Below, one piece after another: positions 1-50,830 of a stretch of 50,830 bases of DNA. The DNA comes from Paracoccaceae bacterium (GTDB lineage Bacteria > Pseudomonadota > Alphaproteobacteria > Rhodobacterales > Rhodobacteraceae). The DNA lies in assembly GCA_020425085.1 (NCBI GenBank), contig JAGQRW010000009.1:1-50830 (forward strand). The letters are read 5' to 3'. How positions within the stretch are numbered: the stretch's first letter is position 1; each line of letters starts with the position of its first letter. A program made the position numbers and the translations under genes. The notes under the pieces are model-generated. The model saw nothing but the letters and a program-made list of their open reading frames with translations. It did no database searches and had not been told where the DNA came from.

Positions 1-486
1 GACACCTTCGCCTCCAAGGAATTCACGCTGCGCCAGCGCGCATATGCCAGGGCCAGGCACCAGCGCACCATCTATACGCCGCAGATCATCGTTCAGGGCA
101 CGAGTTCGGTAATCGGCCACCACCGGGATGACGTGGATCAAATGATTCAGAAGCATCTGGACCTTCCCGATGCGGTTGACCTGAGGTTGGCACGCATGGG
201 CAATTCGGTCGAGATCAGGCTGCACGCCAACGGCGCGGTTGTCGGCCCCTCGGTGGTGCAGGTGGTACGCTATCTGCCGAAAGAGGTGGTGACCATTCGC
301 GCTGGTGAAAACGCTGGCAACGATTTCACTTACAGCAATGTGGTCACCAGCTGGACCCAGGTGGCCCAGTGGAATGGCCGCAGCGATCTAGTCACCAGCG
401 CCAGCGCCAAAGGCCCGGAAAAGCTGGTGGTACTGGTGCAGGCGGCGGGCCCCGGCCCGATCATCGCCGCCGAGGTTTTGCCCTAG
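1..486 (+). CDS. DUF1223 family secreted protein, C-terminal part (5' end outside window)
   Basis: The reading frame is open from the first base, so the gene begins upstream of the window. The visible 161 residues contain the stretch YTPQIIVQGTSSVIGHHRDD, typical of DUF1223 proteins, a thioredoxin-fold family of usually exported proteins whose biochemical role is not established. The N-terminal half, where the family carries its conserved cysteine region, is missing here. The stop codon shares the palindrome CTAG with the stop of the convergent acyltransferase gene, so the two genes overlap by four bases and no terminator fits between them. The family call is from motif resemblance and is fairly secure; the function is unknown. 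Confidence 0.75.
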   Translation, partial: DTFASKEFTLRQRAYARARHQRTIYTPQIIVQGTSSVIGHHRDDVDQMIQKHLDLPDAVDLRLARMGNSVEIRLHANGAVVGPSVVQVVRYLPKEVVTIRAGENAGNDFTYSNVVTSWTQVAQWNGRSDLVTSASAKGPEKLVVLVQAAGPGPIIAAEVLP

Positions 487-1364
487 ATCCATTTCCAGCG
501 GCGGTGGATCCAGAACCATTGCCCCGGATACTGCCAGACCATCGCCTCCAGTGAATCGTTCAGCGCCTGGGTCATGGTCCCGGAGTCGGAATGCGGCACC
601 GGTTCTTCCACCACCACGTCGAAATCGGCACCGTTGGCGCGGCGGATGCCGTAATAGGGAACCAGCAGCGCCCGGTGTTTCAGGGCAAATTCCGCGGCCG
701 AGGTCATGGTCAGGGCCGGTTTGCCCATGAATTGCAGCTTTTCGCCCTCAAAGGCAGCCTGATCGTTCAAAAGGGCAATCGCGCCGCCCTTTTTCAGATG
801 TGTCAGTAGCGCCTTGGTCCCGGTCATGCCGCGCGGATGGTTTGGCGTGGCGATCTGGTCCATGTTGTCAATATAGCGCCGGTTGGTATAGGCGTTGTTC
901 ATCGGGCGGTAAATGGCGGCGGTCTTGTGACCAAGCCGCGCCAGCAGCACCCTCAGCACCTGATAATTGCCGAAATGCCCCGATACCAGCACTACCGGCT
1001 GCCCCTCGGCCAGCGCCAGCAGCAGGCGTTCCTTGCCCGGCCCGGAAAACCCTGCCCGCGCGGCATGGCGGACAAACTCACGGGTGTTGAAGCTTTCCAG
1101 CATCAGGCGGGCGGAATTGGCACTGACCGCATGACACAGGCGGCGGATTTCGCCATCCGGCATGTCGGGTCTGACCATCTTCAGATTGATCCTGATGCGA
1201 CGGTTGACGCCGAATAGCGGTGCCAGAACATGCGCCGCGATCCAGCCTGCCAGATCAAGGCCGGCGCGATAAGGGAGCAGGCGAAAGGCAGCAAAGAACC
1301 CCCGGACCGGCAGATCAATCAGAAAGTTGAGCGCCCCGCCCGTTGCAAATTCAGGACCTGCCAT
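483..1364 (-). CDS. LpxL/HtrB-like lysophospholipid or lipid A acyltransferase
   Basis: This protein of about 293 residues resembles the lauroyl/myristoyl acyltransferases that add secondary acyl chains to lipid A at the inner membrane. It has the block LVSGHFGNYQ followed by IYRPMNNAYTNRRYI, and later a LNDQAAFEGE stretch typical of the family. The family catalytic motif is H-x4-(D/E); here the acidic position is glutamine (HFGNYQ), which may lower or change activity. I chose ATG 1364 because it overlaps the end of the upstream transporter gene by 14 bases; an upstream in-frame start at 1427 would overlap by 77. Neither start has a strong ribosome binding site. It is co-oriented with the EamA gene and probably co-transcribed with it. 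The acyl donor and acceptor cannot be read from sequence. Confidence 0.8.
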   Translation of the reverse strand: MAGPEFATGGALNFLIDLPVRGFFAAFRLLPYRAGLDLAGWIAAHVLAPLFGVNRRIRINLKMVRPDMPDGEIRRLCHAVSANSARLMLESFNTREFVRHAARAGFSGPGKERLLLALAEGQPVVLVSGHFGNYQVLRVLLARLGHKTAAIYRPMNNAYTNRRYIDNMDQIATPNHPRGMTGTKALLTHLKKGGAIALLNDQAAFEGEKLQFMGKPALTMTSAAEFALKHRALLVPYYGIRRANGADFDVVVEEPVPHSDSGTMTQALNDSLEAMVWQYPGQWFWIHRRWKWI

Positions 1365-2253
1365 TTGCCGCTTGTGCCGCCTGTTTCGCCAGAGTGTATT
1401 CCCGATACCAGACATATATGCCCGCACCGATGATCACAACCGCACCGGCATAGACCCAGATATCCGGGTATTCGTCAAAGAACATGAAACCCCAGAAAGT
1501 GGCAAACACGATGCCCCCATAGGAAATCGGCGCGATTGCCCCGGCTTCGGCCACCGAAAAGGCGCGGATCAGACAAAGATGCCCGGCACCGCCAAAGACA
1601 CCGATCAGCATCATCAAAAGCCAATCGAACGGTTCAGGTCTGGTCCAGAACCACGGCACGATCAGGCTGGCGACCAGTGTGCCGATGGCAGTGGAATAAA
1701 GAAACGAGGTCCAGATGCTTTCCTCGCGCCCCAAGAACCGCGTGGTCAGTGAATAGCCGGCATTCAGGAACGCCGCCACAACCGGAAACAACGCCGCAAG
1801 TGAGAAAACCTCACTGCCGGGGCGGATGATAATGAGCGCACCAAGCAGCCCAACACTTACCCCAAGGGCGCGGCGGATGCCAAAAGGTTCGCCCAGCAAC
1901 ACGAAGGCACCTATTGTAATCAGCATCGGGTTGATCTCCATGATGGCGCTGGCCTGTGCCAGCCCCACCCGCACGATGCCGAAGAAAAAGCAGACCGTTG
2001 CCCCGAACAGAAACGCCGAACGGATCAGTTGCATGCCGATATGACGGGTTCTGACCACGGTTTTCAGCCGCGGCAGCAAAATCAGCACCGCCACCAGCGT
2101 CTGGCTGGTATAGCGCGCCCATACCACCTGAAAGACGTCTAATCGCTGCGCCAGCCCTTTGGCCAGCGCATCCATCACGGACAACAGGAATATTGACGTG
2201 ACTATCAGCAAAATCCCTTGAACCGTGGGGCTGAGGCGATCAAAGGCGTTCAT
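1351..2253 (-). CDS. EamA/DMT-family transporter
   Basis: The 300-residue protein has about ten hydrophobic segments and two tandem EamA-type halves, the normal layout of the drug/metabolite transporter superfamily. Recognisable features are MDALAKGLAQRLDVFQVVW near the N-terminus and GAVLLGEPFG- and FFDEYPD-like loops that close each half. Such proteins export or exchange small metabolites across the inner membrane; the substrate cannot be predicted. The ATG lies directly beside a six-base inverted repeat (TTCGGG at 2254-2259, CCCGAA at 2269-2274), which overlaps the ribosome binding region. The 137 bases between this gene and the DUF938 gene upstream hold no other gene that I can see. The downstream acyltransferase overlaps its 3' end. 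Confidence 0.85.
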   Translation of the reverse strand: MNAFDRLSPTVQGILLIVTSIFLLSVMDALAKGLAQRLDVFQVVWARYTSQTLVAVLILLPRLKTVVRTRHIGMQLIRSAFLFGATVCFFFGIVRVGLAQASAIMEINPMLITIGAFVLLGEPFGIRRALGVSVGLLGALIIIRPGSEVFSLAALFPVVAAFLNAGYSLTTRFLGREESIWTSFLYSTAIGTLVASLIVPWFWTRPEPFDWLLMMLIGVFGGAGHLCLIRAFSVAEAGAIAPISYGGIVFATFWGFMFFDEYPDIWVYAGAVVIIGAGIYVWYREYTLAKQAAQAANGRS

Positions 2254-2390
2254 TTCGGGAAATTTTCACCCGAATGGCCGGCATTTTTCTGATTGACAAC
2301 ATCGTTCATCCGACAGCTTTAGGATCGCGCGCCGTAAAGGGCAATGGCTGTTGCAACGCCGGTTCGGCGGCGCGATTGCCGGACCCCGAG

Positions 2391-3071
2391 CTAGGGCTTT
2401 GCCAGCACCAGCAACCGGTTGTTTGAAGGCATCACCACCATATCGCGCCAAACCAGCCCCAGCGATTCGCCGATGCTTTGGATGTCAACCGTATCGCGCA
2501 GCCCCCAATCCACATCCTGGACACGCAACCCTGCATCAAAGTTGGCATTGCCTTCGCCGGTATGTTTGCCGTTTTCCTTGAACGGGCCGTAAAATACCAG
2601 CAACCCGCCCGCTGCCAGTGCTTTGGCCGCACCATTCAGAATGCCGCGCATCACCGAAGGGGGCGAGATATGGATAACGTTCATGCTGATGATCAGACTG
2701 AGTGGGGATATTGCCCTGACCTCGGGCATTTCGGCCCAGTCACTCGCGGCGTCAAGCGCCAGCGCCGGTGCGGTCGGGGCGTTTTCAAAGCTGCGCCAGG
2801 CGTCGATGCTGGTGCGATGCACCGGGTCGGGATCGCTTGGCGTCCAGTGAAGGACCGGAAAGGTGGCGGCAAAGGCTATGACGTGCTGGCCAGTGCCGGA
2901 ACCGATTTCCAGCGCGTTGCCTTTGATGTCCGCCAAAAACGGCGAAAGCCCGTCGATGACGGGCTTTGCGTTTCGTTCATACATGGCGAAATGCATGCGG
3001 CCATCGGGTTCCGGGCGAAACATGCCACTGCGATAAATCGCCGTGTGGCTGCTTGTCGGTTTCCAGCTCAC
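2391..3071 (-). CDS. DUF938 family SAM-dependent methyltransferase-like protein
   Basis: The 226-residue protein has a class I methyltransferase-like glycine motif, [11 protein letters not shown], after the family hallmark YERNAKPV, and continues with [12 protein letters not shown]938 proteins look like methyltransferases, but their substrate is not known. The start is GTG at 3071-3069, which overlaps the stop of infC as GTGA, so translation is probably coupled to infC. A later ATG (MFRPEPDG, then MHFAMYERN) would remove the N-terminal 17 residues and cannot be excluded. The gene follows infC directly on the same strand and is probably in its transcript. Confidence 0.8.
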
Positions 3072-3613
3072 CGGCTTACAGGGCCGATCATCATGACCAT
3101 CTGGCGGCCTTCCAGCCTTGGCATGTTCTCGACCTTGCCGATTTCCTCCACATCCTTGGCGACGCGCTGCAACAGTTCAAGGCCAAGGTTCTGGTGCGCC
3201 ATCTCGCGGCCGCGAAAACGCATGGTCGCCTTGACCTTGTCGCCATTTTCCAGAAACTTGACGATATTGCGCAGTTTCACGTCATAGTCATGGGTGTCGG
3301 TGTTCGGTCGGAACTTGATCTCCTTGACCTCGATGATCTTCTGCTTCTTGCGCGCTTCGGATTCACGTTTCTGCTGTTCGTACTTGAACTTGCCGAAATC
3401 CATTACCTTGCAGACTGGCGGTGATGCGTTGGGCGAGATCTCGACCAGATCTAGTCCGGCTTCTGCGGCGAGTTGCATACCATAGGCGGGCGTTGACAGG
3501 CCGATGTTTTCGCCTTCGGGGCCGATCAGGCGGATTTGGTCTTCGCGGATGCGTTCATTGACGCGGGGTCCGGTGTCGCGCGTCGGGGGCGCGTTATGAG
3601 GTCTGCGGGCTAT
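3068..3613 (-). CDS. infC: Translation initiation factor IF-3, apparent ATA start codon
   Basis: IF-3 binds the 30S subunit and checks the start codon-initiator tRNA pairing. The 181-residue product begins [20 protein letters not shown], contains [20 protein letters not shown] and [12 protein letters not shown], and ends [20 protein letters not shown], so both IF-3 domains are complete. No ATG, GTG or TTG lies at the expected N-terminus. The codon there is ATA at 3613-3611, preceded by AAGGA with about ten bases of spacing. From it the protein has the normal length of roughly 180 residues. Rare start codons on infC are known to support autoregulation by IF-3 (AUU in E. coli). A longer frame exists to 3826, but its extra residues do not look like IF-3. 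The gene identity is certain; the start is inferred. Confidence 0.95.
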
Positions 3614-3840
3614 GGGTTTCAAGTCCTTTACGGCTGTTTCAGTTGATTTGGTGAAGGTAATCGCGCCGACCGGCCGGTTCAAGCGGTTTCGCCCGGGCAA
3701 GGCATATCTATCGCCAAAACCGCATCCGGCACAAGAGGCGGTTTGCGGTGTTGTTGCGCTGGCGTTTGCTGGCAGGAACCGGTATTGAGGTGACAACCCG
3801 GCCGGTGCTGATCGCCGGCCTGTCATAACCGGAGAGTGTC
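3614..3840. other. Intergenic region between infC and a divergent gene
   Basis: These 227 bases hold the infC leader and promoter region and the ribosome binding site of the rightward gene (GGAGAG before ATG 3841). I see no gene. A short perfect hairpin, GGCCGG at 3800-3805 and CCGGCC at 3815-3820, lies 20 bases before the rightward ATG. I could not assign convincing -35/-10 boxes in either direction. Confidence 0.4.
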
Positions 3841-4362
3841 ATGAAACAACTACCCTGGATCCTTGCCGCCCTGCTGGCAATATTCGGCATTTACCAGCAA
3901 GTGCAACTTGGCAAGGCAAAAGACAGCCTGGCCAGCGTCTCGACCGAGATTGCCAGCGCCCGCGATGGTGCGGCATCGGTGGTGAAGGCCGCCGAAGCCA
4001 GCGCCGCCGAAGCGGTCGCCGCACTGGAAACCGCCAAGACCGATCTGGCCGCCAAAACCACCGCACTTGATGCCGCCAAAGCGGCGGTGACCGATCTGAC
4101 CGCCAGACTGGAACGCGCCGAAACCAGCCTGCAACAAGCCACCGCCAAGGACAGCAACCTGCTTGCCGGAACCGAGACGGAACTGGCCGAAGCCAAGGCC
4201 GCCGCCGATCAGGCGAAACAAGAGGTCAAATCCGCCAAGGCTGAGGCCGAAACCGCCAAAGCTGCTCAGGCCGCGGCCGAAGCCGAGACCGAACTGCTGC
4301 AGGCGAAACTGGTGAAAGCGATTAAGGCATTGCGCGACGCCGGTGCGGTGTTCCAGGAATAA
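3841..4362 (+). CDS. Membrane-anchored, alanine-rich coiled-coil protein of unknown function
   Basis: The 173-residue protein starts with one hydrophobic segment (about residues 4-18). The rest is almost entirely A, E, K, T, S, D and L in heptad-like order, so a long helical coiled coil outside the membrane is expected. It may be a signal anchor or an uncleaved signal peptide. Ribosome binding site GGAGAG sits seven bases before the ATG. No catalytic motif or conserved domain is recognisable, and similar compositions arise in unrelated proteins, so database matches should be treated with care. It is not in an obvious operon: infC lies divergently upstream and the DoxX gene converges downstream. 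Confidence 0.65.
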   Translation: MKQLPWILAALLAIFGIYQQVQLGKAKDSLASVSTEIASARDGAASVVKAAEASAAEAVAALETAKTDLAAKTTALDAAKAAVTDLTARLERAETSLQQATAKDSNLLAGTETELAEAKAAADQAKQEVKSAKAEAETAKAAQAAAEAETELLQAKLVKAIKALRDAGAVFQE

Positions 4363-4428
4363 TGCGAGCGCCGCTGCTGGTAAATTGCCGTATCCGCCTG
4401 AACCGGCGGGTGCGGCCATGCCCAGCCT

Positions 4429-4992
4429 TCAGTCTGGTCTGGTCATGCGGCCAAACAGCCAGTCCAGCGATGCCGGCCCGGCACCTTTGATGAGCAGTAT
4501 CAGCAGAATCGTCACCCAGAACAGCCGCTGATCAAGGATCAAGCCGTCGGGATAGCGATCAAACCAGGCCCCCAGCGTTTCCTGATCGGCAATACCGCCG
4601 TGGCCGTAAAGATCGGTCATGCTTTGCAGCGCCACGAAACCGATCATGCCAAGCGCCGCCAGACGGGTCAGAAGGCCAAGCACGATCAACAGCGGCAGCA
4701 GAAACTCGGCCCACATGCCCAAGGCCGTCACCGCCCAGTGATAGATGCCAAGGTTGTCGGTGTTGAACCCGGCCGCATCCATCGCGCGGGGAAACACCTG
4801 CGCATAAGCGCCCGCAGACGGTTGCAGGAAACCAAGCCAGCCATCGCCAAGTTTGGTGCCGGCGGAATTCCAGAAATAAATCCACAGCACAGCGGCAAAG
4901 GCGAATCGCGCCAATGTCGGTAACAACCACGGATCGGCCAGTGCCGAAAGTCGTGCAAAAACGGAATTATGCAATGATATCAGCGTATTCAA
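4429..4992 (-). CDS. DoxX family membrane protein, last gene of a bufferin-type operon (BufD position)
   Basis: The 187-residue protein has four hydrophobic segments and the DoxX pattern around ALGMWAEFLLPLLIVLGLLTRLAALGM. DoxX-like proteins often accompany redox or metal-homeostasis operons. The frame has no nearby ATG. The start is TTG at 4992-4990, overlapping the stop of the upstream gene as TTGA and preceded by a strong purine run, GGGGGG, six bases away. This coupling places it fourth in the operon of precursor, maturase and partner protein at 4989-6951. Its role there is not known; a membrane redox function is inference. Confidence 0.8.
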   Translation of the reverse strand: MNTLISLHNSVFARLSALADPWLLPTLARFAFAAVLWIYFWNSAGTKLGDGWLGFLQPSAGAYAQVFPRAMDAAGFNTDNLGIYHWAVTALGMWAEFLLPLLIVLGLLTRLAALGMIGFVALQSMTDLYGHGGIADQETLGAWFDRYPDGLILDQRLFWVTILLILLIKGAGPASLDWLFGRMTRPD

Positions 4993-5735
4993 GAATTTCC
5001 CCCCGGATTGATTTCAATCAGCGCCCGGCCAGTGAATAGCTGCATCAGCAGCGATGTCAGGTCAGATTCTGCTGCCATGTCCAGCGCCTCGGCCAGGGTG
5101 TGTTGTGTTTGCAGGGCGGCGATGAAACTGGCCCCGCCAGGCGGCAACAGCACTTGTACCGGATCAAATTCCGGGCGCATCAGCAGTACATCCTCGGCCT
5201 GCATCCGGGGTTTTTCACCGTTTTGCATGTTGAATCGCCAGATCGCGTGCACCGGCCAATCCGAACGCACGATATCTACCGCAGGGGCGAACCGGAACCT
5301 TGTCTTCATCAGCCGATCCGGGGTCAACCCATTCAGGCTTTGCGGGTTGACAGGGATTGCGTCGGCGGCGTGATAGCAACGCCTGATCGCCAGTTCCAGC
5401 CGCGCCACATCCGGCAGATAGCCAAGATCGGCAACCGGTTCAAAGCCTTGCAGAAATGCCGGAAGGTGGTCGCCATAAAACATCATCAGCGCCGAACGGG
5501 GCGGATACGCGCGCACATATGCCCCCGCCAGCACGCGGAAATTTTCCGCCCCCAGCAGCTTTTCAATCACCGGAAACGCCGTTGCCAACGCCTCGATCAG
5601 GCCGACTACGACATTGTTGCGATAAACGTCAAAGCGTTTGCCAGCGGGGCGGCCTTGGGCATCCTGCAACCCCTGCGGCACCGGCAAGCCGGGATCGAGC
5701 AGTGCGGCGCGAAACTGGTCCTGGCCGCTCATCAT
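4989..5735 (-). CDS. bufC: DUF2063 protein (HvfC/BufC type), partner of the DUF692 enzyme
   Basis: The protein of about 248 residues carries the DUF2063 N-terminal pattern: FRAALLDP, then [29 protein letters not shown] and YVRAYPPRS. In characterised relatives this family forms a partner for the DUF692 (MNIO) enzyme that modifies a small peptide precursor, probably helping to bind the precursor. The gene starts at ATG 5735, overlapping the stop of the DUF692 gene as ATGA. A second ATG follows at once (5732) and is slightly better spaced from AGGTGA. The stop overlaps the TTG start of the DoxX gene. The gene order matches bufferin operons described in Caulobacter, hence the symbol, which is assigned by family and context. 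Confidence 0.8.
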
Positions 5736-6589
5736 CCTGTCACCTGTGCCAGCACGCCCGCCGCCCGTTCCGCCTCGGCGGCCAGTATGGGCCAGTCGGG
5801 AACGTCGTTGTCCCATTCGATCAGGGTCGGGCAGGGACCGGTTCTTGCGATGGTGTATTGATATAGCGCCCAGACCGGATCAACCACTTTTGCGGCATGA
5901 TTGTCGATCAGCAGCGGGGCGCCGTATTCATCCGCTTGCGCTTCATGTCCGCCGAGGTGAATTTCCCCGACCCGGTTCAGCGCGAAAGCGTCGATATAGG
6001 CGCGCGGATCAAGCGCCAGGTTGCTGGCAGAGACAAAGACGTTGTTCACATCCAAAAGCAGCCCGCAGCCGGTTGTTTCGGCTATTTCTGACAGAAATGC
6101 GGTTTCCGGCATGGTGGATTCGGCAAAGGCCAGATAGCTTGCCGGGTTTTCCAGCAGTATCCTGCGGCCCAGCACCTGTTGCACCTGATCGACATGCCGC
6201 GCCACCCGGTCCAGGGTTCGAGGCGTATAGGGCAGCGGCAGCAGGTCGTTGAGAAAGTCGCCGTTATGGCTTGACCAGGCCAGATGTTCGGAAAAGCTGG
6301 CCGGTTCCAGCCAATCAATCAGATGTTTCAGCCGCCCCAGATGCGCCCTGTCCAATGCGGCCTCGCCACCGATCGACAGGCCGACCCCATGCACGGAAAC
6401 CGGAAATCGTTCCGCCAGGAAACCCAGTTGCGCCAGCGCGCGGCCCCCTTCAGCCATGTAGTTTTCGGCATGGATTTCCAGCCAGCCGACGCTGCCTGCG
6501 TCCTGCATGATTGCCTGAAAATGCCGGGGTTTATAGCCGACCCCGGCGGCATTGGGCAGGCCGGGTTCTGATCTGGCGTCATCAAACAT
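5732..6589 (-). CDS. bufB: DUF692 multinuclear non-heme iron oxidative enzyme (MNIO), bufferin maturase
   Basis: The 285-residue protein is a complete DUF692 (UPF0276) TIM-barrel enzyme. It shows [63 protein letters not shown] and LIEWDND. The His, Glu, Asp and Asn residues in these blocks are the iron ligands in MbnB and TglH. Family members oxidise cysteines in small peptide precursors. The adjacent DUF2282 gene encodes such a cysteine-containing peptide, so cysteine modification in a bufferin is the likely job. The start at ATG 6589 gives the usual family length; the frame is open further upstream, but that stretch runs through the precursor gene. The spacing of 71 bases from the precursor gene contains a strong hairpin. 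Confidence 0.88.
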
Positions 6590-6620
6590 GGGACCATCCA
6601 AAATGGTGGCAGGCAAACCG

Positions 6621-6649
6621 GCCGCGCCGGGTTTGGTTGGGCGCGGCCA
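6621..6649 (-). terminator. Intercistronic hairpin between precursor and maturase genes
   Basis: A perfect nine-base inverted repeat, GGCCGCGCC (6621-6629) and GGCGCGGCC (6641-6649), with an 11-base loop lies between the precursor stop (6661) and the maturase start (6589). There is no T-run after it on the minus strand, so it is more likely a transcript-stabilising or partial-attenuation structure than a full terminator. It would allow more precursor than enzyme to be made. Confidence 0.6.
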
Positions 6650-6660
6650 TTCTGGTTTGA

Positions 6661-6951
6661 TCAGGCCGGAATGTCGCGCTTCAGCGCTTCCAGCGAACCC
6701 TTGCGCCCGCCCGGCAGTTCCATCGAAAGGCAGGTGCCCTTTTCCACCGCTTTCCAGGAATTGCCCTGATAATCGACCTTCGAGGTACCGGCACAGGTGG
6801 TGCCCGGTCCGGCCGCGCAATCGTTCTGGCCGGCCAGCGCCACACCAAAGCATTTTTCGGTTTCAGCGGCATGTACCGGCAGCGTGGCGTATGAGCCAAG
6901 GGCAGCGGCAACTGCACCGGCAACGGCAAGGGTTCTGACGTGATTTGACAT
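6661..6951 (-). CDS. bufA: DUF2282 bufferin-type secreted metal-peptide precursor
   Basis: The 96-residue protein has a Sec-type signal peptide (about residues 1-28, ending PVHA) and a mature part with four cysteines at about 34, 45, 53 and 74. They sit in the DUF2282 pattern [18 protein letters not shown] and KGTC. In Caulobacter such peptides are post-translationally modified by a DUF692 enzyme and bind copper in the periplasm. The ATG at 6951 is preceded by AAGGA with eight bases of spacing; the frame extends upstream to 7038 but without signal-peptide character. It is first in the operon, as expected for a highly expressed precursor. The 200 bases upstream to the thrS stop must hold its promoter; I found no convincing consensus boxes. 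Confidence 0.88.
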
Positions 6952-7151
6952 GTTTTCGTTCCTTTTCGCGGGTTGTTCCAAGTCAGCGCACTTGCCTGAC
7001 AGATCAAAACCTAACGAACGCATCGGGTAACGTGCCACTCACATACCTGTGCATCACACCGGCGTGACGCAATGTCAGCCGGCGTCGGTGGTTCCACGGC
7101 GATTTGTTGCAAAACCATCGGTTTTGTTTCAATGAACAGCGGCAGAATGTT

Positions 7152-9107
7152 TCAGATTCTGGCGGCCAGATCGGGCGGCATTGCCTCGACCGTCAGCATT
7201 TTTACCACCTCGGAAAGCCCCAGAACGGTTGATCCCTTGTCGCCAAGGCGGCGCATGGAAACCGTTTTATCCTCGACCTCTTTCGGGCCGACGGCCAGGA
7301 TCACCGGCACCTTGCCGACGGAATGTTCACGCACCTTGTAGTTGATTTTTTCGTTCCTGATGTCGGCCTCGGCCCGGATGCCGGCGGCTTTCAGCGCCTC
7401 AGTAACCTTCAGCACATAGTCATCCGCATCCGACACAATCGCCGCCACAACCACCTGTCGCGGCGCCAGCCAGAGCGGCAGTTTGCCGGCCCAGTTCTCG
7501 ATCAGGATGCCGATGAACCGCTCGAATGAGCCAAGACATGCCCGGTGCAGCATGTAGGGGCGGTGTTTCACCCCGTCCTGCCCGACATATTCCGCATCCA
7601 GCCGTTCGGGCAGGTTGGGATCAACCTGAAAGGTGCCGCATTGCCAGACCCGGCCAATGGCATCGGTCAGCTTGAAATCCAGTTTGGGTGCATAGAATGC
7701 CCCTTCGCCGGGATCAAGTGTGTAGGCGTGGCCGGTCTTGTTGATTGCCGCCTCAAGGGCCGCTTCCATCTTGTCCCAGCTTTCTTCGGATCCCACGCGT
7801 TTTTCCGGGCGGGTGGCGAACATGATCTCGAATTTCTCAAAGCCGAGGTCGGAATAGACCGAGGACAGGAATTCGATGAACATGGCGCATTCTTCTTCGA
7901 TCTGATCCTCGCGGCAGAAGATATGCGCATCGTCCTGAGTAAAACCACGCACCCGCATGATACCGTGAAGGGCACCAGATGGTTCATAGCGGTTGCAGGA
8001 ACCAAATTCCGCCATCCTGAGCGGCAGGTCGCGGTATGATTTCAGACCCTGGTTGAAAATCTGCACATGGCCGGGGCAATTCATCGGCTTGAGCGCGTTG
8101 ATGGTCTTTTCGCGGGCATGTTCCTCGTCCACCTCGACGATGAACATGTTGTCGCGGTAATTGGCCCAGTGGCCGGATTTTTCCCACAGCGAGCGATTGA
8201 CCACCTGCGGCGTGTTCACCTCGACATAGCCGCCGGCGTGCTGTTTGCGGCGCATGTAATCCTGCAGCGTGGTGTAGATGGTCCAGCCGTTGGGGTGCCA
8301 GAATATCTGCCCCGGTGCCTCTTCCTGCATGTGGAACAGGTTCATCTCGCGGCCAAGTTTGCGGTGGTCGCGCTTTTCCGCCTCTTCCAGCATGTGAAGA
8401 TAGGCTTTCAGGTCTTCCTTGTTCCTGAAACCGACGCCGTAGATGCGTTGCAGCATCTTGTTGTCGGAATTACCCCGCCAATAGGCACCCGCCACCTTCA
8501 TCAGCTTGAAGGCATCGGCAGGCACCTGCCCGGTATGCACCAGATGCGGCCCCCGGCACAGATCCTGCCAGTGGCCGTGCCAGTACATGCGGATTTGCTG
8601 ATCCTCGGGGATCATGCCGACCAGTTCCACCTTGTAAGGCTCATTATTGGCCTCATAGAACTTGATGGCGCGGTCGCGTTCCCAGATTTCGGTGGTGACC
8701 GGTTCGCGTTTGTTGATGATCTCGCGCATCTTTTTTTCGATCTCGGCCAGATCGTCGGTGGAAAATGGCTCATCCCGGTCGAAATCGTAATACCAGCCGT
8801 TGTCGATCACCGGGCCGATGGTGACGCGCACATCGGGCCAGATTTCCTGTACCGCGCGGGCCATGATATGGGCGGCGTCGTGGCGGATCAGTTCCAGCGC
8901 CTCAGCCTCATCCTTCATGGTGTGGATGGCGAAATCGGCGTCCGCGTCAATCGGCACGCTAAGGTCGCTGTGCTTGCCGTTGATCGAGCAGGAAATCGCC
9001 GCCTTGGCCAGCGATTTTGAAATGTCGGCAGCCACTTCCATGCCGGTGACACCGGCCTGGTATCGGCGTTGATTGCCATCGGGAAGGGTAAGGGAAATAT
9101 CGGCCAT
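7152..9107 (-). CDS. thrS: Threonine--tRNA ligase
   Basis: The 651-residue enzyme charges tRNA-Thr in the cytoplasm. The domain order is complete: an N-terminal TGS domain ([10 protein letters not shown]...), an editing domain with [11 protein letters not shown] and the later CRGPHL, a class II catalytic core with [31 protein letters not shown] and the zinc ligands of that core, and a C-terminal anticodon-binding domain (QVVVAAI...). ATG 9107 is preceded by GGAGGA nine bases upstream; an open extension to 9194 has no ribosome binding site. The gene is divergent from the alpha/beta hydrolase at 9253. I saw no leader or attenuation structure in the 145 bases between them. Confidence 0.97.
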
Positions 9108-9252
9108 TGCGGCACATCCTCCATCGGTTTGGCGCCTACGAAACGCCCGGTTGCGGTATCCCGGCGATATGCCGCCTGTAGAAAGCCAAGTCAAGCGTTG
9201 TCAGTCGTGCCAGAGGTCGCCATGATGCGGCGAAATAATTCCAGAGGCCGAA

Positions 9253-10011
9253 ATGACACCGCCCAAGATGCTGAAAACCGCAGATGGCCGCCAGATCGCC
9301 TATCACCTGACCCAGGGGACCGGGCCGGTGGTGGTGTTTCTGGGCGGTTTCAAATCCGACATGCAGGGCTCCAAGGCGATCTATCTTGAGCAATGGGCCA
9401 GAACCGCCAGTCGCGGTTTTCTGCGTTTTGACTATTCCGGGCATGGGCAATCCTCGGGCCGGTTCGAGGATGGCGCGATAGGCGACTGGGCTGCGGATGC
9501 AAAGGCGGCAATTTCGGCGCTGACGACGGGCAAGGTGATTCTGGTCGGCTCCTCCATGGGCGGCTGGATTTCGCTGCTGCTGGCGCGGGCGATGCCGGAA
9601 CGGCTGGCCGGGCTGGTCGGTATTGCTGCGGCACCGGATTTCACCGAAGACAGCATGTGGGCGGGATTTGATGCTGGCCAGCGGCAGGCGTTGGCGGAAA
9701 ACGGCAGGGTTGAACTGCCGTCGGAATATGATGACGGGCCATATGTGATCACAAAACGCCTGATCGAGGAGGGGCGGCAAAATCTGGTGCTGCGAACCCC
9801 GCTGTCCTTGCCTTTTCCGGTCAGGCTGCTGCAAGGCACGGCGGATCTGGATGTGGATCTGTCGGTGGCACTAAGGCTGCTTGAACATGCCGACGGGCCG
9901 GATATCCGCCTGACACTGGTCAAGGGGTCTGATCACCGGTTTTCCGAACCGGCCAATTTGCGGCTGATCCGAAAGACCATTCATTCGCTCACCATGGCGG
10001 CGAAAGGATAG
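9253..10011 (+). CDS. Alpha/beta hydrolase (ABHD10-like)
   Basis: The 252-residue protein has the serine hydrolase elbow GSSMGG (nucleophile near Ser101), an oxyanion region VVFLGGFKSDMQG after strand 3, the RFDYSGHGQSSG loop and a final GSDHRFS with the catalytic histidine. The D-x(n)-H spacing is right for an active triad. The GGFKSDMQGSKA motif resembles ABHD10-type thioesterases and esterases, but the natural substrate is not evident. It has no signal peptide. The next gene, four bases downstream, is a second alpha/beta hydrolase with a membrane anchor, so the two probably form an operon. Confidence 0.85.
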   Translation: MTPPKMLKTADGRQIAYHLTQGTGPVVVFLGGFKSDMQGSKAIYLEQWARTASRGFLRFDYSGHGQSSGRFEDGAIGDWAADAKAAISALTTGKVILVGSSMGGWISLLLARAMPERLAGLVGIAAAPDFTEDSMWAGFDAGQRQALAENGRVELPSEYDDGPYVITKRLIEEGRQNLVLRTPLSLPFPVRLLQGTADLDVDLSVALRLLEHADGPDIRLTLVKGSDHRFSEPANLRLIRKTIHSLTMAAKG

Positions 10012-10015
10012 CAAC

Positions 10016-10990
10016 ATGCGGCGGCTACTCAGGATTGTCAGGAACCTGTTTTTGCTGTTTGTCGTCCTGGTGGCGGCGATCTGGCTGTTCGGCCCGCGCG
10101 AACCGGTGGATGAGGCCATCACCTTTCAGGATGAATCGCTCGGTGATGATCTCGACGCCTATCTTGCCGCCGCCGAGGCGGAATTTGGCGAAATCGTGCC
10201 GGGAACCGAAAAGCGCATTGTCTGGGCCGGTGCCGTCGGGCAGAAAACGCCGCTTGCCGTGGTCTATCTGCACGGCTGGTCTGCCAGCGCCGAAGAAATC
10301 CGCCCGGTGCCGGACCGGGTGGCCGCGGCCCTTGGTGCCAACCTTTATTTCACACGGCTGAGCGGACACGGGCGAACCGGCGAGGCGCTGGCGACGGCGA
10401 CGGCGGGCGACTGGATCAATGATGTGGCCGAGGCAATGGCGATCGGGCGGCGGCTGGGGCAGCGGGTGCTGGTGATCGGCACCTCGACCGGTGGCACGCT
10501 GGCCGCCGATCTGGCGCTGAGAAGCGGCGTCAACCGCGATCTGGCCGGGGTGGTCCTGATCTCGCCGAATTTCAGGGTCAGGGATCCGGCGGCGATCCTG
10601 CTGACGGTGCCGTTTGCGCGCTGGTTCGTGCCGCTATTGGCAGGCAAGACGCGCAGTTGGCACGGGCTGAACCAGGCGCATGAAAGGTACTGGACCAACA
10701 GCTATCCGACCGTCGCCACGCTGCCGATGGCAGCACTGGTGCGCCATACCGCCAGACTGGATTTCAGCCGCGCCCGGGTGCCGGCACTGTTCCTGTTCAC
10801 GATGCAGGATCCGGTGGTCGATCACAGGCTGACCCGCATCGTCGCCAGCCAATGGGGCGGTGAGGTGAAGGTTGTCAATCCACCCGTGGACGATGCCGCG
10901 CAAGCGCATGTGATCGCCGGGGACATCGTAAGCCCAAAGCGCACCGATCTGGCGGTCGAAGTTATTACAGATTGGGCGAAAGGGCTGTAA
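10016..10990 (+). CDS. Membrane-anchored alpha/beta hydrolase
   Basis: The 324-residue protein begins with a positively charged end and a hydrophobic segment (about residues 10-26) that probably anchors it, with the enzyme on the periplasmic side. The hydrolase core follows: VVYLHGWSAS, TRLSGHGRTGEAL, the elbow GTSTGG (Ser157), an acid in TMQDPVVDH and a late histidine in QAHVIAGD. It is complete and looks active. AAGGA precedes the ATG and only four bases separate it from the upstream hydrolase. It converges on the small membrane-protein gene at 11000-11212. Lipase or esterase activity on envelope lipids is inference. Confidence 0.8.
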   Translation: MRRLLRIVRNLFLLFVVLVAAIWLFGPREPVDEAITFQDESLGDDLDAYLAAAEAEFGEIVPGTEKRIVWAGAVGQKTPLAVVYLHGWSASAEEIRPVPDRVAAALGANLYFTRLSGHGRTGEALATATAGDWINDVAEAMAIGRRLGQRVLVIGTSTGGTLAADLALRSGVNRDLAGVVLISPNFRVRDPAAILLTVPFARWFVPLLAGKTRSWHGLNQAHERYWTNSYPTVATLPMAALVRHTARLDFSRARVPALFLFTMQDPVVDHRLTRIVASQWGGEVKVVNPPVDDAAQAHVIAGDIVSPKRTDLAVEVITDWAKGL

Positions 10991-10999
10991 ACGGCGGCA

Positions 11000-11212
11000 T
11001 TACAACAGGATACCGATGACCACCATCATCAACCCCACCGCCGACAGCCCCATCGCTCCCATGTTCAGCGCCACCACCTTTTGCAGCCTTGCCTTCATCT
11101 CGTCATCGGGCAGGTTGGCGCGTTTGGCTGCCAGCGCCAGCCAGATACAATAGCCAAGACCGGCAAGGCCCAGCAATGCCACCAATGCGCCAAGCGGGAT
11201 CAGTATTTCCAT
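11000..11212 (-). CDS. Small two-helix membrane protein of unknown function
   Basis: The 70-residue product has two hydrophobic segments (about 5-27 and 50-69) joined by a short charged loop, KRANLPDDEMKARLQK, so a hairpin in the inner membrane is expected. I chose ATG 11212 because AAAGGA lies eight bases upstream; ATG 11221 overlaps that site. I do not recognise the family. It is divergent from the GapR-like gene and convergent with the second hydrolase gene. Confidence 0.6.
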   Translation of the reverse strand: MEILIPLGALVALLGLAGLGYCIWLALAAKRANLPDDEMKARLQKVVALNMGAMGLSAVGLMMVVIGILL

Positions 11213-11346
11213 TGCGGTCATCCTTTGTTTTCGGTGCGGCCCTTGTGCCTGCCCTAAAGAAATCGCCACCCTTTCGCAAGCCGCCCCTTGAAGGGCGCGG
11301 TTGCCGCCGATAGGAAGAGGCTTCAATCAAGAAAAGGACAGGCCAG

Positions 11347-11604
11347 ATGGACGAAACCAACAGCGATGCAACCTACCGCGTGACCGCAGGCGAATTGCGC
11401 TCGTTCGTTGAGCGGTTCGAACGTCTTGAGGCTGAAAAGAAAGACATCGCCGATCAGCAGAAAGAGGTGATGGCCGAAGCCAAATCGCGCGGCTACGACA
11501 CCAAGGTTCTGCGCAAGGTGATCGGATTGCGCAAACGCGACCCGCAGGATATTTCCGAAGAAGAGGCGGTGTTGGAGATGTATAAAGAAGCACTGGGAAT
11601 GTGA
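11347..11604 (+). CDS. DUF2312 / GapR-like nucleoid-associated protein
   Basis: The 85-residue protein matches DUF2312 over its whole length: VTAGELRSFVERFERLEAEK, then KEVMAEAKSRGYDTK, and LRKVIGLRKRDPQD. GapR of Caulobacter, the characterised member, clamps overtwisted DNA ahead of replication and transcription and helps topoisomerases. The long charged helix and basic GYDTKVLRKVIGLRKR segment needed for DNA contact are present. AAGGA precedes the ATG. It stands alone; the divergent small membrane protein and the downstream convergent gene are not functionally related. That it acts like GapR is inference from the family. Confidence 0.88.
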   Translation: MDETNSDATYRVTAGELRSFVERFERLEAEKKDIADQQKEVMAEAKSRGYDTKVLRKVIGLRKRDPQDISEEEAVLEMYKEALGM

Positions 11605-11645
11605 TCGGTCCATGCCCCGTCATCGCAAGATCGCGGGTAGTCCCC

Positions 11646-12521
11646 TCAGGGCGAGATGAACTGCACGCCCGGAAGGCGTTCGATGTTGAACAGGTCTTCC
11701 TCATATTGCTCGGTCAGGGCGTCGATATATTCGGCGGTCCAGCCGGGGGCTTCGACGAACTGGGTTTCATCCTCGATCTCGAACTTGTCGAGAAATGCGC
11801 TGAGGATGCGGCGGCGCTGGATCTCGTTGGCGGGCGGATGCGTCTTGATATAGGAGGCCATGCGGTCAAGGCCTTCCTGTTTCATGATGGCGCCCAGAAA
11901 ATCATCCAAACCGACCAGATCGGCGGCGGTGTTGTGATCGGCAATTTCGCGAATCAGTTCGCGCCAGATGAACGGCGTATCCTCGTTTGACCATACCTTC
12001 AGCGCCACATCCTCGGGCAGGGTTTCGCGGATATTGCGAACCACGTCCGACCAGCGCAGGCTCATCGGGTCAACCTGTTCGATATAACCCGCGAAACTGT
12101 CGCTGCCGGTTCGCGCGAAACAGGCGGGCAAAAAGGTTGCCGGGTTGCGCGTTGCCATGCAGAATTCAGTCTCATGCCCGGCGAACAGATTGCGCAGGCG
12201 CAACGACTTGTCACCGGCATCCGGATAAAGCGTGCCACGATCAAGGATTTTGGGATGACCGCAAAGAAACGCATCGTTGGAAAAGATCACCCTTTGCGGG
12301 TTATCTTCGGTCAGGATGGAATCCAGCATCACCTCCTGCACTTCGGGGGTGGCGGGTTCGCCTGCCAGCACCTGCTGTGTTTCGCGCAGGATTGGCCGGA
12401 ACCGACCGGGGTTCGGAACGACGATGCCTTCCTCGCCGAGAATCTTGCGGTTCTTGACCAGACAGGACTGGATGTGCCCTTCATCCGTGCAATGGGCGCC
12501 GATATGGAAAACGATCTGCAT
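11646..12521 (-). CDS. Sulfotransferase-like protein with atypical P-loop
   Basis: The 291-residue protein starts FHIGAHCTDEGHIQSCL, which sits where PAPS sulfotransferases have HIGxxKTGTT, and later has ATRNPATFLPACF, resembling the RNP-type 3'-phosphate-binding strand. The lysine and threonines of the first motif are absent (HCTDEG instead), so catalytic activity is doubtful. I have seen proteins of this sort in Rhodobacterales but know no function. There is no signal peptide. It stands alone, divergent from the ABC permease at 12712, with 190 bases between them. That gap contains the perfect 12-base palindrome CCCCGATCGGGG at 12654-12665. Confidence 0.55.
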   Translation of the reverse strand: MQIVFHIGAHCTDEGHIQSCLVKNRKILGEEGIVVPNPGRFRPILRETQQVLAGEPATPEVQEVMLDSILTEDNPQRVIFSNDAFLCGHPKILDRGTLYPDAGDKSLRLRNLFAGHETEFCMATRNPATFLPACFARTGSDSFAGYIEQVDPMSLRWSDVVRNIRETLPEDVALKVWSNEDTPFIWRELIREIADHNTAADLVGLDDFLGAIMKQEGLDRMASYIKTHPPANEIQRRRILSAFLDKFEIEDETQFVEAPGWTAEYIDALTEQYEEDLFNIERLPGVQFISP

Positions 12522-12711
12522 GTTTGACAGGTACGGCCCTATGGTTATGTCACTAGTGGTTCTCTTTCTTGCCCTGACATGACTATAACGTCTTTTGCGT
12601 CAAGGGAAACCGATTTAAGGCAGGTTATGACAGAGGGTCGCATTCCTACAACGCCCCGATCGGGGTCAGGTATTTCCGCAGGGCGGCCGGGCAGTTCGAT
12701 GCGATGGTTTG

Positions 12712-14451
12712 ATGGGGCAGTCTGACACGGTGACGGGGCAGGGATGCGCAAGGGCGGAAACGACAGGATCGGGGCGGCGGCCGGTGATTGAACAGCAACC
12801 ATATTCCGGACGGCAACCCGGCCACGGGGCGCGGATCCAGTGGCCCGATCTCTGGTCGCTGGGTGCGCTTGTGATCGCTGCAATCGTGGTCGCACCGATT
12901 CTGGCGGTGTTATGGATCGCTTTTAACCCGGCGGACAATATCTGGCCGCATCTGCTGGCCACCAGCCTGCCGAGATACCTTGGCAATTCCTTGCTGCTGA
13001 TGGCGGCAACCGGGGTTCTGACGGCGATGGTCGGCACCGGGGCTGCCTGGCTGGTGGTGATGTACCGGTTTCCGTTTGCAGACGTGCTGCAATGGGCGCT
13101 GCTGCTGCCGCTGGCGATTCCGGCCTATATCGGCGCCTATGCGCTGGTGGATTTTCTGGAATATTCCGGCCCGGTGCAGACCGGGCTCAGGGCGCTGTTC
13201 GGCTGGCATTCGGCGCGCGATTATCTGTTCCCCGAGATCCGGTCGCGCGGTTCCGCCATTCTGGTGCTGTCGGCGGCATTGTATCCCTATGTCTACCTGA
13301 TGGCGCGCACCGCGTTTCGGGATCAGTCGGTCGGGGTGCTGGAGGTGTCGCGCGCGCTTGGCTCGGGCCCCTGGCGCAGTTTTTTCCGGGTCGGCCTGCC
13401 GCTGGCGCGCCCGGCCATCGCCGCCGGGGTCGCCATCGTGATGATGGAGGCCGCCAGCGATTTCGGCACGGTCGAGTTTTTTGCCGTGCAGACACTGACC
13501 ACCGGTATCTTTTCCGTCTGGCTGGAGGCATCGAACGCCGGAGGGGCGGCACAGATCGCCATGGTGATCCTTGGACTCGTGTTTCTGCTGGTGGCGCTGG
13601 AAAAGGCCAGCCGTGCGCGCATCCGGTTTTTTCGCACCACACAGCGGCAGGCGCCGATCGTGCGGCGGCAGCTTGGCCGGCTTGGCGGATTTCTGGCGAT
13701 GCTGCTATGCCTTGTTCCGTTTGCCGCCGGCTTTGTGCTGCCGGTTTCGGTGATCGGCTGGCACGCGCTGGAAAATGCCGGCATCTGGGCCGATCCGGCG
13801 CTTTATCGCGCACTTTGGACAACCGTCTGGGTTGGCGGTACGGCGGCGGTTCTGACCGTGGCGGGCGGGGTGTTCCTGGTTTACGGTGTGCGCCTGAGCG
13901 GTCATCGGTTGCCGGGCTATGTCCTGCCGGTGACCACCATCGGCTATGCCGCACCCGGTGCGGTGCTGGGGATCGGCCTTCTGATTCCGCTGGCCGGGCT
14001 GGATCACCGGCTTGCCGACGCGATTGAGGCACTGACCGGGCATGACCCCGGCCTGTTGCTGACCGGTTCGGCATTTGCCATCATCCTGGCCTATTTCGTC
14101 CGGTTCTTTGCCATTGCGCAAGGGGCGGCAGATGCGGCGATGGGGCGAATCTCGCCGTCGCTGCCGATGGCCTCGCGCTCGCTCGGGCAGACCTCCGGAG
14201 GTACGCTCTGGCGGGTGCATCTGCCCTTGATCCGCGGCTCGGTCGCCACCGCGCTGCTGCTGGTTTTCGTCGATTCGGTTAAGGAACTTCCGGCCACGCT
14301 GCTGCTCAGGCCATTCAATTTCAACACCCTGGCGACGCGGGTCTACGATCAGGCCTCGCTGGAGAATCTGGGCCAGGCATCACCGGCGGCGATGATCATC
14401 ATTCTGGTCGGATTCATGGCGGTTCTGCTGTTGGCAAGAACCTCGAAATAG
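12712..14451 (+). CDS. Iron(III)-type ABC transporter permease (FbpB/AfuB-like, fused double permease)
   Basis: The 579-residue membrane protein has two permease halves of about six segments each, with an ATPase-contact EAA loop in both: SRALGSGPWRSFFRVGLPLARP and SRSLGQTSGGTLWRVHLPLIRG. This fused layout is typical of FbpB/AfuB permeases that import ferric iron delivered by a periplasmic binding protein. No binding protein or matching ATPase is adjacent; the transporter downstream belongs to another family and has its own permease and ATPase, so the partners must be elsewhere. The start is uncertain: TTG 12709 and ATG 12712 lie together with no clear ribosome binding site. The hydrophilic N-terminal 45 residues are unusually long. 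Confidence 0.8.
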   Translation: MGQSDTVTGQGCARAETTGSGRRPVIEQQPYSGRQPGHGARIQWPDLWSLGALVIAAIVVAPILAVLWIAFNPADNIWPHLLATSLPRYLGNSLLLMAATGVLTAMVGTGAAWLVVMYRFPFADVLQWALLLPLAIPAYIGAYALVDFLEYSGPVQTGLRALFGWHSARDYLFPEIRSRGSAILVLSAALYPYVYLMARTAFRDQSVGVLEVSRALGSGPWRSFFRVGLPLARPAIAAGVAIVMMEAASDFGTVEFFAVQTLTTGIFSVWLEASNAGGAAQIAMVILGLVFLLVALEKASRARIRFFRTTQRQAPIVRRQLGRLGGFLAMLLCLVPFAAGFVLPVSVIGWHALENAGIWADPALYRALWTTVWVGGTAAVLTVAGGVFLVYGVRLSGHRLPGYVLPVTTIGYAAPGAVLGIGLLIPLAGLDHRLADAIEALTGHDPGLLLTGSAFAIILAYFVRFFAIAQGAADAAMGRISPSLPMASRSLGQTSGGTLWRVHLPLIRGSVATALLLVFVDSVKELPATLLLRPFNFNTLATRVYDQASLENLGQASPAAMIIILVGFMAVLLLARTSK

Positions 14452-14910
14452 CCCGAAAACCGATCAGCACCACGGGTGCCCCGATTCGTTCCTTGGCTGT
14501 TTGATTTGCCAATACGTCAATCTGTCCAGGAATCATGCAACACATTAATCTTGCTTCTTTACGGCTTGAAAAAAGGCGACAATCTTCTGTGGGAGCCGGT
14601 AATATTTGGCGCTTGACTGAAAACATATCCTATAGTTGTATATGTCAATATAGATCATTTGCCGATGATCAGTTTCCGTCGCCCAACCCGGTAAAAACGC
14701 GGCTGAAAATCCCCGGCACCTGCAAATCTCCGACGCCATGCCGGAGACAAGGCGGTACTTCAAGGTGCCAGGGTGAACAGGATGTTTCTGCCCCAACCGG
14801 GCGGCAGAGGGCTGAAATCGGCCGACGCCAATGACCGCAGGAATTGATGCATGTCTGCCTGCGCAGGGTTTCATCAACGTCGCAACCGCGACATCAAAGG
14901 GAGTGAAGAC
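14452..14910 (+). promoter_or_regulatory. Upstream region of the amino-acid ABC operon with a 23-bp inverted repeat
   Basis: No gene is visible in these 459 bases, which are AT-rich in the middle. ACATAT at 14623-14628 and ATATGT at 14640-14645 form a perfect inverted repeat with an 11-base spacer. A TTGACT box at 14613-14618 overlaps its left edge. This would suit a repressor or activator site at the operon promoter, but no clear -10 box follows at 16-18 bases. The distance to the first gene (about 265 bases) would leave a long leader. Confidence 0.4.
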
Positions 14911-15813
14911 ATGAATACACTTGGTTTCCAAAGGCTTCGGGCCGTTACCGGGGGCGCGACCATGGCGATGCTTCTGGCGTTGGCCCCCCTGGGTGTGGCC
15001 CACGCCGCCTCGGATATCGCCACCACGCTTGACCAGAAACTGCACGACATGCTGCCCGCCAATATCCGCGAAGCCGGCAAGATCAATGTCGCCAGCAATG
15101 TCGAGTATCCGCCGTTTGAATATTACGACGAAGACAACACCACCATCATCGGTCTGGACAAGGATTTCGCCGATGCGCTCAGTCAGAAACTGGGCGTGAC
15201 GCTGGAATTCAACAACATGAGCTTTGACGCCATCATTCCCGCACTTGCCGCCAAACGGTTCGATATGGCGATGTCGGCAATGACCGATACCGAAGACCGC
15301 CGCAAGAAGGTGGATTTTGTCGATTACTTCAAATCCGGCGGTGGCTTTCTGGTCAAGCATGGCAATCCGCTGAACATTCACACGCTGGATGATCTTTGCG
15401 GTGTTGCTGCCGCCATCGACAAAGGCACCACCGAGATCGAGGATGCGCAAAAAGCCTCGGAGAAATGTGTCGCAAACGGCAAGCCCAAGGTTGATGCCAA
15501 GATCCTGCCCGGCACCAGCCAGATCGTTCTGGCATTGCAGGCAGGCCGGGCCGATGTGGCGATGATTGACACCTCTGCCGCCGCTTACATCGCCATGCAA
15601 CACAAGGGCGAATTCGAAGTGCCAAGCGCCTCGTACGAAGCCCGCCGTTACGGTATTGTTCTGCCCAAAGGTTCCAACGAGCTGGCCAATGCCCTTCAGG
15701 GGGCGGTGCAGGCGCTGATCGACGATGGCACCTATGCCAAGATCCTCGACAAATGGGGCCAGTCGACCGGTGCTGTCGACAAGGCGACCATCAACGACGG
15801 TCACGGCCTTTAG
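14911..15813 (+). CDS. Amino-acid ABC transporter substrate-binding protein
   Basis: The 300-residue periplasmic protein has a signal peptide (about residues 1-34, ending VAHA) and a family 3 solute-binding fold. NVEYPPFEYYDEDNTTIIGLDKDFADALS, FNNMSFDAIIPALAAKRFDMAMSAMTDTEDRRKKVDFVDYF and GTSQIVLALQAGRADVAMID-type blocks are those of polar amino-acid binders. I give these by region rather than as unbroken motifs. ATG 14911 has AAGGGAG upstream; an open extension to 14851 lacks signal-peptide character. It is the first gene of a complete three-gene importer. A strong hairpin follows it. The amino acid bound cannot be told from sequence. Confidence 0.88.
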   Translation: MNTLGFQRLRAVTGGATMAMLLALAPLGVAHAASDIATTLDQKLHDMLPANIREAGKINVASNVEYPPFEYYDEDNTTIIGLDKDFADALSQKLGVTLEFNNMSFDAIIPALAAKRFDMAMSAMTDTEDRRKKVDFVDYFKSGGGFLVKHGNPLNIHTLDDLCGVAAAIDKGTTEIEDAQKASEKCVANGKPKVDAKILPGTSQIVLALQAGRADVAMIDTSAAAYIAMQHKGEFEVPSASYEARRYGIVLPKGSNELANALQGAVQALIDDGTYAKILDKWGQSTGAVDKATINDGHGL

Positions 15814-15832
15814 ATCAGGTTGAAAAACCATT

Positions 15833-15868
15833 GCGCGATGCGATTGTATAAGTGCCGTCGCATCGCGC
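15833..15868 (+). terminator. Intercistronic hairpin after the binding-protein gene
   Basis: GCGCGATGCGA (15833-15843) and TCGCATCGCGC (15858-15868) form a perfect 11-base stem with a 14-base loop, 20 bases after the binding-protein stop and 34 before the permease start. There is no T-run. Such structures after binding-protein genes usually protect the upstream message and make binding protein more abundant than the membrane parts. Confidence 0.7.
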
Positions 15869-15901
15869 CCCTTATCCTGAAAAACCGGGAGTGACGGCAA
15901 C

Positions 15902-16855
15902 ATGTCACCGCATAGCAGCGCACCAGACCAAACCGGCCAGGATCGCACCATTCATCAGCCGATCAGACCGGCGCGGCATCCGGGGCGTTGGGTGGCCATC
16001 GCCTTTGTCGTGCTGTTGGTGGCGATGTTCGTCAACACGTTGATCACCAACCCGCGATTTGAATGGCCGGTGGTGGCGCAGTATTTCACCTCGGGTACCA
16101 TCCTGCTGGGGGTGCAGCGCACCCTGGAGCTGACCGCGATTGCGATGTTGTCCGGGGTCGGGCTGGGGGTGGTGCTGGCGGTGATGCGGCTTTCGCCCAA
16201 TCCGGTTCTGTCCAGCGCGTCGTGGCTGTTCGTGTGGTTCTTTCGCGGCTCGCCGCTGCTGGTGCAACTGCTGCTATGGTACAACCTTTCGGCGCTGTTT
16301 CCCGATATCTCTCTGGGAATTCCGTTCACCGGGGTGGAATTCATCAAGATTGACGCCAATGTCCTGATCACCCCCTATCTTGCGGCATTGCTTGGCCTTG
16401 GCCTGAACGAGGCCGCCTATAGCGCCGAGATCATCCGCGCCGGCATCATTTCCATCGACCACGGCCAGACCGAGGCGGCGCAATCCATTGGCATGTCGCG
16501 GGGCCGCCTGCTGCGGCGCGTTGTGTTGCCACAGGCAATGCGGGTGATCATTCCGCCGCTTGGCAACGACACCATCAACATGCTGAAGATGTCGGCCCTG
16601 GTCAGCATCATCGCCGTGCCGGAACTGCTGTTTGCGGCGCAGACCATCTATTCACGCACGTTCGAGACGATCCCCCTGCTGCTGGTGGCGGTGATCTGGT
16701 ATCTGATCGTCGTCTCGGTCCTGAGCGCAATCCAGTATTATATCGAGCGTTACTATGCCCGCGGTGCCAGCCGCAACCTGCCGCTGACGCCGCTGCAAGC
16801 GCTCAGAAAATTTTTCGGCATCCGTTTTGGCGCTCGTCCGTCAACCGCCCGATGA
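15902..16855 (+). CDS. Amino-acid ABC transporter permease (HisM/GlnP type)
   Basis: The 317-residue inner-membrane protein has a hydrophilic N-terminal tail of about 35 residues, then the single-domain permease of polar amino-acid importers. Seen are the [15 protein letters not shown] segment, [17 protein letters not shown] and the ATPase-contact loop [30 protein letters not shown] (given here by position, about residues 196-225). GGGAG precedes the ATG. Only one permease gene is present, so the channel is probably a homodimer. It lies between the binding protein and the ATPase of the same operon. Confidence 0.88.
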
Positions 16856-16869
16856 ACAGGAAACCCAGC

Positions 16870-17661
16870 ATGTCCGTTGAAAGCAAGGAAACCTCACCAA
16901 GGATCATGGTGCAGGCAACCGGAGTCCGGAAATCCTTTGGCCCGCTTGAAGTGCTGAAAGGCATCGACCTTGCGCTGCCCCATGGCGAGGTGATGTGCCT
17001 GCTGGGGCAGTCCGGTTCCGGCAAAAGCACCTTTTTGCGCTGTATCAACCATCTGGAACGTATTGATTTCGGCCGCATCCGGGTTGATGGCGATTTGATC
17101 GGCTATAACGAAAAGAACGGTTATCTGCGCGAGATGCACGAGCACGAAATCGCCCGCCAGCGCATCCATATCGGCATGGTGTTCCAGCATTTCAATCTGT
17201 TCCCGCACATGACGGCGCTGCAAAACGTGATCGAAGGCCCGATCGGCGTCAAACGCGAAAAGCGCGACGAGGTTCGGGAAAGGGCCGTTGCCATTCTGGA
17301 ACGGGTCGGTCTGGCCGACAAGCTTGACGCCTATCCGCGACAGCTGTCCGGTGGTCAGCAACAACGAGTCGCCATCGCCCGCGCCCTGGCCATGCGCCCC
17401 AAGCTGATCCTGTTTGATGAACCGACCAGCGCACTTGACCCGGAACTGGTGTCCGACGTTCTGGACGTGATGCGCGACCTTGCCGAAAGCGGCATGACCA
17501 TGATCGTCGTGACGCATGAGATCGCCTTTGCCCGCGAGGTTGCGGATAGGGTGGTTTTCATGGCCGATGGCGAGATCGTCGAACAGGGCAGGCCGGGCGA
17601 GGTGCTTGGCAATCCCAAGCACCCCCAGACCCAGGCGTTTCTGGCCAAGGTTCTGGTCTGA
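16870..17661 (+). CDS. Amino-acid ABC transporter ATP-binding protein (HisP/GlnQ type)
   Basis: The protein of about 263 residues drives the importer encoded upstream. Walker A (GQSGSGKST), Q-loop ([12 protein letters not shown]), signature LSGGQQQR, Walker B ([12 protein letters not shown]) and the switch histidine (VVTHE) are all present. Of the two possible starts I prefer ATG 16870, which has AGGAAA upstream; ATG 16852 overlaps the permease stop as ATGA and adds six residues. It is the last gene of the operon and converges on the AhpD-like gene 31 bases away. Confidence 0.9.
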
Positions 17662-17692
17662 ACATCTGATTGCGCCGGGTGGTTCCGGGCGA

Positions 17693-18151
17693 TTATTCGG
17701 CGGCTTTGGCCGTCACCGGGTGCGGCACCTGAAAACTGACCGATAGCCGGTTCCAGATATTGATCATGCCGATCGCCACGGTCAGTTTGGCAATCTCGGC
17801 ATCGGCGAAATTTTCCCGCATGGCGGCGAATTGCTGATCGGTGGGCGCGTGGTCGCTGATCCTTGTAACGCTTTCAACCCAGTCCAGCGCCGCGCGCTCG
17901 CGGGCGCTGAACAAGGGCGATTCCCGCCAGGCGGAAACCAGATACAACCGCTGTTCGGTGTCGCCATCGTTGCGGGCTTCGCGGCTGTGCATGTCGACAC
18001 AAAACGAGCAGCCGTTGATTTGCGAGGCGCGCAGCTTGATCAGGTGCAGCAGGCTTTTTTCCAGGCCGCATTCATCGACCGCCTTGTTGAGGGCGATTAG
18101 GCTGTTCATCAGTTCGGGCATCAGTTCGCGGTGGTTGAGACGGGCTTGCAT
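17693..18151 (-). CDS. AhpD-like carboxymuconolactone decarboxylase family protein
   Basis: The 152-residue protein has the alkylhydroperoxidase motif C-x-x-C-x-x-x-H (Cys48, Cys51, His55 in GCSFCVDMHSR), so a thiol-based peroxidase or oxidoreductase role is likely. Its start, ATG 18151, has AAGGAAGGA upstream; the frame stays open to 18448 but overlaps the Rrf2 gene. It lies 19 bases downstream of an Rrf2-family regulator on the same strand. This pairing is common and suggests redox- or nitrosative-stress control of this gene. The substrate is unknown. Confidence 0.85.
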   Translation of the reverse strand: MQARLNHRELMPELMNSLIALNKAVDECGLEKSLLHLIKLRASQINGCSFCVDMHSREARNDGDTEQRLYLVSAWRESPLFSARERAALDWVESVTRISDHAPTDQQFAAMRENFADAEIAKLTVAIGMINIWNRLSVSFQVPHPVTAKAAE

Positions 18152-18170
18152 GGTGGTTCCTTCCTTGGTT

Positions 18171-18677
18171 TCAATCGGTTCGGGGCTGCACACGGGCGGT
18201 ATCGGCGACAAAGGCGCGGTTGCGGGCAAGCGACCTCGGGTCGGCCTCGGCGCGAAACGACTGCACCAGATCGGCGATGCTGGTTTTCGCAAGCTCGCCC
18301 CGCCAGGCGCGTTCGGCGGCCAGCATGGCAGACTTGATACCGCAGGGTTTGATATAGGCCGAGGCATCCGGTGCGCCCGGGCCGTTCCGGCGAATTTCGG
18401 CGCAGCGAAACGCCGGGGCGTCACCTTCGATGGCCAGCACCACGTCAAGCAGCGTGATCTTGTCCGCCGGGCGTTGCAGCCGAAAGCCGCCCGCCGGTCC
18501 GTTGACCGAGATCAGGATGTCGCAGCGCACCAGCGCGCTCAGATGCTTGGCAAGATAGCTGGCCGAAACGCCATAGAATTCGGCCAGTGCGGTTGTCGGC
18601 AGAACGGCATCATCCTTCAGCGCCGCCAGCATGGTGGCGCAGTGGATCGCGGCCTCGACTCCGTCGCTGAGTTTCAT
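18171..18677 (-). CDS. Rrf2 family transcriptional regulator
   Basis: The 168-residue protein begins with the Rrf2 winged helix (MKLSDGVEAAIHC, then PTTALAEFYGVSASYLAKHL and GGFRLQRPADKITLLDVVLAIEG). Two cysteines, Cys92 and Cys112, follow in the sensor region, in FRCAEIRR and IKPCGI. Members with three cysteines bind iron-sulfur clusters (NsrR, IscR); with two, a thiol switch or another ligand is more likely. It probably represses itself and the AhpD-like gene downstream: a perfect palindrome lies eight bases before its ATG. The ribosome binding site overlaps that operator. Confidence 0.88.
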   Translation of the reverse strand: MKLSDGVEAAIHCATMLAALKDDAVLPTTALAEFYGVSASYLAKHLSALVRCDILISVNGPAGGFRLQRPADKITLLDVVLAIEGDAPAFRCAEIRRNGPGAPDASAYIKPCGIKSAMLAAERAWRGELAKTSIADLVQSFRAEADPRSLARNRAFVADTARVQPRTD

Positions 18678-18685
18678 GGAGTTTC

Positions 18686-18728
18686 CTTATCCTGGATAAG
18701 AAATATCCACAATTAATTCCAAAGTCAA
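18686..18728 (-). promoter_or_regulatory. Promoter and Rrf2-type operator of the regulator/AhpD operon
   Basis: CTTATCCTGGATAAG at 18686-18700 is a perfect seven-plus-seven palindrome about the centre base. On the minus strand TTGACT (18728-18723) and TATTTC (18705-18700) are separated by 17 bases and fit -35 and -10 boxes. The palindrome lies over the end of the -10 box and the start region, where a repressor would block transcription. Short palindromes of this type are usual for Rrf2 regulators. Confidence 0.65.
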
Positions 18729-18742
18729 CGCACCCGACAAAA

Positions 18743-18770
18743 ATGAAAGCCCCCGGTCGGGGGCTTTCAT
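18743..18770 (-). terminator. Rho-independent terminator of the heme-copper oxidase operon
   Basis: ATGAAAGCCCCC (18743-18754) and GGGGGCTTTCAT (18759-18770) form a perfect 12-base stem with a four-base loop. On the minus strand the stem is followed by a run of five T. It sits 21 bases after the stop of the subunit I gene, so it ends that leftward transcript. Confidence 0.88.
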
Positions 18771-18791
18771 GGTTTGCCATGCGGTGGTCTG

Positions 18792-20321
18792 TTACTCGGC
18801 CGGAGCAGTGACGCGCGTTGTGTCGATGGCGCGGGATCCGGCGATGGTGATAAAGAATATCACCATCGAAAGCGCCAGCATCAGGCCAAAGAACAGGATC
18901 AGATAACCATAGGTCATCCAGCCTTCCTGATTCCAGGATGCGAACCGACGGGGCATGCCCGCCGCCCCCGCCGCCAGGAACGAATAGCTGACGCCGATGG
19001 CCCCGATGGTGTAAAGGGCTACGAACCATTTGCCCTTGGTCGGGTCCACGACACGCCCGGTCAGCACCGGATAGTGATGCAGCAGCACCCCCATCCACAT
19101 CATCGACATCGCCACCAGCACCGCCATGGTGTGCCCGGCCTGCCACATGGTGCCATGCAGTTGATAGGACCATGCCACGGTCGAGGTGACGATGGCGCTG
19201 GCACCGTCAAGGATATAAAGAACGAACCCCATCAGCACCGCCATCACGCCCACATCGGCCCTGAGGCCGTGTTTCCAGATGGTCATGGAAATGGTGAAGA
19301 TGGTGATCGCCGCACCCACTGCCGTTCCCCAGCTCATGATGTTGCCGTGATAGGACAGCGCCGAAGGCAATGCCGGAAACATCGTGTAGAAGTGGTGAAA
19401 GAACGAGGTGACCGAGGTGATCAGCAGAATCCACAGCGCGAGGTTCGCCATCTTCTTGCTGTATAGTTCGCGCGTGCCGTCGGCCAGATATAGCGGCAGC
19501 GTGGCATAGACCGCACTGACCACCATGATCGCCATGGCTTCCATCAGGTTATGGGCAAAGATGTAGAACACGAACTGAAACACCATCGGATCCGCGGCCC
19601 AGGCGATCCAGGCGAACGGCACCAGACCGTAAAGGAACAACAGTACCGCGCTGGCGACCACCAGCAGGGGCGACCCCATGATCAAAAGAACAAACGCCGA
19701 CATCGCCATGCCCAGCATGCCGGGATCACCCAGTGTGCGCCGGTTCAGCACCAGTTCGGCACGTTCCTTGTCAAAGAACAGCATCTTGATCACCTGCAAT
19801 GGGAACAGCAGGATCACCGTCAACAGGATCAGCGCGATTCCGCTGAAACCGATCACCACCGAGGTCATCGACCATTGGCCGGTTTGCACGCCGACGATCG
19901 GCAGCGGATACATCACCGCATAGCTGATCTTTAGCCCCATCAGAATGGCGATGGTGAACAATATGCCGCCGATATTCATGAACCAGAACGCCAGCGCCGG
20001 AATTATCCCGGTCACCGGTTTTCCCAGACAGCCGCCCGACCGGTGCAGACCGACACCCATCATGAGCTGGAACACATAGGGAAACGCCATGGCCGCGCCA
20101 TGGGCGGTGATTGCCGTGTAGAACAGACTGGTATCAAGGCCCAGCATCTGCACAAGCGGCATCGAGATGCCAAGCAGAACTGCGGCTGTGAACCAGATGA
20201 ACGACGCCATGATCATGGCGGCGGGCCAGGCGTTGATCGCTTCGAATTCGTCTTTTTCCTCCAGTTTGAACATGGTTCCGAACACCGGAACACTGGCGAC
20301 GATTGATGCAGGTAAAGACAT
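18792..20321 (-). CDS. Heme-copper oxidase superfamily subunit I, nitric-oxide-reductase-like (sNOR/NorY type)
   Basis: The 509-residue protein has about 12 hydrophobic segments and would usually be annotated as a cytochrome c oxidase or cbb3-type subunit I. The residues suggest otherwise. His257 is followed by Glu261 (FAHNLMEAM), the His-x3-Glu pair that binds the non-heme iron of NO reductases. The HPEVY tyrosine of A-type oxidases is missing. His309-His310 (FFHH) complete that metal site, His74 is a low-spin heme ligand, and His397 fits the active-site heme. The second histidine of the usual HxH on this helix is Met399 (GHTM), so the low-spin heme may be His/Met ligated. I infer NO reduction or a related reaction; oxidase activity cannot be excluded. 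It follows the CuA subunit gene. Confidence 0.8.
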   Translation of the reverse strand: MSLPASIVASVPVFGTMFKLEEKDEFEAINAWPAAMIMASFIWFTAAVLLGISMPLVQMLGLDTSLFYTAITAHGAAMAFPYVFQLMMGVGLHRSGGCLGKPVTGIIPALAFWFMNIGGILFTIAILMGLKISYAVMYPLPIVGVQTGQWSMTSVVIGFSGIALILLTVILLFPLQVIKMLFFDKERAELVLNRRTLGDPGMLGMAMSAFVLLIMGSPLLVVASAVLLFLYGLVPFAWIAWAADPMVFQFVFYIFAHNLMEAMAIMVVSAVYATLPLYLADGTRELYSKKMANLALWILLITSVTSFFHHFYTMFPALPSALSYHGNIMSWGTAVGAAITIFTISMTIWKHGLRADVGVMAVLMGFVLYILDGASAIVTSTVAWSYQLHGTMWQAGHTMAVLVAMSMMWMGVLLHHYPVLTGRVVDPTKGKWFVALYTIGAIGVSYSFLAAGAAGMPRRFASWNQEGWMTYGYLILFFGLMLALSMVIFFITIAGSRAIDTTRVTAPAE

Positions 20322-20341
20322 GCTATTCCTCCCTTGATCTG

Positions 20342-20905
20342 TCAGCTTGCGGCTGCGGTTACGGTGATTTCGTCGTTCATTTCATGATGCGCCATGCCGC
20401 AATATTCCAGACAGCGTATCTTGTAGGTTCCGGGATCCTTGAAGGTATAGGTCAACGAGGATGTGCCAGCACCCGGCACCAGCATCATGGTGAACAGAAC
20501 CCTGCCATCGGGATGGTAGACGGCAAAGCCATGTACGGTATCAAGGCTGACGACATTGAAACGCACCGGTTTGCCGGCCACGAATTCCTGTGCCGACATG
20601 TCGTAATTCCAGGATTGCGCCTCGACCTTCACGTCAATCGGTTCAACACCCGAGGTGGCGGCCCTGGCTGAATAAATCGCCGGGATAAAGCGGATACTGG
20701 CAAGGTTGATGACCAAAAACAGTGCGATGGCCAGCGTAAGCCAACCGGTCTTCAACCTGCTGACGGTTGCTGCACTGGTGTTGCTGGGGCCAGCACCCTT
20801 ACCGCTTTTGTGATTGATGACCCATAAAAAGACCACCAGAAACGGTATCTGGAGCAGCAGCATTACCGCGAAAGCCCCCCAGCCTGACTGATAGATGAAT
20901 TCCAT
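20342..20905 (-). CDS. Cytochrome c oxidase subunit II-like protein with intact CuA site (NorS-like)
   Basis: The 187-residue protein has two membrane segments (about 12-31 and 54-72) and a periplasmic cupredoxin domain. All CuA ligands are present: His125 (DTVHGFAVY), then Cys165, Cys169, His173 and Met176 in CLEYCGMAHHEM. It should accept electrons from cytochrome c and pass them to subunit I, whose gene follows 20 bases downstream. The second hydrophobic segment is followed by a short linker, so two helices hold the CuA domain at the membrane surface. A subunit II with CuA beside a NOR-like subunit I matches the sNOR group described in nitrifiers and some alphaproteobacteria; the assignment is by motif, not by search. 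Confidence 0.82.
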   Translation of the reverse strand: MEFIYQSGWGAFAVMLLLQIPFLVVFLWVINHKSGKGAGPSNTSAATVSRLKTGWLTLAIALFLVINLASIRFIPAIYSARAATSGVEPIDVKVEAQSWNYDMSAQEFVAGKPVRFNVVSLDTVHGFAVYHPDGRVLFTMMLVPGAGTSSLTYTFKDPGTYKIRCLEYCGMAHHEMNDEITVTAAAS

Positions 20906-20940
20906 GTTCTTGTCCCTCCGATGCTACGCTTAGTCTTTAC

Positions 20941-20973
20941 AGACCGGTACGGCCGCGTGCGGCAGACTGGTCT
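20941..20973 (-). repeat. Nested inverted repeat upstream of the subunit II gene
   Basis: AGACCGGT (20941-20948) and ACTGGTCT (20966-20973) pair with one mismatch, and inside them GCCGC (20952-20956) and GCGGC (20959-20963) pair perfectly. The element lies about 35 bases upstream of the ATG at 20905 and may be an operator or a leader hairpin. The 424 bases between the two divergent genes hold no gene that I can support and no clear FNR or NnrR palindrome. Confidence 0.4.
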
Positions 20974-21329
20974 GGTATTGCCGTCAGTAACCTGTGTTCG
21001 GGATGTGAACTGCCGTTGGCTGTTCCTCCTCTTTAGAAAAGGGTGATGGCCGCAACCGGTTGCCGACAGGCATGGTGCAGAACAGGTTTCGGGGATCGGG
21101 TGCTGGATGTGGAGGGCTTATCAGTACCAGGCTCAGTGGTTCCGGGCGCAATTTCCGTCGCCTGAACGCGGGATGCTGCGCGGGTGACACTTCGGATGTT
21201 GTCCAAGGCGTGTCGAACGGTCGTACCCTCGATTGTCAAAAGCACTTCTTGGAACGGGATATTAAGGCTAAGTTCAGAAAAAATCGAATGTACATAATGC
21301 CGCAAGCAAGGCGGATCAGATCCGGGACC

Positions 21330-23717
21330 ATGGCTGAAATCATCGAATGCACCCTTTGCGGCTTGCCGACACCTCCCGATCCGATCACCGGCGGGGGCCA
21401 CCGCTTTTGCTGTGTCGGCTGTCGCGAGGTGTTCCTGCGCTTTGGCAATGATATCCTGACGGCGCGCCCGCATCCGGCATCGGGTGCGACCGAAAGCGAA
21501 ATCCGAGGGGCCGAAGCGTTTTTGCGCATCGACGGCATGCATTGCGCCAGTTGCGAAATGCTGATCGGGCACCTGGCGCGGCGGATCGACGGTATCCATA
21601 CCATCAGCTCGAGTTATGCCACCGCGACCGCACGGGTGGACTATGACCCGGAAAAGATCGCCGAGGCCGATCTGCCGCATCTTCTCAGCACAGCGGGCTA
21701 CCGGATCAGCCTCAGGAATGGCGAAAGGCCGGCTGCCGATCAGGTGCGCGCGCTGTTTCGCGTGGTGGTGGCGACGTCGCTGGCGGCGGTGGTGATGATG
21801 CTTTATTTGGCGTTTTACTATCCGACGCATCTGGGTCTGGTGGATTACGCCGATCTTGCCCCGGTCGGCTGGCTGGCCTTCAGGGCGGTGCCGCTGGCGA
21901 TGTTCATTCTGACCACCATCATGGTGGCCTATGTCGGCCTGCCGATCTTTCGCGGTGCCTGGGTCGGGTTGCGCATCGGTGTTCTGAACATGGACAACCT
22001 GTTGTCGATCGCCATACTTGCCGCCTGGGCCTATAGCAGCCTGCAGTATCTGGAGGGCTCGACCGATTTTTATTTCGACGTGACGGCGATGATCCTGACG
22101 GTGGTGACGGTCGGGCGGTATTTTGAACGCGGTGCCAGGGCAGGGGCGACGGCGGAACTGGAAAGGCTGCTGGATGCCTGGGCGCCGGTGGCGCGGGTCA
22201 GGCGCGGGGGCAGGGTTCAGACCGTTTCGCTGAAGGAATTGCAGCCCGGCGAAACCCTGATCATCGAACCCGCCGAGGCGATTGCGGTTGACGGCGTGAT
22301 CCTGTCCGGCAGCGCTGCAGTCGATGAATCGCTGATGACCGGCGAACCCTTTCCGATCCGGGCCGAGGTCGGTGACAGGGTGCGGGGCGGCACCATCGTG
22401 GTCGAGGGGCGGATCGAAGTTGCGGCCGATCCGGCGCTGCAAAGTCAGATGGATGCACTGGCACGGATCCTGTGGAAGGTGCAAAGCGGCAGCGCCGGAT
22501 TGCAGGGCTTCGCCGACCGGTTGGCGCGGGGCTTTGTGCCGCTGGTGCTGGTGCTGGCGGTGGCGATTTCGATGTGGAAATATACCGGCGGTGCATCCCT
22601 TGGCACAGCCATGCAGATCGGCCTTGCCACGCTGATCGTTTCCTGCCCCTGCACCTTCGGGCTGGCGATCCCTCTGGCCAGCGCCGCCGGCATCGGCGCC
22701 GCACTGAAACACGGCATCATCCTGACAAGCGCCAATATCTTTGACAAGCCCCGGGTGTTTGACACCGTGGTTTTCGACAAGACCGGCACCCTGTCAAGCG
22801 GTGACATGGTGGTCGACAAGGTTATCGGCCCGCCCCCGACGGCGGCACTTGCCGCCGCCGCCGAACGTCTGTCCAGTCACCCGATTGCCGACGCGATTGG
22901 CAGAATTGATCATACGCTTGCCGCTGATGATGCCGAAATTCAGGCCGGGCGCGGGGTGATCGCCAGCGTCAGGGGAAAACGTGTCGCGGTCGGCAGTGGC
23001 GGGTTGTTCCGCCATCTTGGCTGGAACATCCCACCAGAGATTCGACAGCTTGCCGAAAAAGGGACAAGCGGCGAAAGCGTCGCCTCGTATGTCGGCTGGG
23101 ACGGCGGGGTTCATGGCGTCATCCTGACGCGTGATGCAAGCCGCCCGGAATGGCGGGGGGTGGTTGCCAACATGCGTCACAACAGCCATATGGTCCTGTT
23201 ATCGGGTGCCGAAAAGACCAGCAGTTATCAAGCCGATTTCGATGAAACCCATAGCGGTGTGCCGCCCGCCGCCAAGGCCGCCATCGTCCGGCACCTCAGG
23301 TCCAAGGGCACGGTTCTGATGATCGGTGATGGCAGTAACGACGCCCCGGCGCTGGCCGAGGCCGACCTCGGCATCGCCTTTGGCGCCCCCACGGCACTTG
23401 CGGCCGAAGCCGCCGATGTGGTCATTCCCGGAGACGACCTTGGCAAGGTGGCCCTGACGCTGTCGATCATCGCCACCACTCACAGCCGCATCCGCCAGAA
23501 CCTCGGCTGGGCGCTGCTCTATAACGCCACTGCCATTCCGCTGGCGCTCAGCGGTTATCTCAACCCGCTTTTCGCCGCTCTGGCGATGTCAACCAGCAGC
23601 CTGTTGGTGGTCTGGAACTCATCGCGCTCCATCGGCCCAAAGAAAGCTATCCCTCAAGGCGATGACCCACTACCCCTTCGCCCGGAACGGGCGGGCATCA
23701 AACTGGCGCGGCGATAG
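21330..23717 (+). CDS. Copper-translocating P1B-type ATPase (CcoI/FixI/CtpA-like)
   Basis: The 795-residue pump has a cysteine-rich N-terminal metal site (CTLCGLPTPP, then FCCVGC), a heavy-metal domain with GMHCASC (Cys72, Cys75), the transport motif SCPCTFGLA, the phosphorylation motif VFDKTGTL, an SSHPIADAI nucleotide-binding motif and MIGDGSNDAPAL. CcoI-type members move copper to the periplasmic side for assembly of heme-copper enzymes. The start ATG 21330 gives the family length; the frame is open back to 21060 without fitting sequence. The ribosome binding site is weak. Divergent placement beside the CuA enzyme suggests that it loads CuA rather than exporting excess copper. Confidence 0.9.
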   Translation: MAEIIECTLCGLPTPPDPITGGGHRFCCVGCREVFLRFGNDILTARPHPASGATESEIRGAEAFLRIDGMHCASCEMLIGHLARRIDGIHTISSSYATATARVDYDPEKIAEADLPHLLSTAGYRISLRNGERPAADQVRALFRVVVATSLAAVVMMLYLAFYYPTHLGLVDYADLAPVGWLAFRAVPLAMFILTTIMVAYVGLPIFRGAWVGLRIGVLNMDNLLSIAILAAWAYSSLQYLEGSTDFYFDVTAMILTVVTVGRYFERGARAGATAELERLLDAWAPVARVRRGGRVQTVSLKELQPGETLIIEPAEAIAVDGVILSGSAAVDESLMTGEPFPIRAEVGDRVRGGTIVVEGRIEVAADPALQSQMDALARILWKVQSGSAGLQGFADRLARGFVPLVLVLAVAISMWKYTGGASLGTAMQIGLATLIVSCPCTFGLAIPLASAAGIGAALKHGIILTSANIFDKPRVFDTVVFDKTGTLSSGDMVVDKVIGPPPTAALAAAAERLSSHPIADAIGRIDHTLAADDAEIQAGRGVIASVRGKRVAVGSGGLFRHLGWNIPPEIRQLAEKGTSGESVASYVGWDGGVHGVILTRDASRPEWRGVVANMRHNSHMVLLSGAEKTSSYQADFDETHSGVPPAAKAAIVRHLRSKGTVLMIGDGSNDAPALAEADLGIAFGAPTALAAEAADVVIPGDDLGKVALTLSIIATTHSRIRQNLGWALLYNATAIPLALSGYLNPLFAALAMSTSSLLVVWNSSRSIGPKKAIPQGDDPLPLRPERAGIKLARR

Positions 23718-23724
23718 GCGGGGG

Positions 23725-24444
23725 ATGATGGATTTTACCCTGCTGACCGCCTTTACCATCGGCCTTCTGGGGCTGGTTCACTGCATGGGGATGTGCGGCG
23801 GCATTGTCGGAACTCTTGATGCCGGCATTGGCAAGGGCGCGGCCCGACCCGCTGCAAGGATGGCCTTTCACCTTGCCTATAACGGTGGGCGGATCACCAG
23901 CTATTGCATTGCCGGTGCGCTGGCCGGGTTGCTCGGTTCGCTGGCGGCGACCGCAAGTTATGGCAATGCCATGCCGCTCGGCCGACTGATCGCGGGTGCG
24001 ATGATGATCGCGCTCGGCCTGTATCTGTCCGGCTGGTGGCAGATCATCACAAGGCTGGAACAGGCCGGTCGCCACCTCTGGAAACGGATCGAGCCCTACG
24101 GCCGCGCATTCCTGCCGGTCAAAACCCCGTTGCAGGCATTCGGGCTTGGCCTTGTCTGGGGCTGGCTGCCTTGCGGTCTGGTCTATTCGGCGCTGACGCT
24201 GGCCATGGCCTCAACCTCACCGCTGGTGGGGGCCGGGGTGATGCTGGTCTTTGGCCTTGGCACCCTGCCGGCCCTTTTGTCGTTTGGCGCCTTCGCCAGC
24301 GTGCTGAACCGGTGGATCCGCCGACCGCTGATCCGCCAGCTTGCCGGCCTGATGATCGTGCTGTTCGGCATCTATACCTGCGTTACCGCCTTTCAAGGTC
24401 ATGCGCATGCCAGCGCCCATATGGCCAGGCCGATGGCCGATTGA
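23725..24444 (+). CDS. Sulfite exporter TauE/SafE / UreH-domain family membrane protein
   Basis: The protein of about 239 residues has six or seven membrane segments and the pattern GLVHCMGMCGGIVG near its start, then AYNGGRITSYCIAGALAG and GLVWGWLPCGLVYSAL. This is the DsbD/UreH-like family that often stands beside CcoI in cbb3 oxidase gene sets, where it is thought to help metal or thiol delivery. The cysteines in HCMGMC and LPC may bind copper. Two ATG codons (23725, 23728) follow a GGCGGGGG site; eight bases separate it from the ATPase gene, so the two are in one operon. Confidence 0.82.
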   Translation: MMDFTLLTAFTIGLLGLVHCMGMCGGIVGTLDAGIGKGAARPAARMAFHLAYNGGRITSYCIAGALAGLLGSLAATASYGNAMPLGRLIAGAMMIALGLYLSGWWQIITRLEQAGRHLWKRIEPYGRAFLPVKTPLQAFGLGLVWGWLPCGLVYSALTLAMASTSPLVGAGVMLVFGLGTLPALLSFGAFASVLNRWIRRPLIRQLAGLMIVLFGIYTCVTAFQGHAHASAHMARPMAD

Positions 24445-24508
24445 AAATCCCATGGTTTCCCTCGCTTTCAGCGTGAAATACCCCGCCACAGATGCTATGG
24501 CGCGAGGC

Positions 24509-25399
24509 ATGAGCAAGCGACCGATCCTACCTGAAACCCGACGCAAGGCAGCGATTGCCATCCTTCCCTATTACCTGAAGGCAAAGAACGGGCTTGGCGA
24601 CATTCCGCTTGACGATCTTGACTGGCCGATCGGCCGCCCCGCCGGATTGACGGGAACGCGGATCAGTGACCTTGACGCCACCGATCAGCTTTTGACCTAT
24701 CCGCGGTTCTGGGCTTACCGGCCAATGCCAGCAAATGTCCGCGCCAAGCTGTCGCTGATGCTGGTGGAACCCTGGGCGTTTCATCGCCACCACTATCTGC
24801 TGGCGCGCATGCTCCACCGCCGCTTTCATCGCATCCTGACCTGTGACAAGCGCCTGATCGCCGCCATTCCCAACGGCATCTATTTTGTGTTCGGCGATAG
24901 CTGGGCAAAGGACTGGCGCACGGCAGACCGTCGGAAAACCCGCATGCTGTCGCTGATCGCCTCGAAAAAGAAGACGCTCAAGGGTCACAAGCTGCGCCAC
25001 CGCATAGCGCGGCGGCTGATTGAAACCGGCAAGGATGCCGACGTGATCGGCGGCGGCTACCGCCCTTTTGCCGACAAGTCCGAGGGGCTGGCCCCCTATC
25101 GCTATTCCGTTGTGATCGAAAACAGTCGTCAGCCGGGCTATTTCACCGAAAAACTGGTCGATGCGCTGTTGCTTGAGACGGTGCCGATCTACTGGGGCGC
25201 GCCGGACATCGCCGATTTCTTCAACCCCAAGGGCATGATGATCTGCGAATCCGAGGCTGAAATCCTCAAGGCCGTTGCAGAGATGTCCGAGGCCGATTAT
25301 CAGGCCCGCGCCGCCGCCATTGCCGAAAACCGCAAAACCGCCGCGCGCTATGCTGATGCCGCCAAAAGTGCTGCGCTGGTGCTTGGAAACAACCTTTGA
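24509..25399 (+). CDS. GT10-like fucosyltransferase
   Basis: The protein of about 296 residues has the nucleotide-sugar block of family 10 glycosyltransferases: YSVVIENSRQPGYFTEKLVDALL followed by TVPIYWGAPDIADFFN (about residues 204-243). These enzymes transfer fucose from GDP-fucose in alpha-1,3/4 linkage. The N-terminal acceptor domain is poorly conserved as usual. The start is uncertain (ATG 24497 or 24509; the second has GCGAGG close by). It converges on a GT11 fucosyltransferase ten bases away, so both fucosyl linkages may be on one surface glycan. Substrate use is inferred from family. Confidence 0.8.
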   Translation: MSKRPILPETRRKAAIAILPYYLKAKNGLGDIPLDDLDWPIGRPAGLTGTRISDLDATDQLLTYPRFWAYRPMPANVRAKLSLMLVEPWAFHRHHYLLARMLHRRFHRILTCDKRLIAAIPNGIYFVFGDSWAKDWRTADRRKTRMLSLIASKKKTLKGHKLRHRIARRLIETGKDADVIGGGYRPFADKSEGLAPYRYSVVIENSRQPGYFTEKLVDALLLETVPIYWGAPDIADFFNPKGMMICESEAEILKAVAEMSEADYQARAAAIAENRKTAARYADAAKSAALVLGNNL

Positions 25400-25409
25400 A
25401 ACCCGCGCT

Positions 25410-26270
25410 TCACATGCGCAGCCAGCTTTGCGGCACCAGATCGCTGTCGTCTTTGGCCGGGTCGGCAAACCAACGCGATGGCGCGATCACCATCTTGTCG
25501 GGATCAGGGTTCAACCACGCCCCCCACCACGAGAACGAGGAATTGGCAACGATGTGATGCCGGCAGCGGGCCATCAGACGGATATCCTCATAATTCCGCT
25601 CCACCCTGTTATGCGACACGATCACCATGTCATAAGGCAGATCGAGGTTGTCGCGCACCCAGTCCGGCTCGTCGGAAAAGGCAAAGAAGGTCGGCGCGAC
25701 AGTCGAACTTTCAGCAATGCGATCGGCTGCCTTGCGGTAATAATCAAGGCTGCATATGCCGTGGGTTGCCAGGAATTTCGGGTTGGAAACATAGTCTCCC
25801 CGCCGCACATGCAGCGATACCGCAAAACATCGGTCCTGCATCTGCATCACCCGCACCGTTTCGGCATCCGGTGGTGTGACGATCGCCAGATGCTCGCGCA
25901 TCAGGTTGCCGAAATCGCCGAAATACCGCTCGCTCTGCCAATACCCTTTCAGATAACTGCCATCGCCAAGCTCGGCAAATGCCGGATCATATGGCAGCCC
26001 GCGCTCGGCAAACATGTGCCAATGCGTACCCCGGATCCGCGCCGCCAGATACCGCGCCAGACCCTCATGGCGCATGGCTGGCAATCCGGTTCGCGCCACC
26101 TCGGCTGCCTGAACGTTGAAATGCTGCAACCTGAGTCCAACCGGCCGCGGCCGGTCGAAATACCGCGTGTCCACCACCAGTTCCACCCCCAGCCGTGCCG
26201 CCAGCGCCTTGCCAGCCGCAACCTGGAACAACTGGTTGCCCATGCCGCCGAAAATATGTGTCGCAATCAT
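25410..26270 (-). CDS. GT11 alpha-1,2-fucosyltransferase-like protein
   Basis: The 286-residue protein starts MIATHIFGGMGNQLFQVA, the family opening, and contains SLHVRRGDYV, which binds GDP-fucose, and later IVANSSFSWWGAWLN with PSRWF. All family motifs are complete. I prefer ATG 26270 over 26282 because GAGGG lies six bases upstream and homologues begin here. It points away from the GT2-like gene, with 189 bases between. It probably adds fucose in alpha-1,2 linkage to lipopolysaccharide or a capsule. Confidence 0.85.
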   Translation of the reverse strand: MIATHIFGGMGNQLFQVAAGKALAARLGVELVVDTRYFDRPRPVGLRLQHFNVQAAEVARTGLPAMRHEGLARYLAARIRGTHWHMFAERGLPYDPAFAELGDGSYLKGYWQSERYFGDFGNLMREHLAIVTPPDAETVRVMQMQDRCFAVSLHVRRGDYVSNPKFLATHGICSLDYYRKAADRIAESSTVAPTFFAFSDEPDWVRDNLDLPYDMVIVSHNRVERNYEDIRLMARCRHHIVANSSFSWWGAWLNPDPDKMVIAPSRWFADPAKDDSDLVPQSWLRM

Positions 26271-26367
26271 CGCCGCCCTCATTCAACCGCGCCATAGCAC
26301 AGGCTGACGGTCCGGCAACAGCCCCGGTTTCTTTATTGTCGAAATACTCGCCGGGGTGAGCGAAGCG

Positions 26368-26386
26368 AGGGGGCAGCCAGCCCCCT
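26368..26386. repeat. Short hairpin in a repeat-like intergenic element
   Basis: AGGGGGC (26368-26374) and GCCCCCT (26380-26386) form a seven-base stem with a five-base loop, next to a sequence like those found between genes in many Rhodobacterales genomes (GAAATACTCGCCGGGG upstream). Only one copy is present here, so its repeat nature is from memory of related genomes. Confidence 0.4.
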
Positions 26387-26459
26387 GATCCGACGCCATT
26401 TCCCCTGTCATCGCCTTGTAGCAGTTGCACGCCGCCGCGATTTAGCGTTTTAAGAAGCG

Positions 26460-27428
26460 ATGAGCGTTCAGACCGTCACCAACTATCGTTTCACCCCGGC
26501 CGAACTTAACCCCGCGGCGCGGCTGCCGGGGATTTCGGCCTTTCTCAGAACGCGCAATGGCGGCGATTTTCTGGCCGCCACCATCAAAAGCCACATCGCG
26601 CATTACGACGAGATCGTAGCGGTCTATAACCAATGCGAGGATGACACCGCCGAAATCCTGGCATCTATGGCACAGGACAACCCGAACCGCCTGAGGGTAT
26701 ATCACTATACCGACAAGGTGGCACCGCTTGGCAGCAGGGCGCATGCCGAAACGCCGGGGGATCATCCCGAAAGCATGGTCAACTATTCGAATTTTGCCCT
26801 GGCTATGACCAGGCACCGGGTGGTGGTCAAGCTGGACGATGATCACCTGGCGATCCCCGACGCCGTGGCAGAAATCTGCCGTGACTGGCGCGAGGGGCGG
26901 GCCGATCCCAGGCATCTTCATTGTTTCTCGGGCCTCAATCTGGCACGCGGCGGCAATGGCGAACTGGCGGTGCCGGCGTTTGATCCGGTTTCGGGCGGTG
27001 GCGATATCGGTTATTTCGAGGTCAGCGAAAAAACCCGGTTTTTTCACGATCGCCGCTTTGAACGTTTTGACAGGGGCGATCTGAAACGGGTGTTTGCCGG
27101 ATTTTTCTACTGGCACCTGAAATACCTGAAAACCGGTGCCGGGTTTGGCAATTACCGGTTGCAGGACCACCCGGAAAGCCGTTTTATCCGCAAGAAACGC
27201 GCCTTTCAGACCAGTGATTTCCTTGACCTCGCCGCTGCCCGCGACCGGCTGAAACCCGGTATGGCCATCCGGCTGGCCGCCTGTTTCAATGCCAAGGCCC
27301 GCCTGACTTGCGCGCGCGATCAGGCGGTTGCCGCCACCTTTCCGGACCATGATCTTGCCGCCGCCCTGGACCGCCTGTCACCGGGCTGGCGCCGGGTGCC
27401 CGGGCTGCTGGAGCGGCAGACATCATGA
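26460..27428 (+). CDS. Glycosyltransferase family 2-like protein
   Basis: The 322-residue protein resembles GT-A fold transferases: FLRTRNGGDFLAATIKSHI at the nucleotide-binding start, a YNQCEDDTAEIL strand, and VVVKLDDDHLAIPDA carrying the metal-binding Asp triplet. No signal peptide or membrane segment is seen, so it acts at the cytoplasmic face. It begins a three-gene set with the GT25 and phosphatase genes, each overlapping the next by ATGA. Donor and acceptor sugars are unknown. Confidence 0.75.
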   Translation: MSVQTVTNYRFTPAELNPAARLPGISAFLRTRNGGDFLAATIKSHIAHYDEIVAVYNQCEDDTAEILASMAQDNPNRLRVYHYTDKVAPLGSRAHAETPGDHPESMVNYSNFALAMTRHRVVVKLDDDHLAIPDAVAEICRDWREGRADPRHLHCFSGLNLARGGNGELAVPAFDPVSGGGDIGYFEVSEKTRFFHDRRFERFDRGDLKRVFAGFFYWHLKYLKTGAGFGNYRLQDHPESRFIRKKRAFQTSDFLDLAAARDRLKPGMAIRLAACFNAKARLTCARDQAVAATFPDHDLAAALDRLSPGWRRVPGLLERQTS

Positions 27429-28168
27429 CCGACTGGCCGGTATATGTAATCAACATGGCCGCCCATACCGGGCGCATGAGTTCCTGCAAGCTGACGCTCG
27501 ACCGGCTCGGCATCGCCTTTCAGCGGTTCGATGCGGTGAACGGGCGTGACATGTCGGAACCCGAGATCGCCCGCGTTTATGACGCGCTGGCCAACCGCAG
27601 GCGCGCGCGCTACCCTCTGGTGGCGGGCGAAATCGGCTGCTATCTCAGCCACCTTGAACTCTGGCGCGAACTTGCCGCCAGCGACCACAAAGGCGCGATC
27701 ATTCTGGAGGATGATTTCATCGCCCGACCGGAACTGCCTTTGGTACTGGCTTCGCTATCAAGCGACCGATCCGGCTGGGACATGGTAAAACTATATAGCC
27801 GCAGGCCGAAACAGCGGATGCTGTCAACACAACCGCTATGCGTAGGGTTTCAACTGGCCAGGCCCTATCAGATCCCCAACACCACCCTTGGTTACGCCAT
27901 CAGGCGCGACGCGGCGCTGCGACTCTTGGACAATGTGGGGCGTTTCGCGCGACCGATCGACGAGGATCTGAAACGCTTTTGGGAACACGGGCTTGACATT
28001 CGTCTGGTGCTGCCGCCACCGCTCGGTCTTGCGCCCGCCGCCAATTCCGGCGATGCCATTCAGGCGGCCCGGCGACGCGGTGGCGGGATTTCGCAGGGCT
28101 GGCGCAACCTTCGCTATCGTCTGGATTATCTTGCGCGGCTGCATTTTCATCGGAATATGGGTCGATGA
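27425..28168 (+). CDS. GT25 family glycosyltransferase (LPS biosynthesis type)
   Basis: The 247-residue protein has the family 25 signature: VYVINMAAHTGRM, RFDAVNGRDMSEPEI, VAGEIGCYLSHLELWREL and IILEDDF with the metal-binding Asp pair. Members such as LgtB/LgtE add galactose to lipooligosaccharide. The ATG overlaps the stop of the upstream glycosyltransferase gene (ATGA), and its own stop overlaps the phosphatase start in the same way. The sugar is not predictable. A surface glycan role follows from the neighbours. Confidence 0.85.
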   Translation: MTDWPVYVINMAAHTGRMSSCKLTLDRLGIAFQRFDAVNGRDMSEPEIARVYDALANRRRARYPLVAGEIGCYLSHLELWRELAASDHKGAIILEDDFIARPELPLVLASLSSDRSGWDMVKLYSRRPKQRMLSTQPLCVGFQLARPYQIPNTTLGYAIRRDAALRLLDNVGRFARPIDEDLKRFWEHGLDIRLVLPPPLGLAPAANSGDAIQAARRRGGGISQGWRNLRYRLDYLARLHFHRNMGR

Positions 28169-28854
28169 TCCGCCGCCTGTTCAATCGCCTGAAGACGCGT
28201 GAACGCGCCTGGCGGCACGGGCTTGGGCGTGACATCTCGACACCCGAGGCGCGAAAACAGGCACGGTTTCATTTCAACTGGATCGACCACGGCATTCTGC
28301 GCATCCACTGGAAGAATTTTCACCGTATCGCACCGGATGTTTACCGCGCCAACCAGCCATCGCCAAAGCGTCTGGCGGAATGGCAGGGTCAGGGGATCAG
28401 AAGCATCCTGAACCTGAGGGGGGAAAGCGAATACAGCCCCTGGCTGCTGGAGGCCGAAGCCTGCAAGCAACTGGGCCTCAAACTTGTGGATCATCGCATC
28501 TATGCTTCCGCACTGGCCAGCCGCGAGGAAATCCTGGAACTGATCGAGATAATGCGCAGCATCGAAAAACCGTTCGTGATGCATTGCAAGTCCGGCTCGG
28601 ATCGCACCGGCTTTGCGGCGGTTCTTTATCTGCATCTGTTTTGCGACCTGCCGCTGGCCGAGGCCATGCGGCAGCTCCACTGGCGGCATTTCCATCTGCG
28701 CGGCTCGAAAAACGGTATCCTCGATCTGTTTTTCGAGGCTTACCAGCAGGACGCCGCCACCAGCGGCAAATCCCTGATTGAATGGATTCGCAACGATTAT
28801 GACCGCGATTCCCTGACGGCAAAATTCGCCATCGACCGGGGCAGGGGTGGCTGA
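28165..28854 (+). CDS. Dual-specificity/tyrosine phosphatase-like protein
   Basis: The 229-residue protein has the cysteine phosphatase loop HCKSGSDRTG (Cys141, Arg147) and an upstream SILNLRGESEYSPW region with the usual GxR-ESE pattern of small phosphatases such as the DUF442/DSP group. The fold is complete and the catalytic residues are intact. Its start overlaps the GT25 gene by ATGA. The substrate may be a phosphotyrosine on a polymerase kinase, or a phosphorylated lipid or sugar in the glycan pathway; the context suggests the latter group but does not prove it. Confidence 0.78.
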   Translation: MIRRLFNRLKTRERAWRHGLGRDISTPEARKQARFHFNWIDHGILRIHWKNFHRIAPDVYRANQPSPKRLAEWQGQGIRSILNLRGESEYSPWLLEAEACKQLGLKLVDHRIYASALASREEILELIEIMRSIEKPFVMHCKSGSDRTGFAAVLYLHLFCDLPLAEAMRQLHWRHFHLRGSKNGILDLFFEAYQQDAATSGKSLIEWIRNDYDRDSLTAKFAIDRGRGG

Positions 28855-28998
28855 TTCCCGGGCATACCATTGAGAAAAGGTGAAAAAACACCGTTCAAGA
28901 TTCAATCTGGCTGCGCGGTTGTAATATGCGGCCAAATATGTTCTTTAGGCGCCCAAGCCGCGAAAACAGCAGGCAGAAAGCACACAGGGAGAAGTGGA

Positions 28999-30087
28999 TT
29001 GCCCACCGCAACCAAGGAGGACGGCTTTGTCGTCTTCGATCATGTCCAGAAAAGCTATGATGGCGAAATTCTGGTTGTAAAGGATCTCAATCTTTTTATC
29101 GGACAAGGCGAATTTCTGACCATGCTGGGGCCATCGGGTTCCGGCAAGACCACCTGTCTGATGATGCTGGCCGGGTTTGAAACCGCTACCCATGGCGATA
29201 TCCTGCTGGGTGGCAAGCCGATCAACAACATTCCGCCGCATAAACGCGGTATCGGCATGGTGTTCCAGAATTACGCGCTGTTTCCGCATATGACGGTGGC
29301 GGAAAACCTGTCCTTTCCGCTGGAGGTTCGCGGCCAGGGCAAATCCGAGCGCGAGGCCAACGTGATGAAGGCGCTCGACATGGTGCAGATGGGCGAGTTT
29401 GGCGGCCGCCGCCCGGCGCAGCTTTCGGGCGGACAGCAACAGCGGATTGCATTGGCGCGCGCGCTGGTGTTCGAACCGGAACTGGTACTGATGGATGAAC
29501 CGCTCGGCGCGCTCGACAAGCAGTTGCGCGAGCATATGCAATACGAGATCAAGCATATCCACGAACGCCTTGGCGTCACCGTGGTCTATGTCACGCACGA
29601 TCAGTCCGAGGCGTTGACCATGTCCGACCGCATCGCGGTGTTCGATGATGGTATCATCCAGCAACTGGCCACGCCCGATGATCTCTATGAACGCCCCGAC
29701 AACGCCTTCGTGGCGCAGTTCATCGGTGAAAACAACACCCTGAACGGCACCGTCAAGGCGATCAAGGACGGCATCGCCACGGTCGATTTCGGCGACGGAA
29801 CCCTGGGCGAGGCGCTGGCAGTGAATTGCGCCGGTGTCGGTTCGGAAACCACTTTGTCGATCCGCCCTGAACGGGTGGATATCGGCAAGGAAAGTGGCCC
29901 AAACGCGGTACCGGCCAAGGTGCTGGAACTGATCTATCTCGGCGATCACATCCGTTGCCGCATGAATGTCATGGGCAATGATCAGTTCGTGGTCAAGGTG
30001 CCCAATGCCGCGGGCCACAAGCATCTGGTGGTCGGTGAGACCACCAAGGTCAGTTGGAACAGCGAAGACTGTCGCGCACTCGACTGA
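28999..30087 (+). CDS. Polyamine-type ABC transporter ATP-binding protein (PotA-like)
   Basis: The 362-residue protein has Walker A (GPSGSGKTT), Q-loop (VFQNYALFPHMT), signature LSGGQQQR, Walker B (LVLMDEPLGALD), switch THDQSEA and a C-terminal TOBE-like domain (from about residue 245), as in PotA-type ATPases. No ATG fits; TTG 28999 has AGGGAG about eight bases upstream and starts just before the conserved domain. It begins a four-gene importer. The 144 bases upstream hold no other gene; I could not assign a promoter. Confidence 0.88.
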   Translation: MPTATKEDGFVVFDHVQKSYDGEILVVKDLNLFIGQGEFLTMLGPSGSGKTTCLMMLAGFETATHGDILLGGKPINNIPPHKRGIGMVFQNYALFPHMTVAENLSFPLEVRGQGKSEREANVMKALDMVQMGEFGGRRPAQLSGGQQQRIALARALVFEPELVLMDEPLGALDKQLREHMQYEIKHIHERLGVTVVYVTHDQSEALTMSDRIAVFDDGIIQQLATPDDLYERPDNAFVAQFIGENNTLNGTVKAIKDGIATVDFGDGTLGEALAVNCAGVGSETTLSIRPERVDIGKESGPNAVPAKVLELIYLGDHIRCRMNVMGNDQFVVKVPNAAGHKHLVVGETTKVSWNSEDCRALD

Positions 30088-30169
30088 ATTCAGGAATTGT
30101 GGTTTTGGCCTGCTGAAATCGCGATGAAACCGCCGGTAACCCGGCAAAACACCAAAGGGAGAAATACCT

Positions 30170-31264
30170 ATGAAATCCACCAACCTATTGCTTGCGGCTT
30201 CGGCACTGGCATTGCTGGCCCCGGCGGCCAACGCCATCGAGCTGACGTTCGTGTCGTGGGGCGGCGCCTATTCCAAGTCTCAACAGCTTGCCTATAACGA
30301 TCCATATATGGCGGCCCATCCGGATGTGACCATCATCAACGACGAAAGCTCGCCCGAAGCGGTGGCGAAACTGCGCGCCATGAACGAGGCCGGCAATATC
30401 ACCTGGGATATCGTCGATGTGGTCGCCGCTGACGCCATTCGCCTTTGTGACGAAGGTCTGGCGATGGAAATCGACTTTGACAAGGATCTGGCGGCGGCAC
30501 CTGACGGTACCCCGGCGACCGAAGATTTCGGCGACCTGCTGGTGTCGGACTGTTTCATTCCTGAAATCGTCTATTCCACCACTTTCGGCTATCGCACCGA
30601 TTTGGTGGGCGACACCCCGCCGACCAAGGTTTGCGATGTCTTTGATCTGAAAAAATATCCCGGCAAGCGCAGCCTGGAAAAACGCCCGATCAACAACATG
30701 GAATGGGCGCTACTGTGTGATGGCGTGCCCAAGGACGAGGTTTACGACGTGCTGGCCACCGAGGCCGGTCAGGACCGCGCCTTCAAGAAGCTCGACACCA
30801 TCAAGGACAGCGTGATCTGGTGGTCATCGGGTTCCGATACGCCGCAGCTTCTGGCCGATGGCGAGGTGATCATGGGTTCCACTTATAACGGTCGCCTGTT
30901 CTCGCTGATCGAGGAAAAGAAACAACCGGTTGCCATGCTCTGGGATGCGCAGGTGTTTGACCTTGACGGTTTCATCATTCCCGCCGGTCTGCCCGATGAT
31001 CGCAAGCAGGCGGCGCTGGATTATGTCCGTTTTGCCACCGATACGCAGCGTTTGGCCGATCAGGCGAAATACATCGCCTATGGCCCGGCCCGCAAATCCT
31101 CGGCACCGCTGGTGGGCAAGCATGCCGATCTCGGTATCGACATGGCCCCGCATATGCCGACCGATCCGAATAACGCCAAGAACACCTTTCTTTACAACTA
31201 TGAATGGTGGGCGGATTACCGCGACGATCTGGATGCGAAATTCCAGGCATGGCTGGCCAAGTAG
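30170..31264 (+). CDS. Polyamine-type ABC transporter substrate-binding protein (PotD/PotF-like)
   Basis: The 364-residue periplasmic protein has a signal peptide ending near ANA (residue 22) and the family pattern LTFVSWGGAYSKSQQ at the start of the mature chain, with TWDIVDVVAADAIRLCDEGL and GFIIPAGLPDDRKQAALDYV later. Such proteins bind spermidine, putrescine or related compounds, though several homologues bind other cations or amino acids. It is the second gene of the operon and a stable hairpin follows it. AAGGGAG precedes the ATG. Confidence 0.85.
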   Translation: MKSTNLLLAASALALLAPAANAIELTFVSWGGAYSKSQQLAYNDPYMAAHPDVTIINDESSPEAVAKLRAMNEAGNITWDIVDVVAADAIRLCDEGLAMEIDFDKDLAAAPDGTPATEDFGDLLVSDCFIPEIVYSTTFGYRTDLVGDTPPTKVCDVFDLKKYPGKRSLEKRPINNMEWALLCDGVPKDEVYDVLATEAGQDRAFKKLDTIKDSVIWWSSGSDTPQLLADGEVIMGSTYNGRLFSLIEEKKQPVAMLWDAQVFDLDGFIIPAGLPDDRKQAALDYVRFATDTQRLADQAKYIAYGPARKSSAPLVGKHADLGIDMAPHMPTDPNNAKNTFLYNYEWWADYRDDLDAKFQAWLAK

Positions 31265-31281
31265 GCCGAACCTTTGACAGC

Positions 31282-31305
31282 GGAGGGGGCCTGTTGGCCC
31301 TCTCC
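31282..31305 (+). terminator. Intercistronic hairpin after the binding-protein gene
   Basis: GGAGGGGGCC (31282-31291) and GGCCCTCTCC (31296-31305) pair over ten bases with one G-T pair and a four-base loop. It lies 17 bases after the binding-protein stop and before the permease gene, without a T-run, so message protection or partial attenuation is likely. Confidence 0.65.
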
Positions 31306-31340
31306 ACACCTGAATTACTGGCGAATTAAAGCCGAGGGAC

Positions 31341-32621
31341 ATGCAACAGATGAGCGACACCACCCAAACCGGCCCGGTACTTGCCGCTGACGGCACCCCG
31401 CTCAAACGCAGTCTGCAACGCGCCCTGAGGCGGGAAAAACTGCGTGCGCTGCTGCTGATCGCGCCCCTGCTGATCTTTGTCCTGGTTACCTTTATTGCGC
31501 CGATCGCCGACATGCTGTTTCGCTCGGTCGAGAACGATATCGTTGCCGATACCCTGCCAAAAACCGTGGTTGCGCTGAAAAGCTGGGATTTCCACAGCGG
31601 CGAGGCCCCGGGTGAGGCGGTGTTTGCCGCCCTTGCGGCGGATCTGCAGGTCGCGGTCGAAGCAAAGACCCATACGCGGTTGGGTTCGCGGCTGAACTAC
31701 GAAAAGACCGGCATTTCGTCGCTGTTCCGCAAATCCGGGCGCAAGGTCAAGAAATGGGATCTGGCCAGCGACGCACCGTTTCGGGAAAAGTTCATCAAGA
31801 TCGACAAGGACTGGGGCGATGTCGATGTCTGGCGGGTGATCCAGACCTATTCCGGCAAATATACCAACGGTTATTTCCTTAATGCCATCGACATGGAAAA
31901 AGGCCCGAACGGGCCGCAATGGCGCGATGAAAGCCAGCAGATCTACCTGATGCTGCTGAAGCGCACGATGTTCCTGTCGATCACCATAACGCTGTCCTGC
32001 CTGCTGTTGGGCTATCCGGTGGCATGGCTGTTGTCGAACATTCCGATGCGCACCTCGAACCTGCTGATGATCCTGGTGCTGTTGCCGTTCTGGACATCGC
32101 TGCTGGTCAGAACCTCGGCCTGGAAAGTGTTGTTGCAACAGCAGGGGGTGATCAACGATGTGCTGGTCTGGGTCGGGCTGGTAGCAGATGACAACCGGCT
32201 GGTGATGATCAACAACCAGTTCGGCACCATCATCGCCATGACGCATATCCTGCTGCCGTTCATGATCCTGCCGCTGTTCTCGGTGATGCGCACCATTCCG
32301 CCAACCTATCTCAGGGCGGCGAAATCCCTGGGCGCGACCAACTGGACAGCCTTCTGGCGGGTCTATTTTCCGCAGAGCATTCCGGGCATCGGGGCCGGGT
32401 CGATCCTGGTTTTCATCCTGTCGATCGGCTATTACATCACCCCGGAACTGGTAGGCGGCACCACCGGTGTCTTCATCTCCAACCGGATTGCGTACCATAT
32501 TTCCAGTTCGCTGAACTGGGGGCTGGGGGCGGCGCTCGGCAGTATACTGTTGCTGCTGGTGCTGGTGCTTTACTGGCTTTACGACCGCATCGTCGGCATC
32601 GACAACGTCAAGCTGGGATAA
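31341..32621 (+). CDS. Polyamine-type ABC transporter permease (PotB-like)
   Basis: The 426-residue protein is longer than PotB (about 285). After the first membrane segment (about residues 37-58) it has an extra region of roughly 150 residues that is hydrophilic and predicted periplasmic, followed by the five remaining segments. The ATPase-contact loop is AAKSLGATNWTAFWRVYFPQS. ATG 31341 and 31350 are both possible; the second is better spaced from GAGGG. It pairs with the second permease directly downstream. Confidence 0.87.
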   Translation: MQQMSDTTQTGPVLAADGTPLKRSLQRALRREKLRALLLIAPLLIFVLVTFIAPIADMLFRSVENDIVADTLPKTVVALKSWDFHSGEAPGEAVFAALAADLQVAVEAKTHTRLGSRLNYEKTGISSLFRKSGRKVKKWDLASDAPFREKFIKIDKDWGDVDVWRVIQTYSGKYTNGYFLNAIDMEKGPNGPQWRDESQQIYLMLLKRTMFLSITITLSCLLLGYPVAWLLSNIPMRTSNLLMILVLLPFWTSLLVRTSAWKVLLQQQGVINDVLVWVGLVADDNRLVMINNQFGTIIAMTHILLPFMILPLFSVMRTIPPTYLRAAKSLGATNWTAFWRVYFPQSIPGIGAGSILVFILSIGYYITPELVGGTTGVFISNRIAYHISSSLNWGLGAALGSILLLLVLVLYWLYDRIVGIDNVKLG

Positions 32622-32625
32622 AGAC

Positions 32626-33480
32626 ATGAGCGCACTTCCCCCCTATGCAACCACCGGCCAACGGGTCTGGTATTACGCCTTTCGCGTGATTTGCGCCCTG
32701 ATATTTCTGTTCCTGATCATTCCGATCCTGGTAATCATCCCGTTGTCGTTCAACGCCGAGGATTTCTTTACCTTCACGCCAGAAATGCTCAGCTTTGATC
32801 CGGCGGGTTATTCGTTGAAGCATTATCGGGATTTCTTTACCAACCCGGACTGGACCGGCGCATTATACAATTCCGTCAGGATTGCGCCGGTGGCAACGCT
32901 GTTGTCGGTCGGCTTTGGCACCCTGGCGGCAATCGGCCTGGCACAGAGCCATGTGCCGTTTCGCGCCACCATCATGGCGATCCTGATTTCACCGATGATC
33001 GTGCCTTTGATCATCTCGGCTGCCGGCATGTATTTCTTTTACTCGCGGATTGGCCTTCAGGGTACCTATTGGGGCGTGGTTCTGGCACATGCGGCACTTG
33101 GCATTCCGTTTGTCATCATCACCGTCACCGCCACCATGGTCGGGTTTGATCGCAGCCTGACGCGGGCAGCGGCGAATTTGGGGGCAGGGCCGATCAGAAC
33201 CTTTTTCAAGGTACAGATGCCGCTGATCCTGCCCGGGGTGGTTTCAGGCGGATTGTTTGCCTTCATCACCTCGTTTGATGAGGTGGTGGTGGTGTTGTTC
33301 GTCGGTTCCGCCAGCCAGAAAACCCTGCCGTGGCAGATGTTTACCGGGTTGCGCGAACAAATCTCACCGACCATTCTGGCGGTGGCAACCATACTGGTGA
33401 TCGTGTCGATCGGACTGTTGACCACGGTGGAAATCCTGCGCCGCCGCAGCGAAAGATTGCGCGGCATGAGCCCGGGCTGA
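32626..33480 (+). CDS. Polyamine-type ABC transporter permease (PotC-like)
   Basis: The 284-residue protein has six membrane segments and the ATPase-contact loop AAANLGAGPIRTFFKVQMPL in the usual place. It is the partner of the larger permease four bases upstream and completes the importer of ATPase, binding protein and two permeases. The C-terminal tail (RRRSERLRGMSPG) is cytoplasmic. The gene converges on the AEC transporter gene ten bases away, and no terminator is visible. Confidence 0.88.
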   Translation: MSALPPYATTGQRVWYYAFRVICALIFLFLIIPILVIIPLSFNAEDFFTFTPEMLSFDPAGYSLKHYRDFFTNPDWTGALYNSVRIAPVATLLSVGFGTLAAIGLAQSHVPFRATIMAILISPMIVPLIISAAGMYFFYSRIGLQGTYWGVVLAHAALGIPFVIITVTATMVGFDRSLTRAAANLGAGPIRTFFKVQMPLILPGVVSGGLFAFITSFDEVVVVLFVGSASQKTLPWQMFTGLREQISPTILAVATILVIVSIGLLTTVEILRRRSERLRGMSPG

Positions 33481-33490
33481 CCCAGCGGTT

Positions 33491-34426
33491 TCAGACCCCG
33501 AGGATATGCAGCCAGAAGGAAACCGACAGCACCGAAAACAGCGTTCCGGCCAAAACTGCCGTGGCGGCGACCCTTTTGGCCCTGTCATAGATGCCGGCGA
33601 ACAAAAACGCATTCACCCCGGGTGCCATTGATGCGGTCAGGACCGCGCCGCGGATTTGCCCCTGATCGAGATGGAACACCTGGGTGGACATGAACAGCGT
33701 GATTGCCGGGTGCAGGAACAACGAGATCAGGCAGACCCACAGCACCACCTTGACCGACCCTTCGGGGCGATAGCGGGTCAGGATGCCGCCCAGTGCGAAC
33801 AGCGCCGTCGGCAGCGCCGCCCGGACGATCAGATCAAACCCGGATGCGATCGCCTGGGGCAGGTGCAATCCGCTGAAATTCACCAGAAACCCAAGACCGA
33901 TTGCCAGCATCAGGCTGTTGCGAAACATCGCCTTGCCAACGGATTTGGCCGTTCTTGTCATGCCGCCGCCGGAATGGCGCACGAATTCCATCGTGGTGAT
34001 GCCAAGCAAGTAGCAGAACGGCGCATGAATGGCGATGATGGCATAGTTCGGCACCAGGGATGCCGGCCCATAGGCGCGCTCCATGATCGCCAGCCCCAGC
34101 AGCAGCGAGTTGGCGAACATCGCCGAAAAACCGATGGCAACGCTGTCCTCCCAGTCGCGGCCAAACAGGAAATGCGCCCCCAGCATCCCGGCTGCGAAAC
34201 TGATGGTGGAACCAGAATAATACGATACCAGAAGACCGGGATCGAACCCCTGCGACAGATCAAGCGTGGAAATGGCACGAAACAGCAGCAGCGGAATGGC
34301 AAAGCCCTGACTGAATTTCATCAGCCCGTCGATGCCGCTTTGGCTCAGAAATCCGCGCAGAACCGCCAGATAGCCAAGCGCAATGACCAAAAAGACCGGC
34401 AGGATGATTTCAACAAGGGCGGACAT
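33491..34426 (-). CDS. AEC family (auxin efflux carrier-like) transporter
   Basis: The 311-residue protein has about ten hydrophobic segments arranged as two inverted halves, opening MSALVEIILPVFLVIALGYL as AEC proteins do. Conserved family traits such as a central NYAIIAIHAP stretch and GVNAFLFAGIYDRA near the end are present. Bacterial members export organic acids such as malate or malonate. The gene is alone; its partners are not evident, and the substrate is unknown. The 103 bases upstream hold no further gene. Confidence 0.82.
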   Translation of the reverse strand: MSALVEIILPVFLVIALGYLAVLRGFLSQSGIDGLMKFSQGFAIPLLLFRAISTLDLSQGFDPGLLVSYYSGSTISFAAGMLGAHFLFGRDWEDSVAIGFSAMFANSLLLGLAIMERAYGPASLVPNYAIIAIHAPFCYLLGITTMEFVRHSGGGMTRTAKSVGKAMFRNSLMLAIGLGFLVNFSGLHLPQAIASGFDLIVRAALPTALFALGGILTRYRPEGSVKVVLWVCLISLFLHPAITLFMSTQVFHLDQGQIRGAVLTASMAPGVNAFLFAGIYDRAKRVAATAVLAGTLFSVLSVSFWLHILGV

Positions 34427-34529
34427 CGGGGATTTCTTGGCCTGTCGTCAGCTGGGGATCCGGGTGCCCGGTGAACCGGCTGCCATTTGACCCGGATCAA
34501 GCGCCGGGCGCAAGGCCGGGCATTGCCGC

Positions 34530-35327
34530 TTAGCCTTCAATCTCCAGCACCATGCCGTCATAGGCGGCGGTGATGTGTTCAGGGGTTTCGGCGCAAACGG
34601 TTTCATAATCAAGGTCGATATGCATGTTGGTCAACACGCCACGCTTGGGTGCTGCGCGGCGGATCCAGTCAAGCGTCTGTTCCAGATGCGAATGCGTCGG
34701 ATGAGGTTCGCGCCTGAGGGCGTCGCATATCCAGATGTCCAGTTCGGCCACCGCCTCCCAGCTTTCGGCGTACATCATCGAGACATCTGGCAGGTAGGCC
34801 AGCCCGGCGATGCGGAAACCGAGCGCGTCGATATTGCCGTGACCGACCCGGAACGGCACCATGGTGATCTGGCCGCCCGCGCCTTCGACCGTGACCGGCC
34901 CGTTCAGCGTATGCAGATCAAGGATCGGCGGATAGGCGGAACCGACCGGTTGCACGAAGGCATAGCCGAACCGCGTGATCAGCGCGTTCTGCGTCGGCCC
35001 GTCGGCCCAGACCGGCAACCGCTTGCGCATGTTGAACACGATCATCCTGAGGTCGTCCAGCCCGTGCACATGATCGGCGTGCTGATGGGTGTAGAACACC
35101 GCGTCAAGTTCACCGATGCCGGCATCCAGCAGTTGCGCCCTGAGATCGGGCGAACTGTCGATCAGAACCCTGGTGGTGCCCTCAGGCACGATCCGCTCCA
35201 CCAGCAGCGAACAACGCCGCCGGTTGTTGCGCGGATTGCTCGCATCGCACGCCCCCCAGTGACCGCCAAGCCGTGGAACGCCGCCCGAGGACCCGCAGCC
35301 CAGAATGGTGAAGCGCAAGCGTCCCAT
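34530..35327 (-). CDS. PhnP-like MBL-fold metallo-hydrolase
   Basis: The 265-residue protein starts MGRLRFTILGCGSSGGVPR and carries the metal-binding motif THQHADHVHGLDDL, with later histidines in RVGHGN and HPTHSHLEQTLD. This resembles PhnP, a cyclic phosphodiesterase, and related enzymes conserved next to tatD in alphaproteobacteria. A role outside phosphonate metabolism is likely, as no phn genes are near. Start ATG 35327 shares one base with the tatD stop (TGATG), so translation is coupled. Confidence 0.85.
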   Translation of the reverse strand: MGRLRFTILGCGSSGGVPRLGGHWGACDASNPRNNRRRCSLLVERIVPEGTTRVLIDSSPDLRAQLLDAGIGELDAVFYTHQHADHVHGLDDLRMIVFNMRKRLPVWADGPTQNALITRFGYAFVQPVGSAYPPILDLHTLNGPVTVEGAGGQITMVPFRVGHGNIDALGFRIAGLAYLPDVSMMYAESWEAVAELDIWICDALRREPHPTHSHLEQTLDWIRRAAPKRGVLTNMHIDLDYETVCAETPEHITAAYDGMVLEIEG

Positions 35328-36139
35328 CAGCCGCGCCACCCGGCAGCCTTGGTGAAAAGCCGCTCGAAATTCAACGTGGTCTGGCGGGCGAAATCGGCAT
35401 ATTCCATGCCGAATACCTCGGCCCCGGTTGCCGCCGTGATGGCGCTGTAGGCCGGTTCGTTTCGCCGTCCGCGATGCGGTGGCGGGGCCAGATAGGGCGC
35501 GTCGGTTTCCAGCAGAATGCGATCAAGCGGAGCACCGGCAAAGATGTCGCGCAGCTCGGTTGAGTTCTTGAAGGTGGCGATACCCGACATCGACAGATAG
35601 AACCCCAGCTCAAGCGCCGCCTCGGCCAGCCCCCGGCCTGATGAAAAGCAATGCATGACACAGCCAAACCCACCCTTGCGGTGTTCCTCGGTCAGGATGG
35701 CGGCCATGTCGTCATCGGCATCGCGGGCATGGATGATCAGCGGCAGCCCCGATTGCCGCGCCGCCGCGATGTGGATGACAAGGCTTTCGATCTGAATGTC
35801 GCGGCTGTCGGCGGTATAGTGGTAATCAAGCCCGGTTTCACCGATACCGACCATTTTCGGATGACGCGTCATTCCCAGAAGCTGGTCAAGCCGCGCCAAA
35901 GGTTCCTTGGCGGCGGACATCGGATGGGTTCCGGCGGCGTAAAATACCGGCGCATGGGTTTCCGCGATGGCGCGGACAGTCGGTTCGGCGGCAAGTCCGG
36001 TGCAGATGGTGACCATGCGGCCAACCCCGGCAGCCTTGGCGCGCGCCAGAACCGCAGGCAGATCAGCAGCGAAATCCGGGAAATCCAGATGACAGTGGCT
36101 GTCGATGATCTCGGGATGGGTTTCGGGCTGGTCGGTCAT
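35327..36139 (-). CDS. TatD family metal-dependent DNase/hydrolase
   Basis: The 270-residue protein has the family metal sites: DSHCHLDF at the start, GETGLDYHY, LPLIIHARDADDD, VMHCFSSG and LLETDAPYLAPPPHRG. TatD enzymes are 3'-5' exonucleases acting on DNA ends and in DNA quality control. All metal ligands are conserved, so it should be active. It lies 12 bases downstream of holB and is coupled to the PhnP-like gene, in the usual alphaproteobacterial order. Confidence 0.92.
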   Translation of the reverse strand: MTDQPETHPEIIDSHCHLDFPDFAADLPAVLARAKAAGVGRMVTICTGLAAEPTVRAIAETHAPVFYAAGTHPMSAAKEPLARLDQLLGMTRHPKMVGIGETGLDYHYTADSRDIQIESLVIHIAAARQSGLPLIIHARDADDDMAAILTEEHRKGGFGCVMHCFSSGRGLAEAALELGFYLSMSGIATFKNSTELRDIFAGAPLDRILLETDAPYLAPPPHRGRRNEPAYSAITAATGAEVFGMEYADFARQTTLNFERLFTKAAGWRG

Positions 36140-36151
36140 GCGGCAGTTTTC

Positions 36152-37288
36152 CTAAGCGGCCCGGCGCTGGCCCGCCATCTGGTTGATTTTCAGCAACATA
36201 TCAAGGATCACGGCAGCGGGGTCAAGGTTGACCGCGCGCGCGTGCTGGCTGCGCTTGGCCAGGGTTTCGGCCAGTGTCGCCCAGTCGCGGGCGGCACCGG
36301 CATCTTTGGAAAACCTGCCCAAGATGATCGCTTCATCATCCGCTGCCTCAGCCAGGGGCCGGTTGCTCGCACCCTTCAGCGCCAGACGGTGGAGCAGAAA
36401 TTCAATCAGCCGCAACACCAGATCATAGCGCGCCTGCCCGGCGGCACCGCTACAGCGTTCGGCAAGTTGGGTGGCGCGGATGCGGTCCATCTGCGGACTG
36501 TCGGCGATCAGCGCCAGCAGCGTCTGGTAATGCTCCAGCCCCTGTTCGGTCAGGATGCGCACCGCCTCACCGACCGAACCGGCGGCAAGGGTGGCCAGAT
36601 GTTCAGGCCGCGCGCTGATATCGTCAAATCCGGCAGCAGCCAGCGCCAGCGCCAGATCCTCCGGCCCGAGATTCTGACATTTCAGCACCCGGCAGCGCGA
36701 CCGGATGGTCGGCAACAGCCGCATCGGTCGATGGCTGATCAGCAACAGGGTAGAGTTGGCAGGCGGTTCTTCGAGAATTTTCAGCAAGGCGTTGGCGGCA
36801 TTGGGGTTCATCTCATCCGCGGCGTCGATGATCACCACCCGATGCCCGCCATCGGTGGCGCTCAGGTTGAAAAAGCCGTTCAGCTTGCGGATTTCGTCTA
36901 CCGTGATATCGCGTTTCAGGCGCGGCGGGCTGGCCTTGCTGTCCCAGGGCCGGCGCACCAGCATCAGGCGAGGTTCCGCCAGTGCCGTCATGCGCCGCGC
37001 CAGTGGAGTATCCGCAGGGGTTACAAGGGTGTCGGCAGGCGGCGCGTCGCCGAACATGCCACCATCCCGTGTGGGTTCGGACAGCAGGAAACGCGCGATT
37101 TTCCAGGCCAGGGTTGCCTTGCCGACCCCCCTCGGCCCGGTGATCAGCCAGCCGTGATGCATCCGCCCGCTGCCATGCGCCGCCAGAAAATCGCGTTCGG
37201 CGGCTGGCTGACCATATAGCAGCGGCACATGGCGGGGATGCGGCGCGCCTTCGATGCGGTCGGGTTCGGGGATTTCGGTTTCGCTCAT
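36152..37288 (-). CDS. holB: DNA polymerase III delta-prime subunit
   Basis: The 378-residue protein is part of the clamp loader of the replicative polymerase. It has ITGPRGVGKATLAWKIA (P-loop, about residues 49-64), VVIIDAADEMNPNAANALLKILEEPPANS and LLISHRPMRLLPTIRSRC, the characteristic delta-prime series. The cysteines of the zinc module found in some homologues are missing. The start overlaps the tmk stop by ATGA, a usual arrangement in which tmk and holB are co-translated. Confidence 0.93.
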   Translation of the reverse strand: MSETEIPEPDRIEGAPHPRHVPLLYGQPAAERDFLAAHGSGRMHHGWLITGPRGVGKATLAWKIARFLLSEPTRDGGMFGDAPPADTLVTPADTPLARRMTALAEPRLMLVRRPWDSKASPPRLKRDITVDEIRKLNGFFNLSATDGGHRVVIIDAADEMNPNAANALLKILEEPPANSTLLLISHRPMRLLPTIRSRCRVLKCQNLGPEDLALALAAAGFDDISARPEHLATLAAGSVGEAVRILTEQGLEHYQTLLALIADSPQMDRIRATQLAERCSGAAGQARYDLVLRLIEFLLHRLALKGASNRPLAEAADDEAIILGRFSKDAGAARDWATLAETLAKRSQHARAVNLDPAAVILDMLLKINQMAGQRRAA

Positions 37289-37911
37289 TTGGTTGCCCGA
37301 TCGAAAATACCGGCGATCTCGGCGGCGATCACCTCTGGTGTCCGGTTGCCGTCGATCAGCACTGTGCGCGGTGCTGCCCGCCTGGCCAGCGCCAGAAACC
37401 CCTGGCGCAGCGCCTGTTGAAAGCCAAGGCCGAAATCCTCGAACCGGTCCTCGCCGGAATTGCGGCCAAGACCGCGTTCCAGCGCCTGGGCCGGATCCAT
37501 GTCGATCACCAGGGTCAGGTCGGGTTCGCGCGCGATCATCAGATGGTGCAACTGATCCACAAGGCCGCCAAGATCGGCCCGCGCCACCCCCTGATAAACC
37601 CGGGTGCTATCGGCATAGCGGTCGCTGATCACGATCTTGCCCGCCGCCAGCGCCGGATCAATGGTGTTTTCCAGGTGATCCCTCCTGGCGGCGGTGAACA
37701 GTAAAATCTCGGTCTCGGGCGACCAGCGGTGCGGCGCGCCCTGAACCAGCAGGCGGCGAATTTCCTCGGCCCCGGGTGAACCACCCGGTTCGCGCGTCAG
37801 CACCACATCAAGGCCAAGCTCGCGCAGCCGATCCGCTAGCAGACGCGCCTGGGTGGACTTGCCTGATCCGTCAATTCCTTCAAATGTAACGAAAAAAGCG
37901 CGTTTTACCAT
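37285..37911 (-). CDS. tmk: Thymidylate kinase
   Basis: The 208-residue enzyme phosphorylates dTMP to dTDP for DNA synthesis. It has FEGIDGSGKSTQARLL (P-loop), LTREPGGSPGAEEIRRLLV, the DRY motif in ISDRYADSTRVYQG and a lid region near RGLGRNSGEDRFE. The start overlaps the dacA stop as TAATG, so it may depend on translation of the damaged dacA frame upstream for coupling. Its stop overlaps the holB start. Confidence 0.95.
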   Translation of the reverse strand: MVKRAFFVTFEGIDGSGKSTQARLLADRLRELGLDVVLTREPGGSPGAEEIRRLLVQGAPHRWSPETEILLFTAARRDHLENTIDPALAAGKIVISDRYADSTRVYQGVARADLGGLVDQLHHLMIAREPDLTLVIDMDPAQALERGLGRNSGEDRFEDFGLGFQQALRQGFLALARRAAPRTVLIDGNRTPEVIAAEIAGIFDRATK

Positions 37912-39059
37912 TACCTGACCGTATCCATTGCGGTTTTCGCAAGGATAGCGGCTGACAGGCGAAGGCGCGACATGAATCCGCTGCCGGCGACGGATTTTGC
38001 CGCCACCAGCGGGATTTTGACGCTGGGCATTTCGGGAATGTCGATCCTGAGGGTTGCCAGTTGATCCCCGGCGGCGATCGGCGCCTTGATGGGGGCACGG
38101 GTGATGATTTCCGCCTTCAGGCCATGCAGCGCCGCCACCGGCAGCAGCATTTCAACGCCGTCGCGCACCGCCAGTTCTACCTGAGGTTCCTCTCCAAGCC
38201 AGACATCGACGGATCCGACCGTCTGCCCGGGCTCAAGAATTTTTTTTTCCACAAACTGGCGAAAACCCCAATTCATCAGCTTTTCAGCCTCTTGGGCGCG
38301 CTCGGCCTCTGAACTCAGTCCGCTGATCATCAAAACAATGCGCCGACCGTTCTTCTGGGCGGAACCAACCACGCCATATCCGGCCTCCGAAGTATGCCCG
38401 GTCTTCAGGCCGTCAGCGCCAATACCAAGCGATAACAGCGGGTTACGATTGTGCCGATTGGCCGGCGAACGGTTGTCAAATGCGAATTCGGTTTCCGAGA
38501 AATAGTGGTAATACTGCGGAAACTGCCGGATCAGCCGTTCTGCCAGCGTGACCAGGTCGCGTGCGCTCATCATCTGATCGGGGTCGGGCCAGCCGTTGGA
38601 ATTGGCAAAGGTCGAGTTGGTCATGCCAAGTTATTTTGCCCGCGCGGTCATGGCACGGGCGAATTCCGCCTCGGACCCGGCCAGCGCCTCAGCCAGAACG
38701 GCGCAGGCATCGTTGCCCGACAGCACGATCACACCGCGGATCAGGTCTTCGACGCGGACCCGGTCACGGGTATTCAGAAACATCGTCGAGCCGCCATAAG
38801 ACATGGCATGCTTGGAAACCGGCAGGCGATCCTCCAGCGTCAGGCGGCCTTGTTCCAGCGCCTCGAACACCATGTTGAGCGTCATAAGTTTCGACATCGA
38901 AGCGGGTGGAATCGCCTCATCGGCGTTCTTTTCCAACAGTATGGTGCCGGTATTGTAATCCAGGACCAGCGCTGCCTTTGCAGGTGTTTCCAGCGCCCGC
39001 GCCGCCGGGGAAAGCACCATGATCAGGGCAAATGCCAGCAGGAAAGGTTTGAATTTCAC
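37911..39059 (-). pseudogene. dacA: D-alanyl-D-alanine carboxypeptidase (DacA/DacC type) interrupted by in-frame TAA
   Basis: The gene would encode a 382-residue penicillin-binding protein that trims pentapeptides in the periplasm. It starts at GTG 39059 with AAGGAG upstream and has a signal peptide ending PAARA. Ser54-x-x-Lys57 (SMSK) and Ser114-Gly-Asn (SGN) are present. A TAA at 38633-38631 follows TARAK; family members continue there with K/R-E-LGMTNS, so one change from GAA or CAA explains it. The same frame then runs on normally to KTG (about residue 219) and the C-terminal domain. An ATG six bases after the stop could allow restart, but without a signal peptide. Mutation, sequencing error or readthrough remain possible. 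Confidence 0.85.
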
Positions 39060-39086
39060 TTGCGTCTCCTTTGTGGGCAACCGGAC

Positions 39087-40118
39087 CTAGTTGGTGACGA
39101 AATAGGCATCGGCAAAGCCAAGTTCCTTGGCCTTTTTCAACAGGATGGCGCGTTCGGATGAACTGGTTGCCGGGCCGACCAGCACGCGCCAGAACTTCTT
39201 GCCGCTGGATTGCTGCGCCTTGACGATCGGCAGAATGCCCTTGGTCTTCAGGCTGGTGGCGGTGTTGTTGGCATTGTCTTCGACGCTGAAGATACCGATC
39301 TGGATGAACGGTTTTTCCAGACCGCTGGCGGGCTTGGCGGGTTTAACGGCCGGTGTCGGGGCAGGGGTTGCTGCCTGTTCGCTTTCAGCATTGTCGATGG
39401 CGGCCGAGGCAATCTCGCCCAGGGTGCTTTCCTTGATCGGTGTGGTTTCTGCCGCCGCGCCAGCGATCTTGTCCTTGGGTCTGAGGAATGAGAACAGGCC
39501 CTTTTTCTTGGGTTTTGCGGTGGCGGTTTCGACGGTGTCAACCGTATCCACGCCGGTTTCGACCATTTCGGCACTGGTTTTCTCGGTTGGCTTTTCCGCT
39601 GGCTTGACCGCTGCGGTGGTGGTTTTTGCAGGCTCGGCTGCAACCGCCGTTGCCACCGGTGCGGTTTCACGGCGCAGCGCGGTGACATTCAGGGTCGCCG
39701 GCTTGCCTGCAAGAATGCCCAGTGCCGACGCCGCCTCGGATGAGATCTGGATATTCGGGCCGGGGCTGATACGCTCGCGTTTGAACAGGGCGCCGATCAC
39801 GAACTTGCGGTTTTCCTGGTTGCGAATGATCACCCGCTCGGGCTGGATGTCGCCCGGATAGGCCACCCAGACCCCGCCAAGCGATGGGCGGCCATCCCAA
39901 AGACCCGGCTCGTTCACCTGAAAGATTTCAGGTGCTTCGACATCACGCTCAACCAGACTGACCGAGTCACCGGGTTGCACGGCTTCGGCGGGTGCGCTCT
40001 GCTGTTCCTTCCTGGCCGCGAAATTCGGCATTTCAAAATTCTCGCAGCCGCTTAGCGCCAGCAATGCCGCCAGCGCCAGACCGCCGGTGAATGTCCGTCC
40101 GCAGATCAATGATCCCAT
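39087..40118 (-). CDS. SPOR-domain lipoprotein
   Basis: The 343-residue protein has a lipoprotein signal with lipobox LALSGC (cysteine near residue 24), a middle region rich in A, T, P, K and E that is probably a flexible linker, and a C-terminal SPOR domain (about residues 268-343; IQIGIFSVEDNANNT, then FWRVLVGPATS). SPOR domains bind denuded glycan at the septum. ATG 40118 has AAGGGGCG upstream. It lies 27 bases before dacA on the same strand, a conserved link between cell-wall genes in this order. Confidence 0.87.
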   Translation of the reverse strand: MGSLICGRTFTGGLALAALLALSGCENFEMPNFAARKEQQSAPAEAVQPGDSVSLVERDVEAPEIFQVNEPGLWDGRPSLGGVWVAYPGDIQPERVIIRNQENRKFVIGALFKRERISPGPNIQISSEAASALGILAGKPATLNVTALRRETAPVATAVAAEPAKTTTAAVKPAEKPTEKTSAEMVETGVDTVDTVETATAKPKKKGLFSFLRPKDKIAGAAAETTPIKESTLGEIASAAIDNAESEQAATPAPTPAVKPAKPASGLEKPFIQIGIFSVEDNANNTATSLKTKGILPIVKAQQSSGKKFWRVLVGPATSSSERAILLKKAKELGFADAYFVTN

Positions 40119-40351
40119 GGTTTCGCCCCTTTTTCGCCCGATCACCAACCGCAGCCGCAGTGGCCCACCGAGCCTGCCCGTGCCCCGCAGATCACGTCCG
40201 GAGGCGATTTTTTCGGCAGTTTAGCCAAGTCACGTCCGCAAGGGAAGTGGCTCTGGCGCTGAAACCCGACGATGGCGGGATTTGGCCGATCCCCAACCGG
40301 AATTCAGGTGTTTCAGAATCACCCTGACGCCGCTAGACCTAGCGCCCAGTC

Positions 40352-40441
40352 GGAGGAGTGGCAGAGTGGTCGAATGCACTGGTCTTGAAAACCAGCGAAG
40401 GTGCAAGTCTTCCGTGGGTTCGAATCCCACCTCCTCCGCCA
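40352..40441 (+). tRNA. tRNA-Ser (anticodon UGA), CCA encoded
   Basis: The acceptor stem GGAGGAG (40352-40358) pairs with CTCCTCC (40431-40437), followed by G and encoded CCA at 40439-40441. The anticodon stem CTGGT/ACCAG (40379-40383, 40391-40395) encloses the loop CTTGAAA with anticodon TGA at 40386-40388. A long variable arm with GAAG/CTTC pairing and the T-loop GTTCGAATC identify a serine tRNA. It reads UCA and related serine codons. The foreign island begins directly after it. Confidence 0.97.
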
Positions 40442-40767
40442 CTTGCCCTTGAGAAATTGTTCTCCCCATCCGGCTCCGGCCAGATTTTTCCGTTGTTTTC
40501 GAGGGTTATGCGGGAGGGGCTGAGCACTGGCCCCGGCTCCAGGAGGCCCGGAGGCGGTCTCTCAGGGGCGATATTCTCTGGACCTCATGACTGCGCAGCT
40601 TCGGTTCAGACCGCTATATCTCGGTTTTTGTGAACTTTTTTGGCTCCACACGAGAGCCTCTTTGTAATTGCCACATGCACCCGAACGGTACTGGCGTCTA
40701 ACCACACATCCTGCGGGTGGACCCCTTCCTCGGTTGCGGAGGGATAGAAGCCAACGGTCAGTCCGAG
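40442..40767. other. Gap between tRNA-Ser and the defence operon, probably degraded insertion debris
   Basis: These 326 bases contain no gene with a good start and length. On the minus strand a broken frame gives GVHPQDVWLDASTVRVH (about 40725-40675), with stops soon before and after, which faintly recalls a transposase fragment. The composition differs from the core on the left and the operon on the right. No copy of the tRNA 3' end was found elsewhere in the window, so the att sites of the island were not identified. Confidence 0.4.
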
Positions 40768-42294
40768 TCAGTATGTCTTGTAAAAAGCCTCGGCCTCGAA
40801 CTTCACAAACTCCTCGGTCTTGTCGGTGCTTCGACTCACCACCTGCCAAGGCTCTAGCCTAGCGATTTCAGTTTGAAGGTCTTTTGCTGTTTTGTTGCTA
40901 CACCCAAGAATCTTTTGCACAGAATTGGCACTCACACCCTCGCATTGAAAAATATAGGCGAACTCAAGAAGCTCCTGAAAATTGAAGAATTCTTGCTGGT
41001 AATCGTTCGGCGATTGGCTTGCGAAAAAAACCACAACCCCTTTCGAGCGACCCTCACGGATAATTCTCTGAAGAAAAATGTTCTTTTGACTCAAGTAATT
41101 GTGTGCCTCATCAATGACCAAGATACTCCGAATAGTCCGCCTTCCATCTATGACTGGACTGTCTGGCATGTGCGCCATCTCTTTGTACAATCTTTCAATG
41201 ACAAGATACGCCACTAGTTCCTTCAGGACTGGCATAGCATGTACATCAATTATCAGCGTGCGATTGGAAATCCTCTCAATTGGGCGGGACTCGCTTCCAT
41301 GCTTCCAAAAGAGGTCGAAGTCGGAAAGATCACGCAGCACTTCAATGAGGCTGTCATCTTTCTTGCCATCTTCTTCATAGGCAGCGACTGCAATCTCTAG
41401 AATGTCCTGAAAGTCGGGATATGGAGTCGAGGACCCTGCGCGCTTCGCGTATCCAGCCCTAATGGCCTCAGTCAGCGCCCCTTTTTGAACGACACCTAGC
41501 TTAGCGTTAATTGAAGCAAAGCTTTCGGCCTTTTCCCGCGCAGAAATGTTTATATTTTGATCGTCATACGAAGGCAGAACGAACGGATTTATTGGCAGGC
41601 TTTGACCCGTCTGCAAAAGTCGATATGGCTGAACTTTTGCAATGCTCGCAAAGTTTTCGTTATCAACCACGTCACCCTTATAATCAAAGTAGATAAAGTT
41701 CGTTTGGAAATTCGACTGGATACGAATATCAGCCAGCAGCTTTAAAAGAAATTGTGTCTTTCCTACGCCAGGCTTGCCCATGATTGCCAAGTGTGAGTTG
41801 GCATGTCGCGACGTGTTGTTCAGCTCCATCACCAACTCGTTTCGCTGCAACAGCGTGCGCCCAATAAATATTTCCAGTCCCTGTCCAAAATTCTCCCTGC
41901 GACCTGAGAATTCTACCTTCTCTACAAGAGCGGAGATGAGGCCATCGCCGCTGCGCCCGCACGACTGAAACAGGTCGTTTAACAGAGATGCTCCGTGGTC
42001 GATGTGGTTCTTTGTGAGAGCGCGATTGGAAAACAGTTCATCTTCACTGAGATCTGGCTTTTTGTAAGTGTATGATAGAAGCGCCCGTACAAACGCTTCA
42101 TCATCAGCAAAAAAAGTTGGCCTTTTCATCTCGCCACCACTGAAATTCGGGCTTGAAGGAACATCCTTGCCGATCTGTGCAACCGACAGCGCAAATGCCA
42201 TTCTGGCAAGGGTCACCTTCTCCAGTTTTGTCTCGAACCGGAGGGCGCTCAAAATTTCATCAGCCTCACTTGAGGTATAGAGTCGATCAGCCAC
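40768..42294 (-). CDS. DndE-HerA fusion ATPase of a hybrid modification/defence operon
   Basis: The 508-residue protein begins with a DndE-like domain (about 1-113: RLYTSSEADEILSALRFETK, then a helical segment ending LTKNHIDHGASLLNDLF). DndE binds DNA in the sulfur-modification system. It continues as a HerA/DUF87-type ATPase: Walker A GKPGVGKT (173-180), Walker B ILVIDEAH (391-398), a downstream arginine region REGRSKG and the sensor-like FFASQSPND. HerA motors form hexamers that move along DNA. The gene is last in the operon, three bases after the DndD-like gene. GC is lower than in the core. Domain calls are from motifs; the DndE part is less certain than the ATPase part. Confidence 0.78.
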   Translation of the reverse strand: MADRLYTSSEADEILSALRFETKLEKVTLARMAFALSVAQIGKDVPSSPNFSGGEMKRPTFFADDEAFVRALLSYTYKKPDLSEDELFSNRALTKNHIDHGASLLNDLFQSCGRSGDGLISALVEKVEFSGRRENFGQGLEIFIGRTLLQRNELVMELNNTSRHANSHLAIMGKPGVGKTQFLLKLLADIRIQSNFQTNFIYFDYKGDVVDNENFASIAKVQPYRLLQTGQSLPINPFVLPSYDDQNINISAREKAESFASINAKLGVVQKGALTEAIRAGYAKRAGSSTPYPDFQDILEIAVAAYEEDGKKDDSLIEVLRDLSDFDLFWKHGSESRPIERISNRTLIIDVHAMPVLKELVAYLVIERLYKEMAHMPDSPVIDGRRTIRSILVIDEAHNYLSQKNIFLQRIIREGRSKGVVVFFASQSPNDYQQEFFNFQELLEFAYIFQCEGVSANSVQKILGCSNKTAKDLQTEIARLEPWQVVSRSTDKTEEFVKFEAEAFYKTY

Positions 42295-42297
42295 GGA

Positions 42298-44289
42298 CTA
42301 TCTCTCCCAAAAGTACCCGGATCTAAAGGTAGTAAGCTCTTGCCTTTGGTCGAAGTCTAGGCAGCCCGCACCACTCAGGTGAGGCTCAAGGCTCCTGTAA
42401 TAATTCGTGTCGATCTCCGTGTCAGTTGAGAGAATAACGACCTGATCGCCTGCATTCGGGAAATAGTTATTCACAATGTTGTCGCGGTGCGTGCTATCCA
42501 AACGGGAAAGCGGCGTATCAATGATTATTGGCAATTTGAGCTGACTCGTCTGAGCGAGCCCCCACAAAAGGGAAACAGCAAAAACTTCTTTCTCACCCGC
42601 AGACAGACCGGACTTCTTGATCTCATGCCCATTTCGATCGCTTATGCGGACTTCGTAAGTTTTGTCGTCAATGGTCAGGTCCTTGATCAACCCACTTCGG
42701 CTCGATAGAAGCCGGTACATCTCAAAAGTCTTTTCCTGAAGAAGATGCACCTTGTTCTTTCGCAGACGCACCATGAACTGATTGAGCACACTCGCAATGG
42801 AGTCGCACTCCTGAATGTACTCCGCCTTCTCCTTTGAAACGTTGTGCTTTTCAAAGAGCTTCTCGATCTCAATTTCTATGTCGCTAATTCGCTTCTCGAG
42901 CGCAATAATTTCATCCTCTAGAATGCGTAACTGTTCCGTTTTGCGACCAATCTGAGTTGAACAGCTTTCCATCTCTCCTTGCAGCTGCTCAAATAGTTCC
43001 CGCTCAGACTCCGTCATTGCTCCAAGAGCACTCTTGCTTTCAAGCGTGCGCACTTGAGATTCAAGCTGCCTTTTTTCTTCAATGAGAGGCTGAATTAGGA
43101 AGACTTCACTTCGCTCGAGGTTTTCCATTTGATTCAGCACGCGTGCCACGTCGCGATCTGAAAGGTCGAGAATCTTAGTTACATCGCCCCGACCATCTCC
43201 TTCTTTTAGCAGCCGTACTATGCGGCTCTCTAACTCCAGCATTTTTTCCGGTGAGAGCTGCTCTCGGTAGATCGGTTCCGGTTCCTCGACGACGCGAACG
43301 AGTCGCTTAGCCAATTCGGCAGCGTTCTCCTTGATGGCTGCTCCAGTCGCGGACTCCCGTTCCTTGTCGATTTGCTGCCGGACCCCGTCGAACAACTTAC
43401 CAGCCAGGGAGAAGGGAAGAGACTTCTCGCACAGGGCCCGGATTTCGTTTTCGACTTGAGTGAGTCGGTTTGTCGCCTGGATCCGCCGCTTTTCTTGTTC
43501 CCGCATGGCCTCACGGGTCTCGGGTTCGCTTTGGAAGGTAAATTCGAAGCGCTTCTTTGCGTCGGCGAGTTGCTCCTTAAAGCCCGCAAGTTCACCTTGT
43601 AGGTCGGCGCGCTCGTTGTTTTTCCGCGTGAGCTTGCTCTTTTCCTTCTTCAGCTCGCTCTGCTTGAATTCAAGATCCTCGTCGGAAATCTCGACGAACC
43701 CCTTGCGCTCCTCCTGCTTGATGTACGCAAGGTCAGACGCCAGTCGGTTTATGTTCTGAATGCCCAACGCCGCCTCGAGGGACGACTTCAGGCGGACTTC
43801 TGAATGGTCGTCCGCTGCGATCTCTTGAATCTTTTCACCGTCGAAAAAGAAAAACTGGGTGATCCCCGGCGGGATAGCCGCGCGGATGAAGTCCTGCCAG
43901 ATTTCCTGGTTCTGGACTGACACGCGCTTGCCGTCTCGAACAACGACCAATCGTTCGCTCAGATCCTTGGGCCTTGGGTCAGCGACCGCACCGGCGCTCC
44001 ATGACCGCTTGACGATCAGCTCGGATCCTTCGTCCATCTCCATGACCAGCTCGAAAACGACGTTTGCGTTCCCCTTAGCCTTTTCCCGGCGATTGATGTT
44101 GCGAAAGATCGTGTCCGGTTTCGCGCCATAGAGGCAGAAGTTGATGGCCTCCATGATCGAGGTCTTTCCGGCTCCGTTCATCCCACCGATCAGGAAGATG
44201 CTGCGCCCCTCGCCATCTGACGGAAAGGGGATCTCGGTCGCGAACTGAAAGGACTTGTAGTTCTCGATGGTCAGCTTGACGAATCTCAT
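42298..44289 (-). CDS. DndD-like SMC-family ATPase
   Basis: The 663-residue protein has an ABC-type head split by a long coiled coil (about residues 190-500). Walker A is GGMNGAGKT (35-43). FFFFDGEKIQEIA (146-158) is the hallmark of DndD. Signature LSAGEKE starts near 562 and LPIIIDTPLSRLD near 586. No CxxC zinc hook is seen. DndD works with DndC and DndE in phosphorothioate modification, where its ATPase acts on DNA. Here DndA, DndB and DndC are absent and a methylase operon takes their place, so the role is unknown. Its ATG overlaps the upstream stop (ATGA). Confidence 0.83.
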   Translation of the reverse strand: MRFVKLTIENYKSFQFATEIPFPSDGEGRSIFLIGGMNGAGKTSIMEAINFCLYGAKPDTIFRNINRREKAKGNANVVFELVMEMDEGSELIVKRSWSAGAVADPRPKDLSERLVVVRDGKRVSVQNQEIWQDFIRAAIPPGITQFFFFDGEKIQEIAADDHSEVRLKSSLEAALGIQNINRLASDLAYIKQEERKGFVEISDEDLEFKQSELKKEKSKLTRKNNERADLQGELAGFKEQLADAKKRFEFTFQSEPETREAMREQEKRRIQATNRLTQVENEIRALCEKSLPFSLAGKLFDGVRQQIDKERESATGAAIKENAAELAKRLVRVVEEPEPIYREQLSPEKMLELESRIVRLLKEGDGRGDVTKILDLSDRDVARVLNQMENLERSEVFLIQPLIEEKRQLESQVRTLESKSALGAMTESERELFEQLQGEMESCSTQIGRKTEQLRILEDEIIALEKRISDIEIEIEKLFEKHNVSKEKAEYIQECDSIASVLNQFMVRLRKNKVHLLQEKTFEMYRLLSSRSGLIKDLTIDDKTYEVRISDRNGHEIKKSGLSAGEKEVFAVSLLWGLAQTSQLKLPIIIDTPLSRLDSTHRDNIVNNYFPNAGDQVVILSTDTEIDTNYYRSLEPHLSGAGCLDFDQRQELTTFRSGYFWER

Positions 44290-44924
44290 GCGTGGTCCTC
44301 ACTCAGCTCCCAGATCCCTCGGGGCGAGCCCGTCTTGAGAACGCCATCCTTGGTCATCTGGTAGCGTTCCCAGCAGGCGTTGTTCTGCCAGGCGTGGTCC
44401 CTTGTCGTCTCGCGCCATTCCATGTCGCCGGGCAGCAGTTTGCCCTGCAGCTTCTCCTCCATGTACTGCAGCACGTCGTTCTTGTGGCAGGAACCACCGT
44501 GGTGCCGCAGTGCTTCCACGATCAGCTCACGGAGCGTGGCATTGGGCGTTTTCGGAGAGCGCGAGCGCTTCGCGCGCGGCTTCTTCGTCGTATCACCTTC
44601 CGAAGTGCGGCCGAGACGGGCCTTCAGGCCCTTCAGCAGCTCCTCCAGCTCGTCAGTGAGGTGATTGAGGACCTGCACGGCTTCGGCATTGACACCGAGG
44701 GCGGCGGCAAGCCGTGTCTTCTCGGCCCGCAGCGCGTCCGGTACCGCGACGCCGATCTTGTCGAGCTTGTCGATCGCCTTCGCGATCTCGCGCAGCTGCG
44801 CCTCCATGGCGGCGGTGTCTTCGGTTTCCGTCCCGGCGTCCAGGCGGTCGATGACCTCCTGGCAGAGCTCCAGCAACAGGCTCGGGTCCTTCACATAGCG
44901 ATCGACCTCGGACCCGTCCGTCAT
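44286..44924 (-). CDS. Mrr-N-like winged-helix protein of the hybrid operon
   Basis: The 212-residue protein has a helical N-terminal half with coiled-coil character (about 10-110), a basic linker (KKPRAKRSRSPK) and a C-terminal winged-helix domain (about 125-212) with LRELIVEALRHHGGSCHKND and GSPRGIWELSEDHA. The latter resembles the DNA-binding N-terminal domain of the Mrr restriction protein. No nuclease motif is visible. It overlaps its neighbours by ATGA at both ends. A role as DNA-binding adaptor between the methylase part and the SMC ATPase is inference. Confidence 0.65.
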   Translation of the reverse strand: MTDGSEVDRYVKDPSLLLELCQEVIDRLDAGTETEDTAAMEAQLREIAKAIDKLDKIGVAVPDALRAEKTRLAAALGVNAEAVQVLNHLTDELEELLKGLKARLGRTSEGDTTKKPRAKRSRSPKTPNATLRELIVEALRHHGGSCHKNDVLQYMEEKLQGKLLPGDMEWRETTRDHAWQNNACWERYQMTKDGVLKTGSPRGIWELSEDHA

Positions 44925-45103
44925 GGCGCACTCCCGGACGACGACTTCAGGATCTCGCGCAGCGCGTCATACACCCCGGTGCGGCGCTCCTTGAACTCAT
45001 AGTCCCGCACGGTGTCGAGCAGCTTCACCACCTTGTCCGGGTTGACCCCATGCTGTTCGCACAGCTCCTCGAGCAGGCGCTTGTCTTCCGTCGAGAGGTT
45101 CAT
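44921..45103 (-). CDS. Small DNA-modification-associated protein (60 residues)
   Basis: The 60-residue protein MNLSTEDKRLLEELCEQHGV... is charged and helical, with EYEFKERRTGVYDALREIL-like sequence in the second half (DYEFKERRTGVYDALREIL). I recall short proteins of this kind next to DNA modification operons, but no function. Both ends overlap the neighbouring genes by ATGA, which argues that it is a real, translated part of the system and not a chance frame. Confidence 0.7.
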   Translation of the reverse strand: MNLSTEDKRLLEELCEQHGVNPDKVVKLLDTVRDYEFKERRTGVYDALREILKSSSGSAP

Positions 45104-46482
45104 GCCGCCACTGCCTCCTCGATCAACTGTTCGACACGTGCCTTGGCTTGCTCTAGGAGCCTGGCCGACTCCCGCTGCTGGGCGAGGCTCTCACGAACCA
45201 GGTCGCCGATTTCCCGCTGCTTTTCGCTGGGCAGCAAGGGCACGACGAACTTGTCGATGTCTGCAGGATAAAGCTCGGCCTGGGCGCTGCCGCGCGCGTG
45301 CTTTTGGGTCTGGAACTGACCGATGACGGACTGAAAGACCATCGCCATGTAGGCGTGGTCGATATCGGGAGAGAGGCGCAGGATGTTGACGTGATTGCTG
45401 GCGAATGCCGGCGTATCGTCCAGATAGACGTTCGTCCGGCCGATGTACGCGCCGGTGGTGTAGATCAGCAGATCGTCCTTGTAGATGTGCGCTTCCGGTG
45501 CAGCATTGAACAGCTTCTCCGTCGTCCGCTGCAGCCCTTCGTAATTGATGTGCTTCGGGCCAAGGTGTTGGCTGTTGACGACGGCATGGGCCCCGCCTTC
45601 AACATAGATGGGCTGGATGCCTCGGCGGTTCAGGCGACGTACTTCGCGAATGCGCCGCGTAGGGAAATTCGATAGATGCGATGCAAGCTGCATAAACCGG
45701 GGCTGAAAGTGTTGGGCATCCGAACGTAGAGAAATCTCAAGCTCGCTGAAGCTCGCCGCATAGCCCATCGGCCTATCGAACTTTAGGGAGTTTAGCCGTA
45801 GTTCAAATGACAACTTCTCAAGGGCTTCATGGAAAATGAGATCGGAGCGATCAGAGGCAGAAAAAGAAGCCCTTACAACGTATCCAATCTTACGTTGAAC
45901 TTCCGCGCTAGGGAGTGGTACCAGTATTCGCTCAACTTCTCGACAGTTGAGATTTACTTGCTCCGTCCTGCGGGAGTGCCTCCAGACTTGATCTCTTCCA
46001 AATTTGGTTTGAAGAAATGCAGTTAGGAAATAGGGATCACATTTACCGTTTGTTGAAATCACCGCAACATTCTGGTTCGTAACGCACGGTGGATCACTCG
46101 CCCGAATAATTGCGGCGCGCCCAACAATTTCAGGAGTTGCGCCAATGATCGTAATCACAACTGAATCGGGGGGAATGAGATCAGACTTGCTCAATACACG
46201 TTTCGGCAACTCGCCGGCACTACTAAAGTTTACAGTTCCCTCCCTGACACCGTCTGTCTTAATAAATGCAACGATTTCGTCGTTACTCTTAATATTACGG
46301 GACGGCGGTGTTCTTCCGGTCCTGACAGGTGCGCTAATGAGCTTGGAGAGCTTTGAAACGCCAAACCGTTCTTCGATCTTTTTCCAGACTGCAAGCTCTT
46401 CTAGATAGTTTGGATGATAGAAATCCGCGTCGATACGGGAATACTCAATTTGGGATTGAGCGACTGAAGAGCATACCGCCAT
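45100..46482 (-). CDS. hsdS: Type I restriction-modification specificity subunit (HsdS)
   Basis: The 460-residue protein has two target-recognition halves separated by conserved helical parts, with VPLPSAEVQRKIGYVV after the first (about residue 190) and VPLLPSEKQREIGDLV near the end, followed by the long helix EQAKARVEQLIEEAVAA. It chooses the DNA sequence that the methylase modifies. The recognition regions are more AT-rich than the flanks, a sign of exchange between systems. It begins as TAATG with the methylase stop. The target sequence cannot be predicted. Confidence 0.87.
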   Translation of the reverse strand: MAVCSSVAQSQIEYSRIDADFYHPNYLEELAVWKKIEERFGVSKLSKLISAPVRTGRTPPSRNIKSNDEIVAFIKTDGVREGTVNFSSAGELPKRVLSKSDLIPPDSVVITIIGATPEIVGRAAIIRASDPPCVTNQNVAVISTNGKCDPYFLTAFLQTKFGRDQVWRHSRRTEQVNLNCREVERILVPLPSAEVQRKIGYVVRASFSASDRSDLIFHEALEKLSFELRLNSLKFDRPMGYAASFSELEISLRSDAQHFQPRFMQLASHLSNFPTRRIREVRRLNRRGIQPIYVEGGAHAVVNSQHLGPKHINYEGLQRTTEKLFNAAPEAHIYKDDLLIYTTGAYIGRTNVYLDDTPAFASNHVNILRLSPDIDHAYMAMVFQSVIGQFQTQKHARGSAQAELYPADIDKFVVPLLPSEKQREIGDLVRESLAQQRESARLLEQAKARVEQLIEEAVAA

Positions 46483-49238
46483 TATTTGTCCCCCCAGAAC
46501 TCAAACTCTTGTTCCTGAGCAAAGCGAACAAAAGCTTCGGCCACGCAGAGCTGCTCATCCGGTATGCTGGCAGCATCCGTCAGATCACTGGCCGTCAGAT
46601 CGTAGTTTACGAGGTCCTGGTCGATCTTGGGTTGGCCGCTGGGGTCCTCGATCATGTGCCCTTCGCCATCCAGCATGAACTCATAGTCGCCAGAGTTGTT
46701 CTTGCCGCCGCGCTCGCTGACCGCCATGAAGATCGGATAGTCCAACCGCTTGGCGACCTCGGCGGCGATCCAGCGCTCCTTCAGCGTGCCGATCAGGTCG
46801 TCATCGCCCAGCACCAGCTCCAGCTTGCCCCGGTTTGTCAGGAGCTTCAGGTCAAGCTCCGCCTCGGGGATCGCCTTTTCCAGCCGCTTGATCTCTGCCT
46901 TCAGCCGCTTGGCGGTCTCTTTCTGCTTTGCCTTGAGGGCCTTCACGGACTCCTTGTGCTCGGCCTTGATCGGCTTCAGATGCGCGGAAAGCTCGCGCGC
47001 GGTTCCGGCAAACGTGTCGCCGATCGCCTCGATCTCGGTCTTCTGCTGCCATTCCAGCGCCTCAATATCGCTCTCGAGGTCGATGAGCTTCTGCTTCACA
47101 CCGACCAGCTCGCTCTTGAGCGCTTCGACCTTGTCCTCCGCTGCCGCGATCCGGTCCTCCTCGCTGGGTGGCTCGGGCGCGTCCTCATCATCTTCGCCTT
47201 CGGCGTCCTCGGCGGCAGCTTCATCGGGCTCCGGCTCGCTGAATGTCTCGCTGATCAGATCGGCCACGGCGTCGGGGATCGCGTCTTCGGGCACATCCCC
47301 TTCGTGCGCGTCCAACAGGGCTTGGATTTCGGTTTCATACGCCGGGCAGTCCTTCGCCACGTCGTCATGGACCCGGGCGATGTCGGCCAGCTGCTCGTCC
47401 GTGTACTTCTGGATGAACAGGACCGACGTCTTGGTCCCGGTGTGCGGCTTGAAGGTGTTCGGGTGCAGGCCGACGACAGCAAGCAGGCGCGCTTTCTTCA
47501 GGATCCACTCCCGGATGAAGGCCAGCGAGGAGTTGTTGAACTTGCCCTGGGGCAGAACGATCGCGGCACGACCGCCGGGGCGCAGCATCTTCAGGATGCG
47601 CTCGATGAAGAGCACGTCGCGCTCTTCCTTGGCGGCCTTGTCGGACCCGGCCCGCTTCAGAGCGGGCTTGGTTAGCTCGTAGCGCGCCAGCATCTTGCGG
47701 TCCTTCATCTCCCCCGCGAACGGGGGGTTGGCCAGGACCACGTCAAACTTCAGCTCGTCGAAATACTCCCACGCTCGATCATCGTCCTTGAGCGTCTCCT
47801 GCTCGGGGATTTTGGCAGCCGTCAACTTCGCCTGCCTCAGGCCATGCATGAGCGCCTGTCCCGAGCTGTTCTCGTACCAGGTTCGAGGGTCCAGGCTGCT
47901 GACGTCCGGTCCGAAGATGTTCGTATGTCCGTCACCGGCAATCAGCATCAGCGCGCGGGACGTCTTGGCTGCGCGGGCCTCGAAGTCGATGCCCCAGAGA
48001 TATTTCGCAGCGTATTTGTGCTTGCGAAGCTCCCGCTTGTCGTTGTCATCCGCCGGGTAGCACCACTCCATCGCATGCAGAAGAAAGCCGCCCGATCCAC
48101 AGGACGGGTCCATGACGTATTCTTTCTGCGTGGGGTTGAGCATCCGGACGCACATTTCGACGACATGCCGCGGCGTAAAAAACTGACCCTTCTTCTTCTT
48201 CGCCTCTGTCGGCAGAAGATACTCGAAGGCATCGTCCATGATCCGGAGATTCGAGCCCATCAGCCGGACGCCCTCTATCGGGCCGACACAAACTTGCAGA
48301 TGGCGCTTCGCCAGTTCGATATCTTCGTTCTCCTTGAAGATACCAGGCCACTCCTCACAAGCTTTTTTGAACAGGCCATTGATCCGATCGAAGGTGATGT
48401 CCGGATCGAGGGCCTTGCTGAACTCCACGGTCTTATCTTTGCGGTTCTCCAGCGCTTCTTTTTCGTCCCAGATCTTAGCAAATATCAGTTTGAATATTTC
48501 ATTGAACTCGTCCTTGCCGCTGTCGGCCAGAACCAGCTCCTCAAGATCTTGGATAATCTTCTTGAAGTTGAAATCTCGCTTCAGCTGTAGAAGCGTTTTC
48601 TTTGCCTCAAGAACATCCTTGGGCTCCTGGCCCCGCTTTGGAATATCGAATAGCGTGTCATCGAAATTCTTCGGATAGGGGCGATATAGAATTATGCTGT
48701 CGCTGCCATTGGACCAAACGGCAACGGGTGCCCCCTTGGCATTCATATAGCTCTTCAGCTGCTCGATGCCGTCTTTGCGCTTCGGCTTCTTGCATTCAAC
48801 AATGATCTTCGGGGTATCCTTGGCATTGTCAGTGTAGACGATAATGTCTGCCGCCTTCGTGCCCACCTCCACGCCAAACTGGACGCCGGCCTCCAGGTCA
48901 ATTTCGTCATTCTTGTATCCGTATTGGTTTATGAGCTTATAAACCCATAATTGGCGGATTATTTCCTCGGGAGCAGACTTCCCACCCTCAACAAAGACTT
49001 GCACTTCCTCATTTCCAGATGAGAATGGAATAAAGCTTTTCAAGAAATACTTTACCTTTCCGGCATCCCGGCCGGTGGAGGTGGTTTTTGGATATATCGA
49101 TACGATTTCGTGAACTGGTTTTCCCAAGTTTTCGAACTCAGTAAGCTCGTATGCTGTACTCGGATCCTTGAATATGTGATCGATTATTTCTTTGGTATTC
49201 AACGTATCATGTTCCGTGTCGATATTCGCGTAATTCAT
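46482..49238 (-). CDS. N6-adenine methylase with N-terminal HsdR-type nuclease domain
   Basis: The 918-residue protein combines three parts. Residues 60-210 form a type I R-subunit N-terminal domain with a PD-(D/E)xK core: Asp131 in AADIIVY, then Glu148-Cys-Lys150 in IIVECKK. Residues 330-690 form an HsdM-type methylase, with QFFTPRHVVEMC, motif I DPSCGSGGF (377-385) and motif IV NPPF (504-507). Residues 690-830 have an acidic stretch and a coiled coil. The fused layout recalls single-chain type IIG or ISP enzymes, but the helicase domain is missing and HsdS is separate. ATG 49238 overlaps the HTH gene stop (ATGA); the frame is open to 49310. It should methylate and possibly cleave DNA with its partners. 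Confidence 0.87.
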   Translation of the reverse strand: MNYANIDTEHDTLNTKEIIDHIFKDPSTAYELTEFENLGKPVHEIVSIYPKTTSTGRDAGKVKYFLKSFIPFSSGNEEVQVFVEGGKSAPEEIIRQLWVYKLINQYGYKNDEIDLEAGVQFGVEVGTKAADIIVYTDNAKDTPKIIVECKKPKRKDGIEQLKSYMNAKGAPVAVWSNGSDSIILYRPYPKNFDDTLFDIPKRGQEPKDVLEAKKTLLQLKRDFNFKKIIQDLEELVLADSGKDEFNEIFKLIFAKIWDEKEALENRKDKTVEFSKALDPDITFDRINGLFKKACEEWPGIFKENEDIELAKRHLQVCVGPIEGVRLMGSNLRIMDDAFEYLLPTEAKKKKGQFFTPRHVVEMCVRMLNPTQKEYVMDPSCGSGGFLLHAMEWCYPADDNDKRELRKHKYAAKYLWGIDFEARAAKTSRALMLIAGDGHTNIFGPDVSSLDPRTWYENSSGQALMHGLRQAKLTAAKIPEQETLKDDDRAWEYFDELKFDVVLANPPFAGEMKDRKMLARYELTKPALKRAGSDKAAKEERDVLFIERILKMLRPGGRAAIVLPQGKFNNSSLAFIREWILKKARLLAVVGLHPNTFKPHTGTKTSVLFIQKYTDEQLADIARVHDDVAKDCPAYETEIQALLDAHEGDVPEDAIPDAVADLISETFSEPEPDEAAAEDAEGEDDEDAPEPPSEEDRIAAAEDKVEALKSELVGVKQKLIDLESDIEALEWQQKTEIEAIGDTFAGTARELSAHLKPIKAEHKESVKALKAKQKETAKRLKAEIKRLEKAIPEAELDLKLLTNRGKLELVLGDDDLIGTLKERWIAAEVAKRLDYPIFMAVSERGGKNNSGDYEFMLDGEGHMIEDPSGQPKIDQDLVNYDLTASDLTDAASIPDEQLCVAEAFVRFAQEQEFEFWGDK

Positions 49239-49432
49239 GTGTCCGACCCTGCTTTCCCACTCGCGTTCGATTTCATCCACTGGTCGATTTCTTCGCGATT
49301 GAACCGCCACTGGTTGCCGATCTTGGAAGCAGGCAGCTCGCCGCGTTGAGCCATCCCGTACAGCTTGGTCCGGCTCAACTTTAGGTAGGAGGCGAGCTCA
49401 TCAATGGTCAGCCATTTGTCGGATGCGTCCAT
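49235..49432 (-). CDS. Helix-turn-helix protein, excisionase/AlpA-like (HTH_17)
   Basis: The 65-residue protein is a single MerR-like helix-turn-helix: WLTIDELASYLKLSRTKLYG, then MAQRGELPASKIGNQWRFNR and EEIDQWMKS. Such proteins regulate transcription or act as recombination directionality factors; here it is the first gene of the methylase operon and overlaps the methylase start by ATGA, so it is probably its regulator. GGTGA lies before the ATG. A perfect inverted repeat upstream could be its binding site. Confidence 0.82.
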   Translation of the reverse strand: MDASDKWLTIDELASYLKLSRTKLYGMAQRGELPASKIGNQWRFNREEIDQWMKSNASGKAGSDT

Positions 49433-49462
49433 ACGGTCACCATTGATGGAGTGAAAAAACGG

Positions 49463-49487
49463 TGTTGTTTGATAAGATTAGACAACA
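49463..49487 (-). promoter_or_regulatory. Inverted repeat upstream of the hybrid operon
   Basis: TGTTGT (49463-49468) and ACAACA (49482-49487) form a perfect inverted repeat with a 13-base AT-rich spacer, 31 bases upstream of the first ATG of the operon. It is a candidate operator for the HTH protein. The 187 bases up to 49619 otherwise hold no gene that I can support; a 44-residue rightward frame from 49489 has no family resemblance. Confidence 0.45.
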
Positions 49488-49619
49488 GATGTCATCGAAG
49501 GGCAAGCGGTCGATTGATGCGAGAGCTCAACCCGGCCGCTGCCTGTCGATGACCGGGGACATGGAGATGGTCGTGCTGGTCGTGCCCATCGACCAGGTGG
49601 ACCCATCAGCCTGCGACAC

Positions 49620-50024
49620 TTAGCCGGTGATGCAGTATCGTGTTTCTTGCACGTCCCACTCGGCAGGGACGTGCCTTAAGAGATCAGCCAATGTCACGGT
49701 GTGTGACAAGCGGCCATCCAAGATGGTATCGACCATAGCGGGCGAGAGAAGACTTAGGCGCATCACCCGTGTCATATAAGTTGGTGCAATATCTTCGCGG
49801 TTTGCGAGCTCGGTCATGGTGGCGAAATGACCGCTTTCGAGCATGCGCTGCCACCGAAAGGCGCGCGCTAGTGCCTTGACCAGTGCAGCGTTGGGTTTTC
49901 GTGGTAGCGCCGCTCCATCAGGCATGTTGCTCGGCCACACCAGTTCCTTACGGCCGCCGCGCTTTATGACACGGAACGGAACGTGGATAGTCACGGTCTC
50001 GGGGATCGTCATCCCGCGGGTCAT
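49620..50024 (-). CDS. ParB/KorB-like HTH small protein associated with the recombinase
   Basis: The 134-residue protein has a basic N-terminal part (FRVIKRGGRKELVWPSNMP) and a helix-turn-helix region of the ParB/KorB kind (LANREDIAPTYMTRVMRLSLLSPAMVDTILDGR). Its start overlaps the recombinase stop by ATGA (50024-50021). Proteins like it follow large serine recombinases in many alphaproteobacterial islands, but I know no proven function. A DNA-binding partner for integration or excision is a reasonable inference. Confidence 0.7.
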   Translation of the reverse strand: MTRGMTIPETVTIHVPFRVIKRGGRKELVWPSNMPDGAALPRKPNAALVKALARAFRWQRMLESGHFATMTELANREDIAPTYMTRVMRLSLLSPAMVDTILDGRLSHTVTLADLLRHVPAEWDVQETRYCITG

Positions 50025-50830
50025 GCGGCTTCTCCGATGCTGCCAGACAGCATCTCACGCGCGAGCCCTCCAAGGCCGTCCATGCGCAGGCGGACGTTGA
50101 GCCCATCCGTGCCGATGTCCACGCGCTCGACCAGCAGCGCCACGATGCGTGCCTGTTCGGCGGGGAAAAGTTCGTCCCACAGAGGGTCGAGCTGCTGAAG
50201 CGCTGCCCGTGCGTCGGCCTCGGTGATCTCCTCGTCCTGTGTTCGACTCGCTCTCAACGTGCCCGCCACGATCTCGGGCTGGCGAAAGACGGCGCGAAGC
50301 TGGTCGATCACCGCCGCCTCGATATCGCCCGCGGGCACGCGGCCGACCGGGCACGATCCAGCACCATGTTTCAGCACCGTCTGGCTGACATAATAGCGGT
50401 ATAGCCTGTCGCCCTTGCGCGTATGCGTCGGTGAGAACGCGGCGCCATCGGGCCCGAACAGTAGTCCTTTCAGCAGCGCGGGCGTGTCGGCGCGTGTGCG
50501 GGCGGCGCGCCTGCGGGGGCTTTCCTGCAGGATTGTATGGACACGGTCCCACGTGTCGCCGTCGATGATGGCGTCGTGTTCGCCGGGGTAGCTGTCGCCC
50601 TTGTGGACCGCCTCACCGATGTAGGCGCGGTTGCTGAGCATCCGATAGATGTATTTCTTGTCGATCCGGTTGCCGCGCGGGGTGCGGATGCCGCGCGTGC
50701 CGACCTCTCGCGCCAGTTCCGTGCAGGACCCGATCTCAAGGAAACGGGCGAAGATCCAACGCACATGCGCAGCGGCTTCTTCGTCGACTACCAGCTTGCG
50801 GTTTTCCACCCGGTAGCCGTAGGGCAGCAC
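50021..50830 (-). CDS. Large serine recombinase, C-terminal part (5' end outside window)
   Basis: The 269 visible residues contain the recombinase domain (LPYGYRVENRKLVVDEEAA, then ILRTPRG-like GIRTPRGNRIDKKYIYRML, NRAYIGEAVHKGD) and the region of the zinc ribbon (LLFGPDGAAFSPTHTRKGDRLYRYYVS). The catalytic serine domain lies beyond the window edge. In this subgroup most zinc-binding cysteines are replaced, so the ribbon may not bind zinc. Such enzymes integrate and excise islands at specific sites. It probably moves, or once moved, the region at 40442-50830. Confidence 0.88.
   Translation of the reverse strand: MLPYGYRVENRKLVVDEEAAAHVRWIFARFLEIGSCTELAREVGTRGIRTPRGNRIDKKYIYRMLSNRAYIGEAVHKGDSYPGEHDAIIDGDTWDRVHTILQESPRRRAARTRADTPALLKGLLFGPDGAAFSPTHTRKGDRLYRYYVSQTVLKHGAGSCPVGRVPAGDIEAAVIDQLRAVFRQPEIVAGTLRASRTQDEEITEADARAALQQLDPLWDELFPAEQARIVALLVERVDIGTDGLNVRLRMDGLGGLAREMLSGSIGEAA

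Follow-up and report, generated by a model that had tools for sequence, protein, structure and literature searches.

A candidate motor-coupled restriction–modification operon pairing a BsaXI-like enzyme with Dnd-type ATPases

Gene content and layout of the locus

We analyzed a 50,830-base stretch of DNA from a Paracoccaceae bacterium (GCA_020425085.1), hereafter the window, which is one entire contig of the genome (JAGQRW010000009.1). Seven leftward open reading frames occupy positions 40768–49432 on the minus strand, and their coordinates and join sequences bear out the original prediction that all six joins are coupled by overlaps or a three-base gap. They encode a helix-turn-helix (HTH) protein, a methylase with an N-terminal nuclease (RM), an HsdS-type specificity subunit, a 60-aa protein, a winged-helix protein, a DndD ATPase and a DndE–HerA fusion, and the family identities predicted for all seven were confirmed with Pfam, PADLOC and NCBIfam models. 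Neighboring genes overlap by four bases (ATGA) at the HTH/RM, HsdS/60-aa, 60-aa/winged-helix and winged-helix/DndD joins and by one base (TAATG) at the RM/HsdS join, and three bases separate DndD from DndE–HerA, making five overlaps of 1–4 bases and one three-base gap with RM started at the ATG at 49238. The predicted gene coordinates stood except for the methylase start: from the listed GTG at 49310, this gene would share 76 bases with the HTH gene. A later in-frame ATG, at 49238, shares an ATGA with the HTH stop codon and agrees with where homologs start, and the RM protein is therefore probably 918 aa long. Promoter and terminator scans gave matches at chance level only.

The first gene (49235–49432, minus strand) encodes a 65-aa HTH_17/excisionase-like protein (Pfam HTH_17, 70 bits). 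It is MAD1-like, scoring 73.9 bits against the NCBIfam MAD1 model (cut-off 80), and is predicted to be a regulator or a component of a mobile element.

The RM gene (46482–49238, minus strand) encodes an N-terminal nuclease, an N6-adenine methylase and a long two-helix region in one chain (Pfam HSDR_N_2, 77 bits; N6_Mtase, 126 bits). Its best match of solved structure is RM.BsaXI (E 3.5e-36; E 2.9e-45 in a profile search), from an enzyme described as an (RM)2S assembly with a long two-helix paddle (PMC11997821). According to the same source, alanine at E73, D90, E105 or K107 of the BsaXI nuclease domain abolishes cleavage, as do the paddle mutations D816A (low residual activity) and E823A. Our comparison covers the four nuclease-domain residues; in the window protein they align, respectively, with E116, D131, E148 and K150 (918-aa numbering; nuclease core at 48684–48971, minus strand). 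This segment of the alignment is weak (12.6 bits), and the mapping therefore leans on conservation and on the HSDR_N_2 match. Of 33 sequences, 32 keep all four residues, and the other, L066, starts at its contig end. The methylase motif positions examined (D401, C404, S406, G408 and NPPF at 528–531; 942-aa numbering) are kept in all 33.

An AlphaFold model of RM built with 23 sequences was of middling confidence (pLDDT 71.6, pTM 0.53); it shows two very long consecutive helices (693–742 and 747–798) and, at the N-terminus, an alpha/beta part that would fit a nuclease. Three BsaXI chains ranked first in a Foldseek search with this model (E 5e-20 to 1.1e-19; top match 8w0p), with a poor global fit (TM-score 0.34–0.38, rmsd 35–38). 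The adjoining gene (45100–46482, minus strand) encodes a 460-aa HsdS-type specificity subunit (Pfam Methylase_S, 52 bits) for which S.BsaXI is the sole protein of solved structure matched at E≤0.001 (E 3.4e-4). With nuclease and N6-methylase in one chain, the nuclease-domain catalytic residues kept (on the weak, 12.6-bit alignment) and an HsdS-type gene next to it, the pair has the make-up of a Type IIB, BsaXI-like enzyme.

The 60-aa protein (44921–45103, minus strand) is a stand-alone DndC tail (Sp-DndD; PF20306, 47.8 bits, Pfam), and the PADLOC and NCBIfam DndC models match it at their C-terminus only. In DndC of E. coli B7A, residues 433–482 bind the DndD head, as reported from an AlphaFold3 model and pull-downs, and the L458D/E462A/R471A mutant breaks the DndC–DndD complex (PMC12193691). 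We checked the numbering on DndC of E. coli H240, which has the same L458, E462 and R471; the window tail keeps L458 and R471 but not E462. Because it maps to the DndD-binding segment of DndC, we read the 60-aa protein as a predicted free-standing DndD adaptor. The earlier statement that DndC is missing was thus half right: the catalytic PP-loop part was not found anywhere in the genome, where the DndC family TIGR03183 matches the tail only (model positions 395–446 of 447, 20 bits, E 5.1e-4), but the 60-aa gene is a piece of DndC.

Next follows a 212-aa winged-helix protein (44286–44924, minus strand) with a helical N-terminal half and an Mrr_N-like C-terminal half (Pfam Mrr_N, 21.6 bits, below cut-off). 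Its structural model (pLDDT 85.5, pTM 0.45) matched many winged helices in Foldseek, none at E≤0.001. The winged helix of DpnI was among these weak matches, and one relative of the protein had a near-threshold RAMA match.

DndD (42298–44289, minus strand) is a 663-aa ABC/Rad50-like ATPase that scores 393 bits against NCBIfam TIGR03185 (cut-off 245.85) and keeps its Walker A lysine, AGEKE and Walker B aspartate in 45 of 45 sequences. The last gene (40768–42294, minus strand) encodes a 508-aa fusion of DndE to a HerA/FtsK translocase (Pfam DndE, 40.4 bits; DUF87, 29.1 bits), the DndE part scoring 38.4 bits against NCBIfam, below the cut-off of 71.85. Walker A GKT and the VIDEAH motif are kept in 54 of 54 sequences, and the closest solved relative is DptH (7es4, E 8e-20). 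A DndD–DndE core, with DndE fused to HerA, is therefore present.

Recurrence of the gene set and separability of its parts

We scanned GTDB genomes with a DndE–HerA alignment (A1) and analyzed the best 80 of 114 relatives, comprising 64 close loci (L037–L100, 51–99% identity) and 16 distant ones (L101–L116, 26–31%). Since A1 already included three distant homologs, the recovery of distant loci depends in part on the alignment itself. A census was taken of the 40 close loci with at least 7.8 kb upstream, the 24 of 64 with less being left out. RM, specificity, DndC-tail and DndD genes were all matched in 34 of the 40, fragments and split ORFs counted; 31 have the window order and three (L046, L050 and L089) have a specificity half fused to RM. 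The gene families thus co-occur in a common order in other genomes, as the original prediction required. Stricter filters (45% identity or more across 150 aa for RM and DndD; 100 aa for HsdS; 40 aa for the tail) left 32 of 40 loci complete, 30 in order and two fused; L089 and L094 failed the DndD filter only. Six loci (L051, L067, L071, L076, L090 and L095) lacked one or more of the four partners, and eight of 40 did so under the stricter filters. The RM match of L071 falls within its DndD ORF, an arrangement that looks like a fusion of the two by deletion and inflates the single-gene count for RM.

By genome names, which are not always reliable for binned genomes, the 34 complete loci come from about eight phyla: Pseudomonadota, Nitrospirota, Acidobacteriota, Desulfobacterota, Planctomycetota, Bacillota, Bacteroidota and Omnitrophota. 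Named isolates among them cover Pseudomonadota, Desulfobacterota, Bacillota and Bacteroidota. The HTH and winged-helix proteins were matched by blastp in only six and 24 of the 40 loci, respectively, and a profile search found 14 further, diverged winged-helix ORFs among the 64 close loci. Because RM, HsdS, tail, DndD and DndE–HerA lie back to back in loci such as L063, L073 and L083, we take these five genes as the core, to which the HTH and the variable winged-helix protein are accessory; that the latter reads methylation status is only a lead. Other accessory genes in related operons encode RhuM, DarT with a macro domain, and the YhcG nuclease, kinds often found in defence or toxin–antitoxin loci. 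Two recurring neighbor clusters (c2 and c6) were considered as parts of the system and rejected, the members scanned being two-component regulators.

Searches of 385 genomes of the class and 398 of the phylum found no further close DndE–HerA, the best other match having 32% identity. Single DndE–HerA and DndD queries found no relatives among viral contigs; alignment A1 found one distant locus there. Within the 64 close loci we found no DndC beyond the tail (phmmer, E≤1e-4), nor did two HsdR proteins match any of them. That comparison had five DndC references, one of which (from L119) proved to be a neighboring ORF; the result rests on the other four. We also surveyed, genome-wide, the 29 genomes in which 30 of the 64 close loci lie; DndC scored above cut-off in three and near cut-off in one more. 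HsdR scored above cut-off in 16 of the 29, and seven had no HsdR match at E≤0.001. Among the 19 genomes whose operon contig could be identified, only G778 carries HsdR on that contig, more than 1 Mb away.

The R-M and motor genes appear to be separable modules. Distances between loci were most strongly correlated for DndD and DndE–HerA (r=0.97, n=43 loci), followed by RM with DndE–HerA (0.80, n=31) and RM with DndD (0.78, n=29), whereas HsdS correlated with the others at only 0.39–0.46; none of 499 permutations reached any of these values, which are uncorrected for relatedness. A Trichormus plasmid (L026) carries RM and HsdS at 81% and 51% identity, with no motor genes on the plasmid by gene table and blastp. 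Because its RM nests among motor-linked RM genes (midpoint-rooted FastTree; support 0.995, grouping with the window), the motor was probably lost there. Three more loci (L028–L030) have RM and S pairs at about 40% identity without a motor match in the stretches fetched, and no DndE–HerA match was found in the genomes of L029 and L030.

The motor genes also occur in other company. In L067, a full-length Type II methylase (715.6 bits) and a TdeIII nuclease (PADLOC, 126.4 bits; Pfam, 241.7 bits) replace RM and HsdS, lying 138 bases before the tail, winged-helix, DndD (as two ORFs) and DndE–HerA genes, an arrangement which indicates that the motor can accompany a complete R-M system of another type. 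The metagenome locus L090 is fragmented; farther upstream it carries a Type III-like methylase together with a Res-like protein that scores below the Pfam cut-off. L067 and L090 are single cases. In L077 the motor lies among housekeeping genes, and the 3 kb upstream contain no R-M genes.

Specificity subunits are far more divergent than the rest of the core, with a median pairwise identity of 27% for HsdS compared to 70% for RM and about 68–74% for RM, DndD and DndE–HerA. The first recognition half of the window hsdS (45783–46519, minus strand) has no DNA match by blastn in Paracoccus sulfuroxidans (L038), which is elsewhere about 95% identical and matches positions 46519–50830 at 94.6%, and this half has probably been exchanged. 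Compared with L037, almost all of hsdS is unmatched at the DNA level (blastn). We read the HsdS variation as specificity swapping on what would otherwise be a fixed machine.

Comparison with known systems

The closest known enzyme is BsaXI (PMC11997821; 8w0p), which likewise combines an N-terminal nuclease and an N6-adenine methylase in one chain, a separate HsdS-like S subunit and the E/D/E/K residues; its long antiparallel helices also have a counterpart, one that is only predicted for the window RM. BsaXI differs in being described as a two-subunit (RM)2S enzyme, without a DndC tail, DndD or DndE–HerA (PMC11997821). Dnd phosphorothioation was rejected as the identity of the system for want of a catalytic DndC, the PP-loop sulfurtransferase being represented genome-wide by the tail only.

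DndE–HerA fusions in PT systems, DndDE cores with other partners, and cytosine methylases with CxC ATPases are described in PMC10853773. The CxC ABC ATPase–DndE/PbeABCD systems of that study offer a parallel in principle, since a DndD/DndE-type core can operate there with a base methylase and not with sulfur. They differ in having a CxC ATPase, an HKD-SF2 nuclease and C5/N4-cytosine methylases, whereas the window has a DndD-clade ATPase, DndE–HerA, and a BsaXI-like adenine RM with HsdS. The window ATPase scores above the cut-off of the DndD equivalog, though PbeC models match it too (PADLOC), and no SF2 helicase domain occurs among the Pfam matches of the operon proteins. With DndFGH/DptFGH the operon shares a related HerA domain (DptH, 7es4); the match to DndH is confined to its C-terminal HerA part, short of the full protein, and neither DndF nor DndG is among the NCBIfam matches of the operon proteins.

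None of the open-access papers listed in our searches describes this gene set, which agrees, within that scope, with the statement in the original prediction that no characterised system is known to have it; most subscription papers lie outside that scope. The words HsdS and HsdM are absent from the main text of PMC10853773, the relevant part of PMC12839542 concerns another HerA system without this gene set, and the Dnd passages of two reviews and one strain study do not describe it.

Proposed mechanism and alternatives

We propose, with moderate confidence, that the operon encodes a motor-coupled R-M system, in which a Dnd-derived motor aids cleavage by a BsaXI-like Type IIB enzyme, and that it acts as a mobile system against invaders. 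The RM and HsdS-type chains would form an enzyme that reads a two-part site and methylates adenine at that site in host DNA, protecting self; methylation as the self mark, also part of the original prediction, is retained as likely. Judging from sequence, the RM chain likely contains a working nuclease of the PD-(D/E)xK type, and because the four BsaXI cleavage residues have counterparts, the nuclease is probably built into RM and not supplied by the motor. By analogy with true DndC–DndD complexes, the DndC tail, freed of its sulfur-transfer domain, may sit on the DndD head as an adaptor, and it may tie DndD to the RM–S enzyme. DndD, a Rad50-like clamp, and DndE–HerA belong to families that bind and move along DNA. 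On unmethylated incoming DNA, in the least certain step of the proposal, the motor would scan, loop or translocate, and the RM–S nuclease would be brought to its sites and cleave. An HsdS swap would change the target and leave the motor untouched. Several points go against the proposal: Type IIB enzymes are described as ATP-independent, so that cutting as such needs no motor; one of the three tested DndD-contact residues of DndC is not kept in the tail; the RM model fits BsaXI poorly overall, and its nuclease segment aligns only weakly; and six of the 40 loci lack a partner gene.

The main rival explanation, because relatives of the motor work in sulfur marking, holds that the motor serves marking: the tail, DndD and DndE–HerA would scan host DNA and deliver RM–S for methylation, as DndCDE does for sulfur, with the nuclease cutting without the motor. 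In 15 of the 16 distant loci, the sixteenth (L108) being cut off, a related motor accompanies a modification machine, as a PP-loop DndC is followed by a separate small protein, DndD and DndE–HerA. These DndEi-type Dnd loci (L011 and L101–L116) share with the window the small DndC-tail-like protein, DndD and DndE–HerA in the same order; they differ in having the PP-loop DndC where the window has RM and HsdS, and their DndE–HerA is only 26–31% identical to that of the window. The DndE–helicase fusion DndEi is also reportedly essential for PT modification and not for restriction, going by the title of a cited paper, which counts against our proposal. We nevertheless consider the marking explanation unlikely, as RM and S pairs occur without the motor in the stretches examined, one of them at 81% identity, BsaXI needs no motor, and in L067 the motor adjoins a TdeIII nuclease whose partner is an ordinary Type II methylase.

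Another explanation, to which we give less credence still, is a block of the MADS or BREX kind, in which methylation marks self, the SMC/HerA proteins stop phage DNA without cleavage, and the nuclease domain is structural. The operon shares HTH, methylase, HsdS and HerA-type ATPase classes with MADS, with mad1-, mad2-, mad5- and mad8-like hits among the PADLOC matches listed for its proteins, and the restriction mechanism of BREX and MADS is listed as unknown in PMC12904381. However, the nuclease residues are kept in 32 of 33 sequences, and the MAD2 and MAD5 scores of the operon proteins are far below the NCBIfam cut-offs. A MADS locus (L129) with matches to mad2, 3, 5, 6, 7 and 8 differs in that its mad3 and mad6 have no counterpart in the window and its mad7 only one at E 0.008 (blastp, E≤0.01), its methylase is 28% identical over 404 aa, and it has no match to the window DndD. 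As an identity for the operon, MADS was rejected, since the mad1–mad8 set is incomplete and mainly domain classes are in common with L129. Of the BREX components (PglZ and BrxC with PglX), the operon proteins have only weak NCBIfam matches to the PglX methylase domain, far below cut-offs.

The original prediction, a Type I methylase for which DndD/HerA motors take the place of HsdR as restriction subunit, now seems very unlikely. Its premise that HsdR is missing holds even beyond the window, as the HsdR family TIGR00348 has no match in the whole genome, which leaves a Type I system without its translocase-nuclease, and an ATP-driven translocase is present. Yet RM and S match BsaXI and occur without the motor, the motor stands beside another R-M system in L067, and, because the RM chain is BsaXI-like with a nuclease of its own, no restriction subunit need be missing. 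In a last alternative, the R-M enzyme and an orphan Dnd core would work independently and be neighbors only through the tendency of both to accumulate in defence islands. This view would agree with motorless RM and S pairs and with the R-M-free surroundings of the motor in L077, but is hardly credible against the same order in 31 of 40 loci, plus three with a fused specificity half, across phyla, the overlapping genes and the correlated distances.

If the motor-coupled reading is correct, the operon unites base-methylating R-M with the Dnd sulfur-marking machine, defence lineages that are usually considered separately, and this suggests that the DndD/DndE–HerA motor is not tied to sulfur chemistry. 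With R-M and motor in separate genes and a 60-residue adaptor, the operon offers a clean system for asking what the motor does, and tests are feasible because similar loci occur in cultured bacteria. As a more tentative extension, which we put forward as a possibility we would sooner doubt than accept, the tail, DndD and DndE–HerA may be a portable unit, driven by ATP, that can be plugged into complete R-M systems of more than one type (mostly BsaXI-like ones, TdeIII in L067 and possibly Type III in L090), with the DndC tail as universal adaptor. Such a plug-in cassette would equip ordinary restriction enzymes with an SMC/HerA search-and-capture machine.

The operon probably sits on an island beside a tRNA-Ser gene (40352–40441, plus strand; ARAGORN), which adjoins its 3′ end and is a possible integration site. 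A serine recombinase gene cut by the contig end (50021–50830, minus strand; Pfam Recombinase, 61.8 bits; Zn_ribbon_recom, 35.4 bits) is likely the mobility gene of this island. In L037, too, a tRNA-Ser gene lies near the operon.

Island setting of the operon

The operon is probably carried on an integrated island, because a tRNA-Ser gene lies at one end (window positions 40352-40441) and a serine recombinase gene, cut by the contig end, lies at the other (within 49620-50830). Nine genomes of the same genus as the window's source (G001-G009) were without DndD, save for one weak partial match.

The motor genes beside other partners

Among loci carrying close DndE-HerA orthologs, the motor genes (DndC tail, DndD, and DndE-HerA) also occur beside other partners. 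At L067:4556-11530, a Type II methylase and a TdeIII nuclease are followed by the DndC tail, the winged-helix gene, DndD, and DndE-HerA. In a fragmented metagenome locus (L090:362-9850), the tail, DndD, and DndE-HerA are preceded by genes for a Type III-like methylase and a Res-like protein. In a third locus, the motor is found with DarT- and macro-domain-type genes (L051:5395-11527), and an ortholog of the nuclease-methylase (RM) gene was absent upstream of it.

Variation within related loci

In related loci, exchangeable cargo occupies the slot separating HsdS from the DndC tail (e.g., at L043:6099-7169, L039:4635-5675, L058:4067-5760, and L040:6273-6860), and the kinds of cargo include RhuM family proteins, a YhcG/DUF1016 nuclease, DarT with a macro-domain protein, a zeta-toxin-like protein, and DUF4258.

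The RM copy of Paracoccus sulfuroxidans may be broken, since the gene reads as two ORFs of 438 and 488 aa (L038:3003-5831). At L071:8089-10008, the first stretch of the DndD ORF matches RM (67% over 130 aa), as though the two genes had been joined by a deletion. The winged-helix gene is present in three tandem copies at L086:2-2110 and L091:3824-5750, and a diverged relative in L083 scored just under the RAMA cut-off (33.2 versus 35.2 bits).

A further three-gene set and a possible distant link to MADS

A three-gene set in another locus (L128:3621-12533) comprises a MAD2-like methylase, HsdS, and a 1755-aa protein with a HerA-like region at its C-terminal end. In the MADS locus used for comparison, residues 1037-1068 of the 1804-aa mad8 protein (L129:14530-19944) resemble part of the DndC tail encoded in the window (44% over 32 aa, E 7e-4), a short similarity suggesting a possible distant link between MADS and the window's system.
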